Shown here: one piece after another, positions 1 through 42,025 of the stretch
Layout of the letters: every line of letters begins with the position of its first letter
Position numbering within the stretch: position 1 is the stretch's first letter
Virus record (IMG/VR): IMGVR_UViG_3300022924_000008
Coordinates: 1-42,025 of that record
Reading direction: 5' to 3' (one strand)
DNA from: a virus
Length of the DNA: 42,025 nucleotides
The notes under the pieces: model-generated
What the model saw: the letters and a program-made list of their open reading frames with translations, nothing else
Told to the model about the DNA's origin: nothing
Database searches by the model: none
Made by a program: the position numbers and the translations under genes

Positions 1-127
1 CGCCGAGTATATGAGCTTTAAGCACGACAAATTGTCTTTTGATGATTGGTGTAACTCTACGCAAGGCAAAGTACACTTAGCTGAACTAATATTAAACGAT
101 ATCGATGAAATGGGCGGAGTAACATCG
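1..127. repeat. Terminal direct repeat, left copy (circular join)
   Basis: This segment is identical over all 127 bases to the last 127 bases of the window. A gene continues in frame across the join, so the repeat is best read as an assembly overlap of a circular or circularly permuted molecule, not as two biological copies. The length of 127 equals a common assembler k-mer size, which supports the artefact reading. A true short terminal redundancy is less likely but not excluded. Confidence 0.95.
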
Positions 128-148
128 GTATTATCTTCCAGAACTTAA
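2..148 (+). CDS. Small protein, 3' part of the join-spanning gene
   Basis: This is the C-terminal part of a 64-residue protein whose ATG is at 41852 at the other end of the window. Reading from base 2 gives an open frame that ends in TAA at 146-148. The complete protein is small and fairly acidic, with no signal peptide, membrane segment or recognised domain. It is the first gene of the rightward early block, just downstream of the divergent control region. The function is unknown. Confidence 0.8.
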   Translation, partial: AEYMSFKHDKLSFDDWCNSTQGKVHLAELILNDIDEMGGVTSVLSSRT

Positions 149-178
149 CTAACCCAAAAACGATAAAATAAAAAGGAG

Positions 179-487
179 ATGAAAACGGAAAACAGTACAT
201 CAGGCTTAGAGGCGTTCGGCGCTTTGGCATTCACATTAACATTTGGTATATTAGGTAGCTTATACAGGGCTTACATAGTATTACAGGCCGCCACATGGTT
301 TAACTTCCCTTACGCACTTACATTGGTGCAGTGGTTTGGTATAATCGAAATATTTGCAATTGCAAGGTTTAGTTATAATAGTTCAAAGCCGCAGTCTAAA
401 ACCCCATACCTTGACATTTTGGTTTCATATATATTACTTACTTTGGTTTGGGGAATACTATTTATCGCTCACCTTTTTATTAAATAA
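179..487 (+). CDS. Small three-helix membrane protein
   Basis: The 102-residue product has three hydrophobic stretches, at about residues 12-35, 45-63 and 79-101, so it is probably an inner-membrane protein. I recognise no family. An AGGAG lies directly against the ATG, too close for an ordinary Shine-Dalgarno, and Bacteroidota rarely rely on one. It is the second gene of the early rightward run, so an early host-takeover or superinfection role is possible, but that is inference from position alone. Confidence 0.7.
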   Translation: MKTENSTSGLEAFGALAFTLTFGILGSLYRAYIVLQAATWFNFPYALTLVQWFGIIEIFAIARFSYNSSKPQSKTPYLDILVSYILLTLVWGILFIAHLFIK

Positions 488-492
488 CCATC

Positions 493-624
493 ATGAAAAC
501 CACACTCCACTCCCCGCGACCCTACACACCGCCAAAACTTAACCCGCCAGTATTCGAGGAAAAGCTAGTTAGCATGGTGAAAAAACACATCGCTTTTAGC
601 CAGACGGTGGTTAAGGTGAAGTAA
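493..624 (+). CDS. 43-residue hypothetical protein
   Basis: A short open frame from ATG 493 to TAA 622-624, starting 5 nt after the previous stop. The product is proline-rich at the N-terminus and lysine-rich at the C-terminus, with no membrane segment. No family is recognised. It fills the gap between two firmer genes on the same strand, which is the main support. Confidence 0.5.
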   Translation: MKTTLHSPRPYTPPKLNPPVFEEKLVSMVKKHIAFSQTVVKVK

Positions 625-652
625 ATTAGTAACAAATTAAATAACAAATATA

Positions 653-1174
653 ATGGAAACACAAAAGACCCACTGGCGTAAAAACTTAGATCCTCGCTAC
701 GTGTCAGGTGAAGACCTTAAAAACTCATTACATGGGCTACGTCCCGAAATGGTGGTATGCGTACACGAAATGAAAGACGCGCCAACCTTTGACCAGTCAA
801 CACAAAAAGAGACAATCAAAACATCTCTTTGGCTTAAGGACTTAACAATAAATAAGGTTATTTACAAGCCGGTTATCCTTAACGTTAGCAATGCTAAAAC
901 TTTTGCAAAAGAGTTTGGAAGTGACTTTATAGAAGATTGGTATAATAAGCCGATTGTTTTATTCGCGCAAGCAGATAAAAGATTTGGCCATGTTGCCCGG
1001 TTTAAGCATTACTTCCCACCAGCCACCGTTAGCGATAAAGAAGCGATTTCCAAACTTACAACAGCTACTAATCTGGAAACGTTAGGCACTATTTGGGCTG
1101 CATTAACTGCCGATGAAAAGAAGCTTCCAACCGTTATGAAACTAAAGGATGAACTTAAAGCGAAGTTATCATAA
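653..1174 (+). CDS. Recombination-associated protein, possibly OB-fold DNA-binding
   Basis: The 173-residue product carries the pattern PVILNVSNAKTFAKEFG followed by a DWYNKPIVLFAQ segment at about residues 72-105. I know this layout (VLN-x-TNAK-x-IAK, then W-x-GK-x-I-x-L) from small phage proteins next to single-strand annealing or exonuclease genes, where an OB-like DNA-binding role is suspected. The C-terminal 50 residues look helical. Its stop overlaps the start of the YqaJ exonuclease gene by one base, and an SSB-type gene follows, so a role in phage recombination or replication fits. The family resemblance is from memory and the molecular function is inferred. Confidence 0.6.
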   Translation: METQKTHWRKNLDPRYVSGEDLKNSLHGLRPEMVVCVHEMKDAPTFDQSTQKETIKTSLWLKDLTINKVIYKPVILNVSNAKTFAKEFGSDFIEDWYNKPIVLFAQADKRFGHVARFKHYFPPATVSDKEAISKLTTATNLETLGTIWAALTADEKKLPTVMKLKDELKAKLS

Positions 1175-1827
1175 TGAAAGTATACAACAACATCATACAA
1201 GGTACAGAAGATTGGTTTCGCCTAAAATGGGGCAAGGTTGGCGGCTCATCATCTAAAGGGCTATTTGTTCCATCTGATACCTTACTAATCCAATTACTGG
1301 CAGAACACACAGAGGAATTTGAATTAGATGAGGATAATTATGTAAGCGGGGATATGCAGCGAGGCATTGAATTAGAGCCTTTACACCGCTCTGAAATTGA
1401 AAGGTATATTGGTGTTTCATTCAATGTACCGGGGTGGCTAGAAAGCGACGAATGTGCTTTATTGGGTATATCCCCAGATGGTATTAGTGAGGACTTAACC
1501 GTAAGTTGGGAGGGTAAATCGCCAGGTGCAAAAAAACATATATCCACTGTTTACGCCAATCAAATACCATCCGATAACATACACCAATGCCTGCACTATT
1601 TTACTGTTAACCCTAAATTGCAGATGCATGTGTTTTCATCATTCCGGCCCGAAAGCAAGTACCCTTTGTGGCCTAAGAAGATAAGCCGCGAAAGCATAAT
1701 TGATCTGGGAACAAAGGCCAAACCACAATGTAAAACAGTCCAGCAATGGGTTGACATAGCAATGCACAACGCTTTAGAATTAGAATCGAACTTAACAATA
1801 GCACTAAAAAAATTAGACAAAATTTAA
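1174..1827 (+). CDS. YqaJ-type viral recombinase / exonuclease
   Basis: The product (217 residues) is a PD-(D/E)XK nuclease of the YqaJ / lambda-exonuclease family, which resects 5' ends of double-stranded DNA for recombination. Visible motifs are QGTEDWFRLKWGKVGGS near the N-terminus, RGIELEP (E68), the SPDG aspartate (D102), EGK (E113 and K115) and the helix glutamine in HQCLHYF (Q138). These match the family catalytic layout and usual length. The gene overlaps the upstream gene by one base and is followed 2 nt later by an SSB gene, forming an exonuclease-SSB recombination module. No RecT, Erf or Sak annealing protein is obvious, so the upstream neighbour may fill that slot. Confidence 0.9.
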   Translation: MKVYNNIIQGTEDWFRLKWGKVGGSSSKGLFVPSDTLLIQLLAEHTEEFELDEDNYVSGDMQRGIELEPLHRSEIERYIGVSFNVPGWLESDECALLGISPDGISEDLTVSWEGKSPGAKKHISTVYANQIPSDNIHQCLHYFTVNPKLQMHVFSSFRPESKYPLWPKKISRESIIDLGTKAKPQCKTVQQWVDIAMHNALELESNLTIALKKLDKI

Positions 1828-1829
1828 AC

Positions 1830-2144
1830 ATGGAAATCAAAGGAACAGTAAAAGCATTAATTGCGCCGGTACAGGTCAGCGAAAAATTAAAGAAAGCGCA
1901 GTTGATAGTTGACTATGCGGAAAACCCTCAATATAATCAAGTGATATCATTTGAAGCTGTAAATGACAAGTGCGCCATTTTGGATAACCTAAACATTGGT
2001 GATGAGGTTGAGGTTTCGTTTAACCTTAATGGCCGCGAATGGGTTGACAAAACCGGCGTTACTAAGTATTTCAACACTTTACAGGTTTGGAAAGTCAGCG
2101 TTTTATCATCTACTGCGGATAACGGATCTGACCTTAGTTTTTAA
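1830..2144 (+). CDS. Single-stranded DNA-binding protein, DUF3127-like
   Basis: The 104-residue protein matches the DUF3127 family found in Bacteroidota and their phages. It begins MEIKGTVK, has NPQYNQVISFE in the centre and a G-DEVEVSFNLNGREW segment followed by KYFNTLQVW. It is predicted to form an OB fold and coat single-stranded DNA. The C-terminus ends in an acidic stretch closing with an aromatic residue (GSDLSF), as in SSB tails that dock partner proteins. It lies directly behind the exonuclease. Confidence 0.85.
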   Translation: MEIKGTVKALIAPVQVSEKLKKAQLIVDYAENPQYNQVISFEAVNDKCAILDNLNIGDEVEVSFNLNGREWVDKTGVTKYFNTLQVWKVSVLSSTADNGSDLSF

Positions 2145-2180
2145 CACCTTATCCTTTCGGTGGTGGTTAACCGAATAATT

Positions 2181-2423
2181 ATGAACCTGACAGAAAAACA
2201 ACAAGTGATAATTCAACATTGCAGAAGTAACGGCACTATATCTAAAGTAGATGCTGTATACATGCTAAAGTGTTTTTACTATACAAATGCCGGTAAGTAC
2301 GTTGGCGAAATATTGAGTAGAATGGTTAAAAGTGGTAAACTAAAAAGAATTAAACCGGGTCTATTTGAGTTGGGAAAAGGCAAGTCAGATGTAATTATAA
2401 CTAATCAACCAAACTTATTTTAA
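2181..2423 (+). CDS. Small winged-helix-like DNA-binding protein
   Basis: The 80-residue product begins at ATG 2181; an in-frame upstream ATG at 2160 would add seven residues. It reads as helix-helix-helix-wing: an N-terminal LTEKQQVIIQHC helix, an ISKVDAV turn, a recognition-like helix and a basic KLKRIKPGLFELG hairpin, as in compact winged-helix domains. The extreme C-terminus is NQPNLF, which resembles a beta-clamp-binding peptide (Q-x-x-L-F). The gene is in the replication and recombination block and abuts the next gene with no gap. Confidence 0.6.
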   Translation: MNLTEKQQVIIQHCRSNGTISKVDAVYMLKCFYYTNAGKYVGEILSRMVKSGKLKRIKPGLFELGKGKSDVIITNQPNLF

Positions 2424-2627
2424 ATGCCATACCTCACCAAACCAACCCGATACACCGCACGAGGCGAGGAAGTAACAATCATTAAAAAGTCGCACCCTAA
2501 CGTTTGGCTAGTTCAAAACGTTAGGGGTGTGATTCATAGTGTTACTTCCGATGCGGTGAGTGAGGAGATGGTTGTGGATGTGGTGATACAGGTATTTGAA
2601 GAACCAAATTTATTTAATCAAAAATGA
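2424..2627 (+). CDS. 67-residue hypothetical protein
   Basis: The product looks like a small all-beta protein with alternating hydrophobic strands and no membrane segment. No family is recognised. Near its C-terminus it has EEPNLF, echoing the NQPNLF tail of the preceding protein. It starts immediately after the previous stop and overlaps the next gene by 4 nt, so it is probably translationally coupled within the same operon. Confidence 0.6.
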   Translation: MPYLTKPTRYTARGEEVTIIKKSHPNVWLVQNVRGVIHSVTSDAVSEEMVVDVVIQVFEEPNLFNQK

Positions 2628-2821
2628 AAATAAACGGAAAAGAACTAAGTTCACATGATGGTGGTAATACTATATATTACGACCATATACTTATAAAAAG
2701 TTTCTCCAATCCTAAATTAAATGTTTATTCTACGTGGGATGAATGGGTTAAATATTTAACAGATAACCCTGATTTTTGCGGTTGTAAATATCATGAAATT
2801 TTGAAAGGGCATTGTAAATGA
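2624..2821 (+). CDS. 65-residue hypothetical protein
   Basis: The soluble product has three cysteines near the C-terminus (CGCKYHEILKGHC), which could bind a metal. No family is recognised. It overlaps both neighbours by 4 nt and lies directly before the DNA methylase gene. Confidence 0.55.
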   Translation: MKINGKELSSHDGGNTIYYDHILIKSFSNPKLNVYSTWDEWVKYLTDNPDFCGCKYHEILKGHCK

Positions 2822-3525
2822 AATACATGGGTTCAAAAGATAAATATGCGAAATATTTACTGCCGTATATATTGCAAGAAAGAACAAAAAATCAATGGTA
2901 TGTAGAGCCTTTTGCTGGTGGTTGCAACATGATTGACAAAGTTGATGGAAATAGAATAGCAAATGATGCAAATCATTATGTAATAGCTTTGTTTAATCAT
3001 TTGCAATGGGGAGGTATTCTACCAGAATATACAACTAAAGAGCAATATAAGCATGTACTTGATAATAAAGACATGTACCCATCTTGGATGGTGGGATATG
3101 TTGGTATTTGCTGTTCGTATTCGGGTAAGTGGTTTGGTGGATTTGCTGGTAAAACAGTAACAAGGAACGGAATTAGAAACTATCAAGAAGAAGCAAATAG
3201 AAACCTCTTAAAGCAGGCGATAAAAATAAAAGACATAATATTTAAATCTCAAGAATATTTTGATTTAAAAATACCAGAGAATAGCGTCATTTACTGCGAT
3301 CCTCCATATGAGGGGACAACAAAATATTTTACATCATTTAATCATGGCTTTTTTTGGGATTGGTGCAGGCAGCAAAATAAAAATGGCCATAAAGTATTTG
3401 TAAGTGAATACAATGCCCCGCCTGATTTTAAATTACTTTTATCCATTGAAGCAAAAAGCAGTCTTTCAGCAAATGGAGTTATTGGAGGTAGTAAAAAAAG
3501 CATTGAAAAATTATTTACCATATAA
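2818..3525 (+). CDS. Dam-like DNA N6-adenine methyltransferase (D12 class)
   Basis: The 235-residue protein transfers a methyl group from S-adenosylmethionine to adenine N6. The N-terminal KYMGSKDKYAKYLLPYI is typical of the D12/Dam class. The cofactor motif EPFAGG is at residues 30-35 and the catalytic motif DPPY at 161-164. Length fits the family. No restriction endonuclease is adjacent, so it is an orphan phage methylase, most likely protecting phage DNA from host restriction or marking it. The target sequence cannot be read from the protein. It overlaps the upstream gene by 4 nt. Confidence 0.9.
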   Translation: MKYMGSKDKYAKYLLPYILQERTKNQWYVEPFAGGCNMIDKVDGNRIANDANHYVIALFNHLQWGGILPEYTTKEQYKHVLDNKDMYPSWMVGYVGICCSYSGKWFGGFAGKTVTRNGIRNYQEEANRNLLKQAIKIKDIIFKSQEYFDLKIPENSVIYCDPPYEGTTKYFTSFNHGFFWDWCRQQNKNGHKVFVSEYNAPPDFKLLLSIEAKSSLSANGVIGGSKKSIEKLFTI

Positions 3526-3563
3526 GTGTTAACCAATCACCACGCAGAACAAATAACATTATT

Positions 3564-3866
3564 ATGAGCGAACAATACCAATGGACAGAGGGCGGCAAGG
3601 GGTTGCTGTTAGCGTTTGAATTGCTAATACGTGAATACGGGGGGAGGGATAAACTGGCAAGCGAAATAGAGTCCGAAGAAATAAAAAAAGAGTGGCGTAA
3701 ATCGCATGTATCAGGCAACGCGGATCGATGGACTTACGACGAATTGCAAATACTAAAAAGGTCAATTCAAAAACGAGTTTATCCGGTAATAAAAGGAAGA
3801 TCGAGGTCAGCAGTCAGAAACAAATTGCAATTGCTAAATATCAGCTCGAAGGGGCTACACTTTTAA
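3564..3866 (+). CDS. Small helical protein, Myb/SANT- or HTH-like C-terminus
   Basis: The 100-residue product has a C-terminal segment, about residues 54-92, of the form DRWTYDELQIL followed by GRSRSAVRNKLQLL. That resembles a Myb/SANT-type helix-turn-helix, where W-x-x-x-E-L opens the first helix and R-S-x-x-A-V-x-x-K forms the recognition helix. It may be a small DNA-binding regulator. A second reading frame (3728-3934) overlaps its 3' half and continues past its stop. Confidence 0.6.
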   Translation: MSEQYQWTEGGKGLLLAFELLIREYGGRDKLASEIESEEIKKEWRKSHVSGNADRWTYDELQILKRSIQKRVYPVIKGRSRSAVRNKLQLLNISSKGLHF

Positions 3867-3940
3867 CTTGCATTAGTGGGGGAAAGTTTGTAAATTGCAA
3901 TAAGAAAAGTATTATGTACTGGTATAAGAAGTAAGGAGCT

Positions 3941-3948
3941 TATATTTG
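3941..3948 (+). promoter_or_regulatory. Candidate -7 promoter box before the primase operon
   Basis: TATATTTG matches the Bacteroidota -7 consensus TAnnTTTG. I see no clear TTG at the -33 position, so the call rests on the -7 box and its place before the zinc-ribbon and primase genes. Transcription would start about 60 nt before the ATG at 4008. Confidence 0.4.
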
Positions 3949-3967
3949 TACGATTTTTATAATTAAC

Positions 3968-4003
3968 AACCTGAGCAATTCCTTACTTGCCAGGTTTTAT
4001 TTT
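3968..4003 (+). terminator. Hairpin with T-tract in the leader of the primase operon
   Basis: AACCTG (3968-3973) pairs with CAGGTT (3991-3996), and inside it GCAA pairs with TTGC across one bulged A, leaving an 8-nt loop. TTTTATTTT follows. This is a plausible intrinsic terminator for the upstream operon. Because it sits between a candidate -7 box and the next start codon, it could also act as an attenuator. Confidence 0.55.
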
Positions 4004-4007
4004 CTAA

Positions 4008-4286
4008 ATGGATATCACATGTCAAAGATGCGGATTAGTCAACGACTATACCGTTAAGCAAGCAGGGCCGCACCAATCGGCCTACTGCAATGGATGTAAC
4101 AATTACATCAAACACCTCCCACAAAATAACCCTGTCGATATTATGCCTTTTGGCAAGTTCAAAGGCAGGGAATTAAAATCATTAAAAACTACAGAGGAAT
4201 TAAAATACCTTGAATGGTTTGTTCAGATGCCGGATCTAAAGCCGCGAATTAAAGAAGCTGTAACAAACTATCTCAAAACGGTATGA
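4008..4286 (+). CDS. Zinc-ribbon protein with DUF3820-like C-terminus
   Basis: The 92-residue product has an N-terminal zinc ribbon (C5, C8, C27, C30) and then IMPFGKFKGRELKSL at about residues 45-59, leading to LEWFV. This PFG-K-x-KG-x-x-L...YL-x-W layout is the DUF3820 / ExoX C-terminal-like domain common in phage replication neighbourhoods. The gene overlaps the primase-helicase gene by 4 nt, so an accessory replication role is likely. The biochemical function is not known. Confidence 0.7.
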   Translation: MDITCQRCGLVNDYTVKQAGPHQSAYCNGCNNYIKHLPQNNPVDIMPFGKFKGRELKSLKTTEELKYLEWFVQMPDLKPRIKEAVTNYLKTV

Positions 4287-6535
4287 AGCCGGAAATAGGC
4301 AAATGTAAGCTGCTATTAGATAGCGGGCTTAGTCTTATTACCGTAAAATCCGATAAGATACCAAATATACCTTGGAAAAAATACCAGTCTGAAATTATAT
4401 CAAAGTCAGATTTTGAAGCTGCATATAACCTAAGTAATACAGTTGGGGTTGGTATTTGTACTGGTTTTAATGGGCTGGAAGTAATAGATATTGACCTTAA
4501 AGTATTTTCCACACTTAAAGAACAGCAGGATTTTTGGACTGAGTATATACAGTTACTAAAAGACCATATACTGGACTTTGAAACAAAGTTTGTTATTTAC
4601 AGAACTATTAACGGTGGCTACCATATTCTTTACAGATGTGAGAAAATAGGAGGAAATCAAAAGATAGCAAAAGTAAAAGGACATACCGAGGCAGTAATTG
4701 AAACCCGTGGCGTTGGTGGTTATGTATTTGTTTACGAAAATAAGATATCAAAAAAGTCTTATACAGAAATACAGGAAATTTCAGAACTTGATAGAGAAGC
4801 TTTATTTGGAATAAGCAGGTATTATAATTACGTTGAGGAAGTTGATAAGATAATACCAGATAAGATAGAAAAGGAATATGTTAGCGAAGTTAGCCCATGG
4901 CAGGATTACAATCAGAAAACGTCTATTTTGGACCTGCTTGCTGATGACTTTGAAATTGTAAAGAACATATCCGATAAGTACATTATAAGGAGAAATGGCG
5001 CAACTTCTCCACATAGCGGTTATGTTTATAAAAATAGTGGTTGCATGTACCTTTTTAGTACTGGCACCATATTCCCAAACGAAAAACTAATTAGCCCATT
5101 TTCGGCCTATACAATCAAGCATCATTCTGGTAACTATAGCGAAGCCGCAAAAGAACTTTATAAAAAAGGGTTCGGTAGCAGGATAATTAAGCCGGTGGCT
5201 AAACTGCAAATTGAACCGCAGGTAAATTATAAGGATTTGGAATTCCCTTTAGAGGTATTCCCTAAAGAAATCCAAAACTATATGATACAATGCCGTGACA
5301 CTTTGGATAGTTCAATTGATTATATGGGTTGCTCTTACCTTTGGTTAGTATCTGTAATTATAGGCAATAGCGTAAAGATACAGGTAAAGCCTGGATGGGT
5401 AGAGCCTGCAACCATGTGGATGACTATTGTGGGGAAAGCTGGTATAGGTAAAACTCCATCTATTAGCAACGTTGTTTTTCCCATTCAAAAAGCTAATAAC
5501 AGGGAAATAAAGAAATTCGTTAAGGAGTACGATAAGTATAACGAATTTATGGAACTTGATAAAAAAGACAGGCAAAATACAGAGCAAATAAAACGGCCCC
5601 GAAAAACACAATTCATAGCCGATGATATCACCCTAGAGGCATTGGTTGATTTACATGAAGAGAATAAGAATGCAGTAGGCGTATTTAAAGATGAGTTAGC
5701 CGGATGGATTAAGGACATGAATAAGTACCGCGCCGGATCTGATTTAGAATTTTGGCTTAGTACATGGTCTGCAAAGTCTGTTTCTTTAAACCGTAAAACA
5801 GCTAAATCAGCATTCGTGCCTCACCCGTTAATCCCTGTTTTGGGCGGTATTCAACCGGGCATATTTGATAGCTTCTATAACGATGAGAATAAGGATAACG
5901 GGTTTATTGACCGTATGCTATTGTGTTACCCTGATTTGATGGTTGAGGAATATAACGATAATGAATTATCTTATGATACCATTAACTGGTATAACGATTA
6001 CATAATTGCTTTTTACAGCGATGTTAAATCCAAGGTAGTTCAGTTAGACGTAGACGATGAAATTAAGCCTATTATAGCTATAATGGATGCCGAGGCAAAG
6101 GTTGAGTGGAAACGGATATTTAATAAGATTACAGCGCAGCAAAACGATGATGACGAAAACGAATATATGAAATCAATGCTACCTAAGCAAAAAAGCTACA
6201 TACCCCGTTTTGCCTTGCTATTCAACTGCATGCATGTATTTGATAAATCTGCTGATATATCTAATTTTAAGGTAATTAACAAGGCAGCTATACTAGCTGC
6301 GGAAAAGCTATCAGATTACTTTATTAGGATGGCTAAGAAGATTAAAATCACCTCTAATGAAGTATCAGATATTAAGAACATGATGCGTATTACAGCTAGC
6401 CTGCCAAAGAATAAACAATTTATGGCTATGTATGAACTCAACCCAAATTTAAACAGATCAGAGGTTGCCGAAAAGCTAGGTGTATCTCGTAAAACTGTAC
6501 AATCATGGGTAAAGGAGCTTAAAGGCGAGGTGTAA
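4283..6535 (+). CDS. Primase-polymerase / DUF3987 helicase fusion
   Basis: This 750-residue protein is the likely replicative primase-helicase. Residues 1-190 read as a prim-pol domain: GLEVIDIDLK supplies the acidic pair D69/D71 and NGGYHILY has H114, the usual prim-pol histidine motif. Residues about 320-690 fit a DUF3987-type ATPase with Walker A GKAGIGKT at 384-391 and a Walker B-like VFKDELAGWI. The last 32 residues form a helix-turn-helix (NRSEVAEKLGVSRKTVQSWVKEL). The gene ends inside the first copy of the GTGTAACC repeats that fill the 300 bp downstream, so this C-terminal domain could be the one that binds them; that link is inference. Confidence 0.85.
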   Translation: MKPEIGKCKLLLDSGLSLITVKSDKIPNIPWKKYQSEIISKSDFEAAYNLSNTVGVGICTGFNGLEVIDIDLKVFSTLKEQQDFWTEYIQLLKDHILDFETKFVIYRTINGGYHILYRCEKIGGNQKIAKVKGHTEAVIETRGVGGYVFVYENKISKKSYTEIQEISELDREALFGISRYYNYVEEVDKIIPDKIEKEYVSEVSPWQDYNQKTSILDLLADDFEIVKNISDKYIIRRNGATSPHSGYVYKNSGCMYLFSTGTIFPNEKLISPFSAYTIKHHSGNYSEAAKELYKKGFGSRIIKPVAKLQIEPQVNYKDLEFPLEVFPKEIQNYMIQCRDTLDSSIDYMGCSYLWLVSVIIGNSVKIQVKPGWVEPATMWMTIVGKAGIGKTPSISNVVFPIQKANNREIKKFVKEYDKYNEFMELDKKDRQNTEQIKRPRKTQFIADDITLEALVDLHEENKNAVGVFKDELAGWIKDMNKYRAGSDLEFWLSTWSAKSVSLNRKTAKSAFVPHPLIPVLGGIQPGIFDSFYNDENKDNGFIDRMLLCYPDLMVEEYNDNELSYDTINWYNDYIIAFYSDVKSKVVQLDVDDEIKPIIAIMDAEAKVEWKRIFNKITAQQNDDDENEYMKSMLPKQKSYIPRFALLFNCMHVFDKSADISNFKVINKAAILAAEKLSDYFIRMAKKIKITSNEVSDIKNMMRITASLPKNKQFMAMYELNPNLNRSEVAEKLGVSRKTVQSWVKELKGEV

Positions 6536-6809
6536 CCCAGTGTAACCTAAGGTTACACCAAATGTTACACTAAAAACGCTTGTAACTAATTGAAATATAG
6601 GTATTTAAATAAAATTGTAACCTAATGTTACTGTAACCTTTGGTAAAAAAGAAGAAATTTTAAAATAAAAAAACAGAAATTATTTTAGGTGTAACCTGTA
6701 ACATTGGGTTACACCTATTAAAAAACGGCCTTTTAATATACTACAGGGCACATTTTAACTAAAAACATGTGTAACATTAGGGTTACACTAGGTTACAGTT
6801 AGGTTACAC
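6530..6809. repeat. GTGTAACC repeat array (iteron-like)
   Basis: Fifteen copies of the core GTAAC/GTTAC lie within 280 bp, eight on the plus strand (near 6532, 6542, 6582, 6617, 6633, 6691, 6698, 6771) and seven inverted (near 6552, 6564, 6627, 6708, 6782, 6792, 6803). About one would be expected by chance. Most extend to GTGTAACC. Perfect inverted pairs occur at 6540-6547/6551-6558 (3-nt spacer) and 6688-6696/6707-6715 (10-nt spacer holding one more core). The last three copies are 10-11 bp apart, one helical turn. Confidence 0.92.
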
Positions 6810-6842
6810 TTTATTCACTTTTACTAACAACTTTGAAATTAT
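6536..6842. other. Candidate replication origin (non-coding)
   Basis: This gene-free stretch between the primase-helicase gene and the next gene holds the GTGTAACC array and an A/T-rich core (6640-6687) between repeat clusters that could act as a melting region. Clustered direct and inverted repeats flanking an AT-rich tract beside a helicase-primase gene is the classic layout of an iteron origin. No open frame of note is present. An operator cluster for a regulator is the main alternative. Confidence 0.6.
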
Positions 6843-7283
6843 ATGATTATGAAAACGATAGAAAATGAACTAAGAATTGGTAACTACATATTGGATGACT
6901 TTAACGAGATACATAAGGTAGAACACATAGAATCTAAAAAGTACAATGAATGGAATGGAGGAGACCCATCTCTGGTTGTATTTAGCAAACCTAATGTTGA
7001 TGGTATGTATAGTTGTGACGTGGTTACAGGCATCCCCTTGACACCAGAAATATTGGAGAAAGCGGGATTTGCATTAGCGTCAGATAACCGCCCTGATGGA
7101 TTTCTAAACTATAAGCTACCAAATGGTATTTGCATTAGTCAGTCGTGGGGTGTAAGTGACTATTTTGGTTTGCAGGACGGGGATTGGTTCATGGGTGACA
7201 ATTACACTATAATTACAAGCCTACACCACTTACAGAACTATATACACGCTGTTTACGGCACCGAACTAGAAATAAACCTTTAA
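6843..7283 (+). CDS. Conserved phage protein of unknown function (NELRIGNY family)
   Basis: The 146-residue protein starts with an ENELRIGNYI segment, has GIPLTPEILEKAGF in the middle and ends with SLHHLQNYIHAVYGTELEI. I recognise this layout from many Bacteroidota phage genomes, where it is uncharacterised. No membrane segment or catalytic motif is seen. It is the first gene after the repeat array, and an ATG at 6849 is an equally plausible start. Confidence 0.75.
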   Translation: MIMKTIENELRIGNYILDDFNEIHKVEHIESKKYNEWNGGDPSLVVFSKPNVDGMYSCDVVTGIPLTPEILEKAGFALASDNRPDGFLNYKLPNGICISQSWGVSDYFGLQDGDWFMGDNYTIITSLHHLQNYIHAVYGTELEINL

Positions 7284-7301
7284 AACTAATTTTGAATTGA
7301 T

Positions 7302-7715
7302 ATGAAAACATTAACACTGGAGTACTTAGCACCTTATTTACCATACGGTATAAAGTGCCTCACATACAATAATCAAATAGAATATATATCTCTTGAGCCC
7401 ATGCCAGATCCCGATTATATATGCGTATCTGATTTTTTAAAAAACACGAATTTTAAATTAATACTCCGTCCATTGTCTGATTTAGACAAACCTTTGATTG
7501 GTATTAATGAACCAAATTTCAAGCCGTCTTCTCGTTATGATTTACGATTTTACGATGGGGAATGGTGCGAAGAATACTATGCTGAATACGGTGAAACACC
7601 AATAGCCTACATTCCAGTAGGCGGGTATAATTCATGGCCTTTTAAATACCACTTTGACGTTTTTGGATTAATAAGTCAAGGATTAGCGGTAGACATTAAT
7701 ACTTTAACCCCATGA
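7302..7715 (+). CDS. Conserved phage protein of unknown function
   Basis: The 137-residue protein opens with LEYLAPYLPYGIKC, contains LRPLSDLDKPL and ends with YHFDVFGLISQGLAVDINTL. This is a familiar uncharacterised family in Bacteroidota phages and prophages, often found beside the preceding family, as here. A TAATTTTG box at 7287-7294 lies 7 nt before the ATG. It overlaps the next gene by 4 nt. Confidence 0.75.
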   Translation: MKTLTLEYLAPYLPYGIKCLTYNNQIEYISLEPMPDPDYICVSDFLKNTNFKLILRPLSDLDKPLIGINEPNFKPSSRYDLRFYDGEWCEEYYAEYGETPIAYIPVGGYNSWPFKYHFDVFGLISQGLAVDINTLTP

Positions 7716-7909
7716 ACCGCATCCAACGCGCCAACGCCGAGCTACTATTCTACGCGGGTAAAGATCAGCCTAAAGTGGCTAAGGCCAAGTATAAGCCGAA
7801 AGAGATTGACCTGACACCAACACTCGACTTTATAGCCAACAGGGAACGGGTAATAATGGATGACAAAAGTATCGAGTGGCTTACCTCGCATGGTTATAAC
7901 CTAAAGTAA
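7712..7909 (+). CDS. 65-residue hypothetical protein
   Basis: A basic, probably helical small protein with no recognised domain, beginning with MNRIQRANAELLFYAG. It starts inside the stop of the previous gene (ATGA overlap), which suggests coupled translation. Confidence 0.55.
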   Translation: MNRIQRANAELLFYAGKDQPKVAKAKYKPKEIDLTPTLDFIANRERVIMDDKSIEWLTSHGYNLK

Positions 7910-7950
7910 TAGGCTATAAGAAAAAAGAATAGGGAAAAGATGAAAAAAGT

Positions 7951-7981
7951 TTTGCAGTTTCAAATAATAGTCGTACTATTG
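7951..7981 (+). promoter_or_regulatory. Candidate promoter
   Basis: TTTG at 7951-7954 is followed 19 nt later by TACTATTG at 7974-7981, one base from the Bacteroidota -7 consensus TAnnTTTG, with correct -33/-7 spacing. It lies in the 94-nt gap before the gene at 8004, giving a leader of about 16-20 nt. Confidence 0.45.
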
Positions 7982-8003
7982 TATAAGCAAAACGGAAAAC
8001 AAA

Positions 8004-8246
8004 ATGAAAACTTTAAACATCAACGGTAAAAATCAAAAAGTAAACGCGATATTAATTGGTGGTGGCGGCGAAGCATACAAAGCAAAAATAAACGGTTGCA
8101 TTATCGATGCAAATATCCAATGCATAAGCAGCATATCATTTACAGGCCGGTACAATAAGTATTACACACTAGACGGTGTAAAGGTTGGGGATAACGAAAA
8201 AAAGGTTTTAGAATCAGTAATAACAAAATACAAAGTAGCCCTTTAA
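8004..8246 (+). CDS. 80-residue hypothetical protein
   Basis: A small, mostly beta-strand protein with a glycine-rich ILIGGGGEAYKAKI segment near the N-terminus. The spacing is not a P-loop and there is no following K-S/T, so I do not call it an ATPase. No family is recognised. A candidate promoter lies just upstream. Confidence 0.55.
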   Translation: MKTLNINGKNQKVNAILIGGGGEAYKAKINGCIIDANIQCISSISFTGRYNKYYTLDGVKVGDNEKKVLESVITKYKVAL

Positions 8247-8267
8247 GGGGCTACTAATCGATAGGTT

Positions 8268-8459
8268 ATGACAATAAACAACAGCCGAGAATTTGACATT
8301 AAGTTTTTTAACCGTCAAATCAACCAGCCATTATACGTTCATATTGAACAGCACAAAACAGGTAAAAACATAGATTTTGCAGTTATGGATGATAAGGAAA
8401 TTACCGAACTTATTATATTCCTAACCAAACAATTAACATTTCAAAATGCAGACAAATAA
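8268..8459 (+). CDS. 63-residue hypothetical protein
   Basis: A small soluble protein with a central beta hairpin (PLYVHIEQHKTGKNIDFAVM) and a C-terminal helix. No family is recognised. It lies in a rightward run of very small early-type genes. Confidence 0.5.
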   Translation: MTINNSREFDIKFFNRQINQPLYVHIEQHKTGKNIDFAVMDDKEITELIIFLTKQLTFQNADK

Positions 8460-8490
8460 CAGAAAGTTATAGCCTATTACTTAAAGTTAT

Positions 8491-8658
8491 ATGACAAACA
8501 AACATGGTGGCTATCGCCCCGGTTCAGGCCGTAAGGGTACAGGTCAACCCACCACAACAATCAACTTCCGAATCCCAAAAACAGACCGGGATAAGTTGAA
8601 GGAGTTGCCGATATCGAAACTGTTTAAAATTTGGTATAAAGAACTAATAAAAAAATAA
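8491..8658 (+). CDS. Small ribbon-helix-helix-like protein
   Basis: The 55-residue product begins with GGYRPGSGRKG, the glycine-rich basic arm that often precedes phage ribbon-helix-helix or Arc-like domains, followed by the strand TTTINFRIP and a helix. It is therefore a candidate small DNA-binding regulator, and one of few regulators visible in the genome. Its target is unknown. Confidence 0.6.
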   Translation: MTNKHGGYRPGSGRKGTGQPTTTINFRIPKTDRDKLKELPISKLFKIWYKELIKK

Positions 8659-8659
8659 A

Positions 8660-8851
8660 ATGACAAAACTACATAAAGCTAAATTCCTTGAGGAAAGAGG
8701 TATTGAATGGAATATTGGGGAAGGGAGAACTATGTTTGCTCTTGTAAAAATGTCTACACCTAATGGGGATGATTGTTCCGAATGGTTAGACGCGTCCGAT
8801 GTTATTGATCAGATTAAAGAACAAGAAGCTTATTTTAAAAGTTGCCGATAA
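8660..8851 (+). CDS. 63-residue hypothetical protein
   Basis: A small acidic soluble protein starting one base after the previous stop. No domain is recognised. It belongs to the run of tiny genes between the repeat array and the terminase. Confidence 0.5.
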   Translation: MTKLHKAKFLEERGIEWNIGEGRTMFALVKMSTPNGDDCSEWLDASDVIDQIKEQEAYFKSCR

Positions 8852-8890
8852 GTAAGTTGTTTAAAGAATGGTATTTAAAATTGTTGCAAG

Positions 8891-9058
8891 ATGAAAAAGA
8901 TTAAAGAAAGCGATAAGGTATCTTTTGAGTATTACACTGAAACAGATGTAAAAACTGGTACGGGATCTATAGTTTGGATAAACGAAAACGATTGTGTTGT
9001 GAAAGATAACAAAGGCAAGCGTCACATGATGCAGGTTGGATGTATAACTTTAATTTAA
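8891..9058 (+). CDS. 55-residue hypothetical protein, SH3-like
   Basis: The alternating strands (KVSFEYY, GTGSIVWINENDCVVKD, MMQVGCITLI) suggest a small five-strand beta barrel. No family is recognised. ATG 8891 to TAA 9056-9058. Confidence 0.5.
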   Translation: MKKIKESDKVSFEYYTETDVKTGTGSIVWINENDCVVKDNKGKRHMMQVGCITLI

Positions 9059-9082
9059 GGAATGGTATAAAACGTTAATGAA

Positions 9083-9250
9083 ATGAAATCAGAAGATAAA
9101 GTTTGTAAAATAGACCCAAAGGCAGTGGGGCACTGGACTCCCAATAATAGGTACATAGTCTATGGTTCAGGCAACAGAAAATTAGGTTGTCAAAATAGAG
9201 AGTCATGGGCATGGGCTGAAGCGTACAGAAACTTAAAGAAGCAAGCATGA
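9083..9250 (+). CDS. 55-residue hypothetical protein
   Basis: A short tryptophan- and arginine-rich soluble product (VGHWTPNNRYIVYG and ESWAWAEAYRNLKKQA). No family is recognised. Its stop overlaps the start of the next gene by 4 nt (ATGA). Confidence 0.5.
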   Translation: MKSEDKVCKIDPKAVGHWTPNNRYIVYGSGNRKLGCQNRESWAWAEAYRNLKKQA

Positions 9251-9423
9251 CTACCAAACCCTGCAACCGATGCCACGAACCCAAGCCGATAAAGCAATTC
9301 AGCAAGTACGCGCAATCTAAAGACGGTTTAAGCTACTATTGTAAGGTTTGTGTATCATTGCAGAATAAGAATGATTACAACAACGCCAAACGGAATGGGC
9401 CGGTTTGGTTTATAATGGATTAG
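9247..9423 (+). CDS. Small zinc-binding protein
   Basis: The 58-residue product has two CxxC pairs (C6/C9 and C32/C35) within CNRCHEPKPIKQFSKY...YYCKVC. That resembles the zinc-binding start of phage recombination endonuclease VII or HNH proteins. No HNH catalytic residues follow, so it is only a zinc-finger fragment or a stand-alone zinc protein. Confidence 0.6.
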   Translation: MTTKPCNRCHEPKPIKQFSKYAQSKDGLSYYCKVCVSLQNKNDYNNAKRNGPVWFIMD

Positions 9424-9430
9424 GAAAGAA

Positions 9431-9649
9431 ATGAAAATAACAGATTTAGAATTTACGCCGGTATCATTTGGACTACCAGAATGCGGTACCGAGTGCGTTA
9501 TAAAAATAAACGGTATGTTTGGAACTGCTGAATGGGGGCATAACTACCAATGGAATAATGAGGATTACGTAGACGGATTTCATCAATCCGATGTAGAGGC
9601 GTGGTTAGCAATTACAGATTTATCATGTATACCTACTTTTAAACCATGA
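9431..9649 (+). CDS. 72-residue hypothetical protein
   Basis: A soluble, tryptophan-rich product (AEWGHNYQWNNEDYVDGFH) with no recognised domain. It overlaps the next gene by 4 nt. Confidence 0.5.
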   Translation: MKITDLEFTPVSFGLPECGTECVIKINGMFGTAEWGHNYQWNNEDYVDGFHQSDVEAWLAITDLSCIPTFKP

Positions 9650-9822
9650 CAGTAGCCGAATTAATCGAAGAACTCAACAAGGTTGAGGACAAGGACACAC
9701 AAATACTTGTTTGGGATGATGAACTAGGAGGATATTGTAAGATGGTTTGTATAGCAAAGATTAATAATATCCTTACTAATGATTTTTATCAAGTTATTTC
9801 TTTAAATAATATTGAAAGATGA
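9646..9822 (+). CDS. 58-residue hypothetical protein
   Basis: The product begins MTVAELIEELNKVEDKDTQI, a start shared by many small phage proteins of unknown role in which a helix precedes a ...VWDDE strand. It overlaps both neighbours by 4 nt (ATGA), so the three genes at 9431, 9646 and 9819 are probably translationally coupled. Confidence 0.6.
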   Translation: MTVAELIEELNKVEDKDTQILVWDDELGGYCKMVCIAKINNILTNDFYQVISLNNIER

Positions 9823-10322
9823 CCATCCCCGAATACCGCGCAACAATACCAAAACACCGCAAGCATGAAGAAGCGGACCTGCATCTATCATTCTGCAAAT
9901 GGGTTAAAAAAAACCACCCGCAAGATCAGTTTGTAAGACACGAAAGGGAGCAACGGCGCAGCGGCTTTATGCAGGGCCTTTTTAAGGCGTATAACAGCGA
10001 TTTAGACAAGCTTCCGGACTTTGAGGCGTTAATAACAAATGAGTTCGCCACAGGGCTTTATTTTGAGTTTAAGAAGCCAGGAACAAAACTAACCTTAAAG
10101 GATAATGTTACTATCAAACCAGAGTATGCCAATCAATACAGTTTGCATTGTTATCTTTGGAGCATAGGTCGCGCGGTTTGGTTTGTTAGTGATTTAGATG
10201 TAGCTAAGACTTTATACACACAGTTTAAGCAGGGCTTTATTGAGGACAGGCAAGTGTTTAAATTACCGGTGTCAAAGTCTGATCAATCAGCCGATGAATT
10301 TTTTAATGAAAGAGGGTTATGA
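9819..10322 (+). CDS. VRR-NUC domain nuclease
   Basis: The 167-residue protein fits the VRR-NUC branch of the PD-(D/E)XK nucleases. PDFEAL (about residues 66-71) and LYFEFKKPG (about 80-88) provide the D...E-x-K catalytic triad, and a glutamine in ANQYSLHCYLWSIGRAVWFVSD (Q near 106) matches the family Q-x-x-x-h-x-x-L-x-x-x-G pattern. Such phage enzymes are thought to process DNA junctions or structures. The gene lies immediately before the terminase genes, a usual place for an HNH- or resolvase-like function that helps packaging. Confidence 0.8.
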   Translation: MTIPEYRATIPKHRKHEEADLHLSFCKWVKKNHPQDQFVRHEREQRRSGFMQGLFKAYNSDLDKLPDFEALITNEFATGLYFEFKKPGTKLTLKDNVTIKPEYANQYSLHCYLWSIGRAVWFVSDLDVAKTLYTQFKQGFIEDRQVFKLPVSKSDQSADEFFNERGL

Positions 10323-10333
10323 AAAATAAATTG

Positions 10334-10341
10334 TATATTTG
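10334..10341 (+). promoter_or_regulatory. Candidate late promoter before the terminase
   Basis: TATATTTG matches the -7 consensus TAnnTTTG and lies 21 nt before the terminase small subunit ATG at 10363. The same octamer precedes two other late units at 18043 and 24131. No clear TTG is seen at -33. Confidence 0.5.
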
Positions 10342-10362
10342 ATTTGCTAATATTTGCTAATA

Positions 10363-10869
10363 ATGCTCGATCAACACAAACGCTTTGCCGATAAATACTT
10401 TGAAACGCTAAACGGCGCATTATCAGCACGTTACGCAGGTTATGCCGATAGCGGTGCGGCTGTAGAGGCATGTAGATTACTGGAAAGGCAAGATGTATCC
10501 GAATATTTGGTAATGTTAAAGGCCGCATATTCTGAAAAAACAGGTGTTACGCGTGAGAAAGTATTGGCGGAAGTGGCCCGTTTGGCATTCTCTGATATCC
10601 GTAATTACTACACAGGCGATGATAAACTAAAGCCTATTAATGACCTTGATGATAACGAGGCGGCTGCATTGGCTAGCGTTAAAACCTATGAGGAATATTC
10701 AGAACGCGAGGCGGTAGGTATTAACAAAGAAATCAAGCTTTACGATAAGCTGGCAGCTTTGGAGAAACTTGCTAGGCATTTAGGGTTGTATGAAAAGGAC
10801 AACGAGCAAGCACGTGCTTTAATACCAACATCTCTGGAGGTAAAAATTGTACCACCTAATCAGGATTAA
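10363..10869 (+). CDS. terS: Terminase small subunit
   Basis: The 168-residue product matches the Terminase_2 type: an N-terminal helix-turn-helix (KRFADKYFETLNGALSARYAGY...AAVEACRLLERQDVSEYL), then a helical EKTGVTREKVLAEVARLAFSDIRNYY segment, then a basic-acidic tail. It recognises phage DNA and regulates the large subunit. I prefer ATG 10363 over an upstream in-frame TTG at 10354. It overlaps the large subunit gene by one base. Confidence 0.85.
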   Translation: MLDQHKRFADKYFETLNGALSARYAGYADSGAAVEACRLLERQDVSEYLVMLKAAYSEKTGVTREKVLAEVARLAFSDIRNYYTGDDKLKPINDLDDNEAAALASVKTYEEYSEREAVGINKEIKLYDKLAALEKLARHLGLYEKDNEQARALIPTSLEVKIVPPNQD

Positions 10870-12224
10870 TGGATGCAACAATTGTATTTCAAAAAACGTG
10901 GGAGGCTATACATCAGTTAGATGAGAATGGTAAACGTAAATACAAATATATCATAGAGGAGGGCTCAAGCCGCTCGTCTAAAACCTATTCACTTCTACAG
11001 GCTTATTATCTTTATTCTCTTCAATACCCAAACAAGCGCCTGTCTGTATGGCGTGATACTAAGAAAGATTGCAGGGACACTATTCTAAACGATATGCTTA
11101 AAGCGTACCGGGATTTTCCGCAGTATAACCGGGTGGTGTTCAATAAAACCGAAAGTATTTTTACATTCCCTAATCATACTAAGATAGAAATACAGGGAAC
11201 CGACGACGAAGAAAAGGTACACGGTTACCAAGGAGATGCTATCTGGATAAACGAGCCGTATAAAATCAGTAAGGACACATTCGATCAGTTGGATATGCGT
11301 ACTACCGGCTTTGTGTTTATCGATTGGAATCCAAAGAAAGCGCATTGGATAGAAGAACTAAAAAAAGACAAACGAGCGATAACAATTCACAGCACTTTCA
11401 AGGATAATCCATTTTGTCCTGTCGAGCAAAAAATAAAAATCTTATCCTATCAATCGGTTAAGTTTTCACACATCGGTTTAACCATTGGCGAACAGGAAGC
11501 TAAAGGCTATGATGTTTTAACCAATAAGGCATTATTCACAGAACGGCAAATAAATGAATTAATCAATTGCCGTGAAAACGAACATAAAGGATCTGCTAAT
11601 GATTTCAACTGGTCAGTTTACGGTTTGGGATTAAAGGCTGAAAAACCAAACAGGATATTTCAATGGCAAGAGATTAGCCCCGATGAATATAACGCCATCA
11701 ATGCAAAGATTTATACCGGCGTTGACTGGGGCAAGGTTGATGCATGGGGCATACTTGATGCTAAATATTATGATGGTTCATTGTACCTCAATGAAGTTAA
11801 CTACCTATCCGAAAATAAACTCCGTGAATTGCTAAAACCTACCGAGATTGCACAAATACAGAATAGCGAAGAGGGATTTGTAACATGGTACTTTAACAGG
11901 TTTGGAATACCTAAAGACCGGGAGATAATTTGCGATACTAACAGGCCATTAAAAACAGGTGCATTGAGGCGTATGGGGTACACCCGCGCAATTCCTGCCG
12001 TAAATAAATCTATATTGGATGGCATTGATGTATTGGGTGAATTAAAGGTTTACTACACGTCTACATCGGTTAATTTGAAGTATGAGCAAGAGAATTATTC
12101 CCGAAAGGTTGACAGGTACGGTATCGTTTTAGAAGAGCCGGAGGACATGGATAACCACTTAATTGACCCCGCTAGGTACATCGCATTATATTTACAAAGA
12201 ATGAGAATAATAAAAAATATATAA
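10869..12224 (+). CDS. terL: Terminase large subunit (packaging ATPase/nuclease)
   Basis: The 451-residue protein is of the Terminase_3 / PBSX type. The Walker A-like motif is GSSRSSKT at residues 32-39, and the Walker B is IWINEP at 125-130 with a catalytic glutamate. The C-terminal RNase H-like nuclease domain shows acidic residues in YTGVDWGKVDAWG (D286), ICDTNRP (D356) and HLIDPARY (near 437). It drives DNA into the procapsid and cuts the concatemer. The length is normal. The packaging mode (cos or headful) cannot be told with confidence from this sequence. Confidence 0.93.
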   Translation: MDATIVFQKTWEAIHQLDENGKRKYKYIIEEGSSRSSKTYSLLQAYYLYSLQYPNKRLSVWRDTKKDCRDTILNDMLKAYRDFPQYNRVVFNKTESIFTFPNHTKIEIQGTDDEEKVHGYQGDAIWINEPYKISKDTFDQLDMRTTGFVFIDWNPKKAHWIEELKKDKRAITIHSTFKDNPFCPVEQKIKILSYQSVKFSHIGLTIGEQEAKGYDVLTNKALFTERQINELINCRENEHKGSANDFNWSVYGLGLKAEKPNRIFQWQEISPDEYNAINAKIYTGVDWGKVDAWGILDAKYYDGSLYLNEVNYLSENKLRELLKPTEIAQIQNSEEGFVTWYFNRFGIPKDREIICDTNRPLKTGALRRMGYTRAIPAVNKSILDGIDVLGELKVYYTSTSVNLKYEQENYSRKVDRYGIVLEEPEDMDNHLIDPARYIALYLQRMRIIKNI

Positions 12225-12253
12225 ATTATTATTACATTTAACAAATTTTATAA

Positions 12254-13552
12254 ATGGCCTGGTATAATCCCGCATCTTGGTTTAGAGATATAGATCCTTT
12301 TATCCATAAAGGTAACGGCATCAACAGCGAATATTTTATCCCACTTGGAGCAGAGGATTTTTTCTTTGCTTTAGATAATGAGCGCGATTATATGCGGGCA
12401 TATGTAGAGTGCGCCCCGCTAAAATCTATTATCAAACGCAGGGCATCGGCTTTTAGCAGCGGTGTTATTGAGGTGGTAAAAACTACACCATCCGAAAACT
12501 ATGTAAAAGATCCCGATATTTTAAACCTGTTAAACAACCCAAACCCTATACAAACCCAAACCCAATTCTTTGCACAGCAAAACACGTATATTGACATTCA
12601 CGGTTATTGCCCTGTGTTAAAGGTTTCGCCTACTGGTTTCCCTGACGTTACTAAAACTATTTGGAACATACCACCGTGGCTGTTTGAAATAGACTATACT
12701 GGCAAATGGTTAAAGCAAAATACCATCGAAGATATATTTACAAATTACAGATTAAATTGGAATAAAGGGCAAATAAGCCTAAATTCTAAAGATTTATTCT
12801 TTATTTTCGATGATATTATTGGTACGCAGGATGACAGTGCATTGTTACTTCCAGATAGCCGTATGCGTGGCCTTGAGTATAATGTATCTAACATTATCGG
12901 TGCCAACAAATCGCGTAACACTTTAATCAACAAACGCGGTGCTATTGGCATACTTAGTAATGACAGCAAAGACAGCGTTGGCGCATTGCCGTTAGACCCA
13001 AAGGAAAAAGAAGAGTTACAAAGCGACTTTAAACGGTATGGGTTAACCGGCCAGCAATGGCAGGTGATTGTCACAAATGCCAATTTGAAATGGCAACAGA
13101 TGAGCGTACCCGTAAAGGACTTAATGTTGCTTGAGGGAGTTGAAGCGGATATAAAAGAACTAGCCCGCGCCTATGGTTACCCTGTAGAGATGTTAGGCAT
13201 CACCGAGGTAAAATATGAGAATAAAAAATATTCAAAAAAAGAACTATATTCGGACACTATAATCCCAGAGGGTAAGAGCCGGATGGAGCAATTTACGAAG
13301 GGCTTAATTAATCCGGAAAAAAAGGTTAAGATACAGTATAATTTTGATGCTATAGACGTACTACAGGAAGAAAAGTTATTGCAGTACAAAGCAGAAGAGC
13401 AGATCAATATTGTTTGTCAGCAGCAATATGATGCAGGGTTAATTACATTGAACGACTGGCGGATAAAGCTAGGTTACGATACTTTGGAAGGTGAAGAGTT
13501 TAACACTTATAAAAGCACTCAAACAGAAACACAGCAAGCATTAACAGTATGA
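12254..13552 (+). CDS. Portal protein (HK97-type)
   Basis: The 432-residue protein has the expected size and place for an HK97-like portal, which forms the dodecameric DNA entry ring. Recognisable elements are the N-terminal ECAPLKSIIKRRASAFSSG segment, the LLNNPNP motif and the central ELARAYGYPVEMLG stretch typical of the family. Its stop overlaps the protease start (ATGATG), so the two are probably translationally coupled. Confidence 0.9.
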   Translation: MAWYNPASWFRDIDPFIHKGNGINSEYFIPLGAEDFFFALDNERDYMRAYVECAPLKSIIKRRASAFSSGVIEVVKTTPSENYVKDPDILNLLNNPNPIQTQTQFFAQQNTYIDIHGYCPVLKVSPTGFPDVTKTIWNIPPWLFEIDYTGKWLKQNTIEDIFTNYRLNWNKGQISLNSKDLFFIFDDIIGTQDDSALLLPDSRMRGLEYNVSNIIGANKSRNTLINKRGAIGILSNDSKDSVGALPLDPKEKEELQSDFKRYGLTGQQWQVIVTNANLKWQQMSVPVKDLMLLEGVEADIKELARAYGYPVEMLGITEVKYENKKYSKKELYSDTIIPEGKSRMEQFTKGLINPEKKVKIQYNFDAIDVLQEEKLLQYKAEEQINIVCQQQYDAGLITLNDWRIKLGYDTLEGEEFNTYKSTQTETQQALTV

Positions 13553-14328
13553 TGCACGAAAAAATAAAAGACCTAAAGCTAAGAGCATCAACTCTTACAA
13601 AGTCTCCTTCTTATGTGGATAAGGATGGCAATTTAGTTATTGTTGACCTTAAACAACAAGTTGATGTTGAAAGCAGAACCATAAAAGGTTATTTAGCTGT
13701 TTTTGGAATACCTGATAGTTACGGCACGGTTGCCGTAAAAGGATGCTTCGCTAAATCCATACAGGAACGTGGCCCGAAGTCTACGAGTAAGCAAAAGATT
13801 GCACACTTATGGATGCACGACCCTTGCGACCCTATAGGCCAATTCACAACGCTTGAAGAGGATGATTATGGACTGTACTTTGAATCTGTACTGGATGAAG
13901 TGCCAAGCGGTGAACGTGCATTAAGGCAGGTAAATTCTGGCACTATTAACCAGTTCTCATATGGTTTTGATTACGTATGGGATAAGATGGAATACGATGA
14001 GCAGCGCGATGTAATACTAATGTTTGAGGTTATCCTTTACGAGGGTAGCCCGGTAACATTTGGCTCAAACGCGGAAACTTACGCTATAAGGTCAAAAGAG
14101 GACTTTGAGAAACAAAAAGACCTTTTGGACTTTGATACCGATGATTTTATTAAATCTATACCCCGCAATAAACAACTTGAATTAAGACAATTGATAGCAA
14201 GGCATACTTCACTTGCCGTTATTAAGCCGGATGAGTTACGACAAACTCCACTTAAAACACACAAGCCGGATGAGCAAGTCGCTGAAATTGGTGGTTATAA
14301 ATTAGACACAAATCAATTTTTAAAATGA
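13549..14328 (+). CDS. Prohead maturation protease (HK97-type)
   Basis: The 259-residue serine protease cleaves scaffold and capsid N-termini during head maturation. The pattern RTIKGYLAVFG, the catalytic histidine in LWMHDPCDPIG (H90) and the catalytic serine in INQFSYGFDY (S137) match the HK97 protease family. A C-terminal extension past about residue 190 may act in assembly. ATG 13549 and ATG 13552 are both possible starts. It overlaps the capsid gene by 4 nt. Confidence 0.9.
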   Translation: MMHEKIKDLKLRASTLTKSPSYVDKDGNLVIVDLKQQVDVESRTIKGYLAVFGIPDSYGTVAVKGCFAKSIQERGPKSTSKQKIAHLWMHDPCDPIGQFTTLEEDDYGLYFESVLDEVPSGERALRQVNSGTINQFSYGFDYVWDKMEYDEQRDVILMFEVILYEGSPVTFGSNAETYAIRSKEDFEKQKDLLDFDTDDFIKSIPRNKQLELRQLIARHTSLAVIKPDELRQTPLKTHKPDEQVAEIGGYKLDTNQFLK

Positions 14329-15650
14329 AAATCAATTTTAACAAAGAAGGATTGACCGGCGATAACTTAAAGCTAGTTGAAGACCTTGAGAAAAGAGCGG
14401 CAGATTTACCTGACGCGCCAAGCAAACAAGACTTGGTAAAAGAAATCAGATCCGCTTTAAAAGGATTTGTAAAACCTGATGGCGAAAGCGAAATCGACAT
14501 GAATTTATTGTCTGACATGTTAGGCGATGATGACAGCAAATCGATTAAGGGATTGCGTTCGGCTTTAATCAAACAGGGTGAAACCATCACAGCTTTGCAG
14601 GAACGCTCTGTAAAGATGGCAAATGAAAACCCATTAGCCGCTGCGCTGGAAAAAGCATTGCCAGAGGTTGAAAAACGTATGGCCGCAAAAGGTAATGACA
14701 AATCAGAGGTTAAGTTTAACATCCGCGCCGCCGCTGTTATGGCATTGGGTAACACGATTGATGAAACCGCTGTGCCGCAAGACCTGATTGAAAGCATGGC
14801 AATGGATGCATTTGTCAAAAAACGCCGTGGTGTACAATACATCTATGACATTGCCGACCGTAACGTTGTATCCGAACTTACCGAGTACCGAACTTGGCTA
14901 GAAGAAGGTAGCGAACAGGGTGCGTTTGCAATCGTTGCAGAAGGCGGTTTAAAACCATTGGTGTCTACCGCTTTAGTACGTAATGTAAGCAAATACAAAA
15001 AGATTGCCGGTAAATACATAGTAACAGAAGAGTTTACCAAATTCCGCAGGGAAGCATACGCAATCATACGCCAGCTTATCAACGATAAAATGGTGCGTGA
15101 TTACAACGCTATTTTGTCTGCCGATTTGACTACTGCTTCTGCCGGTTACACAGGTTCAGCGTTTGATGATACCTTTGCCGCGCCAAACGATTACGATGCT
15201 GTAGGTGTAATTGCTTCGCAAATAATGGCGTTAAACTTTATCCCGGATACGCTGGTATTAAACCCTGCCGATCTTTGGAGAATCCGTTTAACAAAAGACA
15301 GCGAGGGCCGTTACTTGTTCCCGGTTGTTACTACAGATGGCCAAACCAGCATGTTAGGTTTTAACATTATCACATCTACCTACCAGACCGCAGGCCGTTT
15401 TAAATTGCTTGAAACTGGTTTGTACAAGATTTGGGAAGAGCCGATCACCGTGCGTATGGGTTATGGTATCACCGTAACAACTGCAACCGTATCCGGCGCA
15501 ACAGTAGTAACAAATGTTGAAAGCGATATCGACACTAACAGGATGCGCGTTATTGTTGAAACTTTCTTCAATGATTACCTTGCGACAAATCACATCGGCT
15601 CACTTGTTGATGCCTCATTTGCAACCGTTAAAGCAGCATTATTAGCATAA
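14325..15650 (+). CDS. Major capsid protein (HK97 fold, with N-terminal delta domain)
   Basis: The 441-residue protein follows the protease, as in HK97-type phages. The first 125 residues are charged and helical, like the HK97 delta domain that acts as internal scaffold and is removed by the protease. The rest is beta-rich, and EEGSEQGAFAIVAEGGLKP resembles the start of a mature HK97-fold capsid protein. VLNPADLWRIRLTKDSEGRYLFP is also typical of this family. No separate scaffold gene is present. Confidence 0.9.
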   Translation: MKINFNKEGLTGDNLKLVEDLEKRAADLPDAPSKQDLVKEIRSALKGFVKPDGESEIDMNLLSDMLGDDDSKSIKGLRSALIKQGETITALQERSVKMANENPLAAALEKALPEVEKRMAAKGNDKSEVKFNIRAAAVMALGNTIDETAVPQDLIESMAMDAFVKKRRGVQYIYDIADRNVVSELTEYRTWLEEGSEQGAFAIVAEGGLKPLVSTALVRNVSKYKKIAGKYIVTEEFTKFRREAYAIIRQLINDKMVRDYNAILSADLTTASAGYTGSAFDDTFAAPNDYDAVGVIASQIMALNFIPDTLVLNPADLWRIRLTKDSEGRYLFPVVTTDGQTSMLGFNIITSTYQTAGRFKLLETGLYKIWEEPITVRMGYGITVTTATVSGATVVTNVESDIDTNRMRVIVETFFNDYLATNHIGSLVDASFATVKAALLA

Positions 15651-15654
15651 GAAC

Positions 15655-15864
15655 ATGGCACAAGAAATCACAACCCAAACAGTACAGGAGTTACCAGAAG
15701 GTAGTAACTTAGTACGTCCTTTCGATAAGGTTAAAGTTTACGCAACAGACAAAGCAAAGTTTGTAGCGGCAGGAACTGAAATCGAAGAACACCCATTGCT
15801 AGTTGAAAAACTTATTGCATCGGGTAAAGCAACAAAGGACAAACCTAAAAAAGGTAAAGAATAA
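15655..15864 (+). CDS. Small head-associated protein
   Basis: The 69-residue product is a short strand-rich domain (KVKVYATDKAKFVAAGTEIEEHPLLVEKLIASGKA) with a lysine-rich tail. I know similar small proteins directly after capsid genes in Bacteroidota phages. It could be a decoration or connector accessory protein, but the role is not established. It overlaps the next gene by one base. Confidence 0.6.
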   Translation: MAQEITTQTVQELPEGSNLVRPFDKVKVYATDKAKFVAAGTEIEEHPLLVEKLIASGKATKDKPKKGKE

Positions 15865-16373
15865 TGTCTATAGTACAGGTCAGCGACTTTAAGGGCGAAA
15901 TTAATATAGCCAATACTTCTGATATGTTTGTTGCGCAGAACGTGCAATGGTTTATCGACAAGTATGAGCCAATATATTTCACCCAATTATTAGGTGCTGA
16001 CCTGTATTTGTTACTCAAAAATGGTTTGCTTGAAGATCCTATTTTGACTAAGTGGACTGAACTAGTAGCTAATATTAAAGGGGCTGCGAACTTCATTTAT
16101 TGTAAGTATATAAAGAATGAATTTTCGCAAACCGTAGGCACCGGGGAAGTAAAAACCAAAGGGGCGAATTCATACCCATACAATCCAAACGTAAAGATAG
16201 CAAGGGCATGGAATGAGATGTTAGACTATAGCCTTGAAAGTATAAAGTACATCAATGATAACCCTGTGGATTACGGCGGGTATTACATAGAGAACTTTTA
16301 CTATATGGAATGGTACAACACTTATTGCGACAGGCCAGAGATATTTAAACGGATGAATACATTTGGACTATGA
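15864..16373 (+). CDS. Head-tail adaptor candidate (DUF6712-like)
   Basis: The 169-residue helical protein contains an INIANTSDMFVAQNVQWFID segment, an LLGADLYLLLKNG segment and a C-terminal region rich in aromatics. The layout and place two genes after the capsid match head-completion adaptor proteins in Bacteroidota phages, with DUF6712 as my best family guess. It probably joins the portal to the tail connector. It overlaps the next gene by 4 nt. Confidence 0.65.
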   Translation: MSIVQVSDFKGEINIANTSDMFVAQNVQWFIDKYEPIYFTQLLGADLYLLLKNGLLEDPILTKWTELVANIKGAANFIYCKYIKNEFSQTVGTGEVKTKGANSYPYNPNVKIARAWNEMLDYSLESIKYINDNPVDYGGYYIENFYYMEWYNTYCDRPEIFKRMNTFGL

Positions 16374-16927
16374 GAGCAAAGCCTATCTATATTGTAGATC
16401 AAATAGGTGAAGTTGTCGCGAGGACTAACACCGCCGTACTTGCAGAATTACAAGCGGTTTCGCCAGGCATCATAGGATTAAACTACCAATACGGCTACTA
16501 CAAAGAAGTTGTAAAGGTGCTAACCCAAATGACAACGGCAGGAGCAGACGGGCATAAGTACCCGCTTGTTTGGCTATACATGCCTATTACGCTTAGTAAG
16601 GGAGCGCAGCCGGGATTAAATGATGTATCACCTTTGCGTATCATATTCGCTATGATTAACAGCGATGTAAATATGAGGGTAAAGGACAGGTACGAAAACA
16701 ACTTTAAGAAGATACTATATCCTGTGTATCTGGAATTTATGAACCAGTTAAGTTTGGATAGTAGAATTGTTAACGTTGACCAGGGCTTAATTGCGCACAC
16801 GCAAACCGATTTACCGTACTGGGGTGGCGATGCCAATGCACCCGAAGAAGCAAACCCGTTTGGAGACTGGGTAGACATTATCGAAATTAGAATCACAAAT
16901 TTACAAACGTACTTAAAAAAATGTTAA
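16370..16927 (+). CDS. Neck or tail-completion protein candidate
   Basis: The 185-residue product has a KYPLVWLYMPITLSKG strand-rich segment and mixed alpha/beta character, like head-closure or tail-terminator proteins. Position between the adaptor and the putative tail tube is the main support, and which connector role it fills is not decided. Confidence 0.55.
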   Translation: MRAKPIYIVDQIGEVVARTNTAVLAELQAVSPGIIGLNYQYGYYKEVVKVLTQMTTAGADGHKYPLVWLYMPITLSKGAQPGLNDVSPLRIIFAMINSDVNMRVKDRYENNFKKILYPVYLEFMNQLSLDSRIVNVDQGLIAHTQTDLPYWGGDANAPEEANPFGDWVDIIEIRITNLQTYLKKC

Positions 16928-16931
16928 AATA

Positions 16932-17888
16932 ATGGGCGTTCAAAACTCAAAAAATTGCAGCAAAAGTTTCGGCAACACCGGCGTTGGTGATTGCTGGAAT
17001 GACATTGGTATCCCTAGAGGTATCATATTTGTGCCTATCGGAAAGGAATATACATCGGTATCAATTGCTGCATTTAAAGCAGCTTTGGCACCCGATTTAT
17101 TAGCCGATAACGCAGCACTAAGGGCATACCCGATACAAAATATCGTGGTAACTACTGACAACACGGCAGATGCAGCAGTAACTACCTTTGCAGGTGATGG
17201 ATCAATAGCTATCGGCTTTGAGCCTAACCAAGACATGACCTTTCAATGGACACAGGGTGGCTTTTGCTTATTGCATGCTTTGCGTAAATCTAAAGGTCAA
17301 AACCGTGCTTTCTTTGTAATAGATAGCAAAGGGCAGTTAATTGGCACACAGGGTAGCACAGCAGACACCGTTAAAGGTATTGTTGGGTATAACTATACCA
17401 ACCCTGCTAAATGGCCTGTAGGCACTGATAACCCTATCCCTATCTACAACACACGGTTATCTTTCAGACCAGAACAGGTTAACGAAGATATCGCCATTTT
17501 GAGCTTTGCTGATGATGGCGGTTTAGGCTACCTAACCGGTTTAGTAGGTTTACAGGATGTAGTATTGACACAAGGCGCGGCACGTGCAGCAGGTGTGCTA
17601 AAGGTAAAAGCTAAAACCGATTGCGGCAGTGTTGATTTATATGATGTTTATGACGGTGAACTTGCGGTAGTTGGCGCTTGGAAAGTAGTAAACAAAGCAA
17701 CCGGCAACGTGGTAACAATCACAGCGGTAGCGGTAGATACTAACATTCACGGCTGGACTATTACGGTAGATACTACCGATCCGGATTACACAGCAATAGC
17801 CGGTGGTTTATTGGTTTCACTTGCAGGCCCAACCGAGTTGGATGCATTAGACGTAACAGGCTATGAAAGCAACACCCTTGCACAGTAA
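16932..17888 (+). CDS. Probable major tail tube protein
   Basis: The 318-residue protein is beta-rich and uncharged over long stretches, with an Ig-like C-terminal part (about residues 220-300) as often seen on tail tube proteins. It sits between the connector genes and the tape measure, where siphovirus tail tube genes occur, and there is no sheath gene nearby. The identity rests on position and composition more than on a diagnostic motif. Confidence 0.6.
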   Translation: MGVQNSKNCSKSFGNTGVGDCWNDIGIPRGIIFVPIGKEYTSVSIAAFKAALAPDLLADNAALRAYPIQNIVVTTDNTADAAVTTFAGDGSIAIGFEPNQDMTFQWTQGGFCLLHALRKSKGQNRAFFVIDSKGQLIGTQGSTADTVKGIVGYNYTNPAKWPVGTDNPIPIYNTRLSFRPEQVNEDIAILSFADDGGLGYLTGLVGLQDVVLTQGAARAAGVLKVKAKTDCGSVDLYDVYDGELAVVGAWKVVNKATGNVVTITAVAVDTNIHGWTITVDTTDPDYTAIAGGLLVSLAGPTELDALDVTGYESNTLAQ

Positions 17889-18006
17889 AAATGTTAACGC
17901 TGAATGGGCTAAAAAGCACACGAAAGCGGAATTTGTAAAGCAACATAAACATTTGGATACCGAGGAAAACCTCAAAGCTATCCACGATGAGCTAAACAAA
18001 AAGTAA
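17863..18006 (+). CDS. 47-residue charged protein
   Basis: A short open frame starting at ATG 17863, inside the end of the previous gene, and ending at TAA 18004-18006. The product is very rich in lysine, histidine and glutamate and is probably helical (AEFVKQHKHLDTEENLKAIHDELNKK). A strong terminator begins 4 nt after its stop, which fits it being the last gene of the head transcript. No family is recognised. Confidence 0.5.
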   Translation: MKATPLHSKNVNAEWAKKHTKAEFVKQHKHLDTEENLKAIHDELNKK

Positions 18007-18010
18007 CCGA

Positions 18011-18040
18011 AAGCCGCTTCTAAATTGAGGCGGCTTTTTT
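18011..18040 (+). terminator. Intrinsic terminator after the head/tail-tube unit
   Basis: AAGCCGC (18011-18017) pairs with GCGGCTT (18030-18036), extended by TTC/GAG-type pairs to a stem of about 10 bp with a 6-nt loop TAAATT, followed by six T. It sits between the head transcript and the next late gene. Confidence 0.85.
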
Positions 18041-18042
18041 AG

Positions 18043-18050
18043 TATATTTG
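18043..18050 (+). promoter_or_regulatory. Candidate late promoter, leaderless start
   Basis: TATATTTG matches TAnnTTTG, comes 2 nt after the terminator T-tract and stands only 3 nt before ATG 18054. If used as a -7 box, transcription would start at or within a few bases of the start codon. A TTG lies at 18025 in the terminator loop, but its 15-nt spacing is short for a -33 element. Confidence 0.6.
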
Positions 18051-18053
18051 AAC

Positions 18054-18506
18054 ATGGGTACAATACGCGGACTTTTACGGGGTGTTAACAGGTTGCAAGT
18101 ACCCATACAAGTTGTTAAGATTATCCAGAGCGATTCAAAAGAAATTATCCAGCTAAACCAAAACCAACTATTTAAGAGAGGCGAGGACAAATTAGGGGTA
18201 CCACTCCCCGATTATAAATCAAAGGTATACGCAGCCGAAAAGGTATTTAAGAACCCTCAATTGCCGTTTGGACGCCCAGATTTAAAACTTACAGGCGCAT
18301 TTTACAGGGGGTTTAACCTAACTGTGGGTTATAGTGGTATATTTACGCTGGATAGCAGCGATAGTAAAACAGCGAAATTAACAAACAGGTATGGTATATA
18401 CATATTCGGACTTTCGGCAGAGAGCAGGCATATTTATGCAACGGGTACTTTCTACACTAAACTTAAAACGTACATCGGCAAAACAACGGGGCTTGTATTT
18501 CGATAG
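18054..18506 (+). CDS. Tail-region protein of unknown function
   Basis: The 150-residue soluble protein contains LFKRGEDKLGVPLPDY and LPFGRPDLKLTGAFYRGFN, a pattern I know from uncharacterised proteins just upstream of tape-measure genes in Bacteroidota phages. I prefer ATG 18054 because it follows the -7 box by 3 nt; an in-frame TTG at 18048 lies inside that box. It overlaps the next reading frame by up to 116 nt. Confidence 0.65.
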   Translation: MGTIRGLLRGVNRLQVPIQVVKIIQSDSKEIIQLNQNQLFKRGEDKLGVPLPDYKSKVYAAEKVFKNPQLPFGRPDLKLTGAFYRGFNLTVGYSGIFTLDSSDSKTAKLTNRYGIYIFGLSAESRHIYATGTFYTKLKTYIGKTTGLVFR

Positions 18507-19056
18507 CTGTACAGAACTTCCGCTATATAATCTGATTAAAATAATCGTTACAAAAGATCTTAAATGGTTAATAAAAGAGGGTAACCCCACAAATTTAGAA
18601 ACCGCATGGGCTAATATTTACAGCGAATACTGTGAGATCAGCGGCGACCAAACAGGCGGCTATGTATTGGATTTAAGTAAAGAGATATCGTATTTAACTA
18701 ATAGGTTAACGCATGTACAAAAGTTAGTTGATATGCTGTTAATCCGCAGAAATGAGGACTGGATAAGCATATTACAAAACGAATTAGGGTTTAAGTTTTC
18801 GTATAGTGATCTTGAAAAAGACCTAAAAAGAACGGTAACTCTTGCAAAAAGTGATTTGGTTAAGTTACAAAAGAAACAATCAGAATATGATAGTTTGAAT
18901 AAACCAGGCAAGGAGACAACCGAGCAGGACTACACAAAGACATTGCAAGTGCTATCTAAATTCCAAGGTTATCAGGTACGCGCAAAGGATATTACAGTTT
19001 CGGAGTATGTTGAAATGATAAAAGATTATAATTCACAAGATAATGGCAGGCAATAG
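18436..19056 (+). CDS. Tail-region protein before the tape measure, chaperone slot
   Basis: The 206-residue, largely helical product contains GLYFDSCTELPLYNLIKIIV near the start, a motif I know from proteins preceding tape-measure genes in Bacteroidota phages. It occupies the place where tail assembly chaperones are normally encoded. The start is uncertain: ATG 18436 is chosen, ATG 18391 is possible, and both lie inside the upstream gene. The recognisable core begins close to the upstream stop, so entry by +1 frameshift from that gene is an alternative. Confidence 0.6.
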   Translation: MQRVLSTLNLKRTSAKQRGLYFDSCTELPLYNLIKIIVTKDLKWLIKEGNPTNLETAWANIYSEYCEISGDQTGGYVLDLSKEISYLTNRLTHVQKLVDMLLIRRNEDWISILQNELGFKFSYSDLEKDLKRTVTLAKSDLVKLQKKQSEYDSLNKPGKETTEQDYTKTLQVLSKFQGYQVRAKDITVSEYVEMIKDYNSQDNGRQ

Positions 19057-21790
19057 CGAAAAGATTGACGAAATAATTGACCCGAAGGCCCTCGCGCAGA
19101 TAGATCAATTAAAGGCTGGACTAGTAGAACTGGACAGGCAGTTTAGCGACACTTTGCGGGGTGCTATAGCGTTGAATAATGCAACAGGTAACGCTAGAAA
19201 CTTTAGTCAATATACACAGTCGGCAACGGCAGCAGCGCGGGAAACTGCCAAACTACAAGCCGAACAAGTAAAGCTACAGCAGCAGATATTAAGGTTAGAG
19301 GCTGAACAGGCCAGACTAACCACCGCTAATAACAGGGCGGCGCAAAGTACGCTATCATTAACGGAGGCCCAAAGGAGAGCGGCAGAAGCTGCGGCACGTG
19401 TTACGGCCAATACACAACGCCAATCGGGAGCATATCAGCAATTGCAACAGGTTTATAATGCCGTAACGCTTGCAGCCCGTAACGCTGGTGTACAGTTTGG
19501 TACAAATAGTTACCAATTCCGCGAACTATCCCAACAGGCTAACGGATTGCGTGGCCGTTTGGATGCTATAGATCAACCCTTAGGCAACTTTCAGCGTAAT
19601 GTTGGTAACTATGCCAATGCGATAACTGGAGCGTTTAGCAAGGCTTTTAACGGCATAAGAAATCTTGCTAATATTCTACCGGGGCTTGGTTTATCAGGGG
19701 CTTTCCTACTGATATTTGACGGTCTAAAATTATTGGTTGAGCAATTAGGGTTCTTTGATAGTGCTGTTACATCTACTGAATTAAGGATCAACTCCTTTAA
19801 AGAAGCTCTAAAAGAAGGTGGCGCATACAATATAGCTGTTAAGAATGTTTCTGAATTGCGTGAAAACATAAAGTTAGCAAAAGAGGGCTTTATTGATAAG
19901 GATGCAGTACTAAAACAATATAATGAAACTATTGGAAAAACTACCGGCGAGGTAGATAATCTAAACGCTGCCGAGGCTGCTTTAAATAAAAATGCATCTG
20001 CCTATATACGCGTCGCATTTTTAAAGGCTGTAGCTAATTCTGCTTTAGAGGCATCAGCTAAGAAAGCAACCGAGGCGCAATTAGCAAGCGTACAGGATGC
20101 GTTTGAAGGGGCTGGATTTGGCGATAAAGCTAAGGCGGTATTATCGGGTTTGACAGGATCTTTAACTGGTTCGTTTGATGCTACAGCAATTGCGGGTAAA
20201 GCCATTGAGTTAAAAAACAAGCGTGTTGCATCGGCGCAGGATGAAAGTAATAAGTTATTAAAGATATTTACTGACTTTCAAAAACAAGCGGCTGAACTTG
20301 CTGCAAAGTCCGGCTTTAACTTCTTTGACACCAAAGTAAAAGACGGCACAAAGAACAGGATAGAGGAACAATTACAGGCTGAAAAACTCGCACAGGACAC
20401 CGTTTTGAACGACGAAGAATCGTTTATACAGGCGCGTTTGGATGCTATTATAAGGTATAACAACGTATCTGCAATGCTTATAGAGCAAGGTGTAAGGTTA
20501 GGTGTATTCACCGCACAAGAGGGCAAAAATAAAATATTGGCTATCGATAACGAATCCTTTAAGAACCGCCAAAAAATACAAAAAGAGGGGTTAAAGGAAT
20601 TGGCCGATTTGGAGAAAGAGTACAATACACAAATAAAAGCCGCACGTGTTGCCGAAGCTAAAAACCAAGATGAGATTATAAAAAATAGTCAATCGGTATT
20701 CTTACAGCAGCAATCGCAAAGGTTGTTGGCGTTGGATAAGCAACGGTCAGAAGATATCGAAAGCGCGTCTCAACTTTATTTGTCCGGAGTAAGAAGTAAA
20801 AAACAATTCGAGCAGGATAAGGCGGATATAGAAAGTACGTATCAGCAAGAGGCTTTGCAGGTGCAGTTAGACAATATACAACAGCTTATTAATCTGCAAA
20901 AAGAGTTCGGTTTAGATACCTCTAATGAAGAAGAAAAGTTAGCGCGTCTTAAAATAAAGCTTTCCGAAGAAGTAACCAAAAAACGTTTAGCCAATAACGA
21001 ACTGGAAAAAGAAAGCGAGAAACAAAAGAACGCTTTAATAAAACAACTATCAGAAGAAGCGGCCCAAATAGTATTTACGCTTATTGATGCAGGATTTACC
21101 AACCGTAAGAATGCTATAGAGGATGAAAAAACAAAGTTAGACGATCAAACCAAATCGCAGATTGATGCAGAAAACAGGTCTTTAGATAGTGCATCCCAGA
21201 AAGCGGATAAAATTGCTGTTATCAATGCTAAGGCGGCGGCACAAAAACAAGTACTGGATAATCAGCAAAAAAAAATAGATCAGGAGAAAGCCAAATTCGA
21301 TAAGGCGCAGGCGATAGCACGTATCATTGAAAACACCGCAATTGCTGTAACATCGGTATTGCCCAACTTTATTTTGGCCGCTTTAGTTGGAGCGATAGGG
21401 GCGGCGCAGATTGCCAATGTGTTAGCTACACCGATACCCAAATATGAAAAAGGTACTAAATCAGCTAAGGGTGGTTTATCTATATGGGGGGAAAAAGGTA
21501 TGGAGTTAGCGATAGAGCCAAGCGGTAAAATGTATACTTCGCCAAATAGCGCAACACTTGCCAATATCCCGGCAGGTACGGAGATTATCCCGCATATGCA
21601 ATTAATGGGCATGTTAAAGGCGCAAAACCTACGCGTTAAGGATGCTGAACAAATAGGATGGAAAGAGGTTGTACAGGCTATTAAAGGCAAAAAGAATGAG
21701 GTTAACGTGTCACCACGGATTAACGGCTGGGTACGGGAAAACGCTAAACAACAAAGATGGAATGAGTATAGGAATAATCATTTTAATTAG
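19043..21790 (+). CDS. Tail tape measure protein
   Basis: At 915 residues this is the longest structural gene. The first 150 residues are coiled coil rich in Q, A and R. A hydrophobic segment lies near residue 220 (LPGLGLSGAFLLIFDGLKLL) and another near 775-795. Long coiled coils fill residues 440-750. The C-terminus has GTKSAKGGLSIWGEKGMELAIEPSG and PAGTEIIPH, typical of tape-measure C-termini. It sets tail length and probably helps DNA pass the envelope. It overlaps the upstream gene by 14 nt. Confidence 0.88.
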   Translation: MAGNSEKIDEIIDPKALAQIDQLKAGLVELDRQFSDTLRGAIALNNATGNARNFSQYTQSATAAARETAKLQAEQVKLQQQILRLEAEQARLTTANNRAAQSTLSLTEAQRRAAEAAARVTANTQRQSGAYQQLQQVYNAVTLAARNAGVQFGTNSYQFRELSQQANGLRGRLDAIDQPLGNFQRNVGNYANAITGAFSKAFNGIRNLANILPGLGLSGAFLLIFDGLKLLVEQLGFFDSAVTSTELRINSFKEALKEGGAYNIAVKNVSELRENIKLAKEGFIDKDAVLKQYNETIGKTTGEVDNLNAAEAALNKNASAYIRVAFLKAVANSALEASAKKATEAQLASVQDAFEGAGFGDKAKAVLSGLTGSLTGSFDATAIAGKAIELKNKRVASAQDESNKLLKIFTDFQKQAAELAAKSGFNFFDTKVKDGTKNRIEEQLQAEKLAQDTVLNDEESFIQARLDAIIRYNNVSAMLIEQGVRLGVFTAQEGKNKILAIDNESFKNRQKIQKEGLKELADLEKEYNTQIKAARVAEAKNQDEIIKNSQSVFLQQQSQRLLALDKQRSEDIESASQLYLSGVRSKKQFEQDKADIESTYQQEALQVQLDNIQQLINLQKEFGLDTSNEEEKLARLKIKLSEEVTKKRLANNELEKESEKQKNALIKQLSEEAAQIVFTLIDAGFTNRKNAIEDEKTKLDDQTKSQIDAENRSLDSASQKADKIAVINAKAAAQKQVLDNQQKKIDQEKAKFDKAQAIARIIENTAIAVTSVLPNFILAALVGAIGAAQIANVLATPIPKYEKGTKSAKGGLSIWGEKGMELAIEPSGKMYTSPNSATLANIPAGTEIIPHMQLMGMLKAQNLRVKDAEQIGWKEVVQAIKGKKNEVNVSPRINGWVRENAKQQRWNEYRNNHFN

Positions 21791-21838
21791 TATATTTAAG
21801 CCGAGGTAGTTTTCATAATCATATCGGGTTTAGTTAAG

Positions 21839-21871
21839 GTTGGTGACATTGATTTGTTACCAACTTTTTTT
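21839..21871 (+). terminator. Intrinsic terminator after the tape measure
   Basis: GTTGGTGAC (21839-21847) pairs with GTTACCAAC (21856-21864) in a 9-bp stem with one G-T pair and an 8-nt loop, followed by seven T. It separates the tape-measure transcript from the next tail unit. Confidence 0.85.
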
Positions 21872-21872
21872 G

Positions 21873-21880
21873 TATTTTTA
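21873..21880 (+). promoter_or_regulatory. Candidate late promoter box
   Basis: TATTTTTA is one base from TAnnTTTG and follows the terminator T-tract directly. ATG 21887 is 6 nt further on. The match is weaker than at 18043 and 24131, and the call rests on the repeated terminator-box-ATG arrangement. Confidence 0.35.
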
Positions 21881-21886
21881 CAAGCA

Positions 21887-24118
21887 ATGGCAAACGTTCA
21901 ACCCAACAAATTCCGCTTTACCTTTAACATTAGGGGCATTGAAGAGGTTGAAATAAAAAACGCACCGAAAGGGTGGGAAGAAACCACCATAACTTATAAG
22001 CGTTCAGAGAAGTACAGAGGTATACTCAAAAGTTTATCATTGCCGTTTGCGTTCCTGTTCAAAGGGGCAGCGTTACTAAGGCGCGAGTTTTACATGTATG
22101 GCATGTTGGCAAGCGTTAAAATGGACGTTGATAAGCTAAACACATCTACATATCAATACAAAAATATCTACGCTGGTAAGGCTGATTTTACGGCCTTTGA
22201 GGATGAATTAAAACAGGTTTCGATACCTTTCACGCAGGATGATATATCCATTAAAATATCATCTAATTCTGGAATTAAGTACCAAATACCTTTAGACGTT
22301 CCCGAAGCAATACCCGTACTGTTAACACCCTTGCCGCTAAAGGAGAAAGCAGATTTTATATTCACTACAGCAGAACCGGGGATTATAAACGATGCTTACA
22401 CGCCGCTAAGTGTTGTAAACAATGAACAACACGCTCTTATTGCCAGCGTTCAAAGTACCCCATACCGTAAAGATATATCGCCAAACTTTGGCACTAATCC
22501 CGATTGGTTTTACAACGCACAGGTAGCGGGTAATGTTTCCATAAGTGGTCGCGTTAAAGGGCAGGTTGTATCGGGTGGTAACTTAATCAGGTTAGGAATT
22601 TACAGCAGCGTTTCTGGTTTATCTAAAACGATATATGAGTACACGGCAGGCACATTGGTAGGCCACCCGTTTGAGGAAACGTTTAACTTTGTTATCCCTG
22701 TTGCCTATGCAGAACGATTGCTAATGTATATCGATGTTGTGGGCGGTACAGCAGGCGGCGCGGTAGGCATGGAGATTACCGAGGGGGAATTAAATCTGTC
22801 ATACTATACCGAAACAGCGGCAACGGATTGCAAGGCGTTAAGAGGCGTTTATGTTTACGATAAGCTGATACAATTAATGAACGGGCAAAATACTGGCGGT
22901 GCATATACCCCATATCCCACCCGAAGCAACCTATTAACGGGAATGCTTAATAAAGTTGTATTTACATGCTCTAATGCTATCCGACAAATACCAAACGGTA
23001 CGCAAATATTGCCCGGCGATCCATTATCTTTTGGCAGTAAGTACCGCGTAGTAAACGGGTCTATACTTTACGGAATTGTAACCTATACCGAGGGCCAACA
23101 ATTTACAGCTACAGAAATAGAAACCTTTAGCAGTTCATTTGATGGTAGCGTTGTATTAGTATCTTTTGCGGAATACCTTCAATTCACATTTGATGAGTTC
23201 TTCCAAACAATTTACTCCTTTATGGGCGGTGATTGCTCTTTTGGTCTTGATATGGGCGTGGCCTGTATGGAAAATCTATCGTATGTATATCGGAGTGGCC
23301 TACAGATTATGAATGTAGGCAAATCTGCTAAGAACGTAAAAGTTACACCGGCTATAGATCAATTATTTGGTTCTATAAAAGTAGGTTATGAGCCGCAACA
23401 ATATGACACCTTAAACGGTTCGCAAGCGGTAAACTCCATACAGCAATACAGCAGCGTATTGCCAATTAAAAAAGAATTGAACTTGGTAAGCCCGACAATT
23501 ACCGAGGCTTATTTTATTGAACAAATACGAATTACGCCCGTAGATACGGCGGCCTCACGTTCTGATAACAATAACATAGCCTTATGGATAAAGGATACAA
23601 TGGATGGGGATTATTACCAACCACTGCGCGGTGAGGGACTAATAAGCATTACAGGTGTTGATGCAGGTACAGCGTACTATAACTGGATACTATCACCAAA
23701 GCGTAATTTACTAAGAGGTGGCAGATACTTAGCATCTATATTTTACGGGCTTCAAGGCTATAAAATAAAGTTTGAAACCGCTGATAAAAACTTCAACCTC
23801 GTAACTGTTGGCTTAGACGGTGTAAGGGTTGCGGAGCGTGATGATATATCTATTACAAACCTTCCTGCACCTATTTTCATGCCCTACAAGGCAGAGATAA
23901 CCACCGATATAGATGCTAATGCAATGGACTTTTTAGAGGGCCGGGCATACGGTTATATTGGTTTTGATTTTAGGGGCTATAATCTCAAAGGGTTTATAAC
24001 GGAGGTGTCCGTAGACGCTGCCCAAAATTCACAGCGGGATTATACGCTATTATTAACCCCTGATAACAACTTAATAAACCTTATAGATAAGCCTGTTAAA
24101 GTTTTAACAAAGGGATAG
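21887..24118 (+). CDS. Distal tail / tail-associated protein (Dit-Tal-like)
   Basis: The 743-residue protein follows the tape measure, where siphoviruses encode the tail tip. The N-terminal APKGWEETTITYKRSEKYRGI, followed by FKGAALLRREFYMYG and a Y...G-x-x-DF...VSIPFTQ segment, fits the distal tail family of Bacteroidota phages. The rest is beta-rich with carbohydrate-binding-like stretches. ATG 21887 is chosen over an upstream TTG at 21854 that lies inside the terminator. Confidence 0.7.
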   Translation: MANVQPNKFRFTFNIRGIEEVEIKNAPKGWEETTITYKRSEKYRGILKSLSLPFAFLFKGAALLRREFYMYGMLASVKMDVDKLNTSTYQYKNIYAGKADFTAFEDELKQVSIPFTQDDISIKISSNSGIKYQIPLDVPEAIPVLLTPLPLKEKADFIFTTAEPGIINDAYTPLSVVNNEQHALIASVQSTPYRKDISPNFGTNPDWFYNAQVAGNVSISGRVKGQVVSGGNLIRLGIYSSVSGLSKTIYEYTAGTLVGHPFEETFNFVIPVAYAERLLMYIDVVGGTAGGAVGMEITEGELNLSYYTETAATDCKALRGVYVYDKLIQLMNGQNTGGAYTPYPTRSNLLTGMLNKVVFTCSNAIRQIPNGTQILPGDPLSFGSKYRVVNGSILYGIVTYTEGQQFTATEIETFSSSFDGSVVLVSFAEYLQFTFDEFFQTIYSFMGGDCSFGLDMGVACMENLSYVYRSGLQIMNVGKSAKNVKVTPAIDQLFGSIKVGYEPQQYDTLNGSQAVNSIQQYSSVLPIKKELNLVSPTITEAYFIEQIRITPVDTAASRSDNNNIALWIKDTMDGDYYQPLRGEGLISITGVDAGTAYYNWILSPKRNLLRGGRYLASIFYGLQGYKIKFETADKNFNLVTVGLDGVRVAERDDISITNLPAPIFMPYKAEITTDIDANAMDFLEGRAYGYIGFDFRGYNLKGFITEVSVDAAQNSQRDYTLLLTPDNNLINLIDKPVKVLTKG

Positions 24119-24130
24119 TAAATAAAAATG

Positions 24131-24138
24131 TATATTTG
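24131..24138 (+). promoter_or_regulatory. Candidate late promoter, leaderless start
   Basis: TATATTTG is 3 nt before ATG 24142, exactly the same box and spacing as at 18043-18050. No clear -33 TTG is visible, as for the other late boxes, which may mean a phage-encoded factor helps at late promoters. Confidence 0.55.
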
Positions 24139-24141
24139 ATT

Positions 24142-25815
24142 ATGCCTAACACATTCCGCATACCATTACTAAATTCATTCCGTTGGGTAAAGAAAAACCC
24201 TATAACAGATAGCCGTTATAACACGCTGCCGTTTGATTATGAGGTTGACCAGTACAACCCAAACGGGTGCTATTTCGCTAAATGGCAGACAAACGACAGG
24301 GCGCAAGTGCAATTCCTGTCTGATTTTACATGCGAATTGAAGTTTTATAACTTTTATACCAATATATTTTACATCGGCATACCAATTTTAGAGGTAAATA
24401 CATCAATTGTAGGCCAAACTTTTAAATGCTATGAGGCAGAGATTGATTTTTCAGACTTTGATGAGGGTGAATATTATGCAGAAATAACCTATAACGACGG
24501 TACAACTGATATAATCTGGCAAACATCACCGCTTGAAGTACGTGAATTGCATGCGGAAACGTTGCTTTATGAGTATAAAAACAGCAGAAACGACAAAGAT
24601 ATTATCTTTGAAACTGGTATAAAGTTTAACTTTCGTGTAGAGGGTTCAATAACTAATTACCTGCCTAAGAGTAATAACGAACTGTACGTAGATCAGGAAT
24701 ACGATGTAACGCAGGAAAATTCAATACCATTCCGTAACTTTACTAACCTGATTGGAAGTGCAAGGGGATTACCTAACTGGGTAATAGACAAATTAAACTT
24801 AGTTTTCAGCGTTGATGAAAAACAAATTGACGGTGTTTACTTTGAGAAAGCGGATGCGGGGAGTAGTTTTGAGCCAACCCGGCAGGATGTAGGGCGCAAT
24901 AAAGACGGTTATTGGTCTTTGCTTGTAGTCCCAAACGAAAGCTATACGATAGATGAATTAACAACTGGGGAAACGCCTATAGATAATGATTACAAAGTGG
25001 TAAGAAAAAACGAAGCATATAATAGTACGGGTGCTAACCTTACTATTTCGGGTATATTCAAAACTAAATCCGTTTTGGATTACATAGGTATTACCAATAA
25101 AACGTTTACGGCTTTTACTCTTAATATAGGGACTACAAACGGCGGATCTGAAATAGCTATTTGGTATGTTCCCGCAGATGTTACATCCGTTAAAACAATT
25201 CGCCACAAGTTTAACGCCATTACAGATATATACCTAACAGGAATTACAGAGCAAGGTGGGTTAGATTTGGATATAGATTTATGTTATGACCAGTTAGACG
25301 CTACATCTGTTATTCCTAGTGGTGGCGGCGGTTTCAATTTACCTATTGGGTTTGTTGGTGAATACGAGGAAGTTAATGACGGCGACTTTGAAATATATTG
25401 GGACGGTGAAACTGGTTTAGGCAAAGTTGGTACAGGTTACGAGGGTTGCGCAATATCTGGCACAAATGGCACTAAAAACAGATCTGGTAAGGTTTCCATA
25501 GGTTGGGACATTGAAAATACCACAGAGCGAGACACAGAAGTGGGCAGTAATTTAATAACACTTACCAAAGCACAATTACCAAATGAGGGGCTGTTATTAT
25601 TTAGAGATCAGGTTAACCCATCAAACGGGGATATACCAACTGATACAACAAATGTTGCAAGGGCCGGTACTAATGGCGGCGGGGGCATACCTTATGAGCT
25701 AAGGCGCGGTAATACTGGCGCTTTCGTTGGTTTATCTTCTCCATTAGGTGAGGGCGCAGCTATTGATATAACCCCTGCCGGATTGATTACACTTAAATTC
25801 GTAAAAATAGCATGA
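24142..25815 (+). CDS. Tail tip / receptor-binding protein candidate with collar-like C-terminus
   Basis: The 557-residue protein is beta-rich throughout. The last 150 residues, after a glycine linker near residue 395, read as a collar-like fold: FVGEYEEVNDGDFEIYWDG, then GTNGTKNRSGKVSIGWD, then GSNLITLTKAQLPNEG. This matches the outline of phage tail collar / receptor-binding tips, where L-T-x-x-Q-L-P usually precedes a metal-binding H-x-H that is absent here. Host binding is inferred. It overlaps the next gene by 4 nt. Confidence 0.55.
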   Translation: MPNTFRIPLLNSFRWVKKNPITDSRYNTLPFDYEVDQYNPNGCYFAKWQTNDRAQVQFLSDFTCELKFYNFYTNIFYIGIPILEVNTSIVGQTFKCYEAEIDFSDFDEGEYYAEITYNDGTTDIIWQTSPLEVRELHAETLLYEYKNSRNDKDIIFETGIKFNFRVEGSITNYLPKSNNELYVDQEYDVTQENSIPFRNFTNLIGSARGLPNWVIDKLNLVFSVDEKQIDGVYFEKADAGSSFEPTRQDVGRNKDGYWSLLVVPNESYTIDELTTGETPIDNDYKVVRKNEAYNSTGANLTISGIFKTKSVLDYIGITNKTFTAFTLNIGTTNGGSEIAIWYVPADVTSVKTIRHKFNAITDIYLTGITEQGGLDLDIDLCYDQLDATSVIPSGGGGFNLPIGFVGEYEEVNDGDFEIYWDGETGLGKVGTGYEGCAISGTNGTKNRSGKVSIGWDIENTTERDTEVGSNLITLTKAQLPNEGLLLFRDQVNPSNGDIPTDTTNVARAGTNGGGGIPYELRRGNTGAFVGLSSPLGEGAAIDITPAGLITLKFVKIA

Positions 25816-26228
25816 AGCATCATTTTGAGGTTAACCGTATTGCAAGCAACGATAATCAGGCTATCTTAATTGATGACAAATTACGGTATATATTAGCCTA
25901 TAACCTCATTGACTTTGATGATGACGACTTAATAAACAAACGTGCTTTAGTTGGTGCTATACCTACCATTGTACCCCCGTTTGCTACAGCTATACCCGCA
26001 GGCACAGCCATGGCCGGTTACTTCCTACCCGTCCCTAGTGGATTCAATGAACTATCGCGCATTGTATGGATTGTAACGTTATCAGCCGACCTTAAACAGG
26101 AATGGCCGCTGCAAGGTAAGGATTTAGTTTACTCTGGCGGTGACTTTACGGGATGGACGTTGACACTAACGGGGCCTGATGATGGTTTGTTTAACACCCT
26201 TTACGATGGGGTGTTGACGGTGGTTTAA
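25812..26228 (+). CDS. Structural-region protein of unknown function
   Basis: The 138-residue product ends in a beta-strand-rich domain (GFNELSRIVWIVTLSADLKQEW...GWTLTLTGPDDGLF). It is the last gene of the main late block and overlaps the upstream tail gene, so a tail-fibre accessory or virion role is likely. No family is recognised. The facing minus-strand gene ends only 5 nt away, with no clear terminator between them. Confidence 0.55.
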   Translation: MKHHFEVNRIASNDNQAILIDDKLRYILAYNLIDFDDDDLINKRALVGAIPTIVPPFATAIPAGTAMAGYFLPVPSGFNELSRIVWIVTLSADLKQEWPLQGKDLVYSGGDFTGWTLTLTGPDDGLFNTLYDGVLTVV

Positions 26229-26233
26229 AGAAC

Positions 26234-26449
26234 CTACGCCCAAGTCATATCGTCTCTATTGTACTTTTCCAGCCTAGTTGCCTGCCTAATTCCATATTCT
26301 GCACCGCAATCTAAACAGCCAGATATTTTGCTTGTAACTTCGCTACCCCTTATATAGCTATAAATTTGCACCACTCCTGTTTCACACATTCCGCAATGGT
26401 AATTTTCTAACGCATGTTTTACTGCGTGTTGTTTTATTTCTCTTTTCAT
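26234..26449 (-). CDS. 71-residue zinc-ribbon protein
   Basis: Two CxxC pairs (C19/C22 and C45/C48) define a small zinc ribbon in an otherwise unrecognised protein. It is the last gene of the leftward accessory cassette and is convergent with the late structural block. Confidence 0.6.
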   Translation of the reverse strand: MKREIKQHAVKHALENYHCGMCETGVVQIYSYIRGSEVTSKISGCLDCGAEYGIRQATRLEKYNRDDMTWA

Positions 26450-26451
26450 CC

Positions 26452-26805
26452 CTAATCCCTCCTAAAAAACCGTAAATACTTATCGTAAATTTTAAGCGTA
26501 TCGCGACCAGTACCGTTCAGCCGGATTGCCTCACATCGGTACACTATAAAATCCGGCTGTGATTTGTTTTCGATTCCTACAATACGGTAGCCGGGGTTAT
26601 AGTCCCAAAGTTTATCCGGCTCTGTCGGCCTCACATAAGTATGCCCGTCTGTTTCCCAAATGTTGGGGGTGCGGGATTTGGTGCAAGACGTTACAGCCAT
26701 GCAGATAAGACAAAGGCAGAAAATTATAAAGGCTATCCTTACAAATCTTGCGGGGATATACGGCAACATTCCGTTGCTGTCGGTGGCGGTGTAGATTGGT
26801 TTCAT
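26452..26805 (-). CDS. Predicted lipoprotein of the accessory cassette
   Basis: The 117-residue product has a hydrophobic segment RIAFIIFCLCLICMAVTSC ending in a lipobox-like AVTSC (C41 from this start), so it is probably exported and lipidated. The start at 26805 overlaps the upstream stop by ATGA and is preferred over a longer frame from 26841; an internal ATG (residue 13) would give a more normal signal length. The mature part is about 76 residues with no recognised domain. A surface or superinfection-exclusion role is a guess. Confidence 0.6.
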   Translation of the reverse strand: MKPIYTATDSNGMLPYIPARFVRIAFIIFCLCLICMAVTSCTKSRTPNIWETDGHTYVRPTEPDKLWDYNPGYRIVGIENKSQPDFIVYRCEAIRLNGTGRDTLKIYDKYLRFFRRD

Positions 26806-27095
26806 ATCCTTACTATGTCCCTTCCTTTGAACTTTAGGCATAAATCTTTCATTGTATATTTGTTTACAGGTATGATGGTTTTTAGTTCACCGTCAAATGT
26901 TACCGTACTACCCAAACGTTCGGCTAACTCCGTTTCTACTGGCAAGTTATCATCGCTATCATGATACCCCTTTTCTGGTATGTCATATAGACCTGCGGAA
27001 TTTAATGATTGGCAATAACCTTTGTTGGCTGGCCTCCACAAAGTAAATGCGGAATCTGACTTGCTAGTGTGTTTTAGTGATATTATATAGTTCAT
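26802..27095 (-). CDS. 97-residue conserved hypothetical protein
   Basis: The product begins with an N-terminal strand (MNYIISLKHTSKSDSAFTLWRP) followed by GYCQSLNSAGLYD, a layout I associate with uncharacterised Bacteroidota phage proteins. It is soluble. It overlaps both neighbours by 4 nt (ATGA at each side). Confidence 0.6.
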   Translation of the reverse strand: MNYIISLKHTSKSDSAFTLWRPANKGYCQSLNSAGLYDIPEKGYHDSDDNLPVETELAERLGSTVTFDGELKTIIPVNKYTMKDLCLKFKGRDIVRI

Positions 27096-27232
27096 TTCTC
27101 TTTGTTGTTAAGGGCGGTTTCGTAATGTGATACTTTATATAGGGCATGCAGCCAATTATCATCGTTCTCTGCCATTATGTTATTCCAATATATTAGCATC
27201 TTAACTAAGTACTTCTTTTTAAAAGTTTTCAT
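27092..27232 (-). CDS. 46-residue hypothetical protein
   Basis: A short basic helical product (MKTFKKKYLVKMLIYWNNI...). The start overlaps the upstream stop and the stop overlaps the downstream start, each by ATGA, which strongly supports it as a real gene despite its size. No family is recognised. Confidence 0.6.
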   Translation of the reverse strand: MKTFKKKYLVKMLIYWNNIMAENDDNWLHALYKVSHYETALNNKEK

Positions 27233-27525
27233 CCCTCATCCTCCTTAATGCCTAATGCGGCGTTGATGGCGTGTTGGGCCGCTTCCTTAGCCGTTTCAAT
27301 ATCGCCAAACGTATAAACATTTATTATTAAATTGCAAGCCTCTAACAATTGCGGGGCGGCTGCGATTAGGTATGCATTGTACTTTGATTGCTCACTATCA
27401 ATGCTCCATTCAGGAGTGTATGCTACGTGCGGCTGTATTCCGCTATCAGAATAAATTACTATTCTCTCATTGTCCCAATCTTCCCCTGCTACCCAAGGGG
27501 CGGCATGTCCTTTAAATTCTTTCAT
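27229..27525 (-). CDS. 98-residue conserved phage protein
   Basis: The segment NAYLIAAAPQLLEACNLIINVYTFGDIETAKEAAQHAINAAL belongs to a widespread uncharacterised phage protein type in which the N-terminal half is beta strands and the C-terminal half is the helical NA-x-LIAAAP-x-LLEA signature. The function is unknown. Confidence 0.65.
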   Translation of the reverse strand: MKEFKGHAAPWVAGEDWDNERIVIYSDSGIQPHVAYTPEWSIDSEQSKYNAYLIAAAPQLLEACNLIINVYTFGDIETAKEAAQHAINAALGIKEDEG

Positions 27526-27544
27526 CTCTTTTTATTTTGGTTCG

Positions 27545-27715
27545 TTAATCTTTAAAGTACCTGTTGTAAGCATTTGACCAAGCAGGGCCAGCAGCTTTTT
27601 CTTGCCCAATAATATTGCCGTCATCGATTACACAGTACCAATGTCCTATTTTTTCAATTTTAGCATTAGGATAATACTTTAAAACTACCAATCGCTTTCT
27701 TTGATGGATTTTCAT
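27545..27715 (-). CDS. 56-residue hypothetical protein
   Basis: A short basic product with strands and an ending of the form GQEKAAGPAWSNAYNRYFKD. Its ATG overlaps the stop of the upstream gene by ATGA. No family is recognised. Confidence 0.55.
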   Translation of the reverse strand: MKIHQRKRLVVLKYYPNAKIEKIGHWYCVIDDGNIIGQEKAAGPAWSNAYNRYFKD

Positions 27716-27912
27716 GGTTCGTTAATTTCGGCAAAGTGGGTGACGTATTTAAGTGGGACATCTGTTTTAAAATCCAGCCATCCTAGTTCATCATCTAACC
27801 AAGCAAACTCGTGTCCTAGGTGTAACCTTGATCTAATCCTTACAAGCATCTTTTTATTTGGCACTTTCGGCTTCTCCTTTTCGGCATCCCGCCAGTTGAT
27901 GTTATTTTCCAT
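27712..27912 (-). CDS. 66-residue DUF551-like protein
   Basis: The pattern NWRDAEKEKPKVPNKKMLV...WLDDELGWLDF...VTHFAEINEP is that of short DUF551-type phage proteins (W...P-x-x-x-x-x-V, then a final VTHW-like motif). The function is not known. It overlaps both neighbours. Confidence 0.65.
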   Translation of the reverse strand: MENNINWRDAEKEKPKVPNKKMLVRIRSRLHLGHEFAWLDDELGWLDFKTDVPLKYVTHFAEINEP

Positions 27913-28084
27913 ATCTACTTCTCCTTTCGATTAGGTCGTGTGCTTCTTTAGTTGACATACCCATGTAGGTTAGCTCCCGGACTTTTTCTGTTAATATTTT
28001 TCTGTCCCGCTCTGATTTACGCCACCCAATTTGTTTAAGTGTAGCTATATGTGCTTTTTGTTTGTTTTTATTTTTATATGCCAT
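27902..28084 (-). CDS. 60-residue basic helical protein
   Basis: A very basic helical product (KNKNKQKAHIATLKQIGWRKSERDRKILTEKV) that could bind nucleic acid, with a helix-turn-helix-like TYMGMSTKEAHDLI near the C-terminus. No family is recognised. Its start touches the upstream stop by one base (TAATG). Confidence 0.5.
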   Translation of the reverse strand: MAYKNKNKQKAHIATLKQIGWRKSERDRKILTEKVRELTYMGMSTKEAHDLIERRSRYGK

Positions 28085-28242
28085 TATCTTACTGCTTTAA
28101 ATATTACACCTTCACCTTTATGCAAATGCCTCAACAATGCTATACTATTATTAGCACCTAAACATTGATTTCCTTTAAAAGCTACCCAGTGACTAATTGG
28201 CCTCCGCTCGGTGCGGACTTTCGGGCATTGGTAGGGTTTCAT
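28084..28242 (-). CDS. 52-residue basic hypothetical protein
   Basis: A short product with ISHWVAFKGNQCLG in the centre. Both ends overlap adjacent genes (ATGA upstream, TAATG downstream), the pattern seen throughout this cassette. No family is recognised. Confidence 0.55.
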   Translation of the reverse strand: MKPYQCPKVRTERRPISHWVAFKGNQCLGANNSIALLRHLHKGEGVIFKAVR

Positions 28243-28412
28243 ACTGCAAAATCCCCTTTCATATCATTAATCATCGCTTTGCATATACGATACCAAATAG
28301 CATGGTAACGGCACGCCTCGTTAATTAATCCGAGTTCTAAATACATAGCCTCGGCCCATATTGCGCTTTGTGCCATGCGGGATAAATCCCAATAGGTTAG
28401 TTTGCATTTCAT
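28239..28412 (-). CDS. 57-residue helical hypothetical protein
   Basis: A helical product rich in alanine and tryptophan (LSRMAQSAIWAEAMYLELGLINEACRYHAIW is its core, about residues 10-40). It overlaps the upstream stop by one base and the downstream start by 4 nt. No family is recognised. Confidence 0.55.
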   Translation of the reverse strand: MKCKLTYWDLSRMAQSAIWAEAMYLELGLINEACRYHAIWYRICKAMINDMKGDFAV

Positions 28413-28702
28413 TATGAGTTCTCCTGTATGTAAGATTGTAAAACTTCGGTTAGGTTTTCGGTTAGATAGTCGGTAGGGTCAATAAATCGCTCCGATAATC
28501 CGTCACATTCTAAATTACGCTGCGAGTAGTCGTAAAATTCTATCCGGTTTAAATCGTTAGCATTTATGTAATCTATTAACGCATCTTCACTTATCTGCAT
28601 CTCTACATTGTTTTCGCCCTCGCTCGCTTCGTCCCAATACTGAACTGTGTATATTCCGTTCTTTACTGTGTGGGATAGGATGTCTATTTGTGCTGTTTTC
28701 AT
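28412..28702 (-). CDS. 96-residue acidic hypothetical protein
   Basis: A strongly acidic soluble product with an N-terminal beta part (KNGIYTVQYWDEASEG) and a helical C-terminal half. Small acidic phage proteins can act as DNA mimics or host-enzyme inhibitors, but nothing here shows that. No family is recognised. Confidence 0.6.
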   Translation of the reverse strand: MKTAQIDILSHTVKNGIYTVQYWDEASEGENNVEMQISEDALIDYINANDLNRIEFYDYSQRNLECDGLSERFIDPTDYLTENLTEVLQSYIQENS

Positions 28703-28703
28703 T

Positions 28704-28796
28704 TTAGTAAGGTTTAGCGGTTAATATTACGTAAAGTATACCTGGCAATGCTATGATTGCGATTAGTAAAAATTGGCGGTTGAAAAGTGTTTTCAT
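28704..28796 (-). CDS. 30-residue single-span membrane peptide
   Basis: A tiny open frame whose product is almost entirely one membrane helix (FLLIAIIALPGILYVILTA) with a positively charged N-terminus. It is the first gene after the leftward promoter at 28820-28850, with its ATG 23 nt from the -7 box. Its promoter-proximal place and clean helix support it as a real membrane peptide. Confidence 0.5.
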   Translation of the reverse strand: MKTLFNRQFLLIAIIALPGILYVILTAKPY

Positions 28797-28819
28797 TTTG
28801 TTTATCTGATTTGTTACAC

Positions 28820-28850
28820 CAAAGATACGGTGCGTGTTTCACAATTGCAA
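28820..28850 (-). promoter_or_regulatory. Leftward promoter B
   Basis: On the minus strand TTG (28848-28850) is followed after exactly 20 nt by TATCTTTG (28820-28827), an excellent Bacteroidota -33/-7 pair. It is followed by GTGTAAC (28813-28819), the core of the origin array. It shares a 19-nt identical block, from one base before the -7 box to AAA after GTGTAAC, with promoter A at 29498-29528. Confidence 0.65.
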
Positions 28851-28862
28851 CTTTATTTTAAA

Positions 28863-29039
28863 TTATTTTTTCTTTAGCCATTTATCTGTTGGCACATACC
28901 CGAATTTAGCAAATAGTTTAATGTAGGTATCGCTTGTTAAGATACCTTTATTGTGGCGGTGTTTGATTACCCGCGCTTGCCCGTCTGCCTTAAATTCCGG
29001 CGTTCTGCTGATCTTGTCAAATAGTTCTGATGTAGTCAT
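28863..29039 (-). CDS. 58-residue basic hypothetical protein
   Basis: A basic helical product starting MTTSELFDKISRTPEFKA, with a VIKHRHNKGILTSDTYIKLFAKFGY segment that could be a small helix-turn-helix. It overlaps the upstream stop by 4 nt. It ends just inside the region of promoter B. Confidence 0.55.
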   Translation of the reverse strand: MTTSELFDKISRTPEFKADGQARVIKHRHNKGILTSDTYIKLFAKFGYVPTDKWLKKK

Positions 29040-29233
29040 ATTGTTGTTTGCGTTTCAATCGTTTTTCTAATTACTACTAAATGGTGGTATGCTGTTTGGT
29101 AAATTAAAAGCTCCTTTAGGCTTTCAGCATCCTTAATATCGTTTAGATGTGGTTGCCCCATGCCGTGCATAGTCTTATTAATTGCTTTTTCTATAGCATT
29201 ATGTAAATCAACCATTGGGTGCTTAGTCTTCAT
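29036..29233 (-). CDS. 65-residue helical hypothetical protein
   Basis: A helical, histidine-rich product (MKTKHPMVDLHNAIEKAI...YQTAYHHLVVIRKTI). No family is recognised. A strong hairpin (29249-29281) separates it from the upstream gene. Confidence 0.55.
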   Translation of the reverse strand: MKTKHPMVDLHNAIEKAINKTMHGMGQPHLNDIKDAESLKELLIYQTAYHHLVVIRKTIETQTTI

Positions 29234-29248
29234 ATTGAGTATTGAATT

Positions 29249-29288
29249 AAACAGCTTTGGTTAGTAAGACCAAAGCTGTTTGTTTTTT
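29249..29288 (+). terminator. Strong hairpin; terminator oriented rightward
   Basis: AAACAGCTTTGGT (29249-29261) pairs perfectly with ACCAAAGCTGTTT (29269-29281) over 13 bp with a 7-nt loop, then G and six T on the plus strand. The stop codon of the minus-strand gene at 29261 overlaps the hairpin. The T-tract is on the plus strand, so it would best stop rightward transcripts, antisense to this cassette; on the minus strand only a short TTTAATT follows. Confidence 0.6.
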
Positions 29289-29476
29289 AAGTATGATTGC
29301 ATCGCACCGTTTTTTATTTCGTTTAAGAAATACTCTAGTTTGGTGTTCCATCCTTCAACTGGTTTGCCATCTTTTTTCCATTCTATTAAAACCTTAGTTT
29401 CTGTTTCTGCATCAAACCTTACTACTGCTGTTAAGTTTCCGCTTTTGAATGTGTGTTGTATTTTAGTAGTTTTCAT
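29261..29476 (-). CDS. 71-residue hypothetical protein
   Basis: A strand-rich basic product (IQHTFKSGNLTAVVRFDAETETKVLIEW) with a C-terminal helix. It is the first gene downstream of promoter A, and its stop codon lies inside a strong hairpin. No family is recognised. Confidence 0.6.
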   Translation of the reverse strand: MKTTKIQHTFKSGNLTAVVRFDAETETKVLIEWKKDGKPVEGWNTKLEYFLNEIKNGAMQSYLKNKQLWSY

Positions 29477-29497
29477 AACTTTTCCATTTTGTTACAC

Positions 29498-29528
29498 CAA
29501 AGATACAACACATATTTCAATTATGCAA
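29498..29528 (-). promoter_or_regulatory. Leftward promoter A
   Basis: On the minus strand TTG (29526-29528) precedes TATCTTTG (29498-29505) by exactly 20 nt, a consensus-quality Bacteroidota promoter. GTGTAAC (29491-29497) follows the -7 box directly, as in promoter B. The shared flank GTTGCA around the -33 site and TGAAA in the spacer add to the likeness. It would drive the gene starting at 29476. Confidence 0.7.
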
Positions 29529-29563
29529 CAATTATTTTATTTTATTTTTTGCGGTGTAAAAGT

Positions 29564-29571
29564 TATCTTTA
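29564..29571 (+). promoter_or_regulatory. Candidate late promoter box, leaderless start
   Basis: TATCTTTA, one base from TAnnTTTG, stands 3 nt before ATG 29575, the same spacing as at 18054 and 24142. GGTGTAAA lies 5 nt upstream of it. The single mismatch lowers confidence. Confidence 0.4.
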
Positions 29572-29574
29572 GCC

Positions 29575-32058
29575 ATGCAAAAACAACTACGCATATACCT
29601 AACCTTCATAGCGGTAACCCTATCCGCAATGGCTTACGGGCAAACAGCGAGGCAGGACACAATAGCCGATAGCACTACGGTTGTACCTACGTATCAGATT
29701 AAGATAAAGACCACCAACTTAGGGCGGATGCCGTATTTATCTATTCCGTCATTGGCCAAGACAGATCTGTTGCTAACTAGCAAAATGGCTAAGAAGATTT
29801 ACGCCCCTTTGTCAAGTACTGGTAATTATGTGAAGTTGTTCCCGCTAAGTTCTACGCTATACCAAACAGGCCAAGTAAACATCACAGACGGCGGCGCAAA
29901 GTCTGAAATGACAGGGTATAGCTATCACGCTACTATACCGGGCGGTACTAATGCGACTTATGCGGCGAATGTTGCTCAAATAAACCAAAGCACCTATCAA
30001 TCACAAATTCAAGCGCAAGGTTTTAATTTTACCAATGGTACGGCAAGTAATACCATGCAGTACAACACCACGGGCGACACAGCTTTAAACGTTGGCGGTG
30101 TTTATGACTTTAGCGGTGCCGTACTTCATAACGTACCCGCAGCATTACAGGATAACGATCCTGTTATATTGAGTCAATTAACGGCAGGCTATGTCCCCTC
30201 CACCCGCACCATATCAACAGGTTACGGATTATCTGGCGGCGGTGACTTATCGGCAAATAGGACGCTATTGATTGATACGTCTTTAATAGCTAAAATTATT
30301 TCCAATAAGGATATTGTAGCTAATTCCTACACCGCACCAAACATATACGGCGGGACGGCAGCGGCGAGCAAACTAACTTACACGGCAACAACAGGCACAG
30401 GTACAAGTGGCGGCGTTGCACATCAATTTAACGGCGGCACTAACGGCGGCACAACAATAGGCAGGTTTTACAACGATGGTAAATTTGCGTTCGGGTCTGG
30501 TAGCTCTACACAGTCATTAGGCGAATTTAACTATACTACTACACTAACTACCAGCCAGCGCACAACGCGACACTTATTGAATCTTAACTTAGCGGCTAAC
30601 GGGGCTAGCGTATCCGAGGCTATTTTCGCAAATGCTAAATATACAGCCACATCCAGCTTTTATAATACGGGGGCTTTTAGTGGCGTATACGCGCTAGCTG
30701 AAACAGTAGGCGATGGCAGGTATGCACAGATACAGGGTGTTCTAGGCGAGGCAAGATCAGGCGGCAACCTTACAACCGTTAACTCGGATGTTCAATCGCT
30801 ATACGGTGGCCGGTTCTACTCTCAAAATTTAGGGTTGGGTTATACGGGGCATTTAGTCGGGGTTAAGATCGGCCAAAACGTTAACAATGGGGTATCAGAC
30901 GTTGACTTTGGTTTATATATTATGCAGCGCGCCAATACGGGGACGGGCACAACAACTCGCACGGCTGCGGTACAATTAGAGGGTATTCTCGACGGTATAG
31001 ATTGGGGTAATAACGACGGGTCTGGCGGTAATAAATATATTAAGGGGTTGTCACTTCGCAGCTTAGAAATCAACAGCAGTGATAGTTTGAAAATTACAGG
31101 GCCTTTATATGCAACTGCTAATAGCACATCAGCTGGATTTCGCGTTAATAATACAGGGGCTGGAAACTTGGCACTATTTCAAGCTGTTAACGTCCCAGTT
31201 GCTGGTATAACGCCATCTGGGAGGTTTACAGGTTCTGGTATGTCAAGTCTTACAAGCATTGCAAAGGGGACTATAACGTTTGGGACAACTATAACGGCGG
31301 CAAGGGATACGGCAGACACATCTCCATCTTTTGTTGTGAATAACGTGAATGCAAGTAATACGGGATCTATAATTCAATTACAATCGGGTGGTAGTTCGGT
31401 CGCATCCGTAACTAAAAGCGGTATAGGTGTTTTTGCAAAATTACAGGTTGCTAGTACCGATACATATTCAACGGGTGGTTTTTTGCCTTTGGTATTTAAT
31501 ACAACAACTTCCAGATTTGAAAAGGGGGCAGTTACGGGTACGGGTAGTTTTGTGCTGGCAACTGGGCCGACATTAACCAACATCAGACCGGCTACAACAT
31601 TTCAGAGCGCAACAGGAGGGACAACCGATAGTGTTGGGTTCTGGAATGCGCAACGGCACGTTAGTAAGGCTTTGGTTGCAGGGGCGGGGGTTAATATTAC
31701 ACAGACCGCTAGTAGTGTAACGATAGCCACTACAAGCGGTACCCCTGTAGAAATATCAGGAACATCCCAAACAGCGTCTGCTAATACGGCATACATCCCG
31801 CATAATGCATCATTAACTACTATTACACTACCTACTACAACCGTAGTCGGTACTTTATTCCAAGTGATAGGAGAGGGTAGCGGCGGCTGGCGTATACAAC
31901 TCGCATCCGGGCAAGTAATTAAAGGCGTAGGATCATTTAGCACTACGTCGGGCGGTACGGTATCAAGCACCGACCGCTATTGCACTATAACTATACGTTT
32001 GGTTGCCGCTAATACATTTGTCGTAACTACCTCACAAGGCACATTAACACCTGCATAA
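29575..32058 (+). CDS. Tail-fibre-like protein with N-terminal signal peptide
   Basis: The 827-residue product starts with a clear Sec-type signal (MQKQLRIYLTFIAVTLSAMA, then YGQ), with cleavage likely near residues 20-23. The rest is a long fibre-like beta protein rich in T, S, G and N. The segment TRTISTGYGLSGGGDLSANR near residue 205 is a typical phage fibre motif, and the C-terminal 130 residues form a compact beta domain. A secretion signal is odd for a virion protein assembled in the cytoplasm. It may be an exported phage factor, or a fibre that keeps the signal uncleaved as a membrane-targeting segment. Confidence 0.65.
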   Translation: MQKQLRIYLTFIAVTLSAMAYGQTARQDTIADSTTVVPTYQIKIKTTNLGRMPYLSIPSLAKTDLLLTSKMAKKIYAPLSSTGNYVKLFPLSSTLYQTGQVNITDGGAKSEMTGYSYHATIPGGTNATYAANVAQINQSTYQSQIQAQGFNFTNGTASNTMQYNTTGDTALNVGGVYDFSGAVLHNVPAALQDNDPVILSQLTAGYVPSTRTISTGYGLSGGGDLSANRTLLIDTSLIAKIISNKDIVANSYTAPNIYGGTAAASKLTYTATTGTGTSGGVAHQFNGGTNGGTTIGRFYNDGKFAFGSGSSTQSLGEFNYTTTLTTSQRTTRHLLNLNLAANGASVSEAIFANAKYTATSSFYNTGAFSGVYALAETVGDGRYAQIQGVLGEARSGGNLTTVNSDVQSLYGGRFYSQNLGLGYTGHLVGVKIGQNVNNGVSDVDFGLYIMQRANTGTGTTTRTAAVQLEGILDGIDWGNNDGSGGNKYIKGLSLRSLEINSSDSLKITGPLYATANSTSAGFRVNNTGAGNLALFQAVNVPVAGITPSGRFTGSGMSSLTSIAKGTITFGTTITAARDTADTSPSFVVNNVNASNTGSIIQLQSGGSSVASVTKSGIGVFAKLQVASTDTYSTGGFLPLVFNTTTSRFEKGAVTGTGSFVLATGPTLTNIRPATTFQSATGGTTDSVGFWNAQRHVSKALVAGAGVNITQTASSVTIATTSGTPVEISGTSQTASANTAYIPHNASLTTITLPTTTVVGTLFQVIGEGSGGWRIQLASGQVIKGVGSFSTTSGGTVSSTDRYCTITIRLVAANTFVVTTSQGTLTPA

Positions 32059-32059
32059 C

Positions 32060-32662
32060 ATGAAGAAGCTAATTATATTTTTAATCGTAGTAAAATTACT
32101 ACCAGTACACGCAGGTATAACCGCGCATGGGCAAACCATCACGCAGCGTTTATTAACGCCTACTGGCAGCGTTGTGTCATTCGGGCCTAACGTTACCTTA
32201 GCTAACAATACAGGGACTGAAACCAGCCTATTAGGGGCTGTAAAGGACACTATACAGGCGAATACATTAGTTCCATACCGGCCTTACCGTTTTGAGCTAA
32301 ATTGCATATTGACTACACCTGCATTGTCTCTCCCTAACCTTACATTACGTATAAAGATGGGCGCTAATACTATTGCTATGGTAAACGCTACCACTGTAAG
32401 CGCCGGGCAAACCAACGCAGGGGTTAGAATAAGGGGAACGGTGTTGGCAACCAGCTTGACAACTCAGGTAGCATTAACTGAAATTATACAACCTAACGGG
32501 AATGTCATACCTTTGACAAACACGAATGCTATATTTTATACTACTTTAACCACCGACATGACTGTACCCCAAGCGTTGGATATTACCGCGCAATGGGGCG
32601 GGTTAATTGTGTTGGGTACAGCAAGTATTAAAAGCGTATCGTTTTACAGAGCAGATTTTTAA
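32060..32662 (+). CDS. Second exported fibre-like beta protein
   Basis: The 200-residue product also begins with a signal-like segment (MKKLIIFLIVVKLLPVHAGI, then TAHGQ) and continues as a beta-rich domain (SLPNLTLRIKMGANTIAMVN...) like a jelly-roll or fibre tip. It begins one base after the previous stop, so the two are co-expressed and perhaps form one complex. No enzyme motif is seen. Confidence 0.6.
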   Translation: MKKLIIFLIVVKLLPVHAGITAHGQTITQRLLTPTGSVVSFGPNVTLANNTGTETSLLGAVKDTIQANTLVPYRPYRFELNCILTTPALSLPNLTLRIKMGANTIAMVNATTVSAGQTNAGVRIRGTVLATSLTTQVALTEIIQPNGNVIPLTNTNAIFYTTLTTDMTVPQALDITAQWGGLIVLGTASIKSVSFYRADF

Positions 32663-32673
32663 ATTAAACATAT

Positions 32674-32925
32674 ATGAAAAAAACAGTTTGGAATTTCCTT
32701 TGGACAGGCGTATTACTACCATTGGTTAAAGAACACGGCCCAGAGTTTATTGATTGGCTATTCTGGAAAGTGAAAGGGAGTAAGCCTGGGGTTATTGAAT
32801 TATCTAAGGAATTGCAGGATAAAATTGCAACCACAGATGGGTTAACTAAAAAAGAAAAGTGCCTACAGGATCACGCGGGGCAATGTGGTCAGTGTGACGA
32901 GCAGGGTAATTTCACCGCTTGCTAA
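32674..32925 (+). CDS. 83-residue protein with C-terminal cysteines
   Basis: The N-terminus has a short hydrophobic, tryptophan-rich helix (VWNFLWTGVLLPLV), and the C-terminus has C63, C71, C74 and C83, which could bind a metal or form disulfides. No family is recognised. It precedes a run of membrane-protein genes. Confidence 0.55.
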   Translation: MKKTVWNFLWTGVLLPLVKEHGPEFIDWLFWKVKGSKPGVIELSKELQDKIATTDGLTKKEKCLQDHAGQCGQCDEQGNFTAC

Positions 32926-33279
32926 ATGAAACAGGCAACCGCTGCGATGGCTATTATATGTGGTACTGGGGTATTATTTTTAATGATACGCAGCGGTTGT
33001 TTTAAAGACTACGGGTTGCAATTATTTACAGCCGAGCGTATGTTTACCCGCGCTATAATTGGTGGTCTTATATGGTTTAATATGCCGGTTAAAAGAGTGC
33101 ATAAAATTATAGCTACCCTTGGCGTTTGTTATTGCATCACCTATAATATATTCATGCTCTATATTTTTACACCAATTAGCCATCTTTTTAACGGTATTTC
33201 TTATGCCTTTAATTTGATATGGTTAATTATAGGTTTAAGTTTGTGCGTTTATCTTTATTTAAATCGTAACAGGGTATGA
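32926..33279 (+). CDS. Multi-span membrane protein, possible holin
   Basis: The 117-residue product has about four hydrophobic segments (near residues 5-22, 42-55, 60-82 and 88-112) and short loops. Its size and neighbours (a candidate spanin and two further membrane proteins) make a lysis-related role reasonable. Overlap with the spanin gene is ATGA. Confidence 0.55.
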   Translation: MKQATAAMAIICGTGVLFLMIRSGCFKDYGLQLFTAERMFTRAIIGGLIWFNMPVKRVHKIIATLGVCYCITYNIFMLYIFTPISHLFNGISYAFNLIWLIIGLSLCVYLYLNRNRV

Positions 33280-33800
33280 AATTTGTATCAAGTAGGTATA
33301 TGATACTTTTGATAATCGCATTCTTTATATCGTGTGGCACAGTGCATAAAGATGCTGCCCCGGCACAGGTGTTAACGGATATTGAGATGGCGGCAATACC
33401 GATAATTACGCCGGACACAATTCAGAAAGACACGCTACCCCCGAAAGCAAGTCCACAAAGCAAAAAAGACTTTGAAGTACTAAGTACGAAAACAGACAAT
33501 CAACCTAAACTACCAGTTGACAGCATTGTATCATTAAATTATCAATGGCAAAAAGCGTATCTTAGGACTGTAAACAGGTCAGTTAAACGCTCTGATAGTT
33601 TGGCCGTCTTAATTAACAAGTACGGAAAACGGGCCAATGAATATTTTGATAAGGCGCAAAAGGCACAATATTATATAGAACAAACCAAACACGCGGAAGT
33701 CAGTTCAAACTGGGTTTTTTATGTAGGTATGTTTACATTATTATTCTTTGTTATAGCTAATACTGTATTGACCTATAAGATAAAAAAACAGACCGCATGA
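33276..33800 (+). CDS. Candidate u-spanin (lipoprotein plus C-terminal membrane anchor)
   Basis: The 174-residue product combines a lipoprotein-type signal (MILLIIAFFISC, C20 as the lipidation site) with a C-terminal transmembrane helix at about residues 145-167 (WVFYVGMFTLLFFVIANTVL) and a basic tail. This is the architecture of unimolecular spanins such as phage T1 gp11, which tie the outer and inner membranes and fuse them at lysis. The periplasmic part of about 120 residues is proline-rich, then helical. The family is inferred from topology and not from sequence likeness. Confidence 0.6.
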   Translation: MKFVSSRYMILLIIAFFISCGTVHKDAAPAQVLTDIEMAAIPIITPDTIQKDTLPPKASPQSKKDFEVLSTKTDNQPKLPVDSIVSLNYQWQKAYLRTVNRSVKRSDSLAVLINKYGKRANEYFDKAQKAQYYIEQTKHAEVSSNWVFYVGMFTLLFFVIANTVLTYKIKKQTA

Positions 33801-33801
33801 A

Positions 33802-34077
33802 ATGGCATCTACAAAACCTAAACTATCTATTTCTATTATACAAAGTGAATTCCTTTGGGTTGCTGTAGCCTGTTTTATCTTTAAATTCTACCTAAACACA
33901 GAGGATGCAGAGAAAACATTTAGCACGTGGATAATTACCATTAAGCAGCTAAACGGTTCTATTATGTGGATAATGGCTATCTTGAGCGGCAAGAAGTTTT
34001 ACGATTTATCAGCAAGATTAAAAAAGGCCGTGCCAGAGAGCATGAGCGATTTGGAGAAAATAGATGGAGCAGAGTAG
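33802..34077 (+). CDS. Small membrane protein, possible holin
   Basis: The 91-residue product has hydrophobic stretches near residues 15-30 and 50-62, with a charged C-terminus. It lies between the candidate spanin and another membrane gene, overlapping the latter by 14 nt. A holin or antiholin role is inferred from position. Confidence 0.5.
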   Translation: MASTKPKLSISIIQSEFLWVAVACFIFKFYLNTEDAEKTFSTWIITIKQLNGSIMWIMAILSGKKFYDLSARLKKAVPESMSDLEKIDGAE

Positions 34078-34357
34078 TTACATTTTAACAACTATAATTT
34101 TAAACGTTGTTATAATTTGTGGTTGGATTTGGTTAGGTGTAGTAAAGTATCAGGAACGCCGGGCTTGGCATACTTACGCATGTTTGGTATATGCAGCCGC
34201 TTACTGCGTATTAGTATGGATTAATTTTGGGGTGTATGAGGTTAAATCAGATCCGCTGATTGCAGCTAATTACCTAAAGGTATACTTTGCTTACTTGCTG
34301 CAAGTTGGGGCGGTGGTGTCCTTTATATTGAATAGCTACACCAAAGATAAAAAATAA
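34064..34357 (+). CDS. Three-span membrane protein, possible holin
   Basis: The 97-residue product has three predicted membrane helices (about 6-27, 36-55 and 70-90) with short loops and a lysine-rich end, the usual shape of a class I holin. No family is recognised. It is the last plus-strand gene before a leftward-oriented terminator. Confidence 0.5.
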   Translation: MEQSSYILTTIILNVVIICGWIWLGVVKYQERRAWHTYACLVYAAAYCVLVWINFGVYEVKSDPLIAANYLKVYFAYLLQVGAVVSFILNSYTKDKK

Positions 34358-34387
34358 AGCCCGTTCATCGGGGTGATGAGACGGGCT
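34349..34387 (-). terminator. Leftward terminator
   Basis: AGCCCG (34358-34363) pairs with CGGGCT (34382-34387), with an inner TCATC/GATGA stem. On the minus strand the hairpin is followed by TTTATTTTTT. It ends leftward transcription from the gene at 34872 and faces the end of the rightward lysis operon. Confidence 0.75.
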
Positions 34388-34416
34388 AAAGTGCCGAATA
34401 GGATTATTCGACTAAC

Positions 34417-34872
34417 CTAAACGGCAACCTCTTTAACGAATAGTTTTTTAGCATCCATAATTTCTGTTTCGTTTGCTTCGTGAATTTGCATAAGGGTGTC
34501 GCAAACGGACATTAGGCCAACGAATGCATCCTGTTTATTTCCAGTTCCCGCATCCGAGAATGCTAGTTCTATTTTAGCTAATTCTTCAGCAAAATAACCA
34601 GTAGATTTAATTTCGCTATAGGTATTTTTTACCCATCTATCTGTACCATAAATTTCGCCCTCCCCCAGACGAATTGCATCTGCCCAATCCCCGTAGTAAT
34701 CTGGATTATCGCAAACTATTTCACGATCTTGTTTAAAAAGATTAAAACCAGAATTAGCCGCAACTAAATTACCAACAGCGCATGCCTTGCAATTAAAATA
34801 GTCAAGAGTATCATTTAAATAAGCGTTTACCAGTATCCCGATGGTGCGGTCGAATAGTTCTTGATTTTTCAT
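34417..34872 (-). CDS. Conserved Bacteroidota phage protein of unknown function
   Basis: The 151-residue product has the layout LNDTLDYFNCKACAVGNLVAAN, then STGYFAEELAKIELAFSDAG, then GLMSVCDTLMQIHEANE, which I know from many uncharacterised Bacteroidota phage proteins. The KACAVG segment might bind a ligand or metal, but this is not established. It is followed by a terminator. Confidence 0.7.
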   Translation of the reverse strand: MKNQELFDRTIGILVNAYLNDTLDYFNCKACAVGNLVAANSGFNLFKQDREIVCDNPDYYGDWADAIRLGEGEIYGTDRWVKNTYSEIKSTGYFAEELAKIELAFSDAGTGNKQDAFVGLMSVCDTLMQIHEANETEIMDAKKLFVKEVAV

Positions 34873-34931
34873 TTTGTCGAATTTTAAATTGTGAATTACA
34901 ATATTACCAAACCCTAATTACAATTCCTACA

Positions 34932-35939
34932 CTATTCCAAAATATTATACCCATCAACAACACAAGTCCCATTATTCCCCCTAACAACAAGCCCATTCAT
35001 ACCCTTAGCGGGGCGGGACGGATAGCCTGATTTACCGATGCAATGGATGTTAGGCTGGCTGATGTACGGTTTGCCAGTAACGTTCTCTACAGGGCCGCTA
35101 AACGTGTTATTTTCTATCGTGGTATACGTATGCCCCCAGCAATCAATCTGGCCCTGTATGATCTTATTATTAGCTATCAGATGCCCTGCTGCCTTACCGT
35201 CTGCAATGTCATTAGCGTACCCATCGTAAAAGTAACCCATACTAACAGCGCGGCGGTAATGGATTCCGGACGGTGATAATCCTTTGCTGAAATCAAACTT
35301 GTTATTACGTACGGTTATATTATTAACCTGCTCGGCGATGTGGTGGCGTTCAATGTCGATAGCGGCGACCTGGTATCCGTTGCCAGTAAAAGTATTACGC
35401 TCGGCTAACCCGCCATCGGTGCAGCACATCATTATGCCCTCACGAAATATATCTTTAAAGGTGTTATCTAAGATCTCTACATCGCGGGTGATACGTAAGC
35501 GCAAACCGGGCGTGTATAACCATTGCTGGGCATCTCCAATTAAAATACCGTCACCCCTAAAGCCCTCAAATGTGCAGTGGTTTACCTTTATACCGTTCCC
35601 GTTGCTTATCCATAAGGCATGTGAATTGGCAAACGAATCTTTGTATTCGCTCTTGAAGCTTATCCCGCTTGCCTCAAAGTTATCCAGTTGAAATAGTTTC
35701 CACCACGGTTGATAAAATAACGGGGTAGGCTTACTCCTTGCCGTGAGTACAATTGTTGCTTCATCGCCGTATATGGGAGCTGTTATTGGTATTACACCGT
35801 TACTTACGCCAAATCCTTTGATTAGGTATGTGCCTTTGCCAAAGTCAACTGGTTTGCCACTTAAACAGGCTTTGCGCACCGGGATTGTATCATCCGCTAT
35901 TCCATCTCCTTTAGCTCCGTATTGTTTGGCTGTTTGCAT
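34932..35939 (-). CDS. Tailspike-like beta-helix protein (pectate-lyase-3 type)
   Basis: The 335-residue protein opens with TAKQYGAKGDGIADDT, the hallmark start of pectate-lyase-3 type right-handed beta helices. Repeated short coils follow (VNHCTFEGF, VEILDNTFKDI, ITVRNNKFDF, YTTIENNTFSG). Such proteins form trimeric tailspikes that bind or cleave surface polysaccharide. There is no signal peptide and no obvious virion-anchoring domain, so it may attach through another fibre. It lies on the minus strand apart from the other tail genes, 20 nt downstream of a terminator hairpin. Confidence 0.8.
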   Translation of the reverse strand: MQTAKQYGAKGDGIADDTIPVRKACLSGKPVDFGKGTYLIKGFGVSNGVIPITAPIYGDEATIVLTARSKPTPLFYQPWWKLFQLDNFEASGISFKSEYKDSFANSHALWISNGNGIKVNHCTFEGFRGDGILIGDAQQWLYTPGLRLRITRDVEILDNTFKDIFREGIMMCCTDGGLAERNTFTGNGYQVAAIDIERHHIAEQVNNITVRNNKFDFSKGLSPSGIHYRRAVSMGYFYDGYANDIADGKAAGHLIANNKIIQGQIDCWGHTYTTIENNTFSGPVENVTGKPYISQPNIHCIGKSGYPSRPAKGMNGLVVRGNNGTCVVDGYNILE

Positions 35940-35945
35940 GTAGTT

Positions 35946-35992
35946 AAAAAAACAAAAAACCCGCCAACTTGTTTTGGGGCAAGTGTGGCGGG
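35946..35992 (-). terminator. Leftward terminator before the tailspike gene
   Basis: CCCGCCA (35960-35966) pairs with TGGCGGG (35986-35992), extended by ACTTG/CAAGT with one bulge. On the minus strand TTTTTTGTTTTTTT follows. It ends the cytosine-methylase transcript, but its T-tract runs to within a few bases of the tailspike ATG at 35939. Confidence 0.75.
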
Positions 35993-36014
35993 CCGATTAG
36001 GTATTACCACACAC

Positions 36015-36680
36015 CTAATCAGTAACTTTGTTGTAAGTAATTCCTCTCGTATAATTATAAACGTAAGACCCCCACTGATCTGCCATTGCATTTGCTATGC
36101 CTTCAAATGTTTTTGAAGATTGCTTCTGACTTATTGACTTATACATAAACTTTTGCCCTCTTTTTGCACCGCCTGTATTAGAAGGTAAAAAAGGAACAAA
36201 TTCCTTAAGAATGTTTGTGTGAATAAGATGTGGTAAATTTGTCCACAAATAGGTTTTTTTGCTAAATGGATCACCAAATTGATAGGGTTGTATTATCTGG
36301 TCTGGTTTGTCAAGTCCAACTATTTTTAATGGCTGTGGGTTTTCTAATGCAATAAATGGGATTGGTGCTTCTTTTAATTTATCAAAAAAATATTTTGCTT
36401 CATACGCTTTTTTTAATCTTTCTTGATTTACAACGCCCCCTGCATGCATCCACCTTGCCCCGGCTTTACTCATATAAGTACACGGAGGGTGTGCTATCAT
36501 TAAATCCCAGTGCTGTTCATTATGCACCGTATAAGCAACCTTAATAGCATCCCCTCGTATATGCCATTCTGGATGTCCGCCGCTGCATTCTTGCATGTCG
36601 CATGAGTATGCTTCGTAACCTAATTTTCTAAACGCTTTTGTAACTGTTTGCGATTCCTCGCATGCGATAAGTACTTTCAT
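36015..36680 (-). CDS. Cytosine-5 methyltransferase-like protein
   Basis: The 221-residue product resembles the short phage C5-methylase-like family: N-terminal KVLIACEESQTVTKAFRKLG (cofactor loop), DLMIAHPPCTYMS with the PPC catalytic cysteine (C67), and FIALENPQPLK with the ENP motif (113-115). A target-recognition region as large as in bacterial Dcm enzymes is missing, so the exact activity could be modified. The start at 36680 is chosen because a TATGTTTG box lies at 36716-36723; the upstream ATG at 36722 would overlap that box. Confidence 0.75.
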   Translation of the reverse strand: MKVLIACEESQTVTKAFRKLGYEAYSCDMQECSGGHPEWHIRGDAIKVAYTVHNEQHWDLMIAHPPCTYMSKAGARWMHAGGVVNQERLKKAYEAKYFFDKLKEAPIPFIALENPQPLKIVGLDKPDQIIQPYQFGDPFSKKTYLWTNLPHLIHTNILKEFVPFLPSNTGGAKRGQKFMYKSISQKQSSKTFEGIANAMADQWGSYVYNYTRGITYNKVTD

Positions 36681-36715
36681 TTTGTGGTAATTTATGTTCG
36701 GCACTATTGCCAATC

Positions 36716-36723
36716 CAAACATA
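36716..36723 (-). promoter_or_regulatory. Candidate leftward promoter box
   Basis: On the minus strand TATGTTTG matches TAnnTTTG and lies 35 nt before ATG 36680 of the methylase-like gene. No good -33 TTG is visible. Confidence 0.45.
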
Positions 36724-36793
36724 CAACATTATCCAATATGTTGGTTATTCTAAATTGTTATAGTGGCTTTGTTTTTATTCACAAACAATTCGC

Positions 36794-36801
36794 TATATTT
36801 A
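36794..36801 (+). promoter_or_regulatory. Candidate late promoter box before the lysin unit
   Basis: TATATTTA, one base from TAnnTTTG, is 5 nt before ATG 36807, so it again predicts a leaderless or nearly leaderless transcript. Confidence 0.4.
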
Positions 36802-36806
36802 CCATT

Positions 36807-36968
36807 ATGCTGTTATCGATTATTATATTTTCCGTTACTCTACTGTGTTTATTAATAAAGTGGTTTATGCCGGAAAGATGGAGCAATAGTAGTATATTTT
36901 TTATGTGGCTTGCTGCAATAGCATTGGCGGCGGCTGTTTATATGGGATTGACGTATGCAGCTAGATAA
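36807..36968 (+). CDS. 53-residue two-span membrane protein, holin candidate
   Basis: The product is nearly all membrane: helix 1 at about residues 2-18 and helix 2 at 30-50, with KWFMPERWSNSS between them. It overlaps the endolysin start by 14 nt, the place of a holin. ATG 36807 is chosen because of the promoter-like box just upstream; a much longer frame from 36648 would run through the opposite-strand gene. Confidence 0.6.
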   Translation: MLLSIIIFSVTLLCLLIKWFMPERWSNSSIFFMWLAAIALAAAVYMGLTYAAR

Positions 36969-37521
36969 ACTATTCACAGCCTTACGCAGCATTGCAAAGA
37001 AGCTATCACAAAAGCAGGTTGACAGCGTTAACGCAATACTGGATAGCTGTAATAAGCACCTTATTTCAGATCCGCGCTATATCGCTTACATACTTGCAAC
37101 AGCCTACCACGAAAGCGGTTTAACACCCATTGAGGAACACGGTAAAGGCGAGGGATTACCTTATGGTAAGATGCTTGATATAGGACAAGGCCCGAATAAA
37201 AGAGTGGCGTACACGTCACCTAATAAGCTGTACTACGGCAGAGGGTTTGTTCAGATAACATGGAAATCAAATTATGCCGACTTTGCCAAGTTACTAAAGG
37301 TTGATTTAGTTAACCGTCCTGAATTGGCCCTGCAAACAGATATAGCCGCTGAAATTATTGTGATAGGTATGCAGCGTGGTATGTTTACTGGGCATAGGTT
37401 AATTGACAGTTTTAACAAAACAGAAAACGACCCCATAGAAGCCCGGCACATTGTGAACGGTTCTGATAAGGCTGTTTTGATAGCGGGGTATTATTGGAGA
37501 ATTTATAACGCGATAAAATAA
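36955..37521 (+). CDS. Endolysin, GH19 chitinase-like lysozyme
   Basis: The 188-residue protein matches phage GH19 muramidase or chitinase-like lysins. It has ATAYHESG with the catalytic glutamate E53, then YYGRGFVQITWKSNY (93-107), the GRG-x-x-Q-I-T-x-x-x-NY signature. It cleaves the peptidoglycan sugar backbone. No signal peptide is present, so a holin is needed for release, fitting the small membrane genes on both sides. Confidence 0.87.
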   Translation: MQLDKLFTALRSIAKKLSQKQVDSVNAILDSCNKHLISDPRYIAYILATAYHESGLTPIEEHGKGEGLPYGKMLDIGQGPNKRVAYTSPNKLYYGRGFVQITWKSNYADFAKLLKVDLVNRPELALQTDIAAEIIVIGMQRGMFTGHRLIDSFNKTENDPIEARHIVNGSDKAVLIAGYYWRIYNAIK

Positions 37522-37523
37522 TT

Positions 37524-37640
37524 ATGGGATGGATATTAATTAACGGCAAAAAGATGCACACGTCATGCATCAAAGAAAATGTTTATTTATGGGGTGCAAG
37601 TCCTTATATTAAAAACGGGGAAGTTTATAAAATAAAATAA
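37524..37640 (+). CDS. 38-residue hypothetical protein
   Basis: A short strand-type product (MGWILINGKKMHTSCIKENV) in the 120-nt gap between the lysin and the next membrane gene. It starts 2 nt after the lysin stop and ends 1 nt before the next ATG, which supports it. No family is recognised. Confidence 0.5.
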   Translation: MGWILINGKKMHTSCIKENVYLWGASPYIKNGEVYKIK

Positions 37641-37641
37641 A

Positions 37642-37944
37642 ATGGCAGACGAACCACAAATACCCGGAACTGAACCGGCTAATATTATTGATGCGAGAAA
37701 TGTTACTCCATCGGAAACAATGTTCGGTTTTTCCGGCTTTACATTGCCTACCCCAAAATGGGCAAATGCCGCGTTTGATGTTTATCTTATCATAACTACG
37801 GCATTCTTATCATGGATTGTTGCAACTGGATTGTTTAACCCTCAAACGACAAAGGAAATTGTTTACTTCATAACATTACTATGCAACCCAATTGTTAAAG
37901 GGTTATCTAAAATGTTTGGGGTTCATGTTGTTGAAGACAAATAG
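37642..37944 (+). CDS. Membrane protein, possible holin
   Basis: The 100-residue product has a soluble N-terminal 38 residues, then two hydrophobic segments (about 43-64 and 70-90) and a short charged end. Location after the endolysin fits a holin or antiholin; the sequence alone does not decide. Confidence 0.55.
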   Translation: MADEPQIPGTEPANIIDARNVTPSETMFGFSGFTLPTPKWANAAFDVYLIITTAFLSWIVATGLFNPQTTKEIVYFITLLCNPIVKGLSKMFGVHVVEDK

Positions 37945-37973
37945 TTAACGTTGGGCAGACGGATGGGAAGTAG

Positions 37974-38318
37974 TTACCATAAGTCCTCACTAGTAAGTAT
38001 CCCGGTTTCGTCTTTATCGAACATTTTGTGAATAATCTGACCTTCAAGTTTAGCTATAATAAACGCTTCCGCTCGGCTAACATACCTATTTAAATTTGTA
38101 ATAAATCCTTGGCGGTCACGGTCAGCTTTATCTATCAATAACTTTACAGTAGATTCCAGTTTAATTGATTTTGACAAGGCCGATAATGTGGCATAACAAT
38201 TATGGTGTCTACGCCCAACTACCACAAATCCCTCTGTTATATTATCAGGCTGGTGTACATGCTCACCCCCATCATTGAAGTGTATGGCTGCCGCTATTAT
38301 AAATTCTTTCTTTTCCAT
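37974..38318 (-). CDS. Conserved Bacteroidota phage protein of unknown function
   Basis: The 114-residue product contains NITEGFVVVGRRHHNCYATL, followed by RQGFITNLNRYVSRAEAFIIAKLEGQI, a widespread pattern in Bacteroidota phages and prophages. Many histidines could bind metal. The function is unknown. It is the last gene of the second leftward block. Confidence 0.7.
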   Translation of the reverse strand: MEKKEFIIAAAIHFNDGGEHVHQPDNITEGFVVVGRRHHNCYATLSALSKSIKLESTVKLLIDKADRDRQGFITNLNRYVSRAEAFIIAKLEGQIIHKMFDKDETGILTSEDLW

Positions 38319-38344
38319 CTTATAAGTTAATTTGTAATTACTGA

Positions 38345-38812
38345 TTAAATTTGTGGGGGTGTGGGGAGTTCTTGCCAGTGGGTAACAGCAGATGGTATAA
38401 CAAACAGTCTACTCCCTAAATCCCACCCACTACCATCACTTAGTAATTTTACAATTTCAGTTGCTTTATACTTTCCTGTAGCGAAAACACCTAAAACATT
38501 TTTATTTGGTTCCGGCAATCTATCGGTACACTTCACCCACTTATCCTGCTCGTTACTAACGGGGTGGAGGATACCGAGTCTATCTTCTGCTCTGTTTAAG
38601 CCACAATCAGCGCAAAATTCTTTCTCGCAAATTAGCTCATCGCAAACAATACATATTTCCTCCACCTTTTCATCGCTTACCTGCTGATTGCGGTATTCTT
38701 GCATGGCAGCGATAAGGGTTGAATAGCCAATAGATACTTTACAATCAAGCGCCCGCGCTAGCTTTAAGTCGATTACGCCGTGCTTTTCTAATATTTCCTC
38801 TGCTTTTTTCAT
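38345..38812 (-). CDS. Zinc-binding protein with C-terminal DUF551-like domain
   Basis: The 155-residue product has a cysteine cluster (C54, C57, C62, C67, C70) and a C-terminal DUF551-like domain at about residues 92-152 (KWVKCTDRLPEPNKNVLGVF...AVTHWQELPTPP). It is a longer relative of the domain seen at 27712-27912. The function of DUF551 is not known. Confidence 0.7.
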   Translation of the reverse strand: MKKAEEILEKHGVIDLKLARALDCKVSIGYSTLIAAMQEYRNQQVSDEKVEEICIVCDELICEKEFCADCGLNRAEDRLGILHPVSNEQDKWVKCTDRLPEPNKNVLGVFATGKYKATEIVKLLSDGSGWDLGSRLFVIPSAVTHWQELPTPPQI

Positions 38813-38814
38813 TA

Positions 38815-39144
38815 CTACTGTTTTTTCTTTGGTTCAATACCTATCCACTCGGCAAAAGTCAAACTGCTATCTGCGTGTAGGTAATCCTGGTATCTTTGCG
38901 CCGACCTACTAATTTTGAATTTTGATAACGGGGTGAATGTATCAAGGTAAACAACCTCTGATTTAGGGTGACATGGCAACGATCTTTTATGCTTATCGTC
39001 GTGAAATGTTACACCGATATAGTTACCCATATCTTCTGTAATTGTACCTATGCGGCCCGATACCGTAACGTCCCGCCCAATTTCTGCAGGTACCTGGTAG
39101 TATTTGGTTATGTACTCTATCGACTGTTTTGGGTTGTTGCTCAT
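38815..39144 (-). CDS. 109-residue conserved hypothetical protein
   Basis: The central region (IGRDVTVSGRIGTITEDMGNYIGVTFHDDK) looks like an SH3-like or OB-like small barrel, and YQDYLHADSSLTFAEWIGI closes the protein. I know this type from Bacteroidota phages without assigned function. Its start overlaps the upstream stop by ATGA. Confidence 0.65.
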   Translation of the reverse strand: MSNNPKQSIEYITKYYQVPAEIGRDVTVSGRIGTITEDMGNYIGVTFHDDKHKRSLPCHPKSEVVYLDTFTPLSKFKISRSAQRYQDYLHADSSLTFAEWIGIEPKKKQ

Positions 39145-39248
39145 GGTTTCTTTTTAAATAAAGATGTGTTAGGCTGTGTTGCAAAGGCTGCAATTAATAT
39201 TAACAAGGCTGGCGACAATGCTATTAGTACATCAAAAATCATTTTCAT
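39141..39248 (-). CDS. 35-residue single-span membrane peptide
   Basis: A tiny open frame with one strong hydrophobic helix (MIFDVLIALSPALLILIAAF) and a basic end. It overlaps the downstream gene start by 4 nt, which supports expression. It parallels the 30-residue membrane peptide of the other leftward cassette. Confidence 0.45.
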   Translation of the reverse strand: MKMIFDVLIALSPALLILIAAFATQPNTSLFKKKP

Positions 39249-39283
39249 CTTTCCTTAATTTTCGCCCATTGATGGGCTGGTTG

Positions 39284-39637
39284 TTAAAAAATATCGTCGT
39301 CATCGTCATCAGCGGATATCTTGTCGTGGTGAGACGGAAGAGCAGATATCGCCAACGACTCCTTATCCAGATATGATTTGATATTCCAAACCTGAACTGG
39401 AGAGATATTTAACCCCTTAATTTTTGCCTTGGCGGTTGCTTCATCAACCGGGTTGATTGCATAAATAGCGGTACCGCCGTAAAACTTTGTAAATGCCGGC
39501 TGGCTCTCCGTTTCGGGTACGTCTACACGCAGCATGTTCACTCCTGCAATGCTTTGCTCGGTACACTTGCCGGCAATTTGCTGATGGCCCATCAGTTCAA
39601 CTACGCACCATAAATCGAATTTTTCTGTCTGTTGCAT
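39284..39637 (-). CDS. Conserved phage protein with SSB-like acidic tail
   Basis: The 117-residue product begins EKFDLWCVVELMGHQQIAGK, has MLRVDVPE and FTKFYGGTAIYAINPVDEATA, a known uncharacterised Bacteroidota phage family. It ends in ISADDDDDDIF: an acidic run capped by hydrophobic-aromatic residues like the tails of SSB and phage ssDNA-binding proteins that recruit replication partners. A DNA-metabolism role is inferred from that tail only. Confidence 0.7.
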   Translation of the reverse strand: MQQTEKFDLWCVVELMGHQQIAGKCTEQSIAGVNMLRVDVPETESQPAFTKFYGGTAIYAINPVDEATAKAKIKGLNISPVQVWNIKSYLDKESLAISALPSHHDKISADDDDDDIF

Positions 39638-39720
39638 ATTTATTGTTTTTAATTTACTTCTTTAATTTTTGCCCATCCGAATGATAGGATGTCGGCGGTT
39701 GAATATTCGCGGAAGGGGTA

Positions 39721-39900
39721 TTAGGCCAGCGGCTCCGTATGGCAATAAATATGGCCTTCTTCTAAATATAGAATTACGTTATTTATACCCTCTAAAACGT
39801 CAGTAAGCTGTACTTTAACCTCTGGAGTCACAAACGGTAAAATAGAATTTAAATGGTCTGACTCTTGACCTAACCAACCTTTTATTTTTTCAATTTCCAT
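39721..39900 (-). CDS. 59-residue hypothetical protein
   Basis: A helical product (MEIEKIKGWLGQESDHL...VKVQLTDVLEGINNVILYLEEGH). No family is recognised. The start overlaps the upstream gene by 11 nt. The 83 nt between its stop and the next gene hold no supported gene. Confidence 0.5.
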   Translation of the reverse strand: MEIEKIKGWLGQESDHLNSILPFVTPEVKVQLTDVLEGINNVILYLEEGHIYCHTEPLA

Positions 39901-40087
39901 AATTTTTATTTTTTAAAATGATTAATAATTCAACTGGAGTGTTGCTTCGGTCTGCAACTATGTTCAAATTAATTAGCCTATTCCATAGGTGTTCATGCGG
40001 TTGTATATTTTCTTTAGCGCAACGCTTAATGTAGTTTAATTCGCGCTTGCTTAACATCGCCTTTACTTTATCGCCTGGATTTGTCAT
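39890..40087 (-). CDS. 65-residue hypothetical protein
   Basis: A basic helical product (VKAMLSKRELNYIKRCAKENIQPH) with no recognised domain. It overlaps the upstream gene by 4 nt and the downstream gene by 11 nt. Confidence 0.5.
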   Translation of the reverse strand: MTNPGDKVKAMLSKRELNYIKRCAKENIQPHEHLWNRLINLNIVADRSNTPVELLIILKNKNYGN

Positions 40088-40335
40088 AAGTTAAAATTGT
40101 CTGGGTTAAACCAATTGTCAAAACTGGTAATTGTATCGTTACTTGTTATATCATTCATTAGCCGAGATTGCCTTGCAAATCGGGTTGCAATTAGTTTTAC
40201 CTGCTGTTGAGTAAATAATTTTTCTTCACCTTTCGGGAAATTGGTTTCGGCGGGGATGGTATATTGTTCCCACATACAATTACCTCTTTCACAATTGCAG
40301 TTATAGCAATCCATTTTATTATTATTGTTTCCCAT
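40084..40335 (-). CDS. 83-residue protein with N-terminal cysteine cluster
   Basis: C10, C13, C15 and C20 within DCYNCNCERGNC could bind zinc, and the rest is soluble and helical (FTQQQVKLIATRFARQSRL). No family is recognised. It overlaps both neighbours. Confidence 0.55.
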   Translation of the reverse strand: MGNNNNKMDCYNCNCERGNCMWEQYTIPAETNFPKGEEKLFTQQQVKLIATRFARQSRLMNDITSNDTITSFDNWFNPDNFNL

Positions 40336-40720
40336 GATTATTGTTTTTAATGCATATATCAGCCCAATCCTTCATAGCTTTAAGTATAACTACTTTAGTT
40401 ACACCTTTTATTTCTTGCCAGTTACCTGTATATCCGTCTAAAATATCCTCCGCCGTCTTGCCTTTTTCAACGGGTTTTGTTTCGGCGGGGGTGGTGCGGT
40501 AAATGCGGCGGGTGGTGGCGTTACTGTTGACGTACGTATCGTATTCTTCAGTACGCAAGTCGCTCCATCCCCTTGTATGATTTATCCGCCACACCTCCAC
40601 CGCGCTATATCTTCCCGCTGCGGCTTTTTCTCCTGATGGGGTGTAAGTGGGTAAATATACCAATTCTGATGAGCAAGCACCCATCCCGTTATCGTCGACG
40701 GTTATTTGTTTTGTGGTCAT
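40322..40720 (-). CDS. 132-residue hypothetical protein
   Basis: Starting from ATG 40720 the product reads MTTKQITVDDNGMGACSSELVYLPTY... with a beta-rich N-terminal half and a helical C-terminal end. An upstream in-frame ATG at 40810 would overlap the previous gene by 86 nt, so the shorter start is preferred; it lies 4 nt after that gene ends. No family is recognised. Confidence 0.6.
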   Translation of the reverse strand: MTTKQITVDDNGMGACSSELVYLPTYTPSGEKAAAGRYSAVEVWRINHTRGWSDLRTEEYDTYVNSNATTRRIYRTTPAETKPVEKGKTAEDILDGYTGNWQEIKGVTKVVILKAMKDWADICIKNNNHGKQ

Positions 40721-40724
40721 AGTG

Positions 40725-41042
40725 TTATAGGTAATCTTGCCAAATCGGTGTTTCTTGAAATTCGCCTTTGTATGGGTCGTCGGCATTAGATAGGTAATTA
40801 GCGTAATCATCCGCTCCGCTATCAGCTAATATATGGCAACTAAAGTTTTCAATTTCGTTGTCTCCATTACATCTACGGTTGTTAAGTATGTCATTGTCCG
40901 ACTCGTACTTGGCGGTTTCTTTGTTTATAGCAACTAAACTCCATTGTTTGCCATAAAACATTAACCCCTTTGATTGTGCGCGTTTCATTGCCTTTATTAC
41001 TTGAGCGAACGCTTTTGCTTGTCCTTTTGTTAATTTTTTCAT
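40725..41042 (-). CDS. 105-residue conserved hypothetical protein
   Basis: A basic helical start (KGQAKAFAQVIKAMKRAQSKGLMFYGKQWSLVAIN) is followed by an acidic C-terminal half (ADSGADDYANYLSNADDPY). I know the type from Bacteroidota phages, with no assigned role. It overlaps the upstream gene by 4 nt. Confidence 0.6.
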   Translation of the reverse strand: MKKLTKGQAKAFAQVIKAMKRAQSKGLMFYGKQWSLVAINKETAKYESDNDILNNRRCNGDNEIENFSCHILADSGADDYANYLSNADDPYKGEFQETPIWQDYL

Positions 41043-41230
41043 CTCAAATCCCTAATTATACTGCCCGGATATTTCTTTACTAAGTCCTCAAATGCTCTTT
41101 GGTGGTCAAACTGGTTTGCACTGCGCCTAAACTCCAAACGCTTCCAACCACACCAAACTTTCTTCGCCACTACTAACTCCCGTTCTTCGGGATAACGCCC
41201 TAATCTGCGGGTGATGCGGGTGCTTTGCAT
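41039..41230 (-). CDS. 63-residue basic hypothetical protein
   Basis: A very basic product (MQSTRITRRLGRYPEERELVVAKKVWCGWKRLEFRR) of unknown role. It overlaps its upstream neighbour by 31 nt, more than usual here, so the start may be internal. Confidence 0.5.
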   Translation of the reverse strand: MQSTRITRRLGRYPEERELVVAKKVWCGWKRLEFRRSANQFDHQRAFEDLVKKYPGSIIRDLR

Positions 41231-41427
41231 GGTACTCTTTTTACGGTTACTTTAGTCGGTGTATTTTCATATTCGTACTCTATGCGCTCATTACCTTTTG
41301 TGTGATTCCAAACCGATAAAGCGGACCTGAAATTGGGCAATTCATGGCGTAGCATTGTCTTAGTATCTCCAACTGCAAATGAGTGGAAAGACCACTTAGT
41401 TTTTCTGCGTTTTTTTTGTTCTTCCAT
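41200..41427 (-). CDS. 75-residue basic regulatory-type protein
   Basis: From ATG 41427 the product reads MEEQKKRRKTKWSFHSFAVGDTKTMLRHEL with ALSVWNHTKGNERIEYEYENTPTKVTVKRV. That resembles a small phage protein type in which a W-x-F...G pattern precedes a basic helix and strand, as in small AP2-like or regulator domains, so DNA binding is plausible but unproven. A longer frame from 41475 starts inside a hairpin and is less likely. Confidence 0.5.
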   Translation of the reverse strand: MEEQKKRRKTKWSFHSFAVGDTKTMLRHELPNFRSALSVWNHTKGNERIEYEYENTPTKVTVKRVPCKAPASPAD

Positions 41428-41467
41428 ATACCGCCAAATCCCCGCTCCAAACGGTAGCGAGGCGACA

Positions 41468-41487
41468 ACCTGCAAAATTTAGCAGGT
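41468..41487. other. Hairpin or operator-like inverted repeat
   Basis: ACCTGC (41468-41473) and GCAGGT (41482-41487) form a 6-bp inverted repeat with an 8-nt A/T spacer. It lies between the first two genes of the leftward block, without a T-tract in either direction, so an operator or RNA hairpin is more likely than a terminator. Confidence 0.4.
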
Positions 41488-41498
41488 AAAACAGGGGG

Positions 41499-41693
41499 TT
41501 AAATAGTATCGTAAAACTCATTAATTATTAAACTTTCGTTTTTTAATTCATCGTGTGCGCATAGTTTTACAGTTTTACAACCGTCATATTGAGTTATATC
41601 AATTACAGTAGAAAGGTTAACGTTTGATTTACGAGCTAATTTTGCTTTTTTAATTATTGCCTCTAATTGCTCGATTGATGTGGTAAGTTTCAT
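41499..41693 (-). CDS. 64-residue hypothetical protein
   Basis: A soluble product with an N-terminal helix (TTSIEQLEAIIKKAKLARKS) and C-terminal strands. It is the first gene of the second leftward block and faces the divergent control region. No family is recognised. Confidence 0.55.
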   Translation of the reverse strand: MKLTTSIEQLEAIIKKAKLARKSNVNLSTVIDITQYDGCKTVKLCAHDELKNESLIINEFYDTI

Positions 41694-41851
41694 AGCTGCT
41701 AAGTTTTTGTGTGTTGTTTAATAACACGAAGTACGGAATTAGTTTTCACATTTGCAAGACTATTTAAATTTAATTTACATTTATTTTTTATTTAAAATAA
41801 ATTTGCATCCTATCTAAACATTCCCGATACTTGTAGAAATAAAAAAAGGAA
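41694..41851. promoter_or_regulatory. Divergent early control region
   Basis: This 158-bp, very A/T-rich gap separates the leftward block from the rightward early block. Plus-strand TAAATTTG at 41798-41805 matches the -7 consensus and lies 46 nt before ATG 41852. Minus-strand TAGTCTTG near 41756-41763 is one base from the consensus. No RNA gene or large repeat was seen. Confidence 0.45.
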
Positions 41852-42025
41852 ATGAAAACTTACAGATATAGATTAAATGATGTTATTGAAAATATGTACG
41901 CCGAGTATATGAGCTTTAAGCACGACAAATTGTCTTTTGATGATTGGTGTAACTCTACGCAAGGCAAAGTACACTTAGCTGAACTAATATTAAACGATAT
42001 CGATGAAATGGGCGGAGTAACATCG
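41852..42025 (+). CDS. Small protein, 5' part of the join-spanning gene
   Basis: The first 58 codons of the 64-residue protein that continues at base 128 of the window in the circular molecule (its last codons end at 148). The product begins MKTYRYRLNDVIENMYAEYM and is soluble, with no recognised family. A purine-rich AAAAAAAGGAA precedes the ATG. It is the first rightward early gene. Confidence 0.75.
   Translation, partial: MKTYRYRLNDVIENMYAEYMSFKHDKLSFDDWCNSTQGKVHLAELILNDIDEMGGVTS
41899..42025. repeat. Terminal direct repeat, right copy (circular join)
   Basis: Identical to bases 1-127. Joining the two copies closes the genome to 41,898 bp and restores one intact small gene. Confidence 0.95.

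What the first reader, a model, noticed from the sequence alone, without database searches (positions are those of the whole stretch)
6530..6842. Dense GTGTAACC repeat array: a likely iteron origin next to a primase-helicase with its own HTH
Fifteen GTAAC/GTTAC cores in 280 bp, eight direct and seven inverted, include two perfect inverted pairs and a helically phased trio, around an A/T-rich tract. The array begins inside the stop codon of a prim-pol/DUF3987 protein that ends in a helix-turn-helix. Seen: repeats and HTH. Known: iteron origins have this layout. Inferred: the protein binds the repeats, giving an initiator and helicase in one chain.
Basis: partly seen in the sequence, partly recalled or inferred. 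Interest (0 to 1): 0.78.

Follow-up and report, generated by a model that had tools for sequence, protein, structure and literature searches.

The report
Phage replication origin read by its primase
In this virus of Bacteroidota bacteria, and in over a hundred relatives, a cluster of short DNA repeats around an A/T-rich stretch is very probably where genome copying starts; the repeat sequence changes in step with a few amino acids at the tail of the virus's own primase-helicase, which implies that one protein both finds the start site and begins opening and priming it.

Summary
In detail: 15 GTAAC/GTTAC cores (8 and 7) lie in 280 bp, and 300 dinucleotide shuffles of the window never exceed 7. 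I gathered 117 distinct relatives (<90% identical) of the 750-aa Prim-Pol/DUF3987/HTH protein. In 112, one 6-mer occurs at least 7 times in <=320 bp beside the gene, either at the stop codon (58) or 0.24-1.3 kb upstream (54). An A/T tract of about 6% GC sits at the array's centre. The repeat differs between phages (GTGTAACC, GTGTAACAT, GTGTGAAA, GTTTAAACC, GTGGAAAG and others). The protein columns that best track it, out of about 610, are residues 736, 737, 738 and 741 of the C-terminal recognition helix. Rules written down beforehand held in 61 new phages (Arg737 with G instead of A: 14 of 16 against 3 of 45; 14 of 15 independent lineage pairs, none opposite). So the helicase's own HTH very probably reads the repeats, and the layout matches the iteron origins of PICI satellites and phage P4. 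That replication starts here is inferred; nothing here measures it. I rate it a new, widespread variant of a known kind.

The parts
4283..6535 (+). Primase-helicase-initiator, 750 aa: Prim-Pol + DUF3987 P-loop ATPase + C-terminal HTH
   Evidence: Pfam Prim-Pol 1.1e-5, DUF3987 2e-50; D69, D71, H114, Walker-A G384/G389/K390 and D470/E471 invariant in 47 relatives; fold matches pRN1 ORF904 prim-pol (E 3.8e-7) and, weakly, MCM (1e-3)
4322..4783 (+). Prim-Pol domain (residues 14-167)
5312..6343 (+). DUF3987 helicase-like ATPase domain (residues 344-687)
6407..6523 (+). C-terminal HTH (residues 709-747)
   Evidence: AlphaFold helices 709-719, 725-732, 736-747; HTH profiles
6488..6523 (+). Recognition helix (residues 736-747); residues 736, 737, 738, 741 and 744 track the repeat sequence
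6530..6810 (.). Whole repeat array (proposed origin of replication)
6530..6638 (.). Left repeat set, 8 cores; the first repeat GTGTAACC contains the stop codon of the gene
6648..6687 (.). Central A/T-rich tract (10% GC), proposed DNA-unwinding element
   Evidence: central position conserved in 111 arrays
6689..6810 (.). Right repeat set, 7 cores, including the 10/11-bp phased trio 6782/6792/6803
1830..2144 (+). Single-strand DNA-binding protein of the same early module (accessory, inferred)
   Evidence: phrog_4932, 2.3e-24

Best explanation
The array at 6530-6810 is the phage's replication origin, and the protein encoded just before it is its initiator. The C-terminal helix-turn-helix of the primase-helicase binds the roughly 9-bp repeats (GTGTAACCT in this phage) on both sides of the central A/T tract. 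This loads ring-forming DUF3987 helicase subunits on either side, the A/T tract melts, and the Prim-Pol domain of the same chain lays the first primers; no DNA polymerase gene was recognised among the ORFs scanned, so the host polymerase probably takes over. Shown: the array, its linkage to the gene across the family, its symmetric layout around an A/T tract, and the dependence of the repeat sequence on recognition-helix residues. Inferred: physical binding, melting, loading, and that replication starts here.
For: (1) Linkage: 112 of 117 distinct relatives have at least 7 copies of a 6-mer in <=320 bp beside the gene; at least 10 copies in 87 of 117, against 0 of 344 1.5-kb windows elsewhere in the same loci. 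(2) Layout: the lowest-GC 40 bp (mean 6.5% GC, random windows 18%) sits at the array's centre (quartiles 0.43-0.50 of its length); same-orientation repeats peak at 10-11 bp spacing; repeats lie on both sides in 47 of 48 scorable loci. (3) Covariation, training set: the top four of 605 variable columns are 741, 737, 738 and 744, all on the recognition helix; helix identity predicts repeat similarity (partial r 0.46, 0 of 2000 permutations) while the rest of the protein does not (0.09). (4) Out of sample: rules recorded held in 61 new phages: 737R with G5 14/16 vs 3/45 (p 3e-9), 741R with ACA 10/14 vs 1/47 (p 1e-7), 741K with AAC 17/20 vs 4/41, 736 Leu/Val/Ile with TTT 7/10 vs 0/51. Five residues predict the repeat better than the nearest whole protein (49 of 61, p 1e-7), which does no better than random. 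(5) Lineage-corrected pairs: 14 of 15 (737R) and about 12.5 of 15 (741R), none opposite. (6) SaPI Rep, PICI Pri-Rep, SCCmec Cch2 and P4 alpha have the same layout or mode (PMC7581432, PMC6092414, PMC4234260).
Against: No binding or replication-start measurement exists. The array sits upstream in about half the relatives, so a regulatory role there cannot be excluded. Some recognition helices break the rules (SRSQIYNW with GTGTGCA; Lys737 with G in L105 and L003; L119, L342), and the 741N rule held in only 11 of 21 test phages. L005 and L393 show no array, though their upstream flanks are cut off by contig ends.
Confidence: 0.86

Rival explanations
1. The primase-helicase binds the array, but its main role is regulation (autorepression or control of the flanking operon) or partition, not initiation.
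For: Same covariation data; upstream arrays in 54 of 112 relatives could overlap promoters; initiators often autoregulate (own knowledge).
Against: In 58 relatives, the window included, the array starts at the stop codon, where it cannot be the gene's own operator. No promoter excess in the window's array (3 found, 3.3 expected; sigma-70 type only). About 15 sites around a central A/T tract exceed an operator's needs.
Confidence: 0.09
2. The repeats are mainly single-strand template signals for the Prim-Pol domain, as in phage NrS-1, whose primer synthesis depends on an 8-nt template sequence.
For: NrS-1 and pRN1 prim-pols are the closest solved folds; NrS-1 uses an 8-nt recognition sequence present twice per genome (PMC7102993).
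Against: Repeat identity tracks the recognition helix, and identity in the primase domain is a poor predictor (r 0.25 against 0.49). Ten to twenty helically spaced copies in both orientations fit double-strand binding better. Both roles could coexist.
Confidence: 0.04
3. Another phage or host protein (for example the small terminase at a packaging site, or a host regulator) binds the array.
For: The window encodes a small terminase, and some relatives have another HTH-like gene next to the array (L006, by eye).
Against: The best predictors of the repeat are residues of the primase-helicase recognition helix; the array follows this gene to either side. A host factor would not change specificity phage by phage.
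Confidence: 0.02
4. Chance or low-complexity sequence.
For: The region is A/T-rich.
Against: 15 cores against at most 7 in shuffles; conserved in 112 of 117 relatives.
Confidence: 0.005

Closest known systems
PICI / SaPI satellites: Pri-Rep (sometimes fused) with an iteron origin 3' of rep (PMC6092414, PMC7581432)
   Same: Two sets of iterons flank an A/T-rich region right after the initiator-helicase gene; the helicase's C-terminal domain recognises them.
   Different: PICIs are satellites of other hosts; here a full tailed-phage genome of the Bacteroidota group uses Prim-Pol + DUF3987 + tri-helical HTH, and the array lies upstream in half the family. [quoted passage not shown]
Phage P4 alpha protein (PMC4234260 and references in it)
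   Same: Primase, helicase and origin-binding domain in one chain; binds repeats at the origin.
   Different: TOPRIM primase and winged-helix domain; here an AEP-type Prim-Pol, DUF3987 and a three-helix HTH with no wing predicted.
pRN1 ORF904 (PMC4234260)
   Same: Prim-Pol fold (best PDB match), helicase and C-terminal DNA-binding domain; origin just 3' of the gene.
   Different: pRN1's origin is a 100-nt stem-loop without iterons; SF3 helicase.
SCCmec Cch2 helicase (PMC7581432)
   Same: Helicase whose C-terminal domain binds direct repeats downstream of its operon.
   Different: The primase is a separate protein pair (CCPol-MP).
Prim-Pol + DUF3987 + winged-helix fusions of PrimPol-PV1 (PMC5862659)
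   Same: Same class of domain architecture; DUF3987 predicted a helicase, C-terminal domain suggested for origin recognition.
   Different: Prediction only, without an identified origin; the present data supply a candidate origin and its specificity.

Membership tests
Iteron-type origin with self-initiating helicase (PICI/P4-like in mode) | Cluster of short repeats beside the initiator gene | tested here: met
   112 of 117 relatives
Iteron-type origin with self-initiating helicase (PICI/P4-like in mode) | Two repeat sets flanking an A/T-rich tract | tested here: met
Iteron-type origin with self-initiating helicase (PICI/P4-like in mode) | The initiator's own DNA-binding domain recognises the repeats | tested here: met
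   By covariation and prediction only; no binding assay
Iteron-type origin with self-initiating helicase (PICI/P4-like in mode) | Replication starts at the array | not testable with these tools
   Needs infected-cell sequencing or plasmid replication assays
PICI | Satellite gene content lacking a full virion module | tested here: not met
   Window encodes small and large terminase, portal and endolysin: not a PICI
P4 alpha family | TOPRIM primase and winged-helix origin-binding domain | tested here: not met
   AEP Prim-Pol and three-helix HTH
pRN1-type origin | Large stem-loop 3' of the replication gene, no iterons | tested here: not met
   Dispersed repeats of both orientations; no Rfam match above gathering score; the array was not folded as a single strand
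PrimPol-PV1 supergroup | AEP primase of that supergroup fused to a DUF3987-type ATPase and C-terminal DNA-binding domain | tested here: inconclusive
   Domain order met; placement of the primase within the supergroup not tested by phylogeny

The most novel reading that the evidence does not exclude
The family carries a readable protein-DNA code: about five residues of the initiator's recognition helix set the origin repeat (736: G or T at position 3; 737 Arg: G instead of A at position 5; 741: Arg ACA, Lys AAC, Asn AAA), so the specificity of a phage's origin can be read off its primase, and closely related phages keep separate, incompatible origins while the enzyme core stays conserved.
Probability: 0.6. 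Interest if true: 0.75.

Novelty: new variant of a known kind. Interest (0 to 1): 0.64.

Why it matters
Origins are known for few phages, and Prim-Pol/DUF3987 proteins had only a predicted role (PMC5862659). This gives a widespread phage family a predicted origin, an initiator and a testable base-recognition code from natural variation alone. It extends an origin layout described as unique to PICI satellites to full phage genomes, and offers a large natural series for studying how initiator and origin change together without losing function.

Tried and rejected
Cumulative GC skew: follows gene direction, uninformative. DNA-level relatives among named phages: none; protein relatives there are partial and distant. 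Single-protein scan of genome contigs: none; the profile scan found L161 and L162 plus distant hits. Rfam: nothing above gathering score. Promoter scan: no excess; one terminator-like stem on the - strand. No E. coli-type DnaA box near the array and no GATC inside it. A rival array near other low-GC or divergent regions: none. PDB sequence search: one weak unrelated hit. My first regular expression for the residue-741 rule was faulty (it matched TTTTACA) and was corrected; the rule wording itself was fixed beforehand. Several 736 'exceptions' come from a TGG in the flank and agree by eye; true exceptions are L119 and L342. L414's top hit was an unrelated tandem repeat and was left out.

Full report
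Observation. The window is a 42,025-bp virus contig with a 127-bp end repeat, hence a 41,898-bp circle. Its large terminase is closest to Flavobacterium phages (44%), and the genome-contig relatives above 40% identity are Bacteroidota/Saprospirales. Between the stop codon of a 750-aa gene (4283-6535) and the next gene (6843) there are 15 GTAAC/GTTAC cores, 8 and 7, the first one containing the stop codon. The count is far beyond chance: at most 7 in 300 whole-window dinucleotide shuffles and at most 9 in 2000 local shuffles, and no other cluster in the window comes near it. The best-fitting unit is GTGTAACC(T).

Protein. The protein has an N-terminal Prim-Pol domain, a DUF3987 P-loop domain and a C-terminal HTH. 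Catalytic residues of both enzyme domains are invariant in 47 relatives (D69, D71, H114; G384, G389, K390, D470, E471). An AlphaFold model (pLDDT 85.5) gives a three-helix HTH at the very C-terminus with recognition helix 736-747. Its primase domain matches pRN1 ORF904 and NrS-1 prim-pols; the middle resembles MCM-type AAA+ helicases, weakly. The early module also encodes a YqaJ-type exonuclease and an SSB; no DNA polymerase was recognised among the ORFs scanned.

Relatives. Protein searches brought in several hundred viral loci and two MAG loci above 40% identity. Dereplicated at 90% identity, the first set gave 51 proteins including the window's. The array was then searched without reference to the window's repeat, by the densest 6-mer of either strand. 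It was present in 50 of these 51, and in 112 of 117 after adding 66 further representatives. At least 10 copies occur in 87 of 117, against none of 344 1.5-kb windows elsewhere in the same loci. Positions fall in two classes: starting at -76 to +48 of the stop codon (58 cases, commonly -4, that is with GTG-TAA as last codon and stop inside the first repeat) or 242-1283 bp upstream of the start (54 cases). The side changed at least eight times on the tree. Of the five failures, three have 6-copy clusters beside the gene (L376, L394, L424), in L394 and L424 of the unit expected from their helix; L005 and L393 have upstream flanks cut at 1444 and 536 bp.

Layout. In 111 arrays the lowest-GC 40 bp averages 6.5% GC (random windows 18%) and lies at the array's middle (median 0.47 of its length, quartiles 0.43-0.50). 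Same-orientation repeats are spaced mostly 10-11 bp, one helical turn. Among 48 arrays with at least six GTGTAA sites, 47 have sites on both sides of the tract.

Who reads the repeats. The unit differs between phages: GTGTAACC, GTGTAAACC, GTGTAACAT, GTGTGACAT, GTGCGACAT, GTGTAAAG, GTGGAAAG, GTGTGAAA, GTTTAAACC, GTTCAA and more. Repeat similarity was computed strand-symmetrically and compared with identity in each part of the protein. In the 50-member training set the recognition helix explains it (partial r 0.465 given the rest of the protein; 0 of 2000 permutations) and the rest does not (0.088 given the helix). Of 605 variable columns, 741, 737, 738 and 744 rank 1-4 and 736 ranks 6. In the 61-member test set alone, 736 and 741 rank 1 and 2 of 611, with 738 and 737 at 5 and 7.

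Prediction. Rules were written in the notebook before the test loci were analysed. In test phages: Arg737 goes with G instead of A at position 5 in 14 of 16 (other residues 3 of 45); Arg741 with ACA in 10 of 14 (1 of 47); Lys741 with AAC in 17 of 20 (4 of 41); Asn741 with AAA in 11 of 21 (3 of 40); Leu/Val/Ile736 with TTT in 7 of 10 (0 of 51). The nearest training phage by five helix residues predicts the test repeat (mean similarity 0.30); the nearest by the rest of the protein does no better than random (-0.04 against -0.06; 49 of 61 wins, p 1e-7). On a tree built without the HTH, 15 independent pairs that differ in Arg737 show the expected base change in 14 and never the reverse (p 1e-4); Arg741 and Lys741 behave alike. 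The simplest reading is direct readout by the helix of this protein.

Mechanism. Shown: the array, its linkage, its symmetric layout and the base-by-residue dependence. Inferred: binding by the HTH on both sides of the A/T tract, assembly of helicase rings, melting of the tract, priming by the Prim-Pol domain and hand-over to a polymerase, probably the host's. The closest experimental precedents are the SaPI Rep helicase, whose C-terminal domain recognises iterons directly downstream of its gene, and SCCmec Cch2 (PMC7581432); the PICI origins with two iteron sets around an A/T tract (PMC6092414); and P4 alpha (PMC4234260). Prim-Pol/DUF3987/winged-helix proteins had been predicted to act this way (PMC5862659); I found no paper that names their origin (open-licence library only).

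Limits. Representatives at 90% identity are still related; the tree-based pairs and the comparison with all other columns are the controls for that. Palindromic repeats (GTTTAAAC, TGTNACA) leave orientation ambiguous, so the similarity comparisons were made strand-symmetrically. The Asn741 rule is weak and several helices (SRSQIYNW, SKR-, TTQ-) follow patterns I cannot yet state. Nothing here measures binding or replication.

Noticed in passing
window 6530-6536 and the DOWN-type relatives: In many relatives the last codon and stop of the primase gene (GTG TAA) are themselves the first origin repeat, so origin and gene end overlap recurrently.
   Followed up: partly
L006:2900-3040 and its clade: In phages with an upstream array, the preceding gene, which encodes another HTH-like protein, also runs into the first repeats of the array.
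   Followed up: no
window 41693-41852: Extremely A/T-rich gap between divergent gene blocks, with a Bacteroidota-like TAAATTTG promoter element (by eye); no repeat array there.
   Followed up: partly
window 2818-3525 (+) and 36015-36722 (-): Two different DNA methyltransferase genes in one 42-kb phage (D12 class/phrog_56 and phrog_757).
   Followed up: no
window 29575-32058: 827-aa ORF with no PHROG match in the late region.
   Followed up: no
L163 (Planctomycetota MAG): Distant relative (25%) whose C-terminus does not align to the HTH, and with no array found: a single hint that array and HTH come and go together.
   Followed up: no
L359, L397, L414: Long tandem or coding repeats elsewhere in these loci, unrelated to the arrays.
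   Followed up: no
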